From assembly GCA_903917565.1 (NCBI GenBank), contig CAIXBB010000001.1, forward strand, positions 248,001-312,000: 64,000 nucleotides of DNA, written 5' to 3'. The position numbers were made by a program, and so were the translations under genes. The notes beneath the pieces are model-generated. The model saw only the letters and a list, made by a program, of their open reading frames with translations. It was not told the origin of the DNA and searched no databases. The stretch is from an uncultured cyanobacterium (GTDB lineage: Bacteria > Cyanobacteriota > Cyanobacteriia > PCC-6307 > Cyanobiaceae). Positions 1-64,000 of this stretch are shown here, one piece after another; within the stretch, counting starts at the first letter, position 1; every line of letters begins with the position of its first letter.

Positions 1-228
1 CAGGGCCCGGATCCGCAGAGCACCGGCCGGACTCTCCTGGATTTCCTCCTCCAGCAGAAATGTCCGGAAGTCGCCCTGGGGCTCCGCCTCTAGGGGGTAC
101 TTCTGCAGATAGAGCGCTCGGGCACGTGGAAAGACGGGGCCCGGGGCGCGGGCGAGCAGGCGCTCGAAGGACTGCTGGAAGCTCGGAGGCTCGCTGATCA
201 CGGTGGCGAAAGGACGTTCCCCCAGCAT
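1..228 (-). CDS. Hypothetical protein, 3' end outside the window
   Basis: An open frame runs from an ATG at 228 leftward off the window edge, giving 76 visible codons with no stop. The visible N-terminus starts MLGERPFATVISEP and is rich in Glu, Leu, Arg and Pro. It has no signal peptide or membrane segment, and I recognise no family. It is divergent from the nitroreductase gene, with only about 20 bases between the two starts, so the two promoters would have to overlap. The start is uncertain because the frame stays open upstream of the ATG. Confidence 0.4.
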   Translation of the reverse strand, partial: MLGERPFATVISEPPSFQQSFERLLARAPGPVFPRARALYLQKYPLEAEPQGDFRTFLLEEEIQESPAGALRIRAL

Positions 229-248
229 GCCTGCCTGGTGAGCCCGCG

Positions 249-923
249 ATGATGCGGGTCCCCAGCCGTTTTTGCATGGCCTTCACCCCTGAGCAGCTCG
301 CCGGCGCCCTGCGCTGGCGCTACGCCACCAAGAGTTTCCAGGCCGGAGCCCGAATCCCGTCAGCCACCTGGTCGGCCCTGGAGGACGCCCTGGTGCAAAG
401 CCCTTCCAGCTACGGACTGCAGCCCTGGAAGTTTCTGGTGATCGAGGACCCATCCCTGCGCACGACCCTGAAACCCCACTCCTGGGGCCAATCCCAGATC
501 ACGGACTGCTCCCACCTGGTGGTCTTTCTGGCCCGCCGCAGGATCGAGGAGGCCGATCTGGATCGGCTGATCCAGGCCACGGCCGAAGCCAGGGGGCTGA
601 ACCCCGAGCAGCTGGCCCCCTATCGGGGAATGATGGCCAACGATCTGATCCAAGGTCCCCGCAGCGCGGTGATCGATCGCTGGGCCAGCAACCAGGTGTA
701 CATCGCCCTCGGCACCTTTCTGACGGCGGCGGCGTTGCTGTCCGTCGACACCTGCCCCATCGAGGGCTTTTCTCCGGCCGACTACGACAGGATTCTCAAC
801 CTGGAAACAAGCCTCTACCGGAGCTGCGTGGTCTGTGCAGCGGGCTACCGCGCTCCCGAGGACCGCTATGCAGCTCTCGCGAAGGTGCGCTATTCGGCAG
901 CGGATCTGATCGAAACCCGCTGA
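249..923 (+). CDS. Nitroreductase family protein (FMN-dependent NAD(P)H oxidoreductase)
   Basis: The 224-residue protein has the nitroreductase fold signature. An N-terminal RYATKSF segment matches the phosphate-contacting R-(R/Y)-S/T-x-(R/K)-x-F motif. It is followed by SSYGLQPWKFLV, the usual S-S-x-N-x-QPW flavin-binding loop with Tyr in place of Asn. The length is typical of single-domain NfsB-like enzymes, which are soluble dimers reducing nitro compounds, quinones or flavins with NAD(P)H. The physiological substrate cannot be read from sequence. The start could be 249 or the in-frame ATG at 276 (MAFTPEQLAG), which fits family N-termini better. Confidence 0.85.
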   Translation: MMRVPSRFCMAFTPEQLAGALRWRYATKSFQAGARIPSATWSALEDALVQSPSSYGLQPWKFLVIEDPSLRTTLKPHSWGQSQITDCSHLVVFLARRRIEEADLDRLIQATAEARGLNPEQLAPYRGMMANDLIQGPRSAVIDRWASNQVYIALGTFLTAAALLSVDTCPIEGFSPADYDRILNLETSLYRSCVVCAAGYRAPEDRYAALAKVRYSAADLIETR

Positions 924-1073
924 TCGAAACGGAAAGGGGGTGGACCGCCGTGCCGTCTTGCCCCAGTGTTCGACCTGGATGAACCAGGTGGGGAGTCAGG
1001 GGCGGGGCTTCGTTTCCGGCCGTGAGGCCGGTATACGTTGCCGTCGCTGAAGACTCCCCGCGTCGAAAGGGAG
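924..1073. other. Convergent intergenic gap with inverted repeats
   Basis: This short gap lies between the nitroreductase stop and the 3' end of purK. It holds two inverted repeats: a 6-base stem with a tetraloop (CCGGCC-GTGA-GGCCGG, 1016-1031) and a 7-base stem (GACTCCC/GGGAGTC, 1052-1075). Neither is followed by a clear T-tract on either strand, so they are only possible transcription terminators. I see no coding potential here apart from the purK tail. Confidence 0.3.
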
Positions 1074-2408
1074 TCAGATCAGAAAACTGTGAAAGGCAGT
1101 CACCAACACAGCAGTCCGATCCAATCCTAAGTGGGTTGGGGGGGCAGCGGCCAGATGGCCCGCACCTCCGCCAGCCGGCGCTGCTTGTCCAGCTCTCGCT
1201 CGGCCTCCGAGCGGCCCTCGAGCAGCAGGGTGAGATGGCCGAGCTTGCGGCCAGCCCCCCCCCCCCTGCTTGCCATACCAGTGCAGATGGGCTCCGGGGA
1301 GCGCCTCAAGGGCCCGGCGCCGTTCCAGCTGGTCGACATCGCCGCCCTCCGGTGCGAGCAGATTCACCATCAAGGCGCCGGGCACCACCGCTTCGGTGGC
1401 GCCCATCGGCAGCCCGGCGACGATGCGCACCTGCTGGGAGAACTGGCTGGTGCGGCAGGCCTCGATGGTCAGGTGGCCGGAATTGTGGGTGCGGGGGGCC
1501 AGCTCGTTGACCTGCAGACCCGCGGGACCGTAGAAGAACTCGATCGACAGCACACCCACGTAGTCGAGGGCGGTGAGCAGGGAGGCGGCCACGTTGCGGG
1601 CGAACACCTCGACCCGGTGATCCACCGGCGCGGGAAAGAGCACCCAGTCGCAGACACGGCAGTGCTGGTGGGTCTGCACCAGTGGGTAGCAGGACACCAT
1701 GCCGTGCTGGTCGCGGCAGGCCACCAGCGCCAGCTCCTGATCGAATCTCACCAGCTCCTCGAGGATCCAGTCCTCGGGGTCGACCGAGGCGAGCAGCCCC
1801 TCCAGCGCCGCCAGATCGGCCAGGGGAATCGTGCCCCGGCCGTCGTAGCCCCCACGGCTGGCCTTGGCCATCATCGGAAAATCAAAGCCCTCAGGGAGGC
1901 GGGGAGTGGCTGGCGACAGCATGGAGCGCGCCATGCCAAGCGGCATGGAGGCCTGTCCCGCGTCCGCTGGAGTGGGGGCGGCGGCCTGGAGGACATCGGC
2001 CAGGGGGAACCAGCGGGGGGCCGGCAGGTGCAGGTCACCCAGCAGGCGCCGCTGGCCCGCCTTGCTCACCAGGGGCCGGAGGGCATCGAGTCCCGGCAGG
2101 AACTGGAGGCCAGGACCCTGGAGCTCCCGCAAGGCCTCAAGGGGAATCCACTCGTTCTCAAAGCTGATGGCGTGGCAGCGGCTGGCCAGTTCCCGGGTGG
2201 CGGCCACGTCATCGACGGGGGCCAGCACCACACTGGCCGCCTCGCGGGTGGCTGGATCTTCGGCTGCGGGGGTCTGCACATGCAGGGCGACGCCGAGGTC
2301 CCGGGCGGCCTGGGCCAGCATCCAGGCCAGCTGGCCGCCACCCACGATGCCGATGGCATCGATCGCAGCGGCTCTGGCCTGGGGATCGGGGTCGGCGATG
2401 GTCTGCAC
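1074..2408 (-). CDS. purK: 5-(carboxyamino)imidazole ribonucleotide synthase (PurK), C-terminus frameshifted
   Basis: PurK uses ATP and bicarbonate to convert AIR to N5-CAIR in purine synthesis. The frame opens with a GTG and soon shows the Rossmann-like GIVGGGQLAWML motif. It continues through the ATP-grasp core (KASRGGYDGRGT, then IEFFYGPAGLQVNELAPR). After HLHWYGKQ (about residue 380) the reading passes through a run of 12 G (12 C at 1255-1266 on the plus strand) into an unrelated Gly/Ala/Pro-rich tail ending at 1074. One base fewer would restore GRKLGHLTLLLEG, the conserved PurK ending, and a stop at 1127-1129. The tail in the deposited frame is therefore probably not authentic. The gene may be broken, phase-variable or mis-sequenced. 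The neighbouring ABC permease lies upstream on the same strand. Confidence 0.88.
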   Translation of the reverse strand: MQTIADPDPQARAAAIDAIGIVGGGQLAWMLAQAARDLGVALHVQTPAAEDPATREAASVVLAPVDDVAATRELASRCHAISFENEWIPLEALRELQGPGLQFLPGLDALRPLVSKAGQRRLLGDLHLPAPRWFPLADVLQAAAPTPADAGQASMPLGMARSMLSPATPRLPEGFDFPMMAKASRGGYDGRGTIPLADLAALEGLLASVDPEDWILEELVRFDQELALVACRDQHGMVSCYPLVQTHQHCRVCDWVLFPAPVDHRVEVFARNVAASLLTALDYVGVLSIEFFYGPAGLQVNELAPRTHNSGHLTIEACRTSQFSQQVRIVAGLPMGATEAVVPGALMVNLLAPEGGDVDQLERRRALEALPGAHLHWYGKQGGGGWPQARPSHPAARGPLGGRARAGQAAPAGGGAGHLAAAPPTHLGLDRTAVLVTAFHSFLI

Positions 2409-2485
2409 CCTGGGAGGTCGTTCGAACCAGGGACCAGCCTGCCACCAGGGTGACGCTGGTCACGGCCCAGGCCCACGGGCCGGTC

Positions 2486-3382
2486 TCACTGCAGAGGGTT
2501 CTCCGCGGCGAAGGCGTAGCGGAGCAGGCTGAGCAGCAGCACGATCAGAAAGAGCGCCAGCCCGACGGTGCAGGCGTAGCTGATCTCCAGCTCCGAAAAG
2601 GCCTGGTCGTACACGTAGTAAACGATCGTGCGGGTGCTGTCGGCCGGACCCCCCTGGGTCATCAGGTACACCTCCTCAAACACCTTGGTGGCCCCGATGG
2701 CCGAAATCACCGCCACCAGGGTGATGTACGGGCGCAGCAGGGGCAGGGTGATGTCCAGATGGCGGCGCCAGCCCTCACTGCCATCGAGGGCCGCCGCCTC
2801 GTAGAGATCGGCGGAGATCCCCTGCAGGCCGGCCACGAAGATGACCATGTAGTAGCCGAGGCCCTTCCACAGGGTGACCAGCATCACCGAGGGCAGGGCC
2901 AGGCCGGTGGAGGTGAGAAAGCCAATCGGCGTGAAGCGATCGCCCAGCAGGGCACCGAGCCAGCCATTGACCAGCCCGTTTTCGGCATAGAGCCAGCGGA
3001 AGGCGATCGCCGCCACCACCAGGGACACCAGGACCGGGGTGTAGAAGGCGCCGCGGAACCAGTGGATGCCAGGCAGCTGGCGGTTGACCAGCACCGCAAG
3101 CCCCAGGGCTCCCAGGACGATCGGAGGCACAACCCCCACCAGATAGAGAAAGGTGGTGCCGGTCACCCGCAGCAGCATCGGATCGGCAAGAAGCCGGCGG
3201 AAATTGGCCAGACCCACGAAGGTGAGCGGCTCGCTCACATCCAGCCCCGTGCGGGTGAAGCTGATCACCAGGGCCATGCACGCGGGAATCAGCACCGACA
3301 CCGCCAGCAGCAGCAGAGCGGGGGCCAGAAACGCCCAGGCAGAGCGGGTGGGCTCCGGCGCGGAAGGGTTGGGTGGGGCCAT
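2486..3382 (-). CDS. ABC transporter permease, sugar type (MalF/UgpA family)
   Basis: This is an integral membrane subunit with about six hydrophobic spans. It carries the cytoplasmic coupling motif EAAALDGSEGWRRHLDITLP, the EAA---G loop that contacts the ATPase. Family members work with a second permease, a binding protein and an ATPase in sugar or glycerol-phosphate import. In Synechocystis the comparable GgtC takes up glucosylglycerol and sucrose. No partner subunits are encoded nearby, so they must lie elsewhere or be lacking. I chose the ATG at 3382 (MAPPNPSAP) over upstream in-frame starts because a hydrophobic span follows soon after. The gene is divergent from recQ, and the substrate is unknown. 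Confidence 0.85.
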   Translation of the reverse strand: MAPPNPSAPEPTRSAWAFLAPALLLLAVSVLIPACMALVISFTRTGLDVSEPLTFVGLANFRRLLADPMLLRVTGTTFLYLVGVVPPIVLGALGLAVLVNRQLPGIHWFRGAFYTPVLVSLVVAAIAFRWLYAENGLVNGWLGALLGDRFTPIGFLTSTGLALPSVMLVTLWKGLGYYMVIFVAGLQGISADLYEAAALDGSEGWRRHLDITLPLLRPYITLVAVISAIGATKVFEEVYLMTQGGPADSTRTIVYYVYDQAFSELEISYACTVGLALFLIVLLLSLLRYAFAAENPLQ

Positions 3383-3479
3383 TGGTGCATCCTGCCGGAC
3401 GTGGGCCGATGCACAATTGGAATCGAGGCTGAAGGCCACCGATGCCGCTTGATCCGCCGCCGTTCGATCCGCCCATCCG

Positions 3480-5309
<1,830 letters not shown>

Positions 5310-5336
5310 CCTCGATCCACCGATGCCGCTCCGTCC

Positions 5337-6476
5337 GTGCCGCAGGACTACCGCACCATCACGGTGTCCCTGGCTGCTGATCCCTACCCGATCCAGATCG
5401 GTGAGGGCCTGCTCGGCCGGCTGGGTTCCTTCCTGATCGAGCGGGGCTTCCTGAGCGGCACGCGGGTGTTGGTGGTGACCAATCCGGAGGTGCTGCAGTT
5501 CCATGGTGCCCAAGCCTTGGCGAGCCTCGAGACCAGTGGTTTCGCCGTCAGGACTCTGGTGATGGAGGCCGGTGAAGAGCGCAAGACCCCCGCCACGGTG
5601 GCGGCGATCCACGATGCCGCCTTCGATCACCGTCTGGAGCGGGGCTCCCTGATCGTGGCCCTGGGGGGCGGTGTGGTGGGGGACATGGCCGGTTTCGCCG
5701 CCGCCACCTGGCTGCGGGGTATCGCCGTGGTGCAGGTGCCCACCACCCTGCTGGCGATGGTGGACGCCGCCATCGGCGGCAAGACCGGAGTGAACCATCC
5801 CGGGGGCAAGAACCTGATCGGCGCCTTCCACCAGCCGAAGCTGGTGCTGGTTGATCCTCGGGTGCTGGCCACCCTGCCGGAACGGGAGTTCCGTGCCGGC
5901 ATGGCGGAGGTGATCAAGTACGCGGTCATCGGCGATGAACAGCTCTTCTCCGACCTGGAGCAGGCCGCCGTCCGGGATCCTCAGGCTGGGTTGGCCAGCC
6001 GCGAGGCCATCGGACCTGCACTGCTGCAACGCCTCCTGGAGCGGTCAGCCGCCGCCAAGGCCAGGGTGGTGGCCGCTGACGAAAGGGAGGGAGGACTGCG
6101 GGCGATCCTCAACTACGGCCACACCCTGGGCCATGCTGTGGAAAACCTCAGCGGCTATGGCACCTGGCTGCACGGCGAGGCGGTGGGGCTGGGGATGGTG
6201 GCCGCCGGCGACATCGCCGCGGCGATGCGGCTGTGGAGCCAGGCGGAGCAGGACCGGCAGCGTCGCCTGGTCGCGGCCGCCGGGCTGCCCATGAGCTGGC
6301 CCGCCCTCGATCCCGAGGCGGTGCTGGCCTCCCTGCAGGCGGACAAGAAGGTTCGCCAGGGGAAGGTGCGCTTCGTGCTGCCCACCGGCGTGGGGTCGGT
6401 CACGATCCGCGACGACGTCGATCCCGCCACGATCAGGGCCGCCCTCGCGGTCGGCGCTTCGATTGGCTCCCCCTGA
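5337..6476 (+). CDS. aroB: 3-dehydroquinate synthase
   Basis: AroB turns DAHP into 3-dehydroquinate, the second step of the shikimate pathway, using NAD+ and a divalent metal. The 379-residue protein carries the NAD-binding glycine-rich stretch [19 protein letters not shown] and the loop [17 protein letters not shown]. Candidate metal ligands lie in [11 protein letters not shown] and [11 protein letters not shown]. The gene opens with a GTG ([10 protein letters not shown]). Length and domain order are normal. It follows recQ closely on the same strand. Confidence 0.96.
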
Positions 6477-6615
6477 CACGCAGTCCCGGTTCAGGGCGTC
6501 CTTGCCAGGGAAGGCCGGGATCTCCCGGGTTCGATCGTGGTCTTTCGCTGACAGGGAAGGCGCAGGCCCCCCCAGATCGGTGACCATCACCGGGAGGTTT
6601 TTATCCTCGCGGCCC

Positions 6616-7704
6616 ATGAGCAGTCGTCCCAGCCGGTTCACCACCTTTCTGAGCCAGCCCCTGCGACGACTCGGTGCCCTTGCCAGGACCATCGGGCTCC
6701 GGGGCCGCCAGGAGTCGGCCGGGCCGGAGTCTTCACCCGCTCAGGAGCCTTCCCCTGCGGCACCCGTCCAGGCGATGGCAGCGGCCAGCCCAGCGCTGGC
6801 CCCTCCGAGCGGCGGCGATGGGGAGACCACCTGGGTCGCCTTCCTTCCCCGCGATCCCCAGTGGTCCCAGGTGCGCTGGGGCATCAACCCATCCGAAAGG
6901 AGCCGGGCCCAGGCCGATGGGGCCACCCAGCTTTGCCTGCGTCTCGCCGACGTGACCGGACTGGACGGTGGCTCCACCCATCCCCACACCCTGCAGGAGG
7001 TGGTGGTCGAAAGACAGGCCAGCGAGTGGTATCTGCCGGTACCCCTGTCCGGTCGTGATTACCGGGTGGAACTCGGCTTCCGCAAGGGCGGCAGCGGCGG
7101 CTGGATTTCCCTGGCCTTCTCCGCCACGGCCCACGTCCCCGTCCTGGACAGCCCGGCCGTCAGCATGCCCGATCCCTTCGTGGCCTTTTCCCTGCCGCCG
7201 GCGATCGAGGGGGGGGCGGCTCCGGCCGGGGAGATCATCAACGACCTGCACGAGCGCCTCTACCAGAGCGCCACCAGCCCTTGGCGTCGCCTCGGCCGCG
7301 GATCGGAGGCCTTCCATGAGATCGATTCCGCTGCTGGTCTGCAGGGCGGAGCCGACTTCTCCGCCTCCGGTGCGGGCCCCTGGGCCTCCGGCCGCAGCGG
7401 ATCCGGCATCGGTGGGGTGGCCCCCCGCCAGCGTTCTTTCTGGCTGGTGGCCGACGCCGAACTGATTGTTTACGGCGCCACCGATCCCTCCGCCCGCCTG
7501 AGCATCGGCGGTGAGGAGGTTCCCCTCTCCTCCGATGGCACCTTCCGGCTCCAGGTTCCATTCCGGGATGGCCAGCAGCTCTATCCGATCGAAGCCCTGG
7601 CCGCCGATGGGGAGCAGAAGCGCAGCATCACCATGGAATTCCGCCGCACGACCCCCCACGCCAACGTCAACCCCAAGGCCGAGGCCCAGTCGGACTGGTT
7701 CTGA
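6616..7704 (+). CDS. DUF4912-type conserved protein
   Basis: From the ATG at 6616 the protein has 362 residues. A basic, Ser/Pro/Ala-rich, low-complexity N-terminus (about 1-75) precedes a cyanobacterial DUF4912-like region: WVAFLPRDPQWSQVRWGI, then a RDYRVELGFR strand. Near the C-terminus RQRSFWLVADAELIVYGAT and STRAND-rich sequence up to about residue 345 look like a second copy of the same kind of module. DUF4912 is a glucan-branching-like or Ig-like all-beta fold, and its role in cyanobacteria is unknown. I preferred this start to the upstream in-frame ones because a purine-rich GGGAGG lies about 20 bases before it and the upstream extension is compositionally odd. Confidence 0.7.
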   Translation: MSSRPSRFTTFLSQPLRRLGALARTIGLRGRQESAGPESSPAQEPSPAAPVQAMAAASPALAPPSGGDGETTWVAFLPRDPQWSQVRWGINPSERSRAQADGATQLCLRLADVTGLDGGSTHPHTLQEVVVERQASEWYLPVPLSGRDYRVELGFRKGGSGGWISLAFSATAHVPVLDSPAVSMPDPFVAFSLPPAIEGGAAPAGEIINDLHERLYQSATSPWRRLGRGSEAFHEIDSAAGLQGGADFSASGAGPWASGRSGSGIGGVAPRQRSFWLVADAELIVYGATDPSARLSIGGEEVPLSSDGTFRLQVPFRDGQQLYPIEALAADGEQKRSITMEFRRTTPHANVNPKAEAQSDWF

Positions 7705-7712
7705 GCCGGGTC

Positions 7713-7982
7713 TCAGCGGCTCTCCCGCAGTTGCTCGGTGCAGATGGTGATGCAGTCACCGTCGTCAAGGGAGCAGGTGGTGATGCAGGCGAAGTACGTC
7801 TCGACGGGATCCTCACTGCTTAGAACAACGTCGGTATTGAGAGCGTCGAGTCCCCTTGAAGATTTGGGATCGAGATAAACCGTTGCACCACCGAGTTGAT
7901 CTCCTGTTCGGCTATCAAAAGCCCCGCCCATTGCCGTTGCCATCTCCACGCCCTCTGACTGGAATTTCACCCTACCCTTCAT
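7713..7982 (-). CDS. Small cysteine-containing hypothetical protein
   Basis: This 89-codon frame ends 9 bases from the convergent DUF4912 gene. It has four cysteines close to the C-terminus in two C-x3-C pairs (ACITTC and DCITIC) separated by an acidic linker. The N-terminal half is ordinary and soluble, with a GG doublet in TAMGGAFDS. A purine-rich GAGGGA lies about 10 bases before the ATG. The stretch is less GC-rich than its neighbours. I recognise no family. A metal-binding or disulfide-bonded tail is possible, and a peptide-precursor role is speculation. Confidence 0.5.
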   Translation of the reverse strand: MKGRVKFQSEGVEMATAMGGAFDSRTGDQLGGATVYLDPKSSRGLDALNTDVVLSSEDPVETYFACITTCSLDDGDCITICTEQLRESR

Positions 7983-8055
7983 CGCTGGTATTCCCTCAAG
8001 GATTGAGCAGGAATGCTCAAGGGTTCATGTGGAGATGTAAAGGAATGGCGATCGA

Positions 8056-9240
8056 TCAAGGCGCCGGCACGCTCAGAAACAGGGGTGATGTCTCCGGCGT
8101 TGGCATTGGTGCCACTCCGTCCCGACGGAAGGCCAGCCAGCGGAACTCACCGAGCCCAGCAGGATCCACCAACCGCAACAGGGTCTCCCGCCGTTGCAGG
8201 AGCTCCGCCAGCCGATCCGCCTGACCCTGCTGAAGCGCATGCAGGCGGCTGGCCAGGCCGAGCGCCAGCAGGGCCTCTCCCTGCCGGCATCCGCCCAGGG
8301 GCTGCCAACCGCCGGCCCGGGCCGCCGCCTCCAGGCTCTCCAGGCAGAGATGGGCGGTCAGGTCCCACAGACCCGGCTCCCGCAGGGGATCGTCGCTGGC
8401 CCTCTGGCACCGGTAGGCCATCAGGGTGCCGCCGGAGCGCTGGGGCGCGTAGTAGCGGCGTGCCTCATGGGCGTAATCGATCACCAGCAGCCAGCCCTCG
8501 GACAGCGCTCCGGCGCAGGCGGCCAGCCAGGGTACGAGCCCGGGATGGAGCTCGGTGCACCAGCCCTCCGGGCGGCTCCCATCCAGGGGGAGAAGTCCGA
8601 GGGCTTCCAGCTGATCGAGCAGCGACCCGGTCAGGGGCTCGGCGGCCTCCAGGCCAAGGCTGTCCCCCCGCAACACGACGTGTTGGCGGCACCAGAGCTC
8701 CCCCCGGCGCTCGATCCGCTCGATGGCCAGGGCGTCAAGCACTTCGTGGGCCAGCACGACGCCCCGCAGCGGGGCGCTGGCCAGGGAGTCGAAGTCAATC
8801 CAGCGCACCGGCAGGGGACAGGCACCGAGCCGTTGCCGCTGCCGCTGGGCCATGCCGGCATTCGGCTCCACGAGCACCAGTTCGGTGCGCCCGGCCAGCT
8901 GGGGCCAGCCGTCATGAAGCGCCTCCGCCAGTTGCTGGGCCAGCTGGCCCTCCCCCGGTCCGGTCTCCACCAGGGCCAGGGGGGCGTCCGCCGGCAGCAG
9001 AGCCAGCCACTGGGCCACCTGGGGGGCGAGCAGCTGGGCGAACTCCGGACCCAGCGACGGGGCGGTGGCGAAGTCCCCCCGGGGCCCGATCGCCAGGCGG
9101 CCGCTCCCGTAGGCGCCATGGTCCGGGTCGTGGAGGACCCAGTCCATGTAGTCGAGGAACGGCACCGAACCGCCCGCCGCCCGCAGCCGCTGGGCGAGCC
9201 ACCAAGGAACCGGTGGGGAGGCGGAAGGGGGGGTCTGCAC
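8056..9240 (-). CDS. SAM-dependent methyltransferase, MidA/NDUFAF7-like (COG1565)
   Basis: The 394-residue protein matches the bacterial relatives of mitochondrial NDUFAF7, an arginine methyltransferase for complex I assembly. The N-terminal PFLDYMDWVLHDPDHGAYGS and DFATAPSLGPEFAQLLA segments are hallmarks of the family. The SAM-binding motif is LVETGPGEGQLAQQLAEAL, followed by LVEPN and the post-I motif GVVLAHEVLDALA. In cyanobacteria it could act on NDH-1, but that is inference. The gene starts with a GTG at 9240. Its start faces the divergent psb32 gene across 35 bases. Confidence 0.88.
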   Translation of the reverse strand: MQTPPSASPPVPWWLAQRLRAAGGSVPFLDYMDWVLHDPDHGAYGSGRLAIGPRGDFATAPSLGPEFAQLLAPQVAQWLALLPADAPLALVETGPGEGQLAQQLAEALHDGWPQLAGRTELVLVEPNAGMAQRQRQRLGACPLPVRWIDFDSLASAPLRGVVLAHEVLDALAIERIERRGELWCRQHVVLRGDSLGLEAAEPLTGSLLDQLEALGLLPLDGSRPEGWCTELHPGLVPWLAACAGALSEGWLLVIDYAHEARRYYAPQRSGGTLMAYRCQRASDDPLREPGLWDLTAHLCLESLEAAARAGGWQPLGGCRQGEALLALGLASRLHALQQGQADRLAELLQRRETLLRLVDPAGLGEFRWLAFRRDGVAPMPTPETSPLFLSVPAP

Positions 9241-9275
9241 GCGGCGTCAGGGTGACTAAGTGAGAATGCTGACCG

Positions 9276-10175
9276 ATGGGAGCACGAGCGATGGCGACAG
9301 CGGCTGCGACACCGGCGGGAACGGCACGGGATCGCCGGGGGAGTGGCTGGCGTTGTGCGCTCGGGCGGCGGCTGGGGGCAAGCCTGGCCACCCTCGCCCT
9401 CGTGCTGGTGACCTGGCTGCTGCCAGGGCTGGATGGTGGTGCCTTCGCGGCCGACAACCCCCAGTTGCTGCCCGATCACCCCACCCCGGTGATCGATCTG
9501 GCCAAGGCCCTCACCGATGGTGAGCGTGGGGAGCTGGAGGCCGAACTGGAGAGTTTCGAAGCCACCAGCGGCTGGAAGCTGAGGGTGCTGACCCAGTACG
9601 AGCGCACGCCCGGCCTGGCGGTCAAGGGTTTCTGGGATCTGGACGAGCGCAGCCTGCTGCTGGTCGCCGATCCCCGTGGCGGCAACCTGCTCAACTTCAA
9701 CGTGGGGGAGGCCCTGTTCGCCCTGATGCCCCGGACCTTCTGGGTGGAGCTCCAGACCCGTTACGGCAATCAGTTCTATGTGCGGGACCACGGGGAGGAC
9801 GGTTCTATCCTGTCGGCCATCCACGCCGTCAAGGGATGCCTGGCCATCGGTGGCTGCCAGGTGGTGCCGGGATTGCCACAGGAGCAGTGGATCCTCACCC
9901 TGTGCACCTCGATCCTGGGTGGTCTGATCGTGGGGTTCGCCGCCTTTCCGCGCCAGGAGGGACGCCGGGTGGAGTGGACCTGGGTGCTGCTGCTGTCCCC
10001 CCTCTGGGTGATCCTGTTCGTGGCTCTGGGAATGGGGCCGATCATCACACGCACCAACGACGTGCTGCCGTTGCTGCGCAACGTTCTGGGGTTCCTCGGA
10101 GCTTCTGTGGTGGCCTACCTGATTGCCCAGAAGACCCTGGGCGGAGTGCGGCTGCAGGGCAAGGGCGAAAGCTGA
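9276..10175 (+). CDS. psb32: Psb32-like TPM-domain protein
   Basis: The 299-residue protein has an N-terminal hydrophobic export or anchor segment (about 36-57) followed by AFAADNP, a plausible signal cleavage region. A TPM domain comes next (PTPVIDLAKALTDGER through GCLAIGGCQVVPG). Two C-terminal membrane spans follow (about 205-225 and 235-290). This matches cyanobacterial Psb32 (Synechocystis Sll1390), related to plant TLP18.3, which helps protect and repair photosystem II. The start is ATG 9276 or ATG 9291. It converges on the lysozyme-like gene, with a short GC hairpin (10175-10188) between them. Confidence 0.85.
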   Translation: MGARAMATAAATPAGTARDRRGSGWRCALGRRLGASLATLALVLVTWLLPGLDGGAFAADNPQLLPDHPTPVIDLAKALTDGERGELEAELESFEATSGWKLRVLTQYERTPGLAVKGFWDLDERSLLLVADPRGGNLLNFNVGEALFALMPRTFWVELQTRYGNQFYVRDHGEDGSILSAIHAVKGCLAIGGCQVVPGLPQEQWILTLCTSILGGLIVGFAAFPRQEGRRVEWTWVLLLSPLWVILFVALGMGPIITRTNDVLPLLRNVLGFLGASVVAYLIAQKTLGGVRLQGKGES

Positions 10176-10202
10176 CGCCCCGAGGCGTGACAACGCTCAG
10201 AC

Positions 10203-10949
10203 TCAGGGAGCCTTCGATGCTCCGCCGACCCGCTCCAGCTGGCAGGTGAGGCTCTCATCGCTACAGGGAGGGGGAACCTGGCGAATGGCGACGTCCTCCC
10301 AGACGTTGGCGGCTTCGTTGCGCAACTGGGCCAGGTTCTGCTCGTAGAAGCGCCGCAGGTCGTTCAGGCGTTTCACGGGCTGCCCGTAGAAGCTGCTGCC
10401 GGCCAGGGTGGGGAAGGAGGCCCATTCAGGGGCCAGACGGGCCGCCAGGTCGGGCGTCAGCTCACCGCGATCAGCCAGGGGCAGGGCCCCGCGGCGCTGC
10501 ACCAGGAAAAGGGCAGCCTGGTCCTGGGACTCGGGACCGAAATCAGGCATTCCCAGAGTCCTTGTGACCATATTCCAGGTGAAGGGCATGAACTGGTAGG
10601 CGCCGGCCGCCGCACTGGCGTAGCGGGCGGTGCGCATCACGCGGTTGGGATGCCGGTCGAGGGAATCGAACAGGCTGCCGCCGAAAAGAATGCGGTAACC
10701 GACCTCATGGCCGTTGGCCCAGGTTCCTTCGGCGTAGCGAATGGTGTTGAGCAGGGCCCGTCGCTCAGGCGTGATCGCGAAGACCCGGGGCGCGGCCGGC
10801 AGCGGCGTCAGCATCGAGACCCGCACGGGGGCCAGTCGGGCCTCAGGCCCGAGCTGCCAGGCACGGGAGGTTTCGGCGGCAGTGGCTGGCCCAGCCAGGC
10901 TCAGGCCGGCGAAGGCGAGGATGAGGTGACGGCGCTGAAGTTTCGGCAA
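10203..10949 (-). CDS. Secreted lysozyme-like glycoside hydrolase (GH104-type muramidase)
   Basis: The 248-residue protein begins with a signal peptide (basic KLQRRH, hydrophobic LILAFAGLSLAG, then ATAAE). A lysozyme-like domain resembling COG4678/GH104 follows. RRALLNTIRYAEGT contains the candidate catalytic Glu, and AAGAYQFMPFTWN is the conserved substrate-cleft motif. Family members cleave peptidoglycan glycan strands and occur both as phage endolysins and as host cell-wall enzymes. No other phage genes lie nearby, so a host role is likelier. The gene sits downstream of an AT-richer 300-base gap that presumably holds its promoter. Confidence 0.82.
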   Translation of the reverse strand: MPKLQRRHLILAFAGLSLAGPATAAETSRAWQLGPEARLAPVRVSMLTPLPAAPRVFAITPERRALLNTIRYAEGTWANGHEVGYRILFGGSLFDSLDRHPNRVMRTARYASAAAGAYQFMPFTWNMVTRTLGMPDFGPESQDQAALFLVQRRGALPLADRGELTPDLAARLAPEWASFPTLAGSSFYGQPVKRLNDLRRFYEQNLAQLRNEAANVWEDVAIRQVPPPCSDESLTCQLERVGGASKAP

Positions 10950-11249
10950 GAGAGAAGGTCGTGAAGGACAAGTGGGGGAAAATCCGCTACATGGATAACG
11001 GAATCATTCCAACGGGCTGTGCTTGGTGTGACCAGGTCTTCTGGAGAACGACATCAGAAAGAGCCAGTGATCCCGTGGCGAGGAAGAGAAATATCCTGCA
11101 ACGAGAGTTGGCGGTAATTTGCCGATTAATCAGCAAAAACGATTCGGTAATAGTGACGGTCGCACAACTGTCCACTGGTATCAAGAATGACGCTTTGCAT
11201 TCGAGTTACAGCCAGGCACTGACATTTCCCGATCTCGATGAACAGATGC
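10950..11249. other. AT-richer intergenic stretch, no convincing gene
   Basis: These 300 bases separate two minus-strand genes and are visibly richer in A/T than either side. Open frames exist on both strands (99 codons plus, 65 codons minus). Neither has a good ribosome-binding site or protein-like composition. The stretch probably carries the promoter of the lysozyme-like gene. A small RNA is possible, but I see no clear stem with a T-tract. Confidence 0.4.
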
Positions 11250-12350
11250 TCAAATCCTGAAGCCAGACCCCATAGGCAGTGCTGATCGTCCCTCCAGCAG
11301 CGACACGATCGCCCTCGCAGCGGTTGTGGCCCCATCCACCGGCAGGGGGCCGCGCCGGGGGGGCTCCAGGGGCTGATCCAGCTGCCACTCGCCCCGGCGG
11401 AACGCTTCCTGGCTGAGCAACCGGTGCCAGCCGTGGTTGCGCAGGTCCTCCTCCAGCACCGGCGCCTCAGCAAATCCGCTCCGGTGCACCAGGTGAATCC
11501 CCACCCCCTGGCTGAAGGCCTCACAGAAACTGCTGTAGCCGGGCTTGGTGATCAGCCGTCCCGTCAGGGGCATCAGATCGAGGGGACGCACCCCAGCCGG
11601 CAGGCAACGGCCATTGGGCACCGTGGCCAGGAGCGGATCCGGACCGATGAACACGTGCTCGGGCCAGCGGGCCAGCAAACCCGGGTCGGTGGCCATGCCG
11701 AGGCCCCCGAAGCTCACCAGCACCACCCGCTCCCGATCCGGCGGCAGGGCCAGTTCCCTGGCCAGCCGCTCCAGGTCGAGCCGGGGCCTTGAGCTCGTCA
11801 GGCCCAGCCGCACCTCCGGCAGACCCCAGTCCATCGGCAGGGAAAGGGGGCAACGCAGCAGCAGATCCCCCTGGGCGTACAACTGCCGGTGCCGCTCGGA
11901 CAAGGGTTGGAAGTCCGGGCCCATGGGGGCATGGATCGTGTCCCAGCCGAAGCTGGCCAGCCACACCAGCGGCACCCGTAGACGCTGGGCCAGCAGGGCC
12001 GCCGCCGGCGGCACATCCGCCAGCACCAGGATGGGCTGTTGCTGGGCCTCCAGCCAGCGGGCTTCGCGCTCGACAAGCCCCGGCAGTTCCTGGTCCAGTT
12101 CTTTGAGCGCCGCCAGGGTGGCGGCGGGGTCGGCCCCCAGGGCATCCGCCTGAATCACACCCACGTCCCAGCGGCAGGGACGGTGCTCGAAGGGCACCTC
12201 GCCCAGGGAGAGACCCAGGAACGCTTCCGGCAGTCCGGTGGAGAGCACCAGGCGCCAGTCGGGCTTCAGGGCGGCCAGTTCGCAGAGCACCGACGCCGTG
12301 CGGGAGCCGTGGCCGAAGCCATGGCTGCTGATGCAGGCGTGAATCAGCAA
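11250..12350 (-). CDS. Glycosyltransferase, MurG/GT28-like fold
   Basis: The 366-residue protein has a GT-B architecture. The N-terminal CISSHGFGHGSRTASVLCEL resembles the donor-independent loop of MurG and UGT-like enzymes. The C-terminal half has VLVSFGGLGMA and LITKPGYSSFCEAFSQGVG, where GYSSFCEA replaces the usual G-x-G-T-x-x-E nucleotide-sugar motif. Donor and acceptor cannot be assigned. It starts with TTG at 12350 and overlaps the end of the upstream phosphoesterase gene by seven bases, so translation is probably coupled. Confidence 0.75.
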   Translation of the reverse strand: MLIHACISSHGFGHGSRTASVLCELAALKPDWRLVLSTGLPEAFLGLSLGEVPFEHRPCRWDVGVIQADALGADPAATLAALKELDQELPGLVEREARWLEAQQQPILVLADVPPAAALLAQRLRVPLVWLASFGWDTIHAPMGPDFQPLSERHRQLYAQGDLLLRCPLSLPMDWGLPEVRLGLTSSRPRLDLERLARELALPPDRERVVLVSFGGLGMATDPGLLARWPEHVFIGPDPLLATVPNGRCLPAGVRPLDLMPLTGRLITKPGYSSFCEAFSQGVGIHLVHRSGFAEAPVLEEDLRNHGWHRLLSQEAFRRGEWQLDQPLEPPRRGPLPVDGATTAARAIVSLLEGRSALPMGSGFRI

Positions 12351-13225
12351 GGGCTCAGCACGCCCGCCGCCGGCAGGGCCGCCGTCCAGAGGGTCTGCTC
12401 GTAGTGGAGGGCGCCATCAAGGCCGTACCAGCGGTGACTGATGTGGCGCAGGTCGCCGCTTTCGAAGACGACCCAGCTGAAGTGGCGCAGGGCCCGACCC
12501 TGCTGATCCACACCGTGACGGGGAACAGAGGCGGTGTTGAGGAAAGCGGTGCCCTGGGCGTCGCGCCGGAAGCTGAGCCGTTCCCCCTGGTGATGGCACA
12601 GGGCGTGATGCATGTGGCCGAACACCACTAAGGGCAGCCGGCGGCGGCGGCGGATCTGGTCCACCGCCAGGGCCAGATCCTGATCCCCCCAGTCGCAGGC
12701 AGGGGCCTTCCAGTCCCTGCCGCAGAGGTCGTCCACCTGGGTGCCCAGACCGCTGGGGCCGGAATGGGCCAGCAGCACCAGGGGCAGCTGCGGATCGGCG
12801 GAAAGGGCCGCCCGGCTGATGCGTTCGGCGGACTCCTGCAGGCCCACCGGGCCATAGACGGCCCTGACGGCCTTCGACAGGTGGTAGCCACCGCCGGCGG
12901 TCCCGGGACGGGCCCCCACCACGGCCAGGCCTGGGGGACGCAGTTCCCTGAGGCCCCAGCCGCAGTGGCGATCACCCAGCAGCTCCAGCTGGTGCCGCAG
13001 GGTGCGACCGCTGCCGTCCTTGCCCGCGTCGTGGTTGCCCAGCACGCAGGCTATCGGCAGCTCCAACGTGGACAGCAGCTCAGGGATGCGGCACTTGCCG
13101 TCGCTGAAATCTCCCACCAGCAGGAGGGCATCCGGACGGATCCGATCGAGGACGTCGTGGTCGCTGCGATCCCACTGATCGTGCAGATCCCCCGCGATGG
13201 CGATGTTCAGCTCAGCCAATACCAA
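12344..13225 (-). CDS. Metallophosphoesterase (TIGR04168-like)
   Basis: The 293-residue protein is a calcineurin-like phosphoesterase. Motifs in order are GDLHD (first metal site), VGDFSDG, LGNHDAG (the GNHD motif), VLLAHSGPSG and FGHMHHAL. Length and motif spacing match a cyanobacterial/plant family (TIGR04168) of unknown substrate. It is not the ligase-associated PdeM nuclease, which is shorter and normally sits beside the ligase-associated helicase. The start appears to be a TTG at 13225 or 13219. It forms a two-gene unit with the glycosyltransferase and is divergent from nadA. Confidence 0.82.
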   Translation of the reverse strand: MVLAELNIAIAGDLHDQWDRSDHDVLDRIRPDALLLVGDFSDGKCRIPELLSTLELPIACVLGNHDAGKDGSGRTLRHQLELLGDRHCGWGLRELRPPGLAVVGARPGTAGGGYHLSKAVRAVYGPVGLQESAERISRAALSADPQLPLVLLAHSGPSGLGTQVDDLCGRDWKAPACDWGDQDLALAVDQIRRRRRLPLVVFGHMHHALCHHQGERLSFRRDAQGTAFLNTASVPRHGVDQQGRALRHFSWVVFESGDLRHISHRWYGLDGALHYEQTLWTAALPAAGVLSPC

Positions 13226-13248
13226 CCGCTTCCTAGAATCGGATCATC

Positions 13249-14295
13249 GTGCATGGGATGGGGGATCGGTTGGTCTTCACGCAGACGCTGACCCGGACCT
13301 CTGACCAGCATGGCCGGGAATCGGGTGACCTCGCGGATCCGTCTGTCCCTGGTGCGGGGCCGTGGGCGCCCCGCCATGACCTGGTCGCCGCGATCGAGAC
13401 GCTCAAAAAGGAGCGCAATGCCATCATCCTTGCCCATTACTACCAGGACGACGCCATCCAGGACTGCGCCGATTTCATCGGCGATTCCCTCGAGCTCTCC
13501 CGCAGGGCCGCCAGCACCGATGCCGAGGTGATCGTCTTCTGCGGTGTGCACTTCATGGCGGAGACCGCCAAGATCCTCAACCCGGGCAAGACCGTGCTGC
13601 TGCCGGATCTGGAGGCCGGCTGCAGCCTGGCCGATGCCTGTCCGGCCGAGGCCTTCGCCGACTTCCGCCACCGCCACCCGGACCACATCGTAGTCAGCTA
13701 CATCAACTGTTCAGCGGCCGTGAAGGCCCAGAGCGACCTGATCTGCACGAGCAGCAATGCTGTCCACCTAGTTCAGCAGCTGCCGGCCGATCGCCCGATC
13801 CTGTTCGCCCCCGACCAGAACCTGGGCCGCTGGGTGACGCGAGAGAGCGGCCGGAAGTTGACCCTCTGGCCGGGAAGCTGCATCGTCCACGAAACCTTCA
13901 GCGAGCAGGCCCTGCTGCGGCTCCGCCTGGAACATCCCGAAGCCGAGGTGATCGCCCATCCGGAATGTCAGCAGCCTTTGCTGGATCTGGCCGACTTCAT
14001 CGGCTCCACCAGCAAGCTCCTGCATCGCACCGAAACCAGTTCGGCCCCGTCCTTCATTGTGCTCACAGAGCCAGGCATCCTGCATCAGATGCGACGCCGC
14101 TCGCCCACCAAGACCCTCTTCGAGGTCCCCGGGGCCGATGGCTGCAGCTGCAACGCCTGCCCCTACATGCGGCTGAACACCCTTGAAAAGCTCTGGCAAT
14201 GCCTGGAAACCATGGCACCGGCGCTTGAACTCGACGAGGAGATCCGCCAGCGGGCCCTGGTGCCGATCGAGCGCATGCTGGCGATGAGTGCCTGA
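13249..14295 (+). CDS. nadA: Quinolinate synthase A
   Basis: NadA condenses iminoaspartate with dihydroxyacetone phosphate to quinolinate for NAD synthesis, using a [4Fe-4S] cluster. The 348-residue protein has the expected [10 protein letters not shown] and GDSLELSR segments. Candidate cluster cysteines lie in [18 protein letters not shown] and [10 protein letters not shown]. The start is either GTG 13249 or ATG 13258. The first 40 residues are variable and the domain core begins near DLVAAIETL. nadB and nadC are not in the window. Confidence 0.95.
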
Positions 14296-14328
14296 GCCAC
14301 GCCCCCTGGCCGTGGACGACCCCCTGCC

Positions 14329-15414
14329 TCAGTAGCTGTAGTTGGCCACGAACAGTGAGGCGGCATCGTCCGAGGGTTCGGAGCCGGCCAGGTAGGTTCC
14401 GCGGGCGGCCGCACCGTTGGCCCGGGCGCGGGCCAGCAGGGCCGCCTGACCCGCGACGGCATCGGTCCCTTTCCAGTGGTTGAGGCAGGAGTGCTGCAGG
14501 GCACGGCCGTAGGAGAAGCCCAGGTGCCAGGGGCCGTCGGGGGCGGCGTGGTGGATCGCTGAAAGGAACACACTGGCCTCCTCCTCCCCCAGGCCGCCCG
14601 AGAGGAAGAGGATCGCCGGCACGGCCGGGGGCACGCTGCGCCGCAGGGTGCGCACGGTGAAGGCAGCCACCTGCTCGGGGTTGGGATGCTCGGGGCCGTC
14701 GGCGCCGGGGAGGGTCATCGAGGGCTTGAGCAGGCTGCCCTCGAGAAACACCCCGTTCCGGCCCAGGGCCTCGTAGACGCTGCGCAGCACCCACTCCTGC
14801 ACCGCTGCGGTGGTGAGGATGTCGTGGTCGCCATCCATCAGGATCTCCGGCTCCACGATGGGGACCAGTCCCTCCTCCTGGGCGGTGCGGGCGTAGCGGG
14901 CCAGGCCCCAGGCGTTCTCGCGCACGCACAACTCCGAAGGGCAGCCATCGGCGCTGATGCGCAGGACCGCCCGCCATTTGGCGAAGCGGGCGCCCCTGGC
15001 GTAGGCGCGGGCCGCCCGCTCCCGCAGCCCCCGCAGTCCGGTGCACCAGGTCTCACCGGGCAGGCCGCCCGCCAGGGGCTCCACCCCCAGATCCAGCTTG
15101 ATCCCGGCCACAACGCCCTGGGCCTGGAAGAGATCGAGGATCGATCCGCCCGGTTCACCCGGGAGCGTGGCCGCGTCCTGAAACAGGGTCTCCTCGTAGA
15201 GGATCACGCCGCTGATCGTCTCGCCGAGGCCGGGGGCGGTGGCCAGCAGGGTGCGGTAGGCGCGGCGGTTGTCCTCGCTGTTCTCCAGGCCGATCGCCTC
15301 GAAGCGCTTGCCGATGGTGCCGGTGGACTCATCCGCCGCCAGCAGGCCGGTGCCAGGCCGGGCCAGGGCCATCGCGGTGGCCTCCAGTTCCTCGCGATGG
15401 TTGTCGAGTGTCAT
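14329..15414 (-). CDS. Fructose-bisphosphate aldolase, class I
   Basis: The 361-residue protein is a Schiff-base (metal-independent) aldolase that interconverts fructose-1,6-bisphosphate with DHAP and glyceraldehyde-3-phosphate. Class I hallmarks are GLLAADESTGTIGKRF at the N-terminus, GIKLDLGVEPL, FAKWRAVL, and SLLKPSMTLPG, which carries the likely Schiff-base lysine. The ending FVANYSY keeps the C-terminal tyrosine typical of eukaryote-like class I enzymes. Many cyanobacteria rely on class II aldolase, so this copy may be additional or a replacement. It converges on nadA. Confidence 0.94.
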   Translation of the reverse strand: MTLDNHREELEATAMALARPGTGLLAADESTGTIGKRFEAIGLENSEDNRRAYRTLLATAPGLGETISGVILYEETLFQDAATLPGEPGGSILDLFQAQGVVAGIKLDLGVEPLAGGLPGETWCTGLRGLRERAARAYARGARFAKWRAVLRISADGCPSELCVRENAWGLARYARTAQEEGLVPIVEPEILMDGDHDILTTAAVQEWVLRSVYEALGRNGVFLEGSLLKPSMTLPGADGPEHPNPEQVAAFTVRTLRRSVPPAVPAILFLSGGLGEEEASVFLSAIHHAAPDGPWHLGFSYGRALQHSCLNHWKGTDAVAGQAALLARARANGAAARGTYLAGSEPSDDAASLFVANYSY

Positions 15415-15532
15415 GGGGCCAGTGGAGTTGCCTCATCCATGGCTAGAGGGGAGCGCCGTCGCCGTCAACGGGACGGGTTCGCCAGGATGCCGGCTTCCCC
15501 TTTCAGCGGCGCTGTCGCGGCCTGCGCGCCCC

Positions 15533-16552
15533 ATGCCCCTGCCGAGCGACGGCCTGATCCAGCTCACCCCCGAGGGGCTCTACTGTCCGGCCGCGGAGGC
15601 CTGGATCGACCCCTGGCGGCCGGTGCCCCGGGCCCTGATCACCCACGGCCACGCCGATCACGCCCGGCCCGGCTGCGGCGCGTACTGGGCGGTGGCGGCG
15701 GGCGAGGGCGTGCTGCGGCAGCGGCTGGGGACCGACATCGCCTTCACGGGGGTGGGCTACGGCCAGGAGCGGCGCCTCGGCGCGGCGCTGGTGTCGTTCC
15801 ATTCGGCTGGGCACGTGCTGGGCTCGGCCCAGATCCGGATCACCGCAGGCGGCGAGACCTGGCTGATCAGCGGTGACTACAAGCGTGATGCCGACCCCAC
15901 ATGCGCTCCGTTCGAGCCGGTGGACACCGATGTGCTGATCACTGAGGCCACCTTCGGCCTGCCCATTTACCGCTGGCGGCCCGGCAGGCAAGTGGCGGCC
16001 GAGATCCTGGCCTGGTGGCGCCAGGCACCCCGGCGACCCTCGCTGCTGTTCGCCTATGCCTTCGGCAAGGCCCAGCGGTTGCTGGCGGAACTGGCCGTTC
16101 TGGGAGTGGATGAGGAGGTTCTGCTGCACGGGGCGGTGCAGGCGCTAATGGCTCCCTATCGGAACCAAGGAGTGGTGTTGCCCCCGACGCGGCCGCTGAG
16201 CGAACTCCCCCGCAGCGAATCGCTGGCGGGGCGCCTGGTGATTGCACCACCAGCGGCCCACCGCTCCCCATGGATGAAGCGGTTCGTGAATCCCCAGACG
16301 GCCTTCGTCAGCGGCTGGATGGCCGTGCGGGGTGCCAGGCGGCGGCGGGGTTTTGAGCGTGGCTTCGCCCTCAGCGACCATGCCGACTGGGACGGCCTGC
16401 TGCGCACCGTGCGGGACTCCGGCGCCCGACAGGTGTACGTGACCCACGGCAACAGCGACGGCCTGGCCCGCTACCTGCGGGAGGAGGAGGGTCTGGCGGC
16501 GGAACCCCTGGGGCCCGCGTTCGAGGGGCAGCGAAGCGAGGCTGGGTCCTGA
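15533..16552 (+). CDS. Ligase-associated DNA exonuclease (metallo-beta-lactamase/beta-CASP)
   Basis: From ATG 15533 the protein has 339 residues. It carries the metallo-beta-lactamase zinc motif HGHADH (38-43), a second ligand segment FHSAGHVLGSAQI and the aspartate-containing WLISGDYKRD. FALSDHADW and VYVTHGN lie near the C-terminus. This matches the ligase-associated exonuclease family (TIGR04122), related to Artemis/SNM1 nucleases. Family members occur with an ATP-dependent DNA ligase, a DExH helicase and the PdeM phosphoesterase in a DNA-damage-response cluster. Ligase and helicase follow on the same strand here. Confidence 0.9.
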   Translation: MPLPSDGLIQLTPEGLYCPAAEAWIDPWRPVPRALITHGHADHARPGCGAYWAVAAGEGVLRQRLGTDIAFTGVGYGQERRLGAALVSFHSAGHVLGSAQIRITAGGETWLISGDYKRDADPTCAPFEPVDTDVLITEATFGLPIYRWRPGRQVAAEILAWWRQAPRRPSLLFAYAFGKAQRLLAELAVLGVDEEVLLHGAVQALMAPYRNQGVVLPPTRPLSELPRSESLAGRLVIAPPAAHRSPWMKRFVNPQTAFVSGWMAVRGARRRRGFERGFALSDHADWDGLLRTVRDSGARQVYVTHGNSDGLARYLREEEGLAAEPLGPAFEGQRSEAGS

Positions 16553-16623
16553 GGCCATCGGCCTGTGGCCCAGTCCAGGCCAGGGCCCGAGACTGGAGCG
16601 GCCGTTCCGCTGTGGCCGCCTCG

Positions 16624-17285
16624 ATGCTTTTCAACGTCAAAGAACGCCTTCAGTCGCTGCGGATGGTGGCCAGCCTCGCCGCTTTCCTCAAGAACCCCAC
16701 CCAGCTCGACAGCGTCTTCGCCGTGGCACGCAGCCTCCAGGGCAGCCCCCTGGCCACCCAGATGCAGCGTCACCTGCTGGAGAACCCAGCCATGGCCGCC
16801 CTGGTGGCGGAGGGCTGGCGCCCTGCCCCGATCGACTTGGCCCGTCTGGCAGCCCTACCCGAGGGCAGCCTGGGCCGCACCTATGCCGAGCAACTGCAAC
16901 GTCTGAATCTGACGCCTGAGAGCCTGATCGATCCCCGGCCGATCACCACACCGGCGGAGTACATCACCCACCGGCTGCGGGAAACCCACGACATGGTGCA
17001 CGTGCTCACCGGCTTTGGCATCGACGGCCCCGGGGAACTGGGGCTGCAGGCCTTCAATCTGGCCCAGGTGCGCTCCCCCTGGCCGTCCTGCTGATTTTCG
17101 GCGGCCTGCTCGGCACCCTCCAGGACGACGAACCACTGGAACCTTTGCTGCGGGCGCTGGCCCGCGGTTTCGAGCTGGGCCTGGCGGCCCGCTGTCTGAT
17201 CACCTTCAAGCTCGAGGAGGGCTGGGAACGGCCCCTGGCCGACTGGCGACGGGAGCTGGGGCTGCCGGAATCGCCATTGGGCTGA
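16624..17285 (+). pseudogene. Coq4-like protein, frameshifted
   Basis: The first frame (ATG 16624, or GTG 16612) carries the Coq4 zinc signature H-D-x-x-H-x11-E, seen as HDMVH followed by E138. It is cut by a TGA at 17092-17094 just after FNLAQVRSP. One extra C in the five-C run at 17075-17079 would continue the protein as LAVLLIFGGLLGTLQDDEP to a stop at 17283-17285, giving about 220 residues, the expected length. Coq4 is a ubiquinone-biosynthesis protein. Cyanobacteria make plastoquinone, so its role here is unclear. It lies between exonuclease and ligase, ending five bases before the ligase start. Confidence 0.72.
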
Positions 17286-17289
17286 CCCC

Positions 17290-18942
17290 ATGCAGGCCTT
17301 CGCCGACCTCATCACGCAGCTGGAGCGCACTGCCGGCACCAGAGCCCGGGTGGAGGCCCTGGCCGCCCATGTCCAGGCTGCCGATGCCGCCGATGGCGCC
17401 TGGGCCCTGGCCCTGCTGCTGGGCAAGCGGCGGCGGCGGTTGATCACCGGCCGGCGGCTGCGTCAGATCTGCCTGGAGCGCTCCGGACTGCCGGAGTGGT
17501 TATTCGATTCCTGCTACGCCCAGGTGGGGGACTCGGCCGAGACCATCGCCCTGTTGCTTCCCCAGCTGGCCCTGCCGCCGACCCCGCCCCTGGAACTGCC
17601 CCTGGCCGATTGGATGGAGACACGGCTGCCGGCGCTGGCCGCTCTGGAGGCCGAGGCGCAGGCGGAGGCGGTGCTGGCGATCTGGGCCGCCCTGCCGGAA
17701 GGCCAGTGCTTCCTTTTCAACAAGCTGCTCACCGGCGGCTTCCGGGTGGGGGTGGCCGCTGGCCTGGTGACCCGGGCGCTGGCGCAGGTGTCAGGGCTGG
17801 AGGAGGCGGAGCTGGCCCACCGGCTGATGGGCGGATTCGAGCCTTCCTCCGCGGCGATGCAGGCCCTGCTGGCGCCCCTGGCTGCCGGGGCCGCCGGCCC
17901 GATCAGCCGGCCCTACCCCTTCTGTCTGGCCTCGCCCCTGGAGGCGGAGCGCCTGACCGCGACCGACCCCGCCGGCTGGCAGGTGGAGTGGAAGTGGGAT
18001 GGGATCCGCACCCAGCTGATCCGCCGCAGCGGCCAGACCTTTCTGTGGAGCCGGGGCGAGGAGCTGATCAATGCCAGCTTCCCCGAGCTGGAGGTGGCCG
18101 CCGATGAGCTGCCACAAGGCACGGTGCTGGATGGGGAGCTGACCGTCTGGCCGGCGCAGGCGCCCCAGCCCGCCGGCTTCGGCCCCCTGCAGCGGCGCCT
18201 GGGTCGGCAGAAGCCCGGAGCCGCCCTGCTGCGGGAGTGCCCGGCGGCCTTCGTCGCCTACGACCTGCTGGAGATGGGCGGCCAGGATCTGCGCCCCGAG
18301 CCCCTGGGCCGGCGCCGCGCCGCCCTGGAGGGTCTGCTCCAGGGCCTGCCGGAGGCGGCCCGCACCCCCGTGGCCGGGCTCCTGCGCCTCTCACCGGTGC
18401 TGCCGTTGGGGCACTGGGACGACCTTGAACCGTTGCGGCAGCGGGCCCGCTCGGTGGGCGCCGAAGGACTGATGCTCAAGGCGTTGGATTCCGTCTATGG
18501 CGTGGGGCGTCGCCGAGGGGCCTGGTGGAAGCACAAGCTGGAGCCGATGGAGCTTGACGCCGTGCTGCTCTACGCCCAGGCCGGCAGCGGCCGCCGCGCC
18601 AACCTCTACACCGACTACACCTTCGGCCTCTGGGATGGGGAGGGCCGACTGGTGAGCTTTGCCAAGGCCTACACGGGGCTCGACGACAGCGAGATCGGCG
18701 AGTTGGACCGCTGGATCCGCCGCCACACCACCGAGCGCTTCGGACCTGTGCGGGCCGTCGAAGCCCTGCAGGTCTTCACCCTCGGCTTCGAGGGCCTGCA
18801 ACGCTCCACACGTCACCGCAGTGGTCTGGCCGTGCGCTTCCCCCGCATCCTGCGCTGGCGGCGCGACCGCACCCCCGGGTCGGCCGACAGTCTCAGCAGC
18901 GCCCTTGCCCTGCTGGAGGGATCTGCCGCTGCTCAGCGGTAG
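17290..18942 (+). CDS. ATP-dependent DNA ligase (LigB/ligase-associated family)
   Basis: The 550-residue protein has an N-terminal DNA-binding domain (about 1-200, including FNKLLTGGFRVGV) and an adenylation domain. Motif I is EWKWDGIRTQ with catalytic K235. Motif III lies around LDGELTVW, motif IV near AEGLMLKALDS, and motif V is WWKHKLEP. An OB-fold C-terminus ends in TRHRSGLAVRFPRILRWRRD. Such ligases seal nicks using ATP and are distinct from the essential NAD-dependent LigA. Their usual partners, the exonuclease and the Lhr-like helicase, flank it. Confidence 0.94.
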   Translation: MQAFADLITQLERTAGTRARVEALAAHVQAADAADGAWALALLLGKRRRRLITGRRLRQICLERSGLPEWLFDSCYAQVGDSAETIALLLPQLALPPTPPLELPLADWMETRLPALAALEAEAQAEAVLAIWAALPEGQCFLFNKLLTGGFRVGVAAGLVTRALAQVSGLEEAELAHRLMGGFEPSSAAMQALLAPLAAGAAGPISRPYPFCLASPLEAERLTATDPAGWQVEWKWDGIRTQLIRRSGQTFLWSRGEELINASFPELEVAADELPQGTVLDGELTVWPAQAPQPAGFGPLQRRLGRQKPGAALLRECPAAFVAYDLLEMGGQDLRPEPLGRRRAALEGLLQGLPEAARTPVAGLLRLSPVLPLGHWDDLEPLRQRARSVGAEGLMLKALDSVYGVGRRRGAWWKHKLEPMELDAVLLYAQAGSGRRANLYTDYTFGLWDGEGRLVSFAKAYTGLDDSEIGELDRWIRRHTTERFGPVRAVEALQVFTLGFEGLQRSTRHRSGLAVRFPRILRWRRDRTPGSADSLSSALALLEGSAAAQR

Positions 18943-19064
18943 AACGAGCGACCGTCTCCGGGCGGCAGCACCCGGCCGACGTCCCCGTCGGGATCGCCGC
19001 CGCGATAGCCCTGCATGGCCCCTACGGTGAAGTCTTCGATCGGCTGGCCCAGATCCACTGCCAC
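18933..19064 (-). CDS. Small hypothetical protein, 43 residues
   Basis: This short minus-strand frame begins with GTG at 19064 and stops at 18933, overlapping the convergent ligase stop by ten bases. An AGGAGG sequence lies about ten bases before the GTG, a near-perfect ribosome-binding site. The protein starts MAVDLGQPIEDFTVGAMQGY and ends RVLPPGDGRSFYR. It is acidic in the middle and has no membrane segment or cysteine. I recognise no family. It is divergent from the helicase start across 30 bases. A much longer frame antisense to the helicase contains it, but only this end looks like a real gene. Confidence 0.55.
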   Translation of the reverse strand: MAVDLGQPIEDFTVGAMQGYRGGDPDGDVGRVLPPGDGRSFYR

Positions 19065-19094
19065 GCCGTGCGCTCCTCCTGATCCGCCACTGCC

Positions 19095-21605
19095 GTGTCC
19101 CGTTCCTTCGCGGCAGCCCTGCGCCCGATCGAGGCCTGGTTCTCCCGCCGCGGATGGCGACCGATGCCGTTCCAGCGGCAGTGCTGGCAGGCCTATCTGG
19201 AGGGGGCCAGCGGCCTGATCCAGGTGCCCACCGGCTCGGGGAAGACCTACGCCGCCGTGATGGGGCCGATCGCCGCCATGCTGGCCGAGAAGGGGGGCGC
19301 CGAACCGGACGGCGGGCTGCGCCTGCTGGTGCTGACGCCCCTGCGGGCCCTCAGCCGCGACCTGCTGCTGGCGATCCGGGAGCCGATCGACACCATGGAC
19401 TGGCCGCTGCGGGTGGGGCTGCGCAACGGCGACACCAGCAGCCATGAGCGGGGCAAGCAGCTGAAGGCACCGCCGCAGATCCTGATCACCACCCCCGAAT
19501 CCCTCTCCCTGCTCCTGGCCGGACCGCGGGCGGAGGCCCTGTTTGCCGACCTGGAGGCGGTGGTGATCGATGAATGGCACGAGCTGATGGGCAGCAAGAG
19601 GGGTTCCCAGAGCGAGCTCTGCCTGAGCTGGCTGCGGAGCCGGCGGCCCGCCCTCCGGACCTGGGCGATCAGCGCCACCATCGGCAACCTGGAGGAGGCG
19701 GCCCGGGCCGCGGTGGGCGTCGGTGGCGAGCCACGGATCATCACGGCCCGGATCCGGCGGGATACACAGATCCGCAGCCTGCTGCCCGACACGATCGACG
19801 GCTTTCCCTGGGCCGGCCATCTCGGCCTGCGCATGTACGAGGAACTGGTGGCGGCCATGGAGCCGGATGTCTCCACGCTGCTGTTCACCAACACCCGCAA
19901 CCAGGCCGAGCGCTGGCACCAGTGCCTGCGCTTCGCCTGCCCGGAGATGGAAGGGGCCCTGGCCCTCCACCACAGCGCCATCGACCGGGCTACCCGTGAA
20001 GCCATCGAGGCGGGGGTGAAGGCCGCCTCCATCCGCTGGGTGGTCTGCACCAGCTCCCTTGATCTGGGGGTGGACTTCCAGCCGGTCGAACGGGTGGTGC
20101 AGATCGGCAGTGCCAAGAACCTGGCCCGGCTGCTGCAGCGGGCGGGGCGTTCGGCCCATGCGCCCGGAGGCACGGCCCAGGTGCTGTTCATGCCCACCAA
20201 TGCCCTCGAGCTGCTGGAGGTGTCAGCGATACGCCGGGGGCTGGGGGAGGGGCTGGTGGAACACCGCCGCCCGCCCGAGGCGCCGCTCGATGTGCTGCTG
20301 CAGCACCTGGTCAGCCTGGCCTGCGGTCCGGGCTTCGAGGCTGAGGCCACCTTCGAGGCCATTCGCCGCACCTGGAGCTACCGGCAGCTGGAGCGGAGCC
20401 GCTGGGACTGGTGTCTGCGCTTTCTCGAAGATGGGGGCGATTGCCTGGGGGCCTATCCGCGCTACCGCAAGCTGGAGCGGGAGCTGGCCGAGGCAACGGA
20501 TGGCGTCTCCCAGCGCTTCGTGGTCCGGGAGAAGGCCGTGGCCCGCCTGCACCGGCTCAACATCGGCACGATCAGCGCCGATCGGGCCGTGACTGTTCGG
20601 TTCGTGCGCGGGGCCGTGCTGGGCCACGTGGAGGAAGTGTTCATCGGCCGGCTCAAACCGGGGGATGTCTTTTTCTTTGCCGGCCGCCAGCTGGAGTTCG
20701 TGCGGCTGCGGGAGATGACCGCGATGGTCAAGGCCACGACGCGCCGCAGCGCCATGGTGCCGGCCTGGGGCGGCGGCCAGATGGCGCTCTCGGATCTGCT
20801 AAGTGCCCATCTGCGCGCAGAGGTGGACCGCTGCGCCCGCGCCCTCGACAGGGAGGAGGGTTTCACGCTGGACACCGCCGAACTGCGGGCCCTGCGGCCA
20901 CTGCTGGAGCGCCAGGTGCTGCTCTCCGCCCTGCCCCGACAGCAGCAGTTTCTGCTGGAGGTGTGCCAGACCCGGGAGGGCAGCCATCTCTACGCCTACC
21001 CGTTCGAAGGACGCTTCGTGCATGAGGGCCTCGGCTTCCTCTGGTCGTGGCGGCTGGCCCGCCACCATCCCGGCACCTTCACGGTGTCGGTGAGCGACTA
21101 CGGCTTCGAGCTGCTGGCGGCCCGGGGCTACCCCTTCGAGGAGCTGCTGGAGCTCCATGGGGAGACCCTCCTGGACCCTGAAGGCCTGCTGGCGGACCTG
21201 GAGCGAGCGGTCAACCTGTCGGAGCTCTGCCGCCGCCGCTTCCGCTCCATCGCCCAGGTGAGTGGTCTGGTGGTGAACGGCTACCCCGGCCAGGCCCGCT
21301 CCGGCGGCCAGCTGCAGATCAGCGCTGCCCTGCTCTTCGACGTCTTCGAGCGCCATGAGCCCGGCAACCTCTTGCTGGCCCAGGCCCGCAGTGAAGTGCT
21401 GGAGGAGCAACTCGACCTCGGACGCCTGGTCAGCACCCTGCAGCGACTGCAGCAGAGCGAGTGGCTGCAGCGTCGCCTGCCCCGGCCCGGTCCGATGGCC
21501 TTCCCTTTGCTGGCGGAGCGGCTCAACAACCGCATGAGCAACGAATCGCTGCTGGAGCGGCTGGAGAAGCTGCGGCAACAGGCTGCCCGGGCTGAGGGAC
21601 CCTGA
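19095..21605 (+). CDS. Ligase-associated DExH-box helicase (Lhr-like)
   Basis: The 836-residue superfamily 2 helicase has Walker A PTGSGKT (45-51), motif II DEWH (159-162), motif III SATIGN and motif VI LLQRAGRSAHAPGG. A large Lhr-type C-terminal region follows, including LNIGTISADRAV and GDVFFFAGRQLEFVRLREM. This corresponds to the ligase-associated DExH helicase (TIGR04121). Lhr-core enzymes are DNA-dependent ATPases that move 3'-5' and act in repair. The gene starts with GTG 19095. The PdeM phosphoesterase normally seen next to this helicase is missing here. Confidence 0.93.
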   Translation: MSRSFAAALRPIEAWFSRRGWRPMPFQRQCWQAYLEGASGLIQVPTGSGKTYAAVMGPIAAMLAEKGGAEPDGGLRLLVLTPLRALSRDLLLAIREPIDTMDWPLRVGLRNGDTSSHERGKQLKAPPQILITTPESLSLLLAGPRAEALFADLEAVVIDEWHELMGSKRGSQSELCLSWLRSRRPALRTWAISATIGNLEEAARAAVGVGGEPRIITARIRRDTQIRSLLPDTIDGFPWAGHLGLRMYEELVAAMEPDVSTLLFTNTRNQAERWHQCLRFACPEMEGALALHHSAIDRATREAIEAGVKAASIRWVVCTSSLDLGVDFQPVERVVQIGSAKNLARLLQRAGRSAHAPGGTAQVLFMPTNALELLEVSAIRRGLGEGLVEHRRPPEAPLDVLLQHLVSLACGPGFEAEATFEAIRRTWSYRQLERSRWDWCLRFLEDGGDCLGAYPRYRKLERELAEATDGVSQRFVVREKAVARLHRLNIGTISADRAVTVRFVRGAVLGHVEEVFIGRLKPGDVFFFAGRQLEFVRLREMTAMVKATTRRSAMVPAWGGGQMALSDLLSAHLRAEVDRCARALDREEGFTLDTAELRALRPLLERQVLLSALPRQQQFLLEVCQTREGSHLYAYPFEGRFVHEGLGFLWSWRLARHHPGTFTVSVSDYGFELLAARGYPFEELLELHGETLLDPEGLLADLERAVNLSELCRRRFRSIAQVSGLVVNGYPGQARSGGQLQISAALLFDVFERHEPGNLLLAQARSEVLEEQLDLGRLVSTLQRLQQSEWLQRRLPRPGPMAFPLLAERLNNRMSNESLLERLEKLRQQAARAEGP

Positions 21606-21628
21606 GCCGGAGGCGCAGGGGAGAAAGA

Positions 21629-21713
21629 CGGAGGGGGTGGGATTCGAACCCACGGAATCTTGCGATTCGCCGGTTTTCAAGACCGGAGCCATCAACCACT
21701 CGACCACCCCTCC
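21629..21713 (-). tRNA. tRNA-Ser (anticodon UGA)
   Basis: The minus strand folds into a class II tRNA. The 7-base acceptor stem GGAGGGG pairs with CCCCTCC, followed by a G discriminator. The anticodon stem CCGGT/ACCGG encloses the loop CTTGAAA, giving anticodon TGA. A long variable arm (CGAATC...GATTC) is typical of tRNA-Ser, and the T arm carries GGTTCGAATCC. No CCA is encoded. It decodes UCA and wobble UCG. Confidence 0.97.
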
Positions 21714-21731
21714 AGGCTGAACGGCCCGACC

Positions 21732-22913
21732 TTACAGCCGGTTGGGGAGCCCCTTGACGCCTCCGGGCAGGGTCTGGCGGGAGCGGACACCGCACCAAGC
21801 CGCCAGGTAGGCGCGGTTGTCGGGATCCAGCTGACGCACGCCGGAGAGATTCACGTTCTCCACCAGGGCCCCGGTGCCGGCGCCACTGAGGTGGTCGGGC
21901 GGCTGCTGGGGCTGGTGCGGGGAAGCCGCCAGCGCCTCCCCGTAGAAGAAACGCGTGGCCTGCAGGCAGGCGCCCTGGAGGTTGGCCCCTGCGAGATTCA
22001 CAGCGGCCAGGTTGGCTTCGGCCAGATCGGCACCGGAGAGGTCGGCACCGGAGAGATCGGCGCCATTGAAATCGATGGCGCGCAGGTCGGTGCCGGCGAG
22101 ATCGGCACCCCTGAGCATGCTCTGGAGGCGGATCACGGGAACCCCCCTCGGCCGGTCCTCCTCGTAGCTGCCCTCCCCATCGAGGATGGCGCGCCCCAGG
22201 CGCTGGTCGCGGCGCAGGGGGGTGAGCAATCTGGCGTGGGAGAGAAAGCGCAGGATCCTGGCCTTGCCGTCCCCATCGATGCTGCTCAGCACGGCGGCCA
22301 GGCGGCCCTCGGCCAGCATGCGCTCCAGGGGCCAGTCCTCCAGAAGGCCCTCCTCGTCGCTGATCAGCTCGGAGATGCCATGGATGAAGCTGTCGATGGT
22401 CTGGGCCTGGGTGATGCGGTTCTGCTGGGTGGTGAGACGCTGGTCGACCATCACCTGGCGCCAGGCGATCATCAGCGCCACCAGGGCCACCAGAATCTGG
22501 CCGACGGCCCCGATGACCCCTTCGCCGAAGGCACCGATCGCTGCCCAGTCCCCGTTGCGGTAGATCGCCAGCAGCGGGTCGAGCCAGCCCAGGGCCAGGG
22601 GGATGGAGAGCAGGGCCAGGGCCAGGGACAGGCCCGCCACCAGACGAACGGTGGGGGGGTCCTCAAGGTGCCGGACCAGGAGCTGCCAGAACGGTGGCAA
22701 CAACTGGCGCAGGGCCAGGGCCACGGTCAGCAAGGCCGCCGGCAGGGCCAGCCAGGCGAGTCCCAGCAGCAGGGCGGCCTGGAGAACCAGAAGGGTGAGC
22801 AACAACTGCAGGCCGGCGCCGTGGCGCAGGCGCGTCCAGGGACCGCCCGCCCGCAGGGCGAGGGGCGGGGAGCCGGCAGAGGCAAGGGAGCGATCGTCCG
22901 GCTTCGAGGTCAT
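21732..22913 (-). CDS. Pentapeptide-repeat membrane protein
   Basis: The 393-residue protein has four or five hydrophobic spans in its first 160 residues. A cytoplasmic alpha-helical region (about 160-255) follows, then a short run of A(D/N)LxX pentapeptides (DLSGADLSGADLAEANLAAV, about 265-315) that would form a right-handed beta-helix. Membrane-anchored pentapeptide proteins are common in cyanobacteria, and most have unknown roles. Its start overlaps the stop of the upstream cax gene by four bases (ATGA), suggesting co-translation and perhaps a role near ion transport. Confidence 0.85.
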   Translation of the reverse strand: MTSKPDDRSLASAGSPPLALRAGGPWTRLRHGAGLQLLLTLLVLQAALLLGLAWLALPAALLTVALALRQLLPPFWQLLVRHLEDPPTVRLVAGLSLALALLSIPLALGWLDPLLAIYRNGDWAAIGAFGEGVIGAVGQILVALVALMIAWRQVMVDQRLTTQQNRITQAQTIDSFIHGISELISDEEGLLEDWPLERMLAEGRLAAVLSSIDGDGKARILRFLSHARLLTPLRRDQRLGRAILDGEGSYEEDRPRGVPVIRLQSMLRGADLAGTDLRAIDFNGADLSGADLSGADLAEANLAAVNLAGANLQGACLQATRFFYGEALAASPHQPQQPPDHLSGAGTGALVENVNLSGVRQLDPDNRAYLAAWCGVRSRQTLPGGVKGLPNRL

Positions 22914-24025
22914 GACAGGGGGCTGCTCTGGAAGAAGAAGCCAGCCGCCAGGATCGCGTAGGCCGCCAGCAGGAGCACACCCTCGAGCCAGTCGGAGCGG
23001 CCGTCGAGACTGACCAGATTGCTCACCAGCACCGCCGTGGCCACCGCCACCACCTCATAGACGTTGAAACTGAGGTCGAGGGGATGGCCCAGCAGGGGGG
23101 CCACCAGCAGCAGCACCGGCACCACCAACAGCCCCACCAGCAGGGTGGACCCGAGGGCCACCGACACGGCCAGATCCATCTTGTCCTTGCGCGCCATGCT
23201 CACGGCGGTGAGGTACTCAGCCGCACCGCCCAGCAGGGGGAGCAGCACCACGCCGGTGAACAGGGCCGAGAGACCGAGGGACTCGGTGACGGTCTCCACC
23301 ACGCCGACGAACAGCTCCGAGGCGTAGGCCAGGCCGACGGTGGCCGCCAACAGCACGGCGACCCAGGGCAGCAAAGGCGGCCGAGAGCTGCTCTCCCGCC
23401 CGTTGCCGGAATCTGCCCCATCGACGAGCAGGTCCGCCTCCGCCACCGCATAAAGGGTGCGATGGGTGCCCAGGGAGAAGAGCAGGGTCAGGCCGTAAAC
23501 GAGCAGCAGCACCCAGGCCACGAACTGGGAGAAGGACTCAGCGGCGCCTGCGTCGAGTCCCCCTGACTCGCCCCCCACCATCCCCCTGAGACTCGGAATC
23601 AGGATCGCCAGCACGGCCAGGGTCATGGCCGAACCATTGACCCGTGCCACCACCGGCTGAAAGCGCTGCTCGCTGCGGCCGATCCCCCCCACCAGCATGG
23701 ACAGACCGAGGGCCAGCAGCAGGTTGGCCATGATCGTGCCGGTGATACTCGCCTTGACGATGTCCACCAGGCCGGCCCGCAGGGCCGCCAGGGCAATGAT
23801 CAGTTCGGTGGCGTTCCCGAACAGGGCATTCAGCAGTGCCCCGATGGAGGGACCGAGGGTGAGGGACAGCTCCTCGGTGGCGGTGCTCAACAGAATCGCC
23901 AGGGGGATGATCGACAGGATCGAGGCGACGAAGACGATGTCGTCCCCCCAATGGAGCCGATCTGCGGCCGCTGCGACCGGCAGCATCGCCAACAGGCCGA
24001 TGGCGATGCGCAGGCGTGCGGGCAT
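22910..24025 (-). CDS. cax: Ca2+/H+ antiporter (CaCA/Cax family)
   Basis: The 371-residue membrane protein has about eleven hydrophobic spans in two homologous halves. Each half carries the cation-binding alpha repeat: GNATELIIALAALRAG in the first and GGAAEYLTAVSMARKDKMD in the second, with the key Glu residues present. Family members exchange cytoplasmic Ca2+ for protons. The acidic loop DLLVDGADSGNGRESS separates the halves. Length is normal. The gene is followed by the overlapping pentapeptide-repeat gene and is divergent from the Sia-like operon. Confidence 0.93.
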   Translation of the reverse strand: MPARLRIAIGLLAMLPVAAAADRLHWGDDIVFVASILSIIPLAILLSTATEELSLTLGPSIGALLNALFGNATELIIALAALRAGLVDIVKASITGTIMANLLLALGLSMLVGGIGRSEQRFQPVVARVNGSAMTLAVLAILIPSLRGMVGGESGGLDAGAAESFSQFVAWVLLLVYGLTLLFSLGTHRTLYAVAEADLLVDGADSGNGRESSSRPPLLPWVAVLLAATVGLAYASELFVGVVETVTESLGLSALFTGVVLLPLLGGAAEYLTAVSMARKDKMDLAVSVALGSTLLVGLLVVPVLLLVAPLLGHPLDLSFNVYEVVAVATAVLVSNLVSLDGRSDWLEGVLLLAAYAILAAGFFFQSSPLS

Positions 24026-24250
24026 GGAGCGGCGCCAAAACGTGACTCATTGTGACCGACTGTTGACCCACAGGGCCATGGCCAGGCCAGCCATCAACGT
24101 GAGGTCGGCAGGATGGAGGGGAGCCAACTCCCTGCCGAGTCGCGTTGTTGACGGCGCATCAGGAACTTTCAGCCCAGAATGTCTCCAGCAGCATTCTCGT
24201 GATTGCCCGATATCCACCAGACCACCGTGGGTCAAAAGAACCCTCAGGCG

Positions 24251-25486
24251 ATGAAGATCCCACTCCGGCGCCCAGATGCCGTGGAGCCCGATCCCAACCG
24301 GGACAGCAGGAACAATCAGAGAAGTCATCCGCCACCATTTAGAAGAACAGTGGCATCCATTCAGCGGGTCTTCACTCTCATTGCGATTGTCAATGGGCTT
24401 GTTCTGCTGTACCTGGTGATTGCCGCCATCCAGCTGCTGATGGTTCCCGGCGCCCGATCGGCTGAGATTTATGTCTCGTTGATCCTGACGCTGTTACTGG
24501 TCATCCTGGCGATCATTTCCTATCAGATCATCGCCAGGCGGATCATCCTCCCGATCGCACGGCTGGTCCGCGAAGCCAGTGAGATTGAAAGCGACGACAT
24601 GACCAGCATGCTCACGATCCGCAGCAACGACGAAATCTCAAAGCTCGCTCAGGCCTTCAACATGGTGCTCATCAAAATGCGTCAGGCATTGATTGCGGGG
24701 GATGATAGCAATCAGCAATTGCTGAAAGCCAAACGGCAGATTGAGGCCTCCATCAACTATGCCGCTCTGCTGCAGCGATCAATCCTTCCAGACCGCCAGC
24801 TCCAGGAAACATTCGGCAACGATTACTTCATCCTCTGGCTGCCCCGCGACACGGTTGGTGGTGACTACTACATCTTCCATTCGGAAGGCGGGCACTACCT
24901 TGCGGGGGTGGCCGACTGCGCCGGGCACGGCGTATCAGGGGCCATGATGACGATGCTGGCCCGGGCGGGGATTGACCGCTCCATCATGGAAGTGGGAATC
25001 ACTTCACCAGCCGCCATTCTGAGCGGCACCGATAACGCGATGCGTACCCTGCTGCATGGGGCCACGATGAGCAAGTCCATCGCGACCAGCATGGATATTG
25101 GTCTGGTCCGCCTTGACTTCGAAGCCAGAACACTTAGATTCGCTGGTGCAAAGATCAGTCTCTACTGGAGTGATGGGCAAACGATGCACATGCTCGGAGG
25201 CGATCATCGGGCCATCTGCGACCAACGTATCGGTGCCTACACCGACCACGACATTCCACTGTTGCCAGACTGCACGTACTACCTGACCACCGACGGCCTG
25301 CTCGACCAATCGGGAGGCGAAGAGGGTTTCTCCCTGGGCACCCAGCAGTTTAAGGAATGGCTGATCCAGTTGGCCCGTCAGCCCCTGGACCTCCAACGCC
25401 AGGCCCTCGCCGATGCCCTTGAGCGGTTTCGCGGAGGTCACCCGCAGCGGGACGACATCACGATCCTTTCCTTCCGTTTCTCGTAG
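24251..25486 (+). CDS. siaA: SiaA-like PP2C phosphatase with HAMP domain
   Basis: This membrane-bound SpoIIE/PP2C-type phosphatase has 411 residues from ATG 24251; a TTG at 24203 is an alternative start. Two membrane spans (about 41-64 and 72-93) enclose a loop of only a few residues. A HAMP domain (about 94-147), a helical linker and the phosphatase domain (from about 165) follow. Likely metal-binding aspartates lie in VGGDYYIFH, VADCAGHGVSGAM, TTDGLLDQ and QRDDITIL. In Pseudomonas, SiaA dephosphorylates SiaC so that SiaC can activate the diguanylate cyclase SiaD. That SiaA has a large extracytoplasmic sensor which this one lacks. The sequence is less GC-rich than the flanks. Confidence 0.85.
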   Translation: MKIPLRRPDAVEPDPNRDSRNNQRSHPPPFRRTVASIQRVFTLIAIVNGLVLLYLVIAAIQLLMVPGARSAEIYVSLILTLLLVILAIISYQIIARRIILPIARLVREASEIESDDMTSMLTIRSNDEISKLAQAFNMVLIKMRQALIAGDDSNQQLLKAKRQIEASINYAALLQRSILPDRQLQETFGNDYFILWLPRDTVGGDYYIFHSEGGHYLAGVADCAGHGVSGAMMTMLARAGIDRSIMEVGITSPAAILSGTDNAMRTLLHGATMSKSIATSMDIGLVRLDFEARTLRFAGAKISLYWSDGQTMHMLGGDHRAICDQRIGAYTDHDIPLLPDCTYYLTTDGLLDQSGGEEGFSLGTQQFKEWLIQLARQPLDLQRQALADALERFRGGHPQRDDITILSFRFS

Positions 25487-25495
25487 AGTCGCCTG

Positions 25496-25573
25496 ATGTA
25501 CGAAGCGATCAACGACGATCCCCATCCTCAACTGGAAACGCCCACTCCAGTGACAGCCTCGGAGTCGAAGTGA
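25496..25573 (+). CDS. Possible 25-codon ORF between siaA and siaB
   Basis: A short frame starting MYEAINDDPHPQLE ends in a TGA that shares its A with the ATG of the siaB-like gene (TGATG). The arrangement would permit translational coupling. The ribosome-binding site is weak and the peptide has no recognisable feature, so it may be chance. It fills the only sizeable gap inside the four-gene operon. Confidence 0.22.
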   Translation: MYEAINDDPHPQLETPTPVTASESK

Positions 25574-26121
25574 TGACCATCAGCACCACCAGCCTGATCT
25601 CGCTGAGAGAGTTCTTCAGCAATCACCAGATCCTCATCTGTTTCAACGGGCCCATCTCCACCAACCTGATCGGGGAGATTGGATCGGCGCTAAAGGAACA
25701 CATTGAATCCCATCACGCTCCCGAACTGGAGGTGATGGATGTTTTCAGTGTCTATATCGAGATGAGCCAGAACATCAGGAATTATGCAACAAGTCATGGC
25801 TTCAACGATTCCGAATCCTCCGCAACGGTCGTCATTGCGGCCGCCGAGGCTGGCCATTACGCCGTGTGTGCAGGTAACCTCGTAGAGATGGCGGATGGAC
25901 AGGCCCTGCTGAAACGGATCCACGAGCTCGCGGACTGCGACAAGACCCAGCTGAAGCTGCTCTACAAGCAGCAGTTGCGCCAGCCCCTCGCCCAGACCCC
26001 CGGTCAGGGAGCCGGTCTGGGTCTGATCGAGATCGCCAGGCGCTCGAGCCAGCCCATGGAAGCCTCCCTTGATCCCCTTGAGTCCGGTCTTGCCTTCTTC
26101 AGCCTTCGGGCCATCATCTGA
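25573..26121 (+). CDS. siaB: SiaB-like protein kinase (GHKL fold)
   Basis: The 182-residue protein matches SiaB, a small kinase of the HATPase/GHKL fold that phosphorylates SiaC. An N-box-like helix EMSQNIRNYATSH (about 63-75) and a G-box-like GQGAGLGLIEIARRS (about 153-167) form the predicted ATP site. There is no sensor or dimerisation domain beyond the core. It starts at ATG 25573; GTG 25570 is possible. By analogy with Pseudomonas, SiaA and SiaB act in opposite directions on the SiaC threonine. It lies four bases before siaC. Confidence 0.85.
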   Translation: MTISTTSLISLREFFSNHQILICFNGPISTNLIGEIGSALKEHIESHHAPELEVMDVFSVYIEMSQNIRNYATSHGFNDSESSATVVIAAAEAGHYAVCAGNLVEMADGQALLKRIHELADCDKTQLKLLYKQQLRQPLAQTPGQGAGLGLIEIARRSSQPMEASLDPLESGLAFFSLRAII

Positions 26122-26125
26122 TCCC

Positions 26126-26521
26126 ATGAGCAGCAGCGAAGAACTCAATCTCTCCGTGCCCGGCTCGCAATCCAGCCCGTCGATCCGGGCGGACTGGAAG
26201 GCTGGTGTCGTTGTCATGAGCGGAGAGTCCTATCCGGAGAATTCGTTTGAGCTGTACGACCAGCTGATCCAATGGATTGCCTCCTATCTTTCCAGTGCTG
26301 AACACTCCTTGACACTCGAGTTGCATTTGAACTATCTCAATACCAGCAGCATTCGATTCATGATTGATATCTTTGATTCGCTGCAGATAGCCTATGAGAA
26401 TGGCCGGGAAGTCTTGGTACAGTGGATGTTTGATGACAGGAATCCCCGTTCCGCTGAACTGGGCTCCGAATTCAAGGAGGATTATACTTTTCCGTTTTTT
26501 ATTCTCTCCATCAACACCTGA
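26126..26521 (+). CDS. siaC: SiaC-like phosphoswitch protein (DUF1987)
   Basis: The 131-residue protein belongs to the SiaC/DUF1987 family. The conserved LNYLNTSS segment holds T73, equivalent to the threonine phosphorylated in Pseudomonas SiaC. Unphosphorylated SiaC binds and activates the diguanylate cyclase SiaD there. The 25-residue N-terminus is Ser-rich and probably disordered. Its stop is separated by one base from the ATG of the GGDEF gene, which indicates a tight functional pair. Confidence 0.88.
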   Translation: MSSSEELNLSVPGSQSSPSIRADWKAGVVVMSGESYPENSFELYDQLIQWIASYLSSAEHSLTLELHLNYLNTSSIRFMIDIFDSLQIAYENGREVLVQWMFDDRNPRSAELGSEFKEDYTFPFFILSINT

Positions 26522-26522
26522 C

Positions 26523-27380
26523 ATGCTAGACCCATCCTGTCCAAAGTCCGATGATCAATTGGAACAGGACGTCATGGCGATTCTGGCCGATCAACGTTAT
26601 GACGATGATCCCATTCGCCATCTGCTTGCCCGATTACGGAATCGTATTGAAGAGCAAGTTTATAGGTTGGAAAGGGTTGCTGATATCTCTGATCTCTACC
26701 AGCACCATGTTCTTGAAAGTAATCGTAGTCTGACGGATCGCTACGAGAAGCAGCTGCGTCAGATCAAGCGGGTTGTCAAGATCTCCGACCTTTATCAAGC
26801 TTCACTGAAAGAGTTGAATCTCTCCCTGTTTGAGGCTTCTACCCATGACGCACTGACGGGAGTTTCCAACCGCCGCTTCATGGCAGAACGCTGTCTCGAG
26901 GAAGACCAACGGGCCGCAAGACATGGCTCCACCTATTCAATGATCATTCTCGATGTGGATCACTTCAAACTGATCAACGACAACTATGGCCATGCCACCG
27001 GAGATCTGATGCTGGTGGATTTCGTCAAAGCCCTCACCAGCAGCCTACGTCATTACGACATCATTGCCCGATGGGGAGGCGAAGAATTCATGGCCCTGCT
27101 GATCGATTCCGATCTTTCCGATGCCGAAATCGTGGCCAAACGTATGCTGACGAACATCCGCAACATGAGGGTTTCCATCGACGACATCGAATTGAATCTG
27201 ACAGCCAGTATGGGGCTGACTGAACACAAATCAGATGAGAACTACGACGCCACGTTTCGTCGTGCAGATAAAGCCTTGCTCATGGCCAAGAACGGAGGTC
27301 GGGACCGGCTCGTGGTAATCGATCCCAGAGATCCCTTGAGCCATCGAGAGATCAGTACGCTGATCACTTCCGCTGAGTAA
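26523..27380 (+). CDS. siaD: SiaD-like diguanylate cyclase (GGDEF)
   Basis: The 285-residue protein has a helical N-terminal stalk (about 30-105) and a C-terminal GGDEF domain. The active site is GGEEF (185-189), so it should make c-di-GMP from two GTP. An RHYD motif (176-179) lies five residues before it, the canonical inhibitory I-site for product feedback. The stalk contains a tandem repeat: RVADISDLYQ (51-60) and RVVKISDLYQ (84-93), each followed by E-x-N-x-SL. The stalk is the expected docking surface for SiaC. No membrane segment is present. Confidence 0.9.
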   Translation: MLDPSCPKSDDQLEQDVMAILADQRYDDDPIRHLLARLRNRIEEQVYRLERVADISDLYQHHVLESNRSLTDRYEKQLRQIKRVVKISDLYQASLKELNLSLFEASTHDALTGVSNRRFMAERCLEEDQRAARHGSTYSMIILDVDHFKLINDNYGHATGDLMLVDFVKALTSSLRHYDIIARWGGEEFMALLIDSDLSDAEIVAKRMLTNIRNMRVSIDDIELNLTASMGLTEHKSDENYDATFRRADKALLMAKNGGRDRLVVIDPRDPLSHREISTLITSAE

Positions 27381-27456
27381 ATCAGCGTTCTATTCTCAAC
27401 TTCCGAATACCCGCTGGACCAGAACCTGACTCGGGCAGTGATCTGGTAACAGGAGC

Positions 27457-27480
27457 TGCCGCATCTAAAGTGCTGCGGCA
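27457..27480. terminator. Inverted repeat between convergent genes, possible terminator
   Basis: TGCCGCA (27457-27463) pairs with TGCGGCA (27474-27480) around a ten-base loop. It sits between the convergent siaD-like gene and nrdJ. No T-tract follows on either strand, so a terminator role rests on position and stem strength only. Confidence 0.3.
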
Positions 27481-27494
27481 CCTCGGTCATCCGC

Positions 27495-29867
27495 TCAGCT
27501 TTCAGGCTTTGCCAGCGGCAGCAGGCACTTATCGGAGTCACAACCAGCAGGACCGGCCTCGATCAGTTCACCCCGGTCGTACTTCTGCAAGGCGAGGAAG
27601 AAATCCCCGCACTGGCGACGCTGCTCCACCTCACGGACCATCTGGTGATAGGTGGCCTGATCGATTGGTTCGAAGGGCAATCTGGGGAAGGTGGCGTTGG
27701 CGTCAAACCGGGCAAGAAGAGCCGCAGAGATGTAGCCCTCACCATTCTCTATGGCCTTGTGGATAGCAGCTGCCAAATCAGCGATCTCATGCTCGCGGAA
27801 CTCGACAGTAGCCGAAGTGTTGTGGGTGGTGAAGTGACGTTGCACCTGCATGTAGAAATCGAACTGGGCCAGGGCGGAGAAGTTATTGATCTCCACCTGG
27901 TCGGCGCCGGGCAGGTTGGCCCAGCTGACCTCGGTGGGGATTTCCACCAGCCACTCGGAGCAGCGCGGATCAAACGGATCATTCAGCAGACGTCCCTGGT
28001 CGTCCTTGTCTGACTGGGACGGCACGATCGCATAGCCATAGTCCATGCAGGCCAGGGCCACCGGATCGTTCTTGCGGAAGGTGATGCGACGAATGAATCG
28101 CTGGGCCTTGGGCGGATGCCAGCCGGGGCTGGCTCCGGTGAGCAGACTCTTGGTGCCCGCCGGTTGGACGGTGGTGCACCGGTTGGGACGGCGCATGCCG
28201 TGGCGATCGCAGTAGTCCCACACCGCGTCATGGACACTCTGCTTCCAGCGCCGCAGGTAAGCGGCTTCCTCGGAACGGAACGCCCGACCTTCCTCACTGT
28301 CGGGACGGCCGGCTTCCCACCACTTCAGCCAGGGGGTGCCGAAGGCATGCACGAAAAAATCGAACAGGCCCGTGAAGCTGACACCCACGATCGGATCCCA
28401 GGCGCGGCTCTGGCGGTAACGCTCAACTTCGAATCGGTGGTTCAACAGGCAGGCCACCGCTAAGCCACCGGCTTTGAAGGCGTCCGCCTGGGCCTGGTGG
28501 TCGTGGGGATCGATCCGGTTGAGATGGATCTCCGCCAGGTTGCAGTGGAAATCAGCACCGAGGATCTCACCGCAGGGGTTGAGCCCGTAGCGGCCGAGAC
28601 GGTGCTCGAGCTCGGCAGCGGTGATCTCCGGATGGTGCAGTTGCAACCAGCGTCCGGCCTCCTGCTTCCCTTGGTCACAGTAGATGCCGATGAATTCGGT
28701 GCGCAGCTGGGGGGTCGTGAGCAGGTCGGCATTGGAGCGGGCAATCGCCTCCGGGGCGAACTGGATGGCTCCTTCACCCGATTGGAACTGCTTGTTGACC
28801 GCTTCCAGCACCACCTCACGGCTGGGGCGGCCATGAAACACCCGCGTGTGGTTGGCCATCCGCAGGGCATCACGCTCGGGATCGATGCGCCAGTTGCCCT
28901 GGGCGTCCTGTTGCCAAAGGTTCTCCTTGGCACCAAGGGCGGAATCATCCTCAGCGCAGAACTGGCGCATGCCGGCGCTGCGACGAATGTTGCCGGCCAC
29001 GATCGTCACCGCCGCCTCATCGATCAGCAGGCAACACTCCACTGAGGTGAGCTGACGGCCTCTGGCCTTGTTGAGGATCTGGGAGACGCGGCCGTAGAGA
29101 TCCCTCAGCTTCACGGGGTTGGCCATGCCGCCGAAGCCCTTGAGGGTTTCTCCTACCGGCCGCACGTCGGAGAGATCCACCGAAACGTGGATGGGGCCAT
29201 CGAAACGCTCATCGCTGCAGAGGTTGAGCAGCAGCCGGTAGCTCTCCACCCAGCCGGCTCGGGTGTCACCCACGCGCACGGTGACATGCTGGCCCTCGAT
29301 TCGGTGGGTGGTCTGCTGCTGGCGAGAGCCGATCGGGGTCACACCGATATCTGTGACATCGTCGATGACGAGGGTGTTACGCACCTTCGGCAGCCGGCTG
29401 ATCAGATGGGGTTCGATGATGGCGCCGGTCCCGCAGCCCATCATCGCCAGATCCATCATCAGGGCGAAGGCCTCCCAGTCCACCAGGTTGGTGGAGGTGC
29501 AGTTGTAGGCACCGGAGAAATTCTCGGGTTGCTCGATCCAGGCAGTACCGCCGATCCAGAGCCAGCGGCCGGAGGGGAGCGCCATCTGATAGCGCTGCAT
29601 ACGCCGGATCAACTCCACCTCGTCCGCCTCGAGGGAGCCGAGGACCCGCAGGCCTTCAAGGTTGCGCTCGGCCACCTCGTGCCAGCTCTCCCTTCCGCCG
29701 CTTGGGGTCTTGCGGCTGTAGGTGCGATAGAAGACCGGATAGGCCGCTGGGGCGGTCACCGGGAAATCCGCCGCTGGCGTGATCGTGTCGTCGCTTCCAG
29801 AAGGCGTCGCCGCCGTGTCGGGGGAGGTGGTGGGAGGCGAGGCTGGACGGGCGGCAGACAGGGTCAC
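27495..29867 (-). CDS. nrdJ: Adenosylcobalamin-dependent ribonucleotide reductase, class II monomeric
   Basis: The protein reduces ribonucleotides to deoxyribonucleotides using coenzyme B12. From GTG 29867 it has about 790 residues. Hallmarks are NCTSTN with the first redox cysteine, GLNPCGEIL with the radical-site Cys and Glu, and a C-terminal CDSDKC pair for re-reduction. The architecture resembles the monomeric Lactobacillus-type triphosphate reductase found in marine cyanobacteria. The upstream in-frame extension (to 29951) is Pro/Thr-rich and less likely translated. I see no obvious cobalamin riboswitch before the start. Confidence 0.95.
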
Positions 29868-30013
29868 GGGGGGTACGGCCGGTGCGTGCTGGGCACCATA
29901 ACGCCACCCGTAGGGTCTGCAACGCCACAGTCCCACCAGCCACGGTGCCAACGGCGCCAGACGGTCCCGCTCGACCTGATGACATCGGAGCGGTGGGAAG
30001 GGATGCTGGAGAG

Positions 30014-30691
30014 ATGGATCGAATCTGCGAACCGGAGCTGATGGAGGACGTCCTCCAGGCTGAGGCCTATGCAGCGGCGGATTTCTCCTGCAGCGACCGG
30101 GATGTGCTGAGCCGGATCGAAGCCCTGCTCGGCACCCAGGGCGACGGTGACGGCGAAGAACTCAGCTTCGTGGACCTGGGCTGCGGACCAGGCAACATCA
30201 CCCTGCTTCTGGCCCGGCGATGGCCTGAGGCCCGGGTGCTCGGCATCGACGGCGCCGCAGCGATGCTGGCCATCGCTGAGCGTCGGCGAGGGGCCGATCC
30301 GACCGGCCACCCTCACCTTTGCTTCCGTCAGCTGGTCCTGCCCAGCGAGCAACTGGCGGAGCCCTGCAGCGCCGTCGTCAGCAACAGCCTGCTTCACCAT
30401 CTCCATGACCCCGGGGTGTTCTGGGACAGCGTGAGGCGGCTGGTGGGACCAGGCAGCTGCATCCATGTGAGGGATCTGCGGCGGCCGGAGAGCGACTCCG
30501 AGCTCGAGGCGCTGGTGCTCCGCCACGCCGCATCGGCGCCGGAGCTGCTGCGGCGGGACTATGCCCATTCCCTTCGCGCGGCCTTCACCCGCACCGAGGT
30601 CATGGCGCAACTGGAGAGCGCAGGACTGCAGGAGTTGCACATTCTGGAACTGGATGATCGTTACCTGGAGATCCAGGGCCGGCTGGGCTGA
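30014..30691 (+). CDS. Class I SAM-dependent methyltransferase
   Basis: From ATG 30014, preceded by GGAGAG, the protein has 225 residues. The SAM-binding motif I is [18 protein letters not shown]. It is followed by [15 protein letters not shown] and [13 protein letters not shown], the motif IV region of small-molecule methyltransferases. The substrate is unknown. It is divergent from nrdJ across about 150 bases and precedes the cyclic-nucleotide-binding gene by 200 bases. Its GC-rich codon use resembles the general genome more than the less GC-rich genes on either side. Confidence 0.8.
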
Positions 30692-30891
30692 AGTCCCCTG
30701 GAGTGATCCCAGCAACTCCCCCCGGGCATCGTCTGAGAGGCGAGTGGCTGATCTGGGTTGGCCGGAGCCTGATGGATCGCCACGGCGGCGATGCAAACAG
30801 GCCCTCAATCAACGTACGATTCAATGCAAGCAATGATGCGGATAGGCCGAAGCAACGCCATGAGACTCAGCTCCTCTCCAGCGCCAACGCC

Positions 30892-31680
30892 ATGACCATG
30901 GACCCCCTTGAGCAAGGTTTGCCCATGGATCAGCTGAATCCCGTGATGCCCAGGCTGACGTCCTTGAGCGGTACAGCCGCGAAGCTGTCATCGGAATTGG
31001 CAGACTTGTTTCGATCCAGCGCGAACGAGAGCAAGGGAGTGGTCGTGATCAAAAGGAATCAATTGTTGTTTCGTGAAGGTGATCCCACTGATTCCTTGTA
31101 TCTGCTTGAATCTGGGCGCATCCGGGTGTTCATCCAGAATGCAAGTGGTCAGGAAATCACCATTGCCAGCCTGGAGGCTGGCAGCATCATTGGTGAGATG
31201 ACCCTGTTTGGAGAAATGACTCGGTCAGCCTCCTGTTCAGCGGAGAGCGAAGAGGCATCGTTACTCAGCTTTTCAAATGCCATCGCCATCAATCTGTTGG
31301 ATCGCAATCTGAAATTGCGAGATTCATTATTCAGTGCCCTGATCCAGCGATCACGCAGCATGCTCGCCTACATTGATGAATTCAGCAATCTGACCCAGAT
31401 GGTGGCGTCTGGAAGCTACGGGGATGTGCAGCGATACATCAACGAAACCGCTGATGGCGGTGACAACACCATCAAAGCCGCTCGGGCCTCCTTCACACAG
31501 ATGTTCGAGAGAGTCAAGCAGCGCGAAGATGAACTTCAGCAGAGAATCCGAACACTCAGCATTGAAATCGACCACGCCCGTGCACAGCTGGAGGTTGAGG
31601 AGATCTCTAATGCCGAGGGCTTTCTGGACCTGCTTGACAAGGCCCAGTCCATTCGTTCCCGAAGCCGGGAGGGCCTTTGA
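30892..31680 (+). CDS. Cyclic-nucleotide-binding protein with HAMP-like and coiled-coil tail
   Basis: The 262-residue protein has a cNMP-binding domain (about 45-150) but no helix-turn-helix, so it is not a Crp-type regulator. The phosphate-binding cassette is IIGEMTLFGEMTRSAS, keeping the ribose-contacting Glu (102) and the phosphate-contacting Arg (111). Residues 165-215 resemble a HAMP helix pair (ASFTQMFERVKQREDEL). The C-terminus IDHARAQLEVEEIS...GFLDLLDKAQ matches a motif often seen in cyanobacterial signalling proteins (R-x3-V-x-E-I...F-x-x-L). Several ATGs are possible; 30892 is the first plausible one. It converges on the membrane-protein/ParA pair. Confidence 0.75.
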   Translation: MTMDPLEQGLPMDQLNPVMPRLTSLSGTAAKLSSELADLFRSSANESKGVVVIKRNQLLFREGDPTDSLYLLESGRIRVFIQNASGQEITIASLEAGSIIGEMTLFGEMTRSASCSAESEEASLLSFSNAIAINLLDRNLKLRDSLFSALIQRSRSMLAYIDEFSNLTQMVASGSYGDVQRYINETADGGDNTIKAARASFTQMFERVKQREDELQQRIRTLSIEIDHARAQLEVEEISNAEGFLDLLDKAQSIRSRSREGL

Positions 31681-31715
31681 GGGTTTGACCCAATGCAACG
31701 TGATCAGCAGGATTT

Positions 31716-32615
31716 TCAGTGCGGTACCGAACGCAGAGTCAGTGAATTGAGCAAAACAAAAGCAACAGCTCCAATCAGAAACCAGACATAGGAAGAACGA
31801 TCGGGATTGGGAAGTTCCACCAGAAAGACGTTGTAAATGATGATCCCAGCCAGAAGCGAGATGCAAGCCAGCAGATAGGCTTGTGCCAGGGTTTCGCTGA
31901 GGGCAAGCCCGAGAGCCGCCGTCAGTGAGATCGCCAACGGGATGGGAACATATTGACTGTAATGCTTGACACTTTCATCATTGAGGCTTAAAAGTTCAAA
32001 GCAGAGATGCAATGAAAAGGTGACCAGATAGAGAAAGACTCCCATGCCTGGGGCGAGATGGCTGACCTGGTAGGGCAGGGTCAGCAAGATGAGAGACGAA
32101 TAGGCCATGAAGACATAGCCGGAAATTCTGAAGGAGAGATGCTTCTCGTGGGATTTTGAATGCACGAAAGCCCATTCCTCCATGCTTCGCGTCCGCTCTT
32201 GGGCAAGATGTCTACAGTAATGCTGCAGCCCTTTGAAAATCAGCAGCCCGAGCAGGGCCAGGGAGTAGGTGTTGAAAAAAGGGACCCTGATCTCGCTGTT
32301 GAAAAGCTGCATTTCGGGGATCAACAGAATGAAGACATAGGATGCCGCCATGCCGCCAGCAAAGGACCGGATCCCGTAGGGCCAGGAGAGGTGCTTTGGC
32401 AAAGAGCTTTCCTTGCTGCGATTGATAAATCGATTGATCGCCGGTGCGCAAAATCCAAAAACCAGCAGCAAGACATAGAGGATGATCAGACTCAGCGCCG
32501 TAGCTGGAGGCAACGACTCCAATGAGGAAGCTTTCCCCGGTGGTGCCAGCACAGAGGCTGTTGCCAGGGAACCAAGTGCGCCGCGCATGGCTCCGACGGT
32601 CAGGAGAAGACTCAT
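31716..32615 (-). CDS. Multi-span membrane protein of unknown function
   Basis: The 299-residue protein has about eight hydrophobic segments. SFAGGMAASYVFILLIPEM and FSLHLCFELL recall ZIP-type metal transporters weakly, but the usual histidine-rich loop and the HS-x-x-EG motif are absent. Charged residues cluster in one loop (HLAQERTRSMEEW). Its ATG overlaps the stop of the ParA-like gene by four bases, so the two proteins are probably made together. I do not assign a function. Codon composition is less GC-rich than the flanking genes. Confidence 0.6.
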   Translation of the reverse strand: MSLLLTVGAMRGALGSLATASVLAPPGKASSLESLPPATALSLIILYVLLLVFGFCAPAINRFINRSKESSLPKHLSWPYGIRSFAGGMAASYVFILLIPEMQLFNSEIRVPFFNTYSLALLGLLIFKGLQHYCRHLAQERTRSMEEWAFVHSKSHEKHLSFRISGYVFMAYSSLILLTLPYQVSHLAPGMGVFLYLVTFSLHLCFELLSLNDESVKHYSQYVPIPLAISLTAALGLALSETLAQAYLLACISLLAGIIIYNVFLVELPNPDRSSYVWFLIGAVAFVLLNSLTLRSVPH

Positions 32616-33397
32616 GATTCCGGGTTTTCAGCCTTGATGTCCAACAAATCCAGGATCGCGGCAGAGATCGTGTGAAGACCCCGGGCGAGTGGATGGTCGG
32701 GTTCCTGTAGGCAGAACAAACCCGTTCCCCCGTAGCGAATGATGTCATCGGACTGGGGCAGGATACCGAGGCACTTTTCACCGTAGGTCCCTTCGATCGT
32801 GGTCTTCAGTTGAGGCCAGTCCGAAGACGTCAGGGCCTTGTTCACCAGCAGGCTGATGGAGGGCACCCCAAGCTTTCTGGCCACATCAACGGCGACCGCT
32901 GTGCCTTGGTAGTCCTGCCGATCCGGCCGTAGGACCATCACCAATAGATCAGAAACCGTGATGGAGTAAAGTGTCGGTTCATTGAGGCCGGGATGGGTGT
33001 CGATCAGCAGAAGATCGAGTCCTGCCGACTTGATGAAATCCCTGAAGACATCGACCATGGCTTCCATGGAGTAGGATTCTTTCACAATCTGGGCGATGTC
33101 GCCTGGCTTAGGGCTTCCGGGGAGTAATAGAATAGCTCCTTGATCCTGCATTCCATCCGGAGTCACATCAAGAACAGCCTCATCTAAGGGGTACCGCTTT
33201 TGAAGCACTCCATTGACGGTTTTCAGTGGCTGATCCTGTCCAAAAAGAATGTGAATTCCTGGAGAGGGTAGATCGGTATCTACAATCCCCACACGCAAAC
33301 CGACACGAGCGAACGCAGTGGCGATGTTGGCTGTGACATTCGATTTTCCCGTTCCGCCTCGATAGCTGTGCGTGGCGATGATCCGAGGCTGCGGCAT
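32612..33397 (-). CDS. ParA/MinD-like ATPase
   Basis: The 261-residue P-loop ATPase has THSYRGGTGKSNVTANIAT at its N-terminus. This is a deviant Walker A box in which the signature lysine of KGGxGKT is replaced by Arg (13). Other motifs are VGIVDTDLPSPGIH (switch I) and LLLIDTHPGLNEPT (switch II). There is no ParB, partition site or C-terminal MinD amphipathic helix that I can see. Coupling to a membrane-protein gene suggests a role in positioning or gating a membrane complex rather than DNA partition. That is inference. Confidence 0.8.
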   Translation of the reverse strand: MPQPRIIATHSYRGGTGKSNVTANIATAFARVGLRVGIVDTDLPSPGIHILFGQDQPLKTVNGVLQKRYPLDEAVLDVTPDGMQDQGAILLLPGSPKPGDIAQIVKESYSMEAMVDVFRDFIKSAGLDLLLIDTHPGLNEPTLYSITVSDLLVMVLRPDRQDYQGTAVAVDVARKLGVPSISLLVNKALTSSDWPQLKTTIEGTYGEKCLGILPQSDDIIRYGGTGLFCLQEPDHPLARGLHTISAAILDLLDIKAENPES

Positions 33398-33545
33398 CTG
33401 AATCTCTGTTCTCCGGCCGCCGATGGTTCCGAGCGAGCCTGACCATGCAATCAGGTTCTCCCGCGAGCGTCAACGGCCCCGCCGGGTCCTCGCCTCGTTG
33501 CCCTCGGCCTTTGTTCCTGGCCAGCCAGCCTGGCAGGCTGGGCCC

Positions 33546-35198
33546 ATGATCTCCCGTCCTCCCTCCGCCCCTGCTCCTGATTTCGACGCCGCGGCACTGG
33601 CGGCGGCGGTGAGCCGGCGCCGTAATTTCGCGATCATTTCCCACCCCGATGCGGGTAAGACCACCCTCACCGAGAAGTTGCTGCTCTACGGGGGGGCCAT
33701 CCAGCAGGCCGGGGCTGTGAAGGCCAAAGGGGAGCAGCGCAAGGTGACCTCCGACTGGATGGAGCTGGAGAAGCAGCGCGGCATCTCGATCACCTCCACC
33801 GTGCTCCAGTTTGATTACGCCGGCAGCACGATCAACCTGCTCGACACCCCCGGTCACCAGGACTTCTCGGAGGACACCTACCGGACCCTGGCCGCCGCAG
33901 ACAACGCCGTGATGCTGGTGGATGCGGCCAAGGGTCTGGAACCGCAGACCCGCAAGCTGTTTGAGGTCTGCCGGATGCGGCGGATCCCGATCTTCACCTT
34001 CATCAACAAAATGGACCGACCGGGGCGTGAGCCCCTGGAACTGATCGATGAGATCGAGCAGGAGCTGGGGCTGGCCTGCTGGCCCGTGAACTGGCCGATC
34101 GGCAGCGGCGATCGCTTTCGTGGGGTGATCGACAGACGCTCCCAGGATCTGCTGCTGTTCGAGCGGGCCGAACGGGGCCGACAGAGCCTGGAGCGGCGCC
34201 TGGCCCCCGGCGATCCAGACCGTCAGAAGCAGGTGGAGGCGGAACTGCTGGAGCTGGCCCTGGAGGAACTGGAGCTGGTGGAGGGGGCCGGAGCGGAACT
34301 GGATCTGGAGCGGGTGCACGCCGGTGAGCTGAGCCCGGTGTTCTTCGGCTCGGCGATGACCAACTTCGGTGTCCGCCCCTTCCTCGATGCCTTCCTGGAG
34401 CTGGCCCAGCCCCCGGTGGCCCGGGAGAGCGACCAGGGGCCGGTGGATCCGCTGAGGCCGGAGTTCAGCGGCTTCGTCTTCAAGCTGCAGGCCAACATGG
34501 ACCCCCGCCACCGGGATCGGGTGGCCTTCGTGCGGGTCTGCAGCGGCCGCTTCGAGAAGGACATGAACGTGCGCCATGCCCGCAGCGGGCGCACGATCCG
34601 CCTCTCGCGTCCCCAGAAGCTGTTCGGCCAGGACCGGGAGGTGGTGGAAGATGCCTACCCCGGCGATGTGATCGGCCTCAACAACCCCGGCATGTTCGCC
34701 ATCGGCGACACCCTCTACACCGGTTCCAGGGTGGAATACGAGGGCATTCCCTGCTTCAGCCCTGAGCTCTTCGCCTGGCTGCGCAATCCCAATCCCTCGG
34801 CGTTCAAGAGTTTCCGCAAGGGGGTGAACGAGTTGCGCGAGGAGGGGGCCGTTCAGGTGCTCTACGACACCGACCCGAGCAAGCGGGATCCGATCCTGGC
34901 GGCGGTGGGGCAGCTTCAGCTCGAGGTGGTGCAGTACCGGCTTGAGAACGAGTACGGCGTCACCAGCCGGCTCGAACCACTCGAATTCAGCGTCGCCCGC
35001 TGGGTGAGCGGAGGCTGGCCGGCCCTCGAGAGCGTTGGCCGCCTGTTCAACTGCAAGACGGTCCGCGACGCCTGGGACCGGCCGGTGCTGCTGTTCCGCA
35101 ACGACTGGAATCTGCACCAGTTGCAAGAGGATCATCCCGAGCTGGAGCTGCATGGGGTGGCGCCGGTGGTGAGCGGCGTTGAACCCATCGCGCTCTGA
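33546..35198 (+). CDS. prfC: Peptide chain release factor 3
   Basis: RF3 is a translational GTPase that removes RF1/RF2 from the ribosome after termination. The 550-residue protein has G1 HPDAGKTT, the switch II motif DTPGHQDF and G4 NKMD. The insert and C-terminal domains include [18 protein letters not shown] and [19 protein letters not shown], which separate RF3 from EF-G. I chose ATG 33546 (MISRPPSAP) because the upstream extension is poorly protein-like. It is divergent from the ParA-like gene. Confidence 0.95.
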
Positions 35199-35268
35199 GC
35201 CCCAGCGGCCCGCCCGCCCCGCCAGGGGAGGAAACCCTCCCTCACGCCAAGCGGTTGAAGGGTGCAGA

Positions 35269-35550
35269 ATGAAGCAACAATTCTTCACGCCGCAACGGTC
35301 GGTCACTGCGATGCCTCGATCCGTGACGCAAACCCCGCTCTGGCTGGTGCGTCCCCGTAGTGATGGGGGCTGTGATTATGTCAGTTTCCAGCCCTCCCAA
35401 GGGGCCGTGGAGATGCGCGAAGGCAGCCACCTGCCTCCCCAGATGCCCCTGCTCAAGCGGCGCCGTTCCCTGGCGATCGAAGAAGCCGAGGCCTGCCGTC
35501 GCCGACTGCAACAGGAAGCGGGATATCACCGCAGTGAACCGCTTTTTTAG
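35269..35550 (+). CDS. DUF1651-like small protein
   Basis: The 93-residue protein is basic at its C-terminus (LLKRRRSLAIEEAEACRRRL). It resembles the picocyanobacterial DUF1651 family in the spacing of W-L near the start, an R-x-x-L/A-x-x-A helix and a closing GY/GW-x-x-x-P motif. The function is unknown. The start may be 35269 or the in-frame ATG at 35311. It lies between prfC and the CPP1-like gene on the same strand. Confidence 0.5.
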   Translation: MKQQFFTPQRSVTAMPRSVTQTPLWLVRPRSDGGCDYVSFQPSQGAVEMREGSHLPPQMPLLKRRRSLAIEEAEACRRRLQQEAGYHRSEPLF

Positions 35551-35574
35551 TCTCTTCTCGATACGCTCGGTGGC

Positions 35575-36261
35575 ATGAACCAAGGATCCGCCCAGCCCCA
35601 GCCGGCCCCTGACGCCTCCGATCCCTACGAGCGGCTCGGTGTAGCGCCCGATGCCTCCTTCGACACCGTCCAGGAGGCCAAGCTTTCGCGTTTGGCAGAG
35701 GCCGGTGACGATCCCCTGGTTCGATCCCGCATCGAGTCCGCCTATGACGCGGTGCTGATGGATCGGCTGAAGGAACGCCAGCAGGGCCGGGTCAGCAGCG
35801 CCGCCCGTTCCGCCTCCCAGAGAGAGCAGGCCTCACCGCCACCGAGCCGTCCCGCCCTTTCCGCTCTTCCGAGCCTTCCCCAGCTCCCCCCTTCCCGCCT
35901 TCCCCGTCCCAGCTTCTCCCTGCCCAAGCTGCAGCTGGCCACCGGTCGGGATCTCTGGTTCCCGCTGGCGGCCGATGGCCTGCTGCTGGTCTTGCTCTTG
36001 CTGATGCCCGGGGCCACCCCCGAGCTGCTGACGGCACTGGCCACCGGGGTCACCCTGCTCAATCTGCAGCGACGCCATGGGCGTTTCCTGGCGGCGGTGG
36101 GCTGGTCCTTCGCCCTCCTCTGCCTGGGACTGGTTCTGGGCGGTCTGCTGGCGGGTGGGCTCGGTGCCTCCCTGGGTCAGTCCCTGCCGTTGTCCATCCT
36201 GCAGCTGCAGAGCATCCCGGCCATCCTGCTGCTGTTGATCGGCGCCCTGCTCATCGCCTGA
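35575..36261 (+). CDS. CPP1-like family protein (DUF3353, J-like domain with membrane spans)
   Basis: The 228-residue protein has an N-terminal J-domain-like segment DPYERLGVAPDASFDTVQEA without the HPD motif of DnaJ. A Pro/Ser-rich linker (about 75-120) follows, then three or four membrane spans. This matches CPP1-like proteins. In plants CPP1 is a chaperone-like protein that stabilises light-dependent protochlorophyllide reductase, and the cyanobacterial role is not settled. It converges on hslO. Confidence 0.82.
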   Translation: MNQGSAQPQPAPDASDPYERLGVAPDASFDTVQEAKLSRLAEAGDDPLVRSRIESAYDAVLMDRLKERQQGRVSSAARSASQREQASPPPSRPALSALPSLPQLPPSRLPRPSFSLPKLQLATGRDLWFPLAADGLLLVLLLLMPGATPELLTALATGVTLLNLQRRHGRFLAAVGWSFALLCLGLVLGGLLAGGLGASLGQSLPLSILQLQSIPAILLLLIGALLIA

Positions 36262-36280
36262 ACCCCGGCCAGGTCGGCGC

Positions 36281-37198
36281 TCAGAGCACAGGGGCCAGCT
36301 CATCGATCAGCTGCTGCAACTCGGGGGCCTCCACCCTGTAGACCTCATTGCAGAAATGGCAGGTCAGTTCCGCCTGGCCGTCCTCGCTGAGCATGGCGGT
36401 GAGTTCATCGCGACCCAGCAGCTTGAGGGCGCTGACGCTGCGGTAGCGGCTGCAGGGGCAGTGGAACTGTACGGTCTGCTCGGTGGAGTCCGCCCCGAGG
36501 GGCTGGGGGTCGAGGTCCGGAAAAATGTCCTCGAACAGGGCATGGAGCTGGTCGGCATTGGCGGCGAGCCGCTCGCTGAATCCGGTGATTTCCCGGCAGC
36601 GCTCCTCCAGCAGCGCCACAAGGGCCGGTTCCCGCGCCGCCTTCGGCAGCACCTGCACCAACACCCCCCCGGCGCAGCGCACGCCGGTGCTGTCGATCGT
36701 CTCACCCACGAACAGGGCCGAGGGGGTCTGCTCCGAGTGGAGCAGGTAGGAGGCCACGTCCTCCCCGATCCCGCCGCTCACCAGCTCCACGGTGCTGCTG
36801 AAGGGTTCCCCCTGGCCCCGGTCCCGCACCACGTGCAGGTAGCCGGTCCCGGTGGCGCGGCGGAAGTCGAACTGATGGCCGCCGGTCGCGTCCGTCAGCA
36901 GATCCAGTTCCAGCTCGGGCCGGCCCACGTATCCCCGTACGGTGCCATCACGGCCCGCGTCCACCATCAGGCCCCGCAGGGGGCCATCCGATTGAATGCG
37001 CAGGTTGACCCGTCCATGGGCCACCTTCATCGAACTGGCCAGCAGCAGGGCCGCCGTCATCGCCCGGCCCAACAGGGCCGTCGTGAGGAAGGAGAGCCCG
37101 TGCCGTTGGCTGGCCTGACGGCTGGCGGAGGTGGTGGTGACCGCCACCATCCGGATACCGCCGCCGGCACCGGTGGCCCTCAGCAAGCGATCCCCCAT
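36281..37198 (-). CDS. hslO: Redox-regulated chaperone Hsp33
   Basis: Hsp33 holds unfolded proteins under oxidative stress and is switched on by disulfide formation in a zinc centre. From ATG 37198 the protein has 305 residues. The N-terminal domain includes [17 protein letters not shown], and the zinc-binding tail has CPCSRYR and CHFCNEVY, the expected C-x-C and C-x-x-C pairs. It lies 26 bases downstream of the CbiO-like ATPase stop. Confidence 0.94.
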
Positions 37199-37223
37199 CA
37201 AGCCGTCCCCTGCTTTCCAGTCG

Positions 37224-37877
37224 TCATCGTAAGGAGCCGGATCGCGGCGCCTCAAGGGGCCTGAGGGTTCCATGCTCCAGCCGCCAGCCCCGCTCGACCA
37301 CACCCCGGAACAGTTCGGGTTCGTGGGTCACCACCAGCAAGGCCCGTTCCTTGGCGAGGTCACCGATCAGCTGCAGCACCTCCTCCCGCACGGTCCAGTC
37401 GAGGCCGGCGGTGGGCTCATCCAGCAGCAGCACCCTGGCATCCCGCACCAGCTGAACCGCCAGGGCCAGACGGCGCTGCTGGCCGCCACTGAGGCGCTCC
37501 GGCGCCTGCTGCAGGGACAGGCTGCCGAGGCCCACCCGCTCCAGGACGGCCTGGGCCTTCTCGGCGGTGAGGCGACGCTGCCCCAGCTTGAGTTCCTGAC
37601 CCACCGTCAGGCCGAGAAAATGGCGTTCCGGAAATTGGAACACCAGGCCGCACAGCCAGCGGCGCTGACGGCTGCTGAGGGCCTCGCCCTGCCAGAGGAA
37701 GCGACCGGCATCGGCGTCGGCCAGGCCGCAGATCACTTCCAGAAGGGTCGTCTTGCCGCTGCCACTGCGGCCAGCCACCAGGGCCGGGGATCCCACCGCC
37801 AGCTGCAACGAGACGTCCGCCAGCACCGGCGTTGACGCCGTGGCGGGGTGGTAACGCAGACCGATGGCTTCCAGCAT
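37224..37877 (-). CDS. ABC transporter ATP-binding protein (CbiO/EcfA-like)
   Basis: The 217-residue ATPase has Walker [11 protein letters not shown], the Q-loop VFQFPE, signature [13 protein letters not shown], Walker [13 protein letters not shown] and the switch histidine in VVTHEP. The Q-loop FQFPE and the short length resemble ATPases of cobalt/nickel or ECF vitamin transporters. Its membrane partner is not in the window. I chose ATG 37877 ([11 protein letters not shown]) and ignored the long upstream extension. It is divergent from the DUF3531 gene. Confidence 0.88.
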
Positions 37878-37955
37878 GGCTCCAGCATGCCGCCCGGAGC
37901 TGGAGCGCTGGAACGTGTTGGATGGGGGGACACGCGCGCCGTTGCCCACTTCCCC

Positions 37956-38402
37956 ATGGATGTCCGATTTCGCGAGGTGGATCCCTTCAATTGCTGGATC
38001 TGGCTGCTCTTCGCCGACCAACCCGGTGGCGCCGAGCGGGGCTACGTGGAAACGGCCCTCGACAGCTGGTTCTTCCTCGGCAAGCTGGGCGCGTTCAACG
38101 CCGAGAACCTCCAGACCCATGAAGGGGGTGTGGATCTCGGTTGGCTCCCCTACGACACCGAGGCGGCCGAGCGCTGCCTGCCCGCCCTGATGCACAACAT
38201 GGGGCCGATGGAGTATCAGGACGACTGGGCGCGCTGCTGGGTCGATCTGGGCACCAGCGATGCCCTGGCCCTCGATGTGCTGATCAACGCCCTGCGCCAG
38301 CTGGACAATGACGTGCTGGAGATCACCGAGCTGGTGATCGGCGGGCTGAACGAGGACTGGCCGATCGAGGAGGAGCCCGACAGTCCGTTCTCCAGGGATT
38401 GA
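37956..38402 (+). CDS. DUF3531 family protein
   Basis: From ATG 37956 the protein has 148 residues starting MDVRFREVDPFNCWIW. It is acidic and tryptophan-rich, with no membrane segment, and matches the DUF3531 family of cyanobacteria and plastids. The role is not established. Its TGA shares one base with the ATG of rsmE (TGATG), so the two are translated together. That is a hint, not proof, of a ribosome-related role. Confidence 0.82.
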   Translation: MDVRFREVDPFNCWIWLLFADQPGGAERGYVETALDSWFFLGKLGAFNAENLQTHEGGVDLGWLPYDTEAAERCLPALMHNMGPMEYQDDWARCWVDLGTSDALALDVLINALRQLDNDVLEITELVIGGLNEDWPIEEEPDSPFSRD

Positions 38403-39205
38403 TGGGGCGGGAGTTGCGCCGGCTGCTGATCGCCCCGGAGCGGATGGCCGCCCTGGCGGACGGGGGGGGAGATCCCCGCTGTCTGGTCCTGGAGTCCCAG
38501 GAAGGGCACTACCTGGAACGGGTGCTGCGCTATCGGCCGGGCGATCGGCTGGCGCTGATCGACGGCGGCGGCCAGCTCTGGACGGCGGTGCTCGAACCGG
38601 AGCGGCAGCTGCGGCTGGAGCAGGCCCCAGCGGCGCCCCTGGTCCGGGAGGGGCCCCTCACTCCGCCCCTGGAGCTGGCCATGGGCGTGCCCAGGCGGGA
38701 GGCGGATCTGGCCTGGCGCATGGCCACCGAACTGGGCGCCGACCGGCTCCAGCCCCTGCTGGCCGAGCGCGGCGTCCCTGGGGAGAGGTGCCCACTCGAT
38801 CGCTGGCAGGGGATCGTGCGGGAAGCCACCGAGCAGTGCGAACGGCTGTGGCAGCCGCGGTTGGAATCCCCCTGCGAGGCCGGGGCCTGGCTGGCACGGC
38901 CGGCCCCTGGGATCGCCCTGCTGGCCACCACCCGCAGGGAAGCCCTGCCCCTCTGCAGCCAGCGGCTGCGGCAGCTCACCGAGGGGTTGCGCGACGAGGA
39001 TCTCGCCGCAGGGATACGGCTGGCGATCGGTCCGGAAGGGGGCTGGAGCCCCGCCGAAGAGGAGCGTGCCGAGGCTGCCGGCTGGCGGCCCGTGAGCCTG
39101 GGGGGGACGATCCTGCGCACAGCCACCGCCGCGGTGGGTGGCCTGGCCCTGCTGGCCGACTGGCGGGCGCTCAGGAGCGCATCATGCCGGCCGCCATCTC
39201 CTTGA
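38402..39205 (+). CDS. rsmE: 16S rRNA (uracil-1498-N3)-methyltransferase
   Basis: RsmE methylates U1498 of 16S rRNA. The 267-residue protein has an N-terminal PUA-like domain (residues 1-75, with HYLERVLRYRPGD) and a C-terminal SPOUT knot domain. Knot motifs are LAIGPEGGWSPAEE and VSLGGTILRTATAAVGG, the latter forming the SAM-binding loop. It starts at an ATG overlapping the DUF3531 stop. Its end overlaps the convergent small gene by about 35 bases. Confidence 0.93.
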   Translation: MGRELRRLLIAPERMAALADGGGDPRCLVLESQEGHYLERVLRYRPGDRLALIDGGGQLWTAVLEPERQLRLEQAPAAPLVREGPLTPPLELAMGVPRREADLAWRMATELGADRLQPLLAERGVPGERCPLDRWQGIVREATEQCERLWQPRLESPCEAGAWLARPAPGIALLATTRREALPLCSQRLRQLTEGLRDEDLAAGIRLAIGPEGGWSPAEEERAEAAGWRPVSLGGTILRTATAAVGGLALLADWRALRSASCRPPSP

Positions 39206-39524
39206 ACACGCCCAGATTGGCCCCGGGGCTGCGGCGCTTCATCGGGGTGGCCCCCCCCGCTGTGACGCACTCAGGAGCGAAGGTGGCCATCGATGGAGCC
39301 GGCCGAAGCGCCTCGGCGGCGGCCAGTTCAGCGGCGATCGCCTCGGCGGTGGTGAGACCCGAAACGGGGGGAGGGGTCGCCTCTGCTGCCGCTGGAGTAG
39401 CGGGCTGGGGGTCCGCCTTGTTGTCGGGCTTGGGCTCGGCCCTGGGGGGGGCCACCACTGCCGCAGGCTGATTGGCTTCGCCGCCACCGAGATCGAGGAA
39501 GAACTTGGGTCGTTTGAAGACCAT
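39171..39524 (-). CDS. Conserved small cyanobacterial protein, unknown function
   Basis: The 117-residue protein starts MVFKRPKFFLDLGG and ends GANLGVFKEMAAGMMRS. Between these is a low-complexity Ala/Pro/Thr-rich linker. Short ordered ends joined by a variable linker suggest an adaptor or partly disordered protein. I recall similar N-termini in cyanobacteria but no function. It overlaps the rsmE 3' end and is transcribed toward it. Confidence 0.65.
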   Translation of the reverse strand: MVFKRPKFFLDLGGGEANQPAAVVAPPRAEPKPDNKADPQPATPAAAEATPPPVSGLTTAEAIAAELAAAEALRPAPSMATFAPECVTAGGATPMKRRSPGANLGVFKEMAAGMMRS

Positions 39525-39616
39525 TCGGAGCACCGCCGGATGCAGGGATTATCCGCCGAAGCCTGCACCTGGGAGCGGCTCGCTTAGATGTGTGCAACAC
39601 AGCCGGGTCCCCCTCC

Positions 39617-40378
39617 ATGGTGTCGCTGCCACCCCAGGACCCCCTCCACTGGCTGGCGGCGCTGGCGATCAACGGCCTGCTGATCGCCGTCGCCCAGCGC
39701 CTGCCCCTGCTGACGACGGCTGGCTGGGTGCATGCCGGTGTGCTGGGCACCCTGCTGTGGGGAAGCCTGGGTTGGCGTGGCTGGATGGCGGTGGTCGCCT
39801 ATCTGGCCCTGGGCAGCCTCGTGACCAAACTGGGCTTCCGCCGCAAGCGGGAGCTGGGGCTGGCGGAGGCCCGCGAGGGCCGGCGGGGGCCGGAGAACGT
39901 CTGGGGCTCGGCCCTGGTGGGAACTGTGCTGGCCCTGCTGGCCTGCAGGGCGCCCGCAGCGGTTGTGCCCCTGCTGCTGGTCGGTTTCGCCGCCAGCTTC
40001 GCCGCCAAACTCGGCGACACCTTCGGCAGCGAGATCGGCAAACGCTGGGGCCGCCACACGGTGCTGATCACCAGCCTGCGGCCGGTGCCGCCCGGCACCG
40101 AGGGGGCCATCAGCCTGGAGGGCACCGCCGCCAGCCTGGTGGGCAGCGGCCTGATGTCCCTGGGGATGCTGGCCCTCGGTCTGATCCAAGGCTGGCCCAT
40201 GGTACTCCTGGTCAGCGGCGTCGGGCTGGTGGCCACCCTGGTGGAAAGCGTGGTGGGCGCCAGCCTTCAGCAACGCTGGCGCTGGCTCAGCAATGAGGTG
40301 GTCAACGGGCTCCAGACGCTCCTGGCGGCCCTACTCGCCATGGGCCTGGTCAGCCGGATGGCGCTGGCGACGGGCTAA
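39617..40378 (+). CDS. DUF92/VTE6-like phytyl-phosphate kinase
   Basis: The 253-residue membrane protein has about six spans and belongs to the DUF92 (TIGR00297) family. Conserved motifs are TKLGFRRKRELG, FAAKLGDTFGSEIGK and EGAISLEGTAAS. Plant VTE6 and its cyanobacterial homolog phosphorylate phytyl phosphate to phytyl diphosphate, recycling chlorophyll phytol for tocopherol and phylloquinone. The start may be 39617 or 39590. Its 3' end overlaps the convergent sigma-factor gene by 29 bases. Confidence 0.85.
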   Translation: MVSLPPQDPLHWLAALAINGLLIAVAQRLPLLTTAGWVHAGVLGTLLWGSLGWRGWMAVVAYLALGSLVTKLGFRRKRELGLAEAREGRRGPENVWGSALVGTVLALLACRAPAAVVPLLLVGFAASFAAKLGDTFGSEIGKRWGRHTVLITSLRPVPPGTEGAISLEGTAASLVGSGLMSLGMLALGLIQGWPMVLLVSGVGLVATLVESVVGASLQQRWRWLSNEVVNGLQTLLAALLAMGLVSRMALATG

Positions 40379-41288
40379 GGCCTTGCTGCCGCCAGGCGAG
40401 GGCGGCGCGGCGCAGGCGATCGAGGGCGGCATCGCAGCGGCGCTGGGCCTGGCGGGCAGGAATTCCGAGTTGCCGGCCCAGCTCCACCCAGGTGCAACCC
40501 ACATCAATACGGCCCACCAGCAGTTCCCGCTCCATGGGATCAAGACCCGCCAGTTGCTGGCGCATCCACTGACGCTCGGCGCTGCCGGCCTCGCTGGCCA
40601 GCTCCTCCTCCCCGCCAGGACCGGCGGGGGACGCCAGCACATCCAGCAGGCAGCTGGCCGCCTCGGCGTCGCCGCCGCCCTGGCCGAGGGGGGCATCCAG
40701 GCTGCGCACCCTGCCGGCGCTGCGGACCTGCAGGGCTTCCTCGAGCCGGGACGGATCGCAGGCCAGCCGATCGGCGAGGGCGGCGGGCAGCAGTGGTTCG
40801 AGCCCCTTGCGACGCCGGGCCTCCTGGAGGCTGAGCACCTGCTGGTGCAGATCCCAAAGGGGCCGGGGCGGCCGCACCATGGGCTGGCGATCCCGCCGCT
40901 CCCTCCGCATCGCCCCCTGGATGTAGGGCACAGCGAAGCTGCTGAGGCTGACGTTGCGATCAGGATCAAAGGCCTCGACCGCCCGGATCAGGCCGAGGCT
41001 GCCCACCTGGGCCAGATCCTCGAAGGTCAGGCCGGCTTCGGTGCCTTGTCGTCCAGCAATGGTGTAAACCAGCGGCAGGTTGTCCTCCACCAGCAGGTTG
41101 CGCCAGCGCAGACGGCTGAGCGGATCGGTGGCGGAAGCAAAGGCCTTGAGCCGGCGGCGGTTGCGGGTACGGCGATCCACGATTGCCTCGGGGATCTCAT
41201 CGCAGCGCAGGCAGAGATCCGGCTGCGGCGCCCGGCGGGTCGCCAGCAGCACTGGGGCCGGTGGAGGGGGTGGTGGAGGGCGATCCAT
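40350..41288 (-). CDS. RNA polymerase sigma factor, sigma-70 family (alternative)
   Basis: The 312-residue protein has region 2 (RNLLVEDNLPLVYTIAGR, FEDLAQVGSLGLIRAVEAFD, SLSSFAVPYIQGAMRRERR). A shortened region 3 follows, then region 4 with GCTWVELGRQLGIPARQAQRR as helix-turn-helix. A poly-proline stretch follows the start Met. Region 1.1 of the principal sigma is absent, so this is a group 2/3-type alternative sigma. Which stress it serves cannot be told. Confidence 0.88.
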   Translation of the reverse strand: MDRPPPPPPPAPVLLATRRAPQPDLCLRCDEIPEAIVDRRTRNRRRLKAFASATDPLSRLRWRNLLVEDNLPLVYTIAGRQGTEAGLTFEDLAQVGSLGLIRAVEAFDPDRNVSLSSFAVPYIQGAMRRERRDRQPMVRPPRPLWDLHQQVLSLQEARRRKGLEPLLPAALADRLACDPSRLEEALQVRSAGRVRSLDAPLGQGGGDAEAASCLLDVLASPAGPGGEEELASEAGSAERQWMRQQLAGLDPMERELLVGRIDVGCTWVELGRQLGIPARQAQRRCDAALDRLRRAALAWRQQGLSPSPAPSG

Positions 41289-41454
41289 GGAGGTGGTCCA
41301 GCAGGGTCCGTTTCTTCAGCGTCGCCGCACGCAGGCAGCGGAGGTTCACCTGGGGGATGGAGTTCCCTTCATCCGATCGGGTGATTCCATCGGAGCCGGC
41401 GTGGTGCAAAAAGCTGAAAGCAAAGAGCGGAGCGCAGCGAGGAGGCCACTGGGA

Positions 41455-42126
41455 TCAGTTCGCCGCGGTCACGCTGCTGTGGGGATCGAGCTCGGCCCAG
41501 TGCAACAGGGCGCTCCAGGCGCGCAGGCGCCGGTAGAGCTGGCCGTGGCCGTTGCCGTTGAGATGCAGGCCATCGCTGCACAACCATTGCAGCCAGAGGG
41601 GTTCGGCCAGCAGGCCGTCGAGGAGCGGCAGGAAAGGGACGTCGGCCTCCATGCAGGCTTCCTCCAGCAGGCCTTCGTAGCGGCGCACGCTGGCCAGGTC
41701 GTACCAGAGCATCCCGGCGAAGGGCATCACGGCCTCGTCCACCGGCGTGAGGCCCAGCACGAACAGCGGCGCGATGGCCCGCAGCCGGGGCAGCAGCTGC
41801 TGCAGGCCGAACAGGAAAGCCTCAGGTGCCAGCTGGAAACGACCGTCGGGCCGCCCCACCCTGGCCGTGTCATTCAGGCCGATCGACAGCAGGATCCCCT
41901 GGGGGCGCTGGCGGCGCAGCTCGCCCCGGTGGCTCACTTCCGCCTCGGCGCGCGCCGCCAGCCGCTCCAGGCCATCGCCGCGCACCCCCAGGCCGTAGAG
42001 CACCGGACCCTGGGGCAGGTCCATCCAATGGCGGCGCAGGCGCTCGCACCAGCCCCCCTGGTCCGGATCACCCCAGCCGTAGACCCCGCTGTCACCCAGC
42101 ACCACCAGCTTCCTGGGGACCTGCAT
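41455..42126 (-). CDS. SGNH/GDSL-type esterase
   Basis: The 223-residue protein shows the SGNH hydrolase blocks. VVLGDSGVYGWG (block I) holds the nucleophile Ser, SIGLNDTARVG (block III) holds the oxyanion Asn, and SDGLHLNGNGHGQL (block V) holds the catalytic Asp and His. It lacks a signal peptide, so it is probably cytoplasmic. The substrate may be a lipid, thioester or acetylated sugar. A GTG at 42159 is an alternative start. It lies downstream of the aminotransferase on the same strand. Confidence 0.85.
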   Translation of the reverse strand: MQVPRKLVVLGDSGVYGWGDPDQGGWCERLRRHWMDLPQGPVLYGLGVRGDGLERLAARAEAEVSHRGELRRQRPQGILLSIGLNDTARVGRPDGRFQLAPEAFLFGLQQLLPRLRAIAPLFVLGLTPVDEAVMPFAGMLWYDLASVRRYEGLLEEACMEADVPFLPLLDGLLAEPLWLQWLCSDGLHLNGNGHGQLYRRLRAWSALLHWAELDPHSSVTAAN

Positions 42127-42170
42127 CAAGGGGCCCGTGATGGGGTGAGCGTCCAGCACCGACGGGGCGC

Positions 42171-43349
42171 TCAGAGGCTGGCGCCGAAACGCCGCAAACG
42201 CTCCAGACCGTCGTCGATCGTGGCGGGGGAAGCGGCACAGGACAGACGGATGCAGCGATCATCACCGAAGGCGGCACCGGGCACCACCGCCAGTCCCACC
42301 TCCTCCAGTAGCCGGCCGCAGAGGGTCATCGAATCGAGGCCCCAGGCGCTCACGTCAGGAAAGGCGTAGAAGGCGCCTTCGGGGGCCAGCAGTTCCAGGC
42401 CCTGGATCGCCATCAGGCCGTTGCTGAGCCTGGCGCGCCGCCGGCTGAACTCGGCCGCCATCTCCCTGACACAGTCCCGCGCACCGCCGATGGCGGCCAG
42501 GGCGCCGTACTGGGCGAAGGTGCAGACATTGCTGGTGCTCTGGCTCTGCAGGGCACTGGCGGCGGCCACCACGTGGCGGTCCCCCGCCAGCCAGCCGAGG
42601 CGCCATCCCGTCATGGCCCAGCCCTTGGCGAAGCCATTGACGATGAAGATCCGCTCCGCCAGATCGGGGGCCACAGCCGCCAGGCTGTGGTGCTCGTGCC
42701 CCGGGGAGAGCAGCATTTCGTAGATCTCGTCGCACACCACCGCCACGGCGGGATGGCGGCGCAGCACGGCAGCGATTGCCTCCAGTTCGGCACGACTGAG
42801 CACCATGCCGGTGGGGTTGGAGGGGCTGTTGAGTACCAGCAGCCGGCTGGCCGGGGTGATCGCCGCCTCCAGCTGCTCGGGGCTGAAGCGGAAGCCGCCG
42901 CTGGCGTCGCTCGTCAGACAGCGAACGCTGGCCCCGGCCAGATGGGCCATTACCGGGTAGCTCAGCCAGTAGGGCGCCGGCAGCAGCACCTCGTCGCCGG
43001 GATCGAGCAGGACCTGGAAGAGGTTGTAGAGGGCCTGCTTGCCCCCGTTCGTCACCAGCACCTGGTCGGCCCGGGTGGGAACGCCGTTTTCCTCGCTCAG
43101 CTTGGCGGCGATGGCCTGGCGCAGCTTGGGCTCGCCCGCCACCGGTCCGTAGCGGGTGTGGCCCGCTTCAAGGGCCTCGGCCGCCGCCTGGCGGATGAAG
43201 GCGGGGGTGTCGAAATCGGGCTCACCGGCGCTGAGGCTGCAGATGTCCTTGCCGTCGGCGCGCAGCTCGCGGGCCTTGGCGGTGATGGCGAGGGTGAGCG
43301 ATGGCTGCAACGCCTGCGCCCGGGCGGAGAGCGACAACGGGGCCGGCAT
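42171..43349 (-). CDS. aspC: Aspartate aminotransferase, class I/II
   Basis: This is a PLP-dependent aminotransferase, 392 residues from ATG 43349. Motifs are SLSAGEPDFDTP near the N-terminus, NGGKQALYNL for cofactor binding, LNSPSNPTG (substrate carboxylate Asn), VCDEIYE (PLP ring Asp and Tyr) and FAKGWAMTGWRLGW with the Schiff-base lysine. The pattern is that of the prokaryotic aspartate/prephenate aminotransferase subgroup. An upstream start at 43394 is possible. Confidence 0.93.
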   Translation of the reverse strand: MPAPLSLSARAQALQPSLTLAITAKARELRADGKDICSLSAGEPDFDTPAFIRQAAAEALEAGHTRYGPVAGEPKLRQAIAAKLSEENGVPTRADQVLVTNGGKQALYNLFQVLLDPGDEVLLPAPYWLSYPVMAHLAGASVRCLTSDASGGFRFSPEQLEAAITPASRLLVLNSPSNPTGMVLSRAELEAIAAVLRRHPAVAVVCDEIYEMLLSPGHEHHSLAAVAPDLAERIFIVNGFAKGWAMTGWRLGWLAGDRHVVAAASALQSQSTSNVCTFAQYGALAAIGGARDCVREMAAEFSRRRARLSNGLMAIQGLELLAPEGAFYAFPDVSAWGLDSMTLCGRLLEEVGLAVVPGAAFGDDRCIRLSCAASPATIDDGLERLRRFGASL

Positions 43350-43415
43350 GGCGGTGAGCGGCGTCTGGAGGGCGCGATTCGGCAATCCGGCCATCTTGCC
43401 CTACGCCCAGCGGCC

Positions 43416-44081
43416 ATGGCCAAGAATGGAGCGATGGCCGGCGATCCCCCCCAAGCGTCCCTTCTGGGTGCGGCCTTCAGCGCAGGCGATACGCCCGGCC
43501 TGGAAGGGCTGCAAGGGAGCTGTCAGCAGTGCCGCCGTTGCGACCTGGCCGCGGGCCGCCAGCAGGCGGTCATCAGCCGGGGGGATCCGGCGGCACGGCT
43601 GATGGTGATCGGCGAAGGGCCCGGTGCCCAGGAGGACGCCAGCGGCAGGCCGTTCGTGGGGCGGGCCGGGCAGCTGCTCGACCAGATGCTGGCCAGCGTG
43701 GGGCTGGACAGCGAGCGGGACGCCTACGTCTGCAACGTGGTGAAGTGCCGTCCGCCCGACAACCGCAAACCGACGGCCCAGGAGATGGCGGCCTGCGCCC
43801 CCTGGCTGGCGGTTCAGATCGGCGCGGTGGATCCCGCCGTGGTGCTGCTCACCGGTGCCACGGCTCTGGAGGGGGTGCTCGGCATCAAGGGGGGCATTTC
43901 CAGGCTCCGCGGCCAGTGGCACCCCTGGCAGGGCCGCTGGGTGATGCCGGTGTTCCACCCCTCCTATCTGCTCCGCAATCCCTCGCGGGAGCAGGGCTCC
44001 CCCAAATGGCTCACCTGGCAGGACCTCAAGGAGGTGCGCCGGCGGCTGGAGCAGGACCAGCCACCGCCACCGACTTTGTGA
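43416..44081 (+). CDS. Uracil-DNA glycosylase, family 4
   Basis: This iron-sulfur uracil-DNA glycosylase removes uracil from deaminated DNA. The 221-residue protein has cysteines at CQQCRRCD and then VCNVVKCRPPDNRKPT...AC, consistent with a [4Fe-4S] cluster. The active-site motif is GEGPGAQED and the minor-groove loop HPSYLLRNPS. It starts at ATG 43416 or 43434. It is divergent from the aminotransferase gene. Confidence 0.93.
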   Translation: MAKNGAMAGDPPQASLLGAAFSAGDTPGLEGLQGSCQQCRRCDLAAGRQQAVISRGDPAARLMVIGEGPGAQEDASGRPFVGRAGQLLDQMLASVGLDSERDAYVCNVVKCRPPDNRKPTAQEMAACAPWLAVQIGAVDPAVVLLTGATALEGVLGIKGGISRLRGQWHPWQGRWVMPVFHPSYLLRNPSREQGSPKWLTWQDLKEVRRRLEQDQPPPPTL

Positions 44082-44111
44082 CAGGCTTTGGCCACCACCG
44101 GCCCACGCGAG

Positions 44112-45347
44112 ATGACCGGCAGCCTGACCACACCCACCACCTCCATCCAGACGGACTGGGCCAGTGATCCCCGCTTCGACACGGTGATCCGTCGACGGCC
44201 CACCCGCAGCGTCCGGGTCGGCGCCATGTGGGTGGGCAGCGAACACCCCGTGGTGGTGCAGTCGATGATCAATGAGGACACCCTCGATGTGGAGGGGGCC
44301 ACCGCCGGCATCCGCCGGCTGCACGAGGCGGGCTGCGAGATCGTGCGGCTCACCGTGCCGAGCCTGGCCCACGCCAAGGCCGTGGGCGAGATCCGGCAGC
44401 GGCTGGAGGACAGCTACCAGCCGGTGCCCCTGGTGGCGGACGTGCACCACAACGGCATGAAGATCGCCCTGGAGGTGGCCCAGCACGTCGACAAGGTGCG
44501 CATCAACCCTGGCCTGTACGTATTCGACAAGCCCGATCCCAACCGCACGGAGTTCAGTGCCCAGGAGGTGGCAGCGATCGGCGCGCGTATCCAGACCACC
44601 CTGGAACCCCTGGTGAGCCTGCTCCAGGAGCAGGACAAGGCCCTGCGCATCGGCGTCAACCACGGATCCCTGGCCGAGCGGATGCTGTTCACCTACGGCG
44701 ACACCCCCCTGGGGATGGTGGAGAGCGCGATGGAATTCATCCGCATCTGCGACCGGCTCGACTTCCACAACATCGTCGTGTCGATGAAGGCGTCGCGGGC
44801 TCCGGTGATGCTGGCGGCCTACCGGATGATGGCGTTCCGCATGGACGCCGAGGGCTTCCACTACCCCCTGCACCTGGGGGTCACCGAAGCGGGCGACGGC
44901 GACTACGGGCGCATCAAGAGCACCGCCGGCATCGCCACCCTGCTGGCCGAGGGCCTGGGGGACACGATCCGGGTGTCGCTCACCGAGGCGCCGGAGAAGG
45001 AGATCCCCGTCTGCTACGCGATCCTGCAGGCCATGGGGCTGCGCAAGACCATGGTGGAGTACGTGGCCTGTCCCAGTTGCGGCCGCACCCTGTTCAATCT
45101 GGAGGACGTGCTGCACACCGTGCGCAACGCCACCGCCCACCTCACAGGCCTTGACATCGCCGTGATGGGCTGCATCGTCAACGGCCCCGGGGAGATGGCT
45201 GATGCCGACTACGGCTACGTGGGCAAGACGCCCGGCACGATCTCGCTGTACCGCGGGCGGGAGGAGATCCGCCGGGTGCCGGAGGCCGAAGGGGTGGAGG
45301 CGCTGATTGCCCTGATCAAGGGGGACGGTCGCTGGGTCGACCCCTGA
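44112..45347 (+). CDS. ispG: 4-hydroxy-3-methylbut-2-enyl-diphosphate synthase
   Basis: IspG converts MEcPP to HMBPP in the non-mevalonate isoprenoid pathway, which feeds carotenoid, chlorophyll and quinone synthesis. The 411-residue protein has a TIM-barrel part ([19 protein letters not shown]) and a C-terminal iron-sulfur domain with CPSCGRT and [11 protein letters not shown]. Cyanobacterial IspG generally takes electrons from ferredoxin. It follows the glycosylase gene by about 30 bases on the same strand. Confidence 0.96.
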
Positions 45348-45416
45348 ACGGGGGGCCCATCCCCAGCGACGGCGCTACGTTGGAGTCACATTTCAGAATC
45401 CTTGAGGATCCCCACC

Positions 45417-46748
45417 ATGGGAAGAGCTCGCGCCACCGTCGTGGTGCTGGTTGGTCTCGGTGCCTGCGCCGCCACGGCCGTGATGGCCAGAGACATGGTG
45501 CTCAGCCCCACCGGAACCGTGTCGATCAGCGACAGCCCCAAGGAGGTGATGGATCAGGCCTGGCAGATCGTCTTCCGCGACTACCTGGATACCACGGGCA
45601 AGTACACGCCTGAACAGTGGCGCAAGCTGCGGCGCAGTGTGCTGTCCAAGAGCTACAGCACCCCCAAGGACGCCTACGAGGGCATCCGCGGCATGCTCGG
45701 CACCCTCGACGATCCCTACACCCGCTTCCTGGATCCGCGGGAATTCAAGGAGATGCAGATCGACACCTCCGGGGAGCTCTCCGGGGTGGGCATTCAGCTG
45801 AGCGTCGACAAGGAGACCAAGGAACTGGTCGTCATCTCCCCCATCGAAGGCTCACCGGCCTCGAAGGCCGGCGTTCAGCCCAAGGACGTGATCGTCTCGA
45901 TCGATGGCAAGAGCACCAAGGGGATGAGCACCGAGGACGCGGTGAAGCTCATCCGCGGCAAGGCCGGCACCACGGTGAATCTGGTGCTGCGCCGCAAGGG
46001 CCAGAACCTCGACACCCCCCTCACCCGGGAGCTGATCGAGATCCATGCGGTCACCCACCAGGTGAACACCGCCCCCGACGGCAGCAAAATCGGCTACATC
46101 CGCCTGAAGCAGTTCAGCGCCACCGCTACCAAGGACATGCGGGCAGCGGTGAGGGACCTGGAGGCCCTAGGCGTGCAGGGCTACGTGCTCGACCTGCGCA
46201 GCAACCCCGGCGGGCTGCTGGTGGCGAGCGTCGAGATCGCCCGCCAGTGGATCAACGAGGGGATCATCGTCTCCACCAAGACGCGCGACGGCATTCAGGA
46301 TGTCAAGCGGGCCACCGGCCAGGCCCTCACCACCAAACCCATGGTGGTGCTGGTCAACGAGGGTTCGGCGAGCGCCAGCGAAATCCTCTCCGGCGCCCTG
46401 CAGGACAACAACCGCGCCGTGCTGGTGGGCCAGAAGACCTTCGGCAAGGGTTTGGTGCAGTCGGTGCGGGGCCTTTCCGATGGCTCCGGCATGACCGTGA
46501 CCATCGCCAAGTACCTGACGCCCCTCAACCGGGACATCCACAAGCACGGCATCGATCCGGATGTGTCGGTGAAGATGACTGAGCAGGAGGTGCAGCGGCT
46601 CAAGCTCGAAGACATCGGCACCAACCGCGACAGCCAGTACCGGGCGGCCGAATCCACCCTGCGCAAGCAGATGCAGGCCAGCACGGCGTTGAAGAAGGCC
46701 TTCCAGCCCGGTAGCGCCAATCTGCCGGCTGCCCTTGCCAAACCCTGA
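45417..46748 (+). CDS. ctpB: C-terminal processing peptidase (S41 family)
   Basis: The 443-residue serine protease has an N-terminal export segment (RARATVVVLVGLGACAATAV) and a PDZ domain (SGVGIQLSVDKETKE through GKAGTTVNLVLRRKG). The S41 catalytic domain has the Ser in NEGSASASEI and the Lys in KTFGKGLVQ. It acts outside the cytoplasm. CtpA trims the D1 precursor of photosystem II; this copy could be CtpA, CtpB or CtpC, so the symbol is tentative. A TTG five codons upstream is an alternative start. Confidence 0.92.
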   Translation: MGRARATVVVLVGLGACAATAVMARDMVLSPTGTVSISDSPKEVMDQAWQIVFRDYLDTTGKYTPEQWRKLRRSVLSKSYSTPKDAYEGIRGMLGTLDDPYTRFLDPREFKEMQIDTSGELSGVGIQLSVDKETKELVVISPIEGSPASKAGVQPKDVIVSIDGKSTKGMSTEDAVKLIRGKAGTTVNLVLRRKGQNLDTPLTRELIEIHAVTHQVNTAPDGSKIGYIRLKQFSATATKDMRAAVRDLEALGVQGYVLDLRSNPGGLLVASVEIARQWINEGIIVSTKTRDGIQDVKRATGQALTTKPMVVLVNEGSASASEILSGALQDNNRAVLVGQKTFGKGLVQSVRGLSDGSGMTVTIAKYLTPLNRDIHKHGIDPDVSVKMTEQEVQRLKLEDIGTNRDSQYRAAESTLRKQMQASTALKKAFQPGSANLPAALAKP

Positions 46749-46956
46749 ATCCGTCTGGCAACTGAAGCCCTGGTGGTGTCAGCCCTGGAGCATCCTGCTC
46801 ACGGGGCTGGTTGTCGTGGGCGTGAGCTGGTTGCTGCTGCACCTCTGGTGGGTCACCACCGGGGTATCGATAGTGATCGGCGCCTGGTGGCTGCTGTTCC
46901 TGGTGCTGATGCCCGCCGCCTGGAAGCAGGAGCAGGGCAGCGCGGGCAGCGGCTGA
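46735..46956 (+). CDS. DUF6737-like small membrane protein
   Basis: The 73-residue protein has two hydrophobic spans (about 18-38 and 42-62) rich in tryptophan (LKPWWCQPWSILLTG, WWLLFLVLMP). It resembles a small cyanobacterial membrane family (DUF6737) of unknown role. It starts with a TTG inside the end of the protease gene, overlapping by 14 bases, so it is probably co-translated with it. Confidence 0.65.
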   Translation: MPNPESVWQLKPWWCQPWSILLTGLVVVGVSWLLLHLWWVTTGVSIVIGAWWLLFLVLMPAAWKQEQGSAGSG

Positions 46957-46966
46957 GCCCCAGGGC

Positions 46967-47134
46967 TCAGGCCACCGGCTGCATCAGCCCGCCACCGGGG
47001 GAGGAGTCGTCGTCGTCGTTGTTGCTGGCGTTGGCCTGCAGCAGGGCGAAGAAACCGAAGCCGAGGACCCCAAGAAAAGCCGGCAGCAGCAAGGGATTCT
47101 GGGTGGCGCCCGCGACCTCGATCAGTTCACCCAT
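46967..47134 (-). CDS. Small single-span membrane protein, 55 residues
   Basis: A 55-codon frame starts MGELIEVAGATQNP, has one hydrophobic span (LLLPAFLGVLGFGFFALLQA) and ends in an acidic, Gly-rich tail (NNDDDDSSPGGG). Small single-span proteins like this are common in thylakoid complexes, but I recognise no subunit. It converges on the DUF6737-like gene 11 bases away and lies downstream of the VOC-type gene on the same strand. Confidence 0.6.
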   Translation of the reverse strand: MGELIEVAGATQNPLLLPAFLGVLGFGFFALLQANASNNDDDDSSPGGGLMQPVA

Positions 47135-47193
47135 GGCGCCACGTAACGAAAGATGTCGCCATCTTAACGTTCCTTCTCATTCCCGTGGCCCGC

Positions 47194-48435
47194 TCAGTCG
47201 AAGACGTGGCCGTGCTCGTAGCGCTCCGCATGGCCTGCGGCCTCGGTGAGGGCCGCCACGTTCTCGCGGGTGAAGAAGCCGTCGTAGCCCATGCAGCGTT
47301 CCACATACTCGGTGATGAGCTGGGAATAGGGCGAGCTCCTTGAGAAGATCTGGCGCAGGTTCGGCTCGTCGCCGCATTCCCCCACCATGTCGGCGAGAAA
47401 GGGGATGCCGAGATCGCGAAGGGTGTGCACGACGACATCGACGTTCTTTTCGCCGTTGCTGTCGCCATCCATCACCTCATAGGCGATGTGATGCATGCGC
47501 CGTCCGAAATTGCGCACGAAATCCTCGGTGGGCATGGGCAGGTTGTACAGGGAATTGAGATAGGAGGGGGTGTTGTTGGCCGTGAAGACGCGGGCGGGGG
47601 AGAGCTTGTCGTCGCCCTCCGTGGGATGACGGGTGACGTTGGTGGAGGAGTTCATCTCGGCGATGTCATAGGAGCCCCAGTAGTAGTAGGGAACCATCGT
47701 CAGGTATTCGAGGATGGCATCTTCCCGCTCACCGGCCAGAACCCTGGTGGCCAGATGGTCGATGCCCAGGATCTTGCCCTCCAGCCCACGGTCCCGGTGA
47801 CGCTGGGCCGCTTCCGTCAGAGGCTCAAGGGCCTCCTCATCCAGCAGCACACGATCGCCCAGATCCAGCGCCGCCAGACCATCCAGGGGCCGGTCCACGT
47901 AACCGACCCGGTTGTAGGTGTAGTCGGAGAGGAAGGTGAAGCACAGATGCTTCGAGGCATAGAACGGGTTGACGGTTTCTCCCGGGTAGGAGAAGCGGAT
48001 GTTCTGGGGCTCGAGGATGGCGCGCAGATCGCTGCAGGAGGACACCGAGAAGATCTCGCCGATGTAGCGGGCGTTGGGTTTGTCAATCGCGAGGGGATAC
48101 ATCGCGTTCCAGCGGGTGATCTCGTCCTCGTAATCATCGGAAAGCGGCTCCAGCACGATCAGGCGCGTGAAGGCCTCGCCCCCTTTAAGCAGGTAGAGGC
48201 GGTGGGTGCCATTGAGCCAGCATTCCTGGTAGCGGTAGGGGGTGGTGAGCGTGAGCTCCGCCAGGTAGGGCAGGCCGTTGCCATGGTCCACCTGGATCAC
48301 GATGGCTGCCATCGGCCCCACCACCTGGTCCAGGCCCGAGCTGGCCCGTCGGGCATAGACCCGGGGCAGGAACTCCTCAAAGAAGGTGGTGTTCCGCTTG
48401 TCACCCTTGGGCCGGTAGGTGGAGAGATCGATCAT
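47194..48435 (-). CDS. VOC-superfamily protein resembling 4-hydroxyphenylpyruvate dioxygenase
   Basis: The 413-residue protein has a divergent N-terminal half and a C-terminal half like the catalytic VOC domain of HPPD. Candidate iron ligands are H227 (GIDHLATRV), H315 or H316 (MHHIAYEV) and E379 (EYVERCMGYDGFF). The phrases VDVVVHTLRDLGIPFLADM, RQIFS and GFFTRENVAAL match the HPPD ending. HPPD makes homogentisate, the tocopherol and plastoquinone precursor in some lineages. This one is divergent enough that the substrate may differ. It stands alone between mfd and a small gene. Confidence 0.68.
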   Translation of the reverse strand: MIDLSTYRPKGDKRNTTFFEEFLPRVYARRASSGLDQVVGPMAAIVIQVDHGNGLPYLAELTLTTPYRYQECWLNGTHRLYLLKGGEAFTRLIVLEPLSDDYEDEITRWNAMYPLAIDKPNARYIGEIFSVSSCSDLRAILEPQNIRFSYPGETVNPFYASKHLCFTFLSDYTYNRVGYVDRPLDGLAALDLGDRVLLDEEALEPLTEAAQRHRDRGLEGKILGIDHLATRVLAGEREDAILEYLTMVPYYYWGSYDIAEMNSSTNVTRHPTEGDDKLSPARVFTANNTPSYLNSLYNLPMPTEDFVRNFGRRMHHIAYEVMDGDSNGEKNVDVVVHTLRDLGIPFLADMVGECGDEPNLRQIFSRSSPYSQLITEYVERCMGYDGFFTRENVAALTEAAGHAERYEHGHVFD

Positions 48436-48501
48436 CGGTAGAGCGGAACAGCCCTTCTGGTAGCAAAACGCGCCCCAGCGCCCAAGCGTCAGCGTTCCCC
48501 C

Positions 48502-51500
48502 TCACACCAACAGCACCGCTGCATTCTTCGCCGTCTGCTCCTCGGCCCGCTGGCCGGGGGTGAGCCCATCGGCCTCCGGGATCTGGCCGGCCATGGCGGA
48601 GAGCCACTCCATCAGCTGTTCAAGCTGCTGAACCGGGCTGAGGGCACCCAGGCCCCGGGCGAGCACCCTGGCGGTGCTGCCACCACCGCCCTGGTACACC
48701 ATCCGGCCATGCAGATGCTGGGGCAGACCCTTTCGCAGGCGGCGGAAGGCGGGTTCCTCCATGGGCGTTTCCAGGGCGATGTTGGGCTTCTCCGGCTTGA
48801 TGCGGGAGAAGCCACAGCGGCGGGCCAGCAGCTTCAGCTCCATCAGCTGCAGCAGGCTCTGCACCGGCGCCGGGATGGGCCCGTAGCGATCAGTCCAGCC
48901 GGCGGCCAGCTCCACCAGGGCCGGCTTGCCGCCACACTCGGCGGCGGCCCTGTAGGCCGCCATCTTCTCATCGGCCTCGGTGATCCAGTCGGCCGGAATG
49001 AAGGCCGTGACCGGGAGGTCGATCTGGGTCTCATCCACCGCCGGAATGTCCTGCCCCTGGATCTCCGCCAGGCACTCCTGCAGCATCTCCATGTAGAGAT
49101 CGAAGCCGATCGCCTCCATCTGGCCGCTCTGCTCCACCCCCAGCAGGTTGCCCACGCCGCGGATCTCCATGTCGCGCATGGCCAGCTGGTAGCCGGAGCC
49201 CAGCTGGGCGAATTCCTGGATCGCCCGCAGCCGCTGGCGGGCCGCCTCACTCAGGGAGGCATCGCCCGGATAGAAGAGCCAGGCATGGGCCTGGATGCCG
49301 CTGCGGCCCACCCGGCCCCTGAGCTGATAGAGCTGGGCCAGACCGAATCTGTGGGCATCCTCCACCAGGATGGTGTTCACTCGCGGGATGTCCAGCCCTG
49401 ACTCGATGATCGTGGTGCAAAGCATCACATCGGCCTCGCCGGCGTTGAAGGCCACCATGGCGCTCTCCAGTTCCCCCTCCGGCATCTGGCCGTGGGCCAC
49501 CTGCAGCTTCAGGCCGGGCAGCATCGTGCGCAGCTGGCCGGCCACCTCCTCGATCCCCTCCACCCTCGGCACCACGTAAAACACCTGGCCACCCCGATCC
49601 AGTTCCTGACGGATGGCGCTGCGCACCGCCTCCTCGTCGAGGCTGGCCAGGTGGGTCTTGATCGGGCGCCGCAGCGGCGGCGGGGTGGTGATCAGGCTCA
49701 TCTCCCGCACCCCCGAGAGGCTCATGTAGAGGGTGCGGGGGATCGGCGTGGCCGAGAGGGTGAGCACGTCCACGTCCTTGCGCAGCGCCTTGATCTTCTC
49801 CTTCTGGTTGACGCCGAAGCGCTGCTCCTCGTCCACCACCAGCAGCCCCAGCTGGCGGAAACCCGTGCCCTTGCCCAGCAGCTGGTGGGTGCCCACCACC
49901 ACATCGGTGTTGCCCTTGGCCAGGCCCTCCAGGATCGTCTTGCGCTCGGCGGCCGTGCGGAAGCGGTTCAGCAGGGCCACCTTGAGCGGGTAGGGGGCGA
50001 AGCGCTCGCTGAGGGTGCGCCAGTGCTGCTGGGCCAGCACCGTGGTGGGGGCCAGCAGGGCGCACTGCTTGCCGGCGGTGACCGCCTTGAAGATGGCCCG
50101 GATCGCCACCTCCGTCTTGCCGAAGCCCACATCACCGCACACCAGCCGGTCCATGGGCTGGGGCCGCTCCATGTCGCGCTTCACGTCCACGATCGCCTTC
50201 AGCTGGTCGGGGGTGGGGTCGTAGGGGAAGGAATCCTCCAGTTCGCTCTGCCAGGGGCCATCGGGGGGGAAGGCGAAGCCCGGCGCCTGGTGCCGTTCGG
50301 CGTAGAGCTTCACCAGATCCATCGCCACCCTGGCCACCGCCTTGCGGGCGCGTTCCTTGGCCTTGGTCCAGGCCACACCGCCCATGCGGTTGAGCTCCGG
50401 CGGGCTGTCGCTGCTGGCCCGGTAGCGGCCGAGGCTGCCCAGCTGGTCGGCGGCCACCCGCAGCAACCCGTCGGCGTACTGCACCACCAGATAATCCCTG
50501 GCTTCACCACCGATGGCCAGCTTCTCCAGCTTCAGGAAACGGCCGATACCGTGGTTGCGGTGCACCACGAAGTCGCCGGGCAGCATCTTGAGCGGATCCA
50601 CCGTGCGGCTGGCCGCCTTGCGGCGCCGGCGCACATAGCCGCCGGCGGCCAGGCTGTGCTGGCCGAAGATCTCCCGGTCGGTGAACAACACCAGCTTCCA
50701 GGCCGGAAGCTGGAATCCCTCCAGTTCGGCCGTGCCGCGCAGCTTGAGCGCCACCGGGGTCGACTGCTCCACCAGCCTCTCGATCGCCGGAAAATCCCGG
50801 GCGTTGGGCACGAAACGGGTGACGCACTCGTGTTCCTCCAGCAAGGCCACGGCACGGGAGGGCTGGGCAGAGACAATCCAGAGCCGGGTCTTCTCGCGCA
50901 GGTGCCCCTTGATCTGCTCCGCCAGCCGGCCGAACTGGTTGGGATGGGCCGGGAGCGGGCGGCTGGCCAGGTCCAGGTCGTTGGGATGGCGGTCGCTCTC
51001 GTGCAGTTCCGCCAGATCGAAGCCCGTGAAGGCCTCCACCTCCGCCAGTGCCGCAGCGATCGGCCGGTGCAGCAGGCTGGGCAGGGGCAGGGGCGTGGCG
51101 TCGCCGCCCTCGGTGGCCTTCACCAGGTCGCTGTGGTGGTCGGCGGCATGGTCGAACCACTGCTGGCCGTGGGCCAGGCACTGGCGCCGCTCATCGATCG
51201 CCACCAGGGTGCCAGCCGGCAGGTAATCGAGCAGCGACGCCGGTTGCTGCCAGGCCAGACCCATCAGCCGCCGCATCCCCTCGGGCGTGCCGCCCTCCAG
51301 TAACTGATCGAGGGCGGCGGGCTCCAGCAGCCGCTCCAGACCCTCGGGCATCCGCTCCCGCAGGGCCTCGGCGATCAGGGGGGCGTAGCTGGTGGGGGTG
51401 AGACGCACCCGCTCGATCACATCGAGGGAGCGCTGGGTGGCCGGATCAAACTCCCTCAGTTTCTCGAGGTCTTCGCCGAACAATTCCAACCGCACCGGTA

Positions 51501-52095
51501 ATTCGGCGCTGACCGGGAACAGATCAATGATGTCGCCGCGGCGGCTCCAGGTGCCCTCCTGCTCGATCGTCGGCACCCTCTCGTAGCCCAGGCCGGCCAG
51601 GGTGAGAGCCAGCGCCTCCAGATCCAGTCGGTCTCCCCGGCGCAGGGTAAGGCAGCGGGCCGCCAGCAGCGGCGGCGGCGGCAGGTGGGGCTGGAGGGCC
51701 CGCTCGGTGGCCACCACGGCGAAGCGGATCCCGCTCACGGCCGGGGGCCCATTCCCGTCACCCACCAGTTCCGCCAGCACCTGCAGCTGCCCCCAGGTGA
51801 TCTCGCTGGTGGGGTCGAAGGGCTCGTAGGGGGAGCCCTCGCTGGTGGGATAGAGCTGACACAGGGGCCAGCCCATCAACTCCAGCAGAGAGGCCCAGCG
51901 TCCCGCCTCCTCCAGGGTGGGCACGATCACCAGCAGGGGGGCGTCGCCGCAGCCCGCCATGGCACTGGCCACCAAGGCCCGCGCCGCGCGCCCCGCCCCG
52001 CTCAGCCGCAGGCGCTCGGGCCGCTCGCAGCGCGCCCTCACCTCGGCAGTGAGGCTGGCGGCCTGCAGCTGGCGCACGAGGGCGTGGAGGGGCAT
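48502..52095 (-). CDS. mfd: Transcription-repair coupling factor
   Basis: Mfd removes stalled RNA polymerase and recruits UvrA. The 1197-residue protein has UvrB-like N-terminal domains ([20 protein letters not shown]). An RNA-polymerase-interacting part follows ([19 protein letters not shown]). The RecG-like translocase has Walker [11 protein letters not shown] and motif [18 protein letters not shown]-terminal domain ([15 protein letters not shown]) ends the protein. Length is normal and no break is visible. It is divergent from the zinc-ribbon protein gene. Confidence 0.97.
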
Positions 52096-52169
52096 CGCAA
52101 GGCGGGATCAAACCGGTGGCGATCCTCGCAACCCGTTTGCGTTCATGCTGGGGGTTGGTCTGTCCTGCG

Positions 52170-53054
52170 ATGGCCCGCTTCCGCTGTCCCACCTGTCGTG
52201 GTCTCCCCCAGAGGCTGCAGCAACCCTTCCCGGGGGTTCCCCGCTGCGGGCGCTGTGGGGACCTGCTGGAGCCGAAGCCCCGCCACGGGCGTGCCTGGGG
52301 CCTGGCCCTGGGGGTGGCTGCCCTGGTGCTGGGGGGGGCCGCCTTCCCCGCCTTGCTGGATCAGGTCGGCGGCCTGCCCGTGCAGGCCCCTGACGTCACC
52401 ACCCGCCTGCTGGAGCGTTTCGAGCCGGCTCCCGATCCACGCCTGCGGCCGATGGCCCTGCTCGAAGGCGGTCTGCTCGCGAACCTGGAAGAGGCCGACC
52501 GGCAGTGGATCCCTACCGCCGAGCCCCTGGCGGGGGGCGGCACCCGCTTCCTCTACCGGCGTCGGGCCGGCGAACCCGAGCTGTCGGCGCACGAGCTGCA
52601 GGCCCTGATCGACTCCCCACCGGACCACGGCGACAAGCGCCGGGCGATCGCCGACCTGCTCAGCACGCTCGAGCAGGCGGGTGTGCAGGTGCAGCTGGTG
52701 GAGCCCAGGAAGACAGGGGCCGCCGGTGAATGGGACCATGCCGCCCGCACCCTGAGGATCAAGCCCGGCGTGGTGGAGAAGGGAACGGTGGACTTCGCCC
52801 AGGTGCTCAACCACGAGGCCATCCACGTGGCCCAGAGCTGCGCGGCCGGCGGCCTGCGCTCCAGTCCCAGAACACTCGGCCTCAGCCAGGAGGTACCGAC
52901 GCAGTTACGGGTCCATCTCGATGATCCCCTCTATGCCGGGGCCTCCGACTGGGAGAAGGCCCTGGAGCGGGAGGCCTACGCCAACCAGCAGCAGCTCAAG
53001 ATCGGCACCGTCCTGATCCACACCCATTGCCGGACCCGCCCGTCGGCGGGTTGA
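52170..53054 (+). CDS. Zinc-ribbon membrane protein with HEAIH motif
   Basis: From ATG 52170 the protein has 294 residues. An N-terminal zinc ribbon (C6, C9, C26, C29) precedes one hydrophobic span (about 43-62). The rest is soluble, with VDFAQVLNHEAIHVAQSC carrying HEAIH (215-219), an HExxH zinc-peptidase signature. Further conserved-looking residues follow in WEKALEREAYANQQQ, where a Glu could be the third ligand as in gluzincins. It may be a membrane-anchored metallopeptidase or a degenerate relative. The family is not recognised. Confidence 0.7.
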   Translation: MARFRCPTCRGLPQRLQQPFPGVPRCGRCGDLLEPKPRHGRAWGLALGVAALVLGGAAFPALLDQVGGLPVQAPDVTTRLLERFEPAPDPRLRPMALLEGGLLANLEEADRQWIPTAEPLAGGGTRFLYRRRAGEPELSAHELQALIDSPPDHGDKRRAIADLLSTLEQAGVQVQLVEPRKTGAAGEWDHAARTLRIKPGVVEKGTVDFAQVLNHEAIHVAQSCAAGGLRSSPRTLGLSQEVPTQLRVHLDDPLYAGASDWEKALEREAYANQQQLKIGTVLIHTHCRTRPSAG

Positions 53055-53076
53055 AGCCAGACCCCGCCCGGGGGCC

Positions 53077-54297
<1,221 letters not shown>

Positions 54298-55032
54298 TCA
54301 GTCGGGGGGCCCGGGGGCCGCTGGCCCGTCGGCAACGCCCAGCAGGGTTTCCTCCTCCAGCAGCATGTTGAAGCGCAGCAGGTCGGCGTCCTTGAGCTGC
54401 TGCCGGCTGCTCACACCCAGATGCGTCTCGAGAAAGGTGCGGCCCATGGCGCCGTCCCAGCCGAGCTGTCGCAGCAGCAGATTGCACTGGTCGAGCAGGT
54501 CGGCGCGACGCAGGGGAACAGGCACCGTGGCGGGATCAGCCCCGGGCTCGAGGGCCTCGATCGCCTGCAGATAGGCGATCAGGTCGGCATAGGCGGTGAG
54601 ACGGTCCCGGCTGGGGTGGCCGAAGGATCGCTGCAGATAGGTGGCTTCCCTCTCCCTGTCCCATCCCAGCCGCCGCAACTGCAGATCCAGGTGGGTCAGT
54701 TCGGCACTCCAGTCCTGGGGGTCCTCATGGCGCCCCTCTGCCGTGGGCTGGGGCTCCGGCATCGGCTCAGGCGTGAGCGCTGGCGCCAGGGGCTCGGGAG
54801 CAGGTGGCGGTGACGGTGGCCTGGGGGTCTGGGCTGGAGCCTGCCTGGGCTGCCTCGCGCTGCCGGAGGACTGGAGGCTGGCCAGAAGGCGTGCCCTGGC
54901 GCGGTCCTCCGCTTCCTCGGCGTTGGCCGCCTCCCCCAGCGCACTGCCCAGGAAGCGCTCCCCTTCGCGGGCCGAGACCAGCACGACGCGGCTCCCGCCG
55001 TCGCTGTGCAGCAGTCGGACCTGAAGTTGCAT
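54298..55032 (-). CDS. Conserved hypothetical protein with duplicated helical motif
   Basis: The 244-residue protein has a short N-terminal region (VRLLHSDGGSRVVLVSAREG), a Pro/Ala-rich linker (about 55-100) and two related C-terminal helical segments. LDLQLRRLGWDREREATYLQ and CNLLLRQLGWDGAMGRTFLE share LxxLLRxLGW and are each followed by SRxxL and AD-L. This looks like an internal duplication. Function unknown. It is divergent from the TerC gene. Confidence 0.62.
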   Translation of the reverse strand: MQLQVRLLHSDGGSRVVLVSAREGERFLGSALGEAANAEEAEDRARARLLASLQSSGSARQPRQAPAQTPRPPSPPPAPEPLAPALTPEPMPEPQPTAEGRHEDPQDWSAELTHLDLQLRRLGWDREREATYLQRSFGHPSRDRLTAYADLIAYLQAIEALEPGADPATVPVPLRRADLLDQCNLLLRQLGWDGAMGRTFLETHLGVSSRQQLKDADLLRFNMLLEEETLLGVADGPAAPGPPD

Positions 55033-55107
55033 GGAGGGCAGTGGAAGGGGCCGGCGGTCTTTCTAGAGTGCTTCTTTGCAGACGGCAGGGCCGAACGAAC
55101 GCCAGGG

Positions 55108-55896
55108 ATGGAAGTGGAATCGGTGGAAAGCCTCAAGCCCCTGCTGCAGCAGGCGGACCAGTGGGGAGAGGTGCTGCTGCTGCTGCCCCTGCTGGTGGGT
55201 CTCGAGGCGGTGCTCTCGGCCGACAACGCCATTGCCCTGGCCGCCATCTCCCGGCGGCTGCACGATCCGGCCCGCCAGCGCCAGGCCCTGAACCTCGGAC
55301 TGGTGCTGGCCCTGATCTTCCGGCTGGGCCTGATCGCCCTGGCCAGCTATGTGCTCGACTTCTGGCCCCTGCAGCTGCTGGCCTCGGCCTATCTCCTCTG
55401 GCTTTGTGGGCGCCACCTGCTGGGTCAGGACGACGCCACGGATGAAAAACCCGGTGGGGTGGAGACAGGCACCTCCATCTCCACCGAGGCCCACCCCCAG
55501 GACCCCGGCCATCCCCACCACGGCGCCTCCCTGGCCTCGATCGTGGCCACCCTGGCCCTCACCGATCTGGCCTTCTCCCTCGACAGTGTCTCCGCGGCGG
55601 TGGCGGTCACCGACCGGCTGCCCCTGGTGATGGCAGGAGGGGTGATCGGCATCATCGCCCTGCGGCTCACGGCCGAGCTGTTCCTGCGCTGGCTGGAGAT
55701 CTTCCCCCATCTCGAAACCGCCGGCTACCTGGCAGTGGGCCTGGTGGGCCTGCGCCTCCTGCTGCGCCTCCTGCTGCCGGCCTTTGAGGTGCCGGAATGG
55801 GCCCTGCTGCTTCTGGTGGCCGCCCTGTTCGCCTGGGGCTTCTCCCTGCGCACGGTCCCCGCCCCCCTGCCCGAGCAGGGGGGCGGGGACGCCTGA
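55108..55896 (+). CDS. TerC family membrane protein
   Basis: The 262-residue protein has about seven membrane spans and the TerC signature acidic motifs EAVLSADNAIALAAISRRL and LALTDLAFSLDSVSAAVAV. A histidine-rich loop (HPQDPGHPHHG) between them suggests metal binding. TerC proteins are implicated in manganese export and in thylakoid biogenesis. I chose ATG 55108 (MEVESVESLKPLL). It is followed after 13 bases by the DUF6464-like gene. Confidence 0.9.
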   Translation: MEVESVESLKPLLQQADQWGEVLLLLPLLVGLEAVLSADNAIALAAISRRLHDPARQRQALNLGLVLALIFRLGLIALASYVLDFWPLQLLASAYLLWLCGRHLLGQDDATDEKPGGVETGTSISTEAHPQDPGHPHHGASLASIVATLALTDLAFSLDSVSAAVAVTDRLPLVMAGGVIGIIALRLTAELFLRWLEIFPHLETAGYLAVGLVGLRLLLRLLLPAFEVPEWALLLLVAALFAWGFSLRTVPAPLPEQGGGDA

Positions 55897-55909
55897 GGTC
55901 CGCCGAACG

Positions 55910-56257
55910 ATGCTGATCGAACTGCGCCAGATCGACTCGGACCGGCTGATCACCACCATCGAGATCGACAACCTCGGCGATGTCCCCCATCCCGGCCTGT
56001 GGCTGACCCACGATGATCGCAGCTTCCTGGTGTTGCAGCGGCGTCACCGCTACCGGCTGCGGCAAGGGCGCTACGAACTGGCGACCGTTGCGCTGCAGGT
56101 GAAGTCCCAGCAGCAACCCGCCGATTCCCTCTGGTGGGACGGGCGCTGGGTGATCGGCGACCCCCACTGCCGCTTCAACGCCCGCAGCCCCCTGCTGCGC
56201 TGTGCGGTCCTGCCGGAGGGACCCTGCGAGCGCTGCAGCCACCGCAGCCCCCGCTGA
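55910..56257 (+). CDS. DUF6464-like conserved protein
   Basis: The 115-residue protein has a beta-rich N-terminal part ([39 protein letters not shown]). The C-terminal part has [21 protein letters not shown] and CERC, with four cysteines spaced for a possible metal site. It resembles a cyanobacterial family of unknown function. It sits 13 bases after the TerC gene, so a shared transcript is likely. Confidence 0.65.
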
Positions 56258-56288
56258 AGCAACCCCTCCACCGGCCGGTCCTAGGCTG

Positions 56289-57692
56289 GTGTTCACTCCG
56301 TGTTCGCACCCGATTTCCGCCCCTTCCTCCAGGCCCCAGGCCAAGGTCACCCGGAGCCGACCCAGCGGCAACGGCTCCTCGCCCACCGCTGAACCGCTCG
56401 CTCCCAGCCACACCGCCACGGGGCTGACCCCCCCGGTGGCCGGGCTGGCGACCGACTTTGCCGTGCTGGGTCTCTCGGAGCCGATCCTCAAGGCCGTGGC
56501 CGCCAAGGGCTACAGCAGCCCCTCCCCGATCCAGCTGCAGTGCATCCCGGCGGTACTCGCTGGCCATGACGTCATGGCCGCCGCCCAGACGGGCACCGGC
56601 AAAACGGCCGGATTCACCCTGCCGATGCTGGAACGGCTGCGTCACGGGCCCCATGCCAGGGCGGGAGTGGTGCGTGCGCTGGTCCTGACCCCCACCCGGG
56701 AACTGGCGGCCCAGGTGGCGGAGAGTGTCACCGCCTACGGCCGCTACCTGGATCTGCGCTCGGATGTCGTCTTCGGCGGGGTGAGTGCCAACCCCCAGAT
56801 GCAACGGCTACGCAAAGGCGCCGACGTGCTGGTGGCCACCCCCGGCCGGTTGATGGACCTGCATCAGCAGAACGCCCTGCGACTTGACCGGGTCGAGATC
56901 CTGGTGCTCGATGAAGCCGATCGGATGCTCGACATGGGCTTCATCCGCGACATCCGCCGGATCCTGTCCCTGCTGCCGCCGAAGCGCCAGAACCTGCTCT
57001 TCTCCGCCACCTTCTCCAGCGAGATCCGCCGCCTGGCCACTGGCCTGCTGCACCAGCCTTTGCAGCTGCAGGCCAGCCCGGAGAATCAGGCCACACCCCT
57101 GGTCGACCAGGTGATCCATCCCTGTGACATGGACCGCAAGGGGGATCTGCTCAGCCATCTGATCCGCAGCAACGACTGGCGCCAGGTCCTGGTGTTCTCA
57201 CGCACGAAGCACGGCGCCAACCGCCTCGCGGAGCGGCTCGAGAAGGAGGGGCTGGGGGCGGCGGCGATCCACGGCAACAAGAGCCAGGGGGCACGCACCC
57301 GGGCGCTGGCGGAATTCAAGAGCGGCGAGGTGCGGGTGTTGGTGGCCACCGACATCGCCGCCCGCGGCATCGACATCCACCAGCTGCCCCACGTGGTCAA
57401 CCTTGACCTTCCCAACGTGGCCGAGGACTATGTGCACCGCATCGGCCGTACCGGCCGAGCGGGCCAGAACGGCCACGCCATTTCCCTGGTGGCCGCCGAG
57501 GAGCACGAGCTGCTGCGGGCGATCGAGCGTCTGATCGGCTCCCCCCTGCCCCGCCAGGAGGTGCCGGGCTTCCAGCCCACCGTGCTTTCCGCCCCACCGC
57601 TGGATCTCAGCGGCGGCAGGGGCCGCAGGAGCCAGGGGCCCCGCCAGGGCCAGGGGCAAGAGCGGGGCCGGCGCCGCAGCGGCTCCCGCTGA
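56289..57692 (+). CDS. DEAD-box RNA helicase (RhlE-like)
   Basis: From GTG 56289 the protein has about 467 residues. The core motifs are [12 protein letters not shown] (I), TPTREL (Ia), TPGRL (Ib), [11 protein letters not shown] (II), FSATF (III), [11 protein letters not shown] (V) and [11 protein letters not shown] (VI). The C-terminal tail is Arg/Gly/Gln-rich, as in RhlE-type helicases that act in ribosome assembly or cold adaptation. The start is uncertain because no ATG lies before the core. Confidence 0.93.
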
Positions 57693-57782
57693 GCCAGCGA
57701 AGCTCCCGCCGGGGGAACGGCAGTGGTTGTGACAACCTCCTCCGCCGCCCTACGGTGAACTGAGGATCTGCCTCCTTCCGTC

Positions 57783-57992
57783 ATGCCCTACGAACCCGGA
57801 TCCACCCAGTGCCGCGTGCTGATCGACTGCAAGGCCCAGATCGAGGGCATGCTGCTTGCCTTGGAGCGCATCGATAACAGCCGCCACATCCGCGATCAGC
57901 TGGTGGCGGTCCACAATCAGCTCGAAGGACTGCACGAACTGCACCGTCGCCAGCCCGATGAGCTCACCTCCAGCAGCGGAACTGCCGGCTGA
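57783..57992 (+). CDS. Small conserved-looking hypothetical protein
   Basis: The 69-residue protein is mostly helical (CKAQIEGMLLALERID, RDQLVAVHNQLEGLHELHRR). It has two cysteines near the N-terminus and a Ser/Thr-rich tail. The helices have a heptad pattern that could support dimerisation. I recognise no family. The gap before it gives room for its own promoter. Confidence 0.5.
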   Translation: MPYEPGSTQCRVLIDCKAQIEGMLLALERIDNSRHIRDQLVAVHNQLEGLHELHRRQPDELTSSSGTAG

Positions 57993-58050
57993 GCCAGGCC
58001 TTCGGGGCCCTTCACGGCTCACCCACCCGTCACGGCTCACCCACCTCGTC

Positions 58051-58248
58051 TCATCCACCCCCGCTTGCCGGCTCGGTCTGGGAACGGGATTCCCAACCCT
58101 GGCAGGCCGCGTAGGCGCCGGCCAGGGTTGGGCGTATCGCCTGCTGGCCGGGGCGGAGCTCATGGCTCACCACGTAGCACCCCAGCCGGTCCCGGAAGAT
58201 CTGGCACCCCGATCCGGTGCTGTTGACGAAGGAAAGTTCGCTGGTCAT
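58051..58248 (-). CDS. Small hypothetical protein with three cysteines
   Basis: From ATG 58248 the protein has 65 residues starting MTSELSFVNSTGSGCQIF. It contains C14, C24 and a third Cys in AYAACQGWE. It is soluble, and an AT-richer leader precedes it (58249-58356). I recognise no family. An upstream in-frame ATG at 58263 adds five residues. Confidence 0.5.
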   Translation of the reverse strand: MTSELSFVNSTGSGCQIFRDRLGCYVVSHELRPGQQAIRPTLAGAYAACQGWESRSQTEPASGGG

Positions 58249-58336
58249 GGCATCCGCGCCCATTCATTGGTTTTGGTCTAATGCCTGAATCTCACGTCCA
58301 ACACTGAGACGAACCTAGGGAAACAAAACGTCAACA

Positions 58337-58353
58337 GCTCTTGCCGAAAGAGC
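58337..58353 (-). terminator. Putative terminator hairpin after fmt
   Basis: GCTCTT and AAGAGC form a 6-base stem with a 5-base loop starting a few bases beyond the fmt stop. On the minus strand it is followed by a T-rich stretch (TGTTGACGTTTTGTTT). That is a reasonable Rho-independent terminator for the fmt operon, although the T-tract is interrupted. Confidence 0.45.
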
Positions 58354-58356
58354 CTC

Positions 58357-59397
58357 TCAGGGAGTATTAAGGCAGATCCTCTGTCCGGGAACCAGCCCGA
58401 GCTGCTGGATCAGGGCCTGTCCTTCGCTGGCTCGACGCCCCGGCAGCTGGGCCTGGCGCAGCAGCACGGGGCAGCCGCCGCTGGCCACCACAAGGCCTTC
58501 CCCCTCCACCAGCTCAAGCACGGTGCCTGGGGTCTCTGGGGCCGACACGCCGTTTGCCCTGGCGCCCCAGCGCGCCGCCAGGGCGGCTCCCACCGGACTG
58601 AGCTGGTCGGCCAGGCGGCTCTCCAGGGGTTCGGTGGCCAGCAGCTTCAGCCGCTCGGCGCCCCAGGGGCAGGACGCGTTTGGATGGAGCCCCATCACCC
58701 GGCGGTGGATGGCCAGGGCGGAGGCGTCCCAGTGCACCAGGGCATCCTCCTTGGTGAGCTGGCGGGCATGGGTGGCGTCGCCGCCCTGGGGTCGCACCCC
58801 CAGGCGCGCGAGCCGTTCAACCTCCGCTCCGGTCCCCGCCGCCTGGATGCGCGGCAGGGCCTCCACCAGCAGGTCAGCAGTGAGCCGGGCCAGGCGCTCG
58901 CCCAGCTGGCCGGTGTTCTGCAGCAGGGGGATGGGCAGACGGCGCTCCAGCAGCACCGGACCGGTGTCGAGGCCCTCCTCCATGGCCATGATGCCGACAC
59001 CGGTTTCGGCGTCCCCCTCCAACAGGGCCCACTGGATCGGTGCGGCGCCCCGCCAGCGGGGCAGCAGGGAGCCATGGCCGTTCCAGCAGCCCAGGGGGGG
59101 CTGGGCCAGCACGGCCGGCGGCAGGATCTGGCCGAACGCCACCACCACCGAGAGATCCGCCCCCAGGGCGGCCAGCTCCTGCTGGCAGGCCAGATCACGA
59201 CGGATGCGCTCGGGATTGAACACCGGCAGACCCTGGTCCAGGGCCCGCTGCTTGACGGCCGAGGCCACCAGGGATTTGCCCCGTCCGCGGCGGCGGTCAG
59301 GCTGGCTCACCACCCCCACCAGCTGATGGCCGGCCTGCAGGAGGGCGTCGAGGCTGGCCACGGCGTAGGCCGGGGTGCCCCAGAAGAGGATCCTCAA
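58357..59397 (-). CDS. fmt: Methionyl-tRNA formyltransferase
   Basis: Fmt formylates initiator Met-tRNA using 10-formyl-THF. From TTG 59397 the protein has 346 residues starting LRILFWGTPAYAV. It contains the folate-site motif SLLPRWRGAAPIQ and GIMAMEEGLDTGPVLL. The C-terminal tRNA-binding domain begins near residue 200. The TTG overlaps the stop of tldE by four bases (TTGA), which supports this rare start. Upstream in-frame starts to 59430 exist but fit less well. Confidence 0.93.
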   Translation of the reverse strand: MRILFWGTPAYAVASLDALLQAGHQLVGVVSQPDRRRGRGKSLVASAVKQRALDQGLPVFNPERIRRDLACQQELAALGADLSVVVAFGQILPPAVLAQPPLGCWNGHGSLLPRWRGAAPIQWALLEGDAETGVGIMAMEEGLDTGPVLLERRLPIPLLQNTGQLGERLARLTADLLVEALPRIQAAGTGAEVERLARLGVRPQGGDATHARQLTKEDALVHWDASALAIHRRVMGLHPNASCPWGAERLKLLATEPLESRLADQLSPVGAALAARWGARANGVSAPETPGTVLELVEGEGLVVASGGCPVLLRQAQLPGRRASEGQALIQQLGLVPGQRICLNTP

Positions 59398-60791
59398 GCG
59401 TCGCCGGTGATCGAGAGCCCCTCCACCCACACGTGGGGACAGAGGCCGTCGGGGGTCACCTTGGCCGGACCCTCGAAACCGAGGATGGCCTTGAGCAGGG
59501 TGCGGATGTCACCGGCCACGGTGGCCGCCTCGATCGAGCGAGGGACGCCATCCTCCACCAGCCAGCCATCGAAGGGGAGGGAGAAGGAGCCCTGGCTGGC
59601 CTTGACGCCAGCATGGAGGGCCGAGAGGGAATCGATCACCACCAAGCCGCGTTCATCGCCGCTGGCGCCGGCGGCGAAGCGATCCAGACCGGGGGCGCCC
59701 CCGCCGCTGCCGGGGGTGGGACCGATCTCGAACCAGTCGGGGCCCACCGAGACCTTGGCCCCCAGGCCCGCATGGCCAGTGGGGGGCACCCCGAAAGCCC
59801 GCGCCGTGGCTTCCGAATGGAGGAAATGGCGCAGCACCCCGCCCTCCAGCAGCGAGAGGCGGCGGGTGGGGGTGCCCTCCCCGTCGAAGGAGGCCGCGCC
59901 GATGTTGGCCGGATTCAGGCCGTTGTCGTGCAGGGAGAGAAAGGGGACGGCCAGTTGCTCGCCGAGGGACTCACGCCGGCTGAGGCTGAGGCCATCGAGC
60001 ACGGCGCGGGCGTTGAACAGGCTGCTGAAGGCGCCGATCAGATCGAGGAAGGCCTCGGGACTGAAGACGCAGGTGTAGCGGCCGGTGGTGATCGGGGCGT
60101 AATCGAGGTGGGCGATGGTGCGCTCCGCCGCCTCCTGCACGCAGCCGGCCACATCGAGGTCGGCGGCTCCATAGGCCAGACGCACCGCGCCGCTGCTGCG
60201 GGGCTTGCGGCCTGCCTCCTCAGCCCTTGCGTAGAGGTAGAGGGAGGCGGTGCTGAGGCGTTGCTGGCGGCAGGCGCCATCGCTGTTGATGTAGAGCCGG
60301 TCGCTGCTGCGCTGGGCCAGACCGTTGTAGGGGACCGTGCCGATGGCGGGATGGCGGCCCAGTAGATCGCGCTCCGCGTCCCGCAGGGTGTCGAGCAGGG
60401 TGAGGATGCTCTGCGGACTGCTGAGGGGCTGCTCCAGGACCGGCAGCGGTGCGGTGGCCAGGGGGGAGAAGTCGGGGATCTCATCGACGTTGCCGTAGGC
60501 ACTGGCGTCACGGGCGCCGGCCAGGGCCCGCGCCAGGCCGGCATCGGAGAGGTCGGAGGTGCTGGTGATGCCCACCAGACCGTCGTCGTTCCAGACCCTG
60601 AGGGTGATGGCGCTGCGTTGGGCGCCCTTCATCTGTTTGGCCTCGCCGCGGTCGACCTGCACGGAGGTGTCGGTGCTGCAGGAGGCGCCCAGATCCCAGC
60701 GCCTGACGCCCTCCCGGAGGGCCAGGCTGTCGAGCCGTTGACGCAGCACCTCGGCATCGAGGCTGGCGGGGAGCGAATCGGTGCTCTCCAT
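59394..60791 (-). CDS. tldE: TldE/PmbA metalloprotease subunit
   Basis: The 465-residue protein belongs to the TldD/PmbA family. Typical motifs include VDRGEAKQMKGAQ, DDGLVGITSTSDLSDAGL, YTCVFSPEAFLDLIGAF and a C-terminal FDGWLVEDGVP. In E. coli, TldE partners TldD in a heterodimeric zinc protease that matures microcins and degrades CcdA; TldE itself lacks the metal site. It lies two bases downstream of tldD and overlaps fmt. Confidence 0.9.
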   Translation of the reverse strand: MESTDSLPASLDAEVLRQRLDSLALREGVRRWDLGASCSTDTSVQVDRGEAKQMKGAQRSAITLRVWNDDGLVGITSTSDLSDAGLARALAGARDASAYGNVDEIPDFSPLATAPLPVLEQPLSSPQSILTLLDTLRDAERDLLGRHPAIGTVPYNGLAQRSSDRLYINSDGACRQQRLSTASLYLYARAEEAGRKPRSSGAVRLAYGAADLDVAGCVQEAAERTIAHLDYAPITTGRYTCVFSPEAFLDLIGAFSSLFNARAVLDGLSLSRRESLGEQLAVPFLSLHDNGLNPANIGAASFDGEGTPTRRLSLLEGGVLRHFLHSEATARAFGVPPTGHAGLGAKVSVGPDWFEIGPTPGSGGGAPGLDRFAAGASGDERGLVVIDSLSALHAGVKASQGSFSLPFDGWLVEDGVPRSIEAATVAGDIRTLLKAILGFEGPAKVTPDGLCPHVWVEGLSITGDA

Positions 60792-60793
60792 GC

Positions 60794-62254
60794 TCAGCGT
60801 CCTCCCACGGTGATGGTGTCGACCTTGATGTGGGGCTGGCCCACGGTGACGAAGATGCTGCCGCTGACCGAGCCGCAGAAACCGGCGGCCAGTTCGAGAT
60901 CGTTGGCGCACATGGAGATCCTGGGCATCACCTCCTTGGCATCGCCGATCAGGGTGGCCCCCTTCACCGGCCGGGTGAGGCTGCCGTTCTCAATCAGGTA
61001 GCCCTCCTCAACGGCGAAGTTGAACTGACCCGTGGGGCCGACACTGCCACCGCCCATCGACTTGCAGTAAAGCCCCCGATCGACGGAAGCAATCAACTCC
61101 GCCGGGGAGTGGGGGCCAGCGGCGATGAAGGTGTTGCGCATGCGGCTGGCGGCGGCGAAGGCATGGCTCTGGCGCCGGCCACTGCCGGTGCGGAGATGGC
61201 CTGTGCGGCGCTCGCCGGCCCTGTCGCTGAGGAAGCGCTTCAGGACGCCGTTCTCGATCAGCACGGTGCGCTGGGGTTCCATGCCCTCGTCGTCCATGGC
61301 AAGGGAGCCGAAAGCGCCGGCGGTGTGACCCTCGTCGATGGCGGTGAGGGCCGGGTGGGCGATGGGCTGGCCGACCATGTCGGCGAAGGGGGTGGTGGCC
61401 CGCTCCACCTGGGTGGTTTCCAACAGGTGGCCGCAGGCCTCGTGGAAGATCACACCGCCGAAACGGTTGGCCAGCACGACAGGGAACTGGCCGGCCTCGA
61501 CGTAGTCGGCCCGGAGCATGGTGCCGGCACTGCTGCAGACATCGATGGCGGCAGCCTCCGCATCCCACTGGCGCAGGTCGTCGGGGCTGTCGGAGGTCCC
61601 GTAGCGCCTCCCCAGGCTGGCCCGGTGGTCACCGTCGGTCGCCAGCACGTTGAGGCCCACTGACTGGTGCAGCCGCACGTCGCGGGCGAAGGTGCCGTCG
61701 CTGGCAGCCACCAGCACCTCCTGCCAGTCACGGGCGTAACTGCCCCGCCGCACCTGCAGGTGCTGGCCATGGGCCTGGAGCCGATCCGTTCCTTCCAGCA
61801 GGCGGCTCGTGGCCTCGGCCAGGGAGGGGCTGGCGTGCAGCCAGCCATCCTTGGTGGCGGCGAAGTCGCGCAGTTCCGGCAGCCCATCGAAGCCCCCACC
61901 GGCCTGCACCGGCAGCACCAGCCCGAGCATGCCGAGGGCCTGCTCCAGGGCGGCCCGCAGGCCGGCGGCACTCAGATCATTGGTGGACACGAAACCATCC
62001 CGATCGCCCAGGAACACCCGCAGACCCGCTCCAGCCCCGAAAGCGGGGCTGACGCTGGTGATGCTGTCCTGTTCGGCGAGCAGGCCGAGGTGGTCGGAGC
62101 GTTCCAGGAACACCTCCACGAGATCGGCACCTGCCGATCGGCCACCGGCCAGGAGGGGTTCCAGAACGGAACGCCAGGCCGGATCACCCAGGACCGCAGG
62201 GGAAGAGGACCGCTCGGTGGCGGCAACGGCGCCGGTGGGAGGGGAGACGACCAA
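60794..62254 (-). CDS. tldD: TldD metalloprotease, catalytic subunit
   Basis: The 486-residue protein carries [10 protein letters not shown], the HExxxH zinc motif of TldD, and a [20 protein letters not shown] segment near the C-terminus. TldD/TldE cleaves unfolded or ribosomally made peptides through a narrow internal chamber. The start may be a downstream in-frame codon because the first residues are Ser/Pro/Ala-rich. No obvious peptide substrate gene is adjacent. Confidence 0.92.
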
Positions 62255-62294
62255 GCGGCGAAATGACGAACTGGAGCGATTCTGGCGGTTCAGC

Positions 62295-63386
62295 TCAACG
62301 CACGGCTGGCTGGAAGCGCTCGCTGCGGATCGGGGCCATCAGGAACAGGCGCGCCATCTGGACGCCATTGCCGATCCAGTGGGGCAGCTTGCGCAGGGTG
62401 CGCACAGGAGCCGGGCCGCCGGAACGCTCGGCCTCGGCCAGCGCCGCGTTGTTCTGCACCAGCTTCTCCAGCCGTTCGTAGAACTCGGGATGCTCCACGT
62501 TGAGCACCACGGGGAACACCCGGGCGGAGGTTTCGTTGGTCTTGGCGATCACGTACTTGTCATAGGTGCGGGCATCGAGCCCGAGGGCCTCATAGAACTC
62601 CTTGCGGGCCACGTCGCGCACGTACATGGTGGCGAACACAGCCAGCAGAAAGAAGCGGCACCAGAGGCGGGCCGTGAAGCCACGCACCGTGTCCGGCTGC
62701 GCCTTCATCAGGGCATCGAAGAAATCGCCGTGGCGGTTCTCGTCCTGGCACCAGTTCTCGAAGAAGTTGAAGATCGGAAAGATCTTGCTTTCGGGATGCT
62801 TCTCGAGATGGCGGTAGATGGCGATGTAACGCCAGTAGCCGATCTTCTCGGAGAGGTAGGTGGCGTAGAAAATGAACTTGGGCTGGAAGTGGGTGTAGGC
62901 CTTGGTGGCCGTCAGGAAGCCAAGGTCAAGCTGGAGGCCGAAGTCAGCCATGGACTTATTGAGGAAGCCGGCGTGGCGCGCCTCATCGCGGGCCATGTGG
63001 GCGAAGCATTCCGCCAGCAGGGGATTGCGCTCCTTGATGCGACGGCTGAGTTCCTTGTATAGCAGGAAACCGGAGAATTCCGACGTGCAGCTCTGCTCGA
63101 GGAATTCGACGAACACTCGGCGCGTTTCCGGGTCGAGCTTGTCGGCGGCGCCTTCAAACTGGCTGTCACGGACAAAGTGGTGGCGGTTGTAGTCCTTGCG
63201 GAACTCCTCGCAGATGGCCTCCAGCTCCACCACATTGGGCCGCAGATCCATCGCCGCCATGGCGTCGAAATCCGTGGTGTAGAAGCGCGGGGTGAGGATC
63301 GTGTCCTTCACAGGGTCCTTGATGGCCGGGGCATCAGGGGTGCCCACCCTGGGGGCGGTGGGGACTTGGGTGGTGGGAGGCACCAT
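62295..63386 (-). CDS. acsF: Mg-protoporphyrin IX monomethyl ester (oxidative) cyclase
   Basis: AcsF is a di-iron oxygenase that builds the fifth ring of chlorophyll under oxic conditions. The protein has 363 residues from ATG 63386. Di-iron ligands lie in [22 protein letters not shown] and [15 protein letters not shown]. The expected partner Ycf54 is not in the window. It follows the DUF2996 gene by about 90 bases on the same strand. Confidence 0.96.
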
Positions 63387-63476
63387 CGCGCTGGACGTAC
63401 AGAGAGCTCGGACGCCATCGTAGGCATCGATCCTCGCCATCGGCCCGGATGTGAAGCCGGTGAAGGGTTCGGAGCC

Positions 63477-63920
63477 TCAGTTGGGGCCGAGCCACTTCTG
63501 GCCGTTGAGCCGCTGCACGACCCGCGACACAAGCAGCTGGAGGGTCATCTTCTTCTCGTCGATCAGGAACGACTCCAGCAGGCTGGGACTGCCTCCCCCC
63601 TCGGTGAGGGTGATGGTCTTGGCGGAGCTGATGTCCGGCTGGGTGAAGCAGAGCCAGAAGCGCCGCTCGCCGGGCAGCCGGCCCCGGACCATCCAGCAGT
63701 CCACCCCCACCACGGGCATGGCGCCCTGCTCAAAGACCAACTCGGGGGAGGGACCGCCGTAGGCCTCGATCTCCTTGGACAGGGCCGGCAGCAGCAGCTC
63801 CGGCACGAAGGCTTCGAACGGCCGGTCTTCCGGAGCGGGGGGCTTCGCCTTCGGCGGTGCGGTCTTCGCCTCCGGCGGGGTGGCGACAGGGTCGGGCGTG
63901 TTGCTGGGGGTCTCGGTCAC
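63477..63920 (-). CDS. DUF2996 family protein
   Basis: The 147-residue protein has a Pro/Lys/Ala-rich N-terminus (about 1-33) and a soluble domain (FEAFVPELLLPALSKEIEAYG through LLVSRVVQRLNGQKWLGPN). It matches the cyanobacterial and plastid DUF2996 family. The function is unknown to me. It lies upstream of acsF on the same strand. Confidence 0.82.
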   Translation of the reverse strand: MTETPSNTPDPVATPPEAKTAPPKAKPPAPEDRPFEAFVPELLLPALSKEIEAYGGPSPELVFEQGAMPVVGVDCWMVRGRLPGERRFWLCFTQPDISSAKTITLTEGGGSPSLLESFLIDEKKMTLQLLVSRVVQRLNGQKWLGPN

Positions 63921-63954
63921 CGGATCGATCCCTGGGCGCGATGGTGCGGCAACT

Positions 63955-64000
63955 TTAGGCAGCCTCCTCTAGCCCCAGGTGCGCGCGGAGACGGGACTCA
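63955..64000 (-). CDS. C-terminus of a gene continuing beyond the window (tentative)
   Basis: A minus-strand frame entering at 64000 reads ESRLRAHLGLEEAA and stops with TAA at 63955-63957. It ends 34 bases before the DUF2996 start, a typical operon spacing. Only 14 residues are visible, so no product can be named and the frame may be chance. Confidence 0.3.
   Translation of the reverse strand, partial: ESRLRAHLGLEEAA

Follow-up and report, generated by a model that had tools for sequence, protein, structure and literature searches.

The sia operon and its flanking elements

The window analysed here, a stretch of 64,000 nucleotides from an uncultured freshwater picocyanobacterium of the family Cyanobiaceae, carries at positions 24251-27380 a complete siaABCD operon in the Pseudomonas order, made up of consecutive plus-strand genes separated by short gaps. 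siaA (24251..25486, +) encodes a protein of 411 aa with a membrane hairpin (around residues 37-95), a HAMP domain, a coiled coil and a PP2C/SpoIIE phosphatase domain. It is followed by siaB (25573..26121, +; 182 aa), encoding a predicted GHKL-type kinase of SiaC, by siaC (26126..26521, +; 131 aa), whose product is by homology the phosphoprotein of the system, and by siaD (26523..27380, +; 285 aa), encoding a diguanylate cyclase. Pfam assigns HAMP and SpoIIE PP2C domains to siaA, DUF6272 to siaB, SiaC (PF09345) to siaC and GGDEF to siaD. SiaB (247.6 bits, cut-off 225, NF038264), SiaC (184 bits, cut-off 150) and SiaD (295.3 bits, cut-off 290) pass the corresponding NCBIfam equivalog cut-offs; three of the four genes would already receive their names from the NCBI profiles. 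SiaA, at 404.5 bits, stays below the cut-off of 700 of the full-length profile NF038263 because a periplasmic sensor of about 280 residues is absent, the alignment covering only profile positions 288-657 of 658. In the PDB the top matches are Sia proteins of P. aeruginosa, namely 6k4e for SiaA, 6kko for SiaB, 6k4f/6kko for SiaC and 7e6g for SiaD; together with the equivalog scores they rule out chance or mis-annotation. The first-pass annotation of this DNA had proposed four consecutive Sia-like genes here on the plus strand, in the order of the Pseudomonas operon, and had made this reading depend on the second and third proteins belonging to the SiaB and SiaC families. Open reading frames, Pfam, NCBIfam and PDB comparisons bear out the four genes, the profiles place both proteins in these families, and the order extends to carriers across the clade. 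The siaA start codon is uncertain, since the ATG at 24251 corresponds to TTG or ATA in two relatives; this touches just an unconserved, disordered N-terminus.

Between siaA and siaB lies a small ORF of 25 codons (25496..25573, +), the stop codon of which overlaps the siaB start. An ORF of 25-32 codons is found at this place in 15/15 close relatives, with a poorly conserved sequence, and a third-codon-position GC of 0.74 vs 0.50 is coding-like; it is probably a translational-coupling ORF. Some other genera show a direct 4-base overlap between siaA and siaB. Upstream, the divergent intergenic region between a minus-strand cation-exchanger gene and siaA (24026..24250) is presumed to contain the operon promoter. 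It holds a block, CATTGTGACCG, at 24048-24058 that is unchanged in almost all of 15 relatives and that could belong to either promoter, of the cation-exchanger gene or of siaA. A promoter and terminator scan gave nothing above shuffled sequences.

Functional residues of SiaB, SiaC and SiaD

The molecular basis of the switch has been dissected in P. aeruginosa, where T68 of SiaC and its neighbours N67 and S69 dock onto S82/Q86 and S50/Q54 between the stalk helices of SiaD, and where phosphorylation of T68 prevents this docking (PMC8457831). In the same bacterium c-di-GMP inhibits SiaD at an I-site to which R170 and D173 belong (PMC8457831), and E61 is the predicted catalytic residue of SiaB. 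The corresponding positions are found in the window. The LNTSS motif of SiaC occupies residues 71-75, so that the phosphosite is T73; this threonine, on whose retention in close homologs the first-pass annotation had also staked its proposal, is invariant across 18 aligned cyanobacterial SiaC sequences. In SiaB, E63 within the N-box EMSQN aligns to 6kko, and the G-box GAGLGL is kept at 146. The SiaD stalk contains ISDLYQ twice, at 55-60 and at 87-92, and RHYD (the RxxD I-site, R176-D179) precedes GGEEF at 185, the Mg/GTP-binding stretch being LDVDHFKLINDNYGH; S56/Q60, S88/Q92 and R176-D179 are the counterparts of P. aeruginosa S50/Q54, S82/Q86 and the I-site.

A SiaA phosphatase without an outer domain

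Cyanobacterial SiaA proteins have about 385-440 residues, vs 663-715 in the nearest proteobacterial ones, those of Aromatoleum and Alcaligenaceae, in which an outer domain of about 280 residues is placed between both membrane helices. In all 30 full-length cyanobacterial sequences (30/30) this domain is absent and hydropathy predicts a short connection between two helices. The AlphaFold model of the window protein (mean pLDDT 81.8) consists of a helix at 37-64, a turn of five residues and a helix at 70-113, after which the second HAMP helix continues into a coiled coil (128-177) and then the PP2C domain. The phosphatase with two spans and almost no outer loop that had been described for the window thus holds clade-wide by hydropathy, and by AlphaFold for the window SiaA. 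Both methods give SiaA the short-loop, two-helix arrangement by which intramembrane-sensing receptors are recognised. In an alignment of the 30 sequences, half of whose rows are close relatives, I37, Q38, F41, N48, L52 and L55 are invariant in or before TM1, as are L83, S90, R97 and P101 in or after TM2. Over the PP2C fold SiaA has 55% identity to 6k4e (E 1.6e-31), the modelled PP2C part matches this structure at 1.9 A, and the acidic metal-ligand residues are invariant in 29 aligned SiaA sequences.

Because every full-length cyanobacterial SiaA lacks the outer domain, the clade appears to have lost it at its base or never to have received it. Deltaproteobacterial MAGs (loci L131 and L135) encode SiaA-like phosphatases that have about 390 residues and no predicted membrane helices; here the outer sensor has been lost independently a second time.

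Distribution, origin and loss

PF09345 was detected in 29/300 sampled Cyanobiaceae, in 6/59 genera. In a sample of the phylum (386 genomes, 142 genera) the SiaC equivalog was present in four genomes, all from the genus of the window, and the operon was not found in any sampled cyanobacterium outside Cyanobiaceae. Cyanobacterial SiaC matches in the GTDB collection include Cyanobium, Synechococcus, Aphanothece and Vulcanococcus limneticus, and Synechococcus sp. BO 8801 is a carrier that can be cultured. The A-B-C-D order is seen in all 29 carrier genomes and in the named loci; among the carriers, siaA and siaC are broken in one MAG (G200), and a contig end truncates one locus. A tree was built from the joined SiaA-PP2C, SiaB and SiaC alignments by a quick method with midpoint rooting, the P. 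aeruginosa rows being taken from PDB alignments. In it all cyanobacterial sequences fall into a single clade (SH-aLRT 100), which groups with those of P. aeruginosa, Alcaligenaceae and Aromatoleum. Since this single clade is joined to proteobacteria, the sequences are most simply explained by a single lateral acquisition, with a beta/gammaproteobacterial source. Ancient vertical descent within cyanobacteria is ruled out by the absence outside Cyanobiaceae in the phylum sample and by the tree position. No plasmid-borne close relatives were found, the best match having 42% identity.

Across genera, most carriers have the operon beside nrdJ (B12-dependent ribonucleotide reductase) in convergent orientation, while its upstream neighbour varies. 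Carrier status changes at least six times on the nrdJ tree which, with the shared site beside nrdJ, speaks for one gain followed by several losses. A non-carrier of the same genus, G286, falls inside a carrier clade and holds a relic of the operon (L167, G286:C37, about 8540-9249) that is flanked by a helicase gene and nrdJ and lies close to CRISPR-like repeats. In this relic, part of the siaA hairpin (AIQLLRVPGSRSAE) is joined to siaD stalk sequence (RVADISDL), the reading frame is broken by frameshifts and GGEEF of siaD is changed to GWEEF; as read from these remains, it is a decayed siaA-siaD deletion scar.

Genome context and candidate outputs

The genome contains 11 GGDEF, 5 EAL, 5 PilZ and 4 SpoIIE-type matches above cut-off. 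Among its genes is a BcsA-like cellulose synthase (G000:C45:26162-28048, L162) with a C-terminal PilZ domain bearing RxxxR and DxSxxG; it adjoins peptidylprolyl-isomerase-like and cNMP-binding-like genes. Within the genus, cellulose synthase is present in 12/16 carriers vs 3/9 non-carriers (Fisher p 0.09), and outside it in 1/13 carriers; a family-wide association with sia (p ~1e-8) is confounded by relatedness and genome size. These counts rule out the PilZ-bearing enzyme as a dedicated sia output and, because it is missing from 12/13 carriers outside the genus, it is not a general output either; in this genome only, it is possibly a candidate. The output of the switch would be aggregation or attachment, in this genome perhaps by way of the cellulose synthase. 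Further along the window, at 30703-31680 (+) and downstream of a methyltransferase gene, a protein with a cyclic-nucleotide-binding domain and a coiled-coil C-terminus is encoded, for which no link to sia is established.

Proposed switch and the input of SiaA

At the level of sequence, the family membership, the catalytic and interface residues, the operon order, the missing sensor and the single origin are established, and strong homology supports the core of the switch, in which SiaB and SiaA would act on SiaC and SiaC would activate SiaD. If, as we infer, the four proteins work as their P. aeruginosa counterparts do, SiaB would phosphorylate SiaC at T73 and keep it off SiaD, and SiaA would remove the phosphate; dimers of unphosphorylated SiaC would then dock on the stalk of SiaD at its ISDxYQ motifs, turning c-di-GMP synthesis on, with feedback on SiaD through the RxxD I-site. 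The GGDEF gene might instead be incidental, phosphorylated SiaC controlling another partner, as the longer or absent GGDEF neighbour in more distant Sia loci could suggest; this is very improbable, given that SiaD belongs to the equivalog family, that siaD adjoins siaC in every carrier and that every carrier SiaD keeps at least one ISDxYQ motif (two in most). The locus is probably a complete orthologous SiaABCD phosphoswitch, derived from a beta/gammaproteobacterial source, and its SiaA is best interpreted as a phosphatase that senses within the membrane. This would extend a phosphothreonine-controlled c-di-GMP switch, experimentally known from one proteobacterium, to oxygenic phototrophs of lakes.

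The input that SiaA reads would be the membrane, as its physical state or as a membrane partner, the basis for an intramembrane input being architecture and conservation. The tight hairpin of two helices, with its invariant polar residues, would act through HAMP and the coiled coil on the PP2C domain. It was proposed in 2025 that P. aeruginosa SiaA senses membrane perturbation, with R8, K10 and S11 near TM1 implicated (PMC12834913). Before TM1, the betaproteobacterial relatives have L-R-x-K-S and the cyanobacteria S-I-Q-x-x-F, plus N48; the R-x-K-S of the outgroup matches the residues proposed for P. aeruginosa, whereas the cyanobacterial Q-x-x-F does not, which counts against the intramembrane reading. 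Given these different residues, the detail differs between the two proteins, and the physical kind of input may yet be shared. The first-pass annotation had concluded that the input must differ from that of P. aeruginosa SiaA: the near-absence of an outer loop on which it relied stands, and the conclusion was a little too strong, as P. aeruginosa SiaA may also sense the membrane (PMC12834913).

SiaA might also sense nothing and be a constitutive phosphatase, regulation lying in operon expression or in SiaB (ATP level, turnover). Every cyanobacterial SiaA examined is without the outer domain, a conserved block lies in the divergent upstream region and the small ORF may couple siaA to siaB translation, all of which would suit such an enzyme; yet HAMP, coiled coil, N48 and S90 do not vary among proteins that differ at 40-49% of positions, and a passive anchor would not need these features, so that constitutive activity seems rather unlikely. 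A separate membrane or periplasmic protein docking on the hairpin, as accessory proteins do with intramembrane kinases, would agree with a hairpin that has no sensor of its own and with an invariant intramembrane N48 that could serve as contact. It is unlikely, however, in view of the neighbourhood: no membrane-protein gene adjoins sia in all carriers, the cation-exchanger and pentapeptide-repeat genes do so in the window's own genus only, and the constant neighbour, nrdJ, encodes a soluble enzyme. Intramembrane sensing by the PP2C phosphatase itself, the sensor having been deleted after transfer, at the root of the clade, and sensing having moved to the N48/S90 hairpin, is a tentative reading to which we give slightly less than an even chance; it would make the system a minimal c-di-GMP switch that reads the membrane. 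The clade-wide loss of the outer domain with the switch kept is a natural experiment on the SiaA signal: with this domain gone throughout the clade and the switch retained, the essential input may lie in the membrane part.

Comparison with known systems

The closest described system is SiaABCD of P. aeruginosa (PA0172-PA0169; 6k4e, 6kko, 6kkp, 7e6g), by which Pseudomonas activates a signal molecule of biofilm formation and which has the same gene order, LNTSS phosphosite, kinase and phosphatase catalytic residues, two SiaD stalk motifs, GGEEF and I-site. It differs in its host phylum, in the periplasmic domain of about 280 residues that the cyanobacterial SiaA lacks, and in having no counterpart of the small ORF between siaA and siaB of the window operon. 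The cyanobacterial host, unlike P. aeruginosa, is not known to have a Psl polysaccharide to regulate. With P. aeruginosa, the SiaABCD systems of Aromatoleum and Alcaligenaceae (L080, L089, L083, L086) provide the closest named non-cyanobacterial SiaABC in the tree, and their SiaA, unlike the cyanobacterial one, retains the outer domain. In having a short-loop membrane hairpin as likely input, cyanobacterial SiaA resembles intramembrane-sensing histidine kinases of the SaeS and GraS type, and likewise DesK (PMC12834913); this likeness is one of working and not of membership, the effector being a kinase in SaeS, GraS and DesK and a PP2C phosphatase in SiaA. No description of SiaABCD in cyanobacteria was found in the open-access literature, the scope of the search, in agreement with the earlier remark that the circuit is not described in picocyanobacteria.
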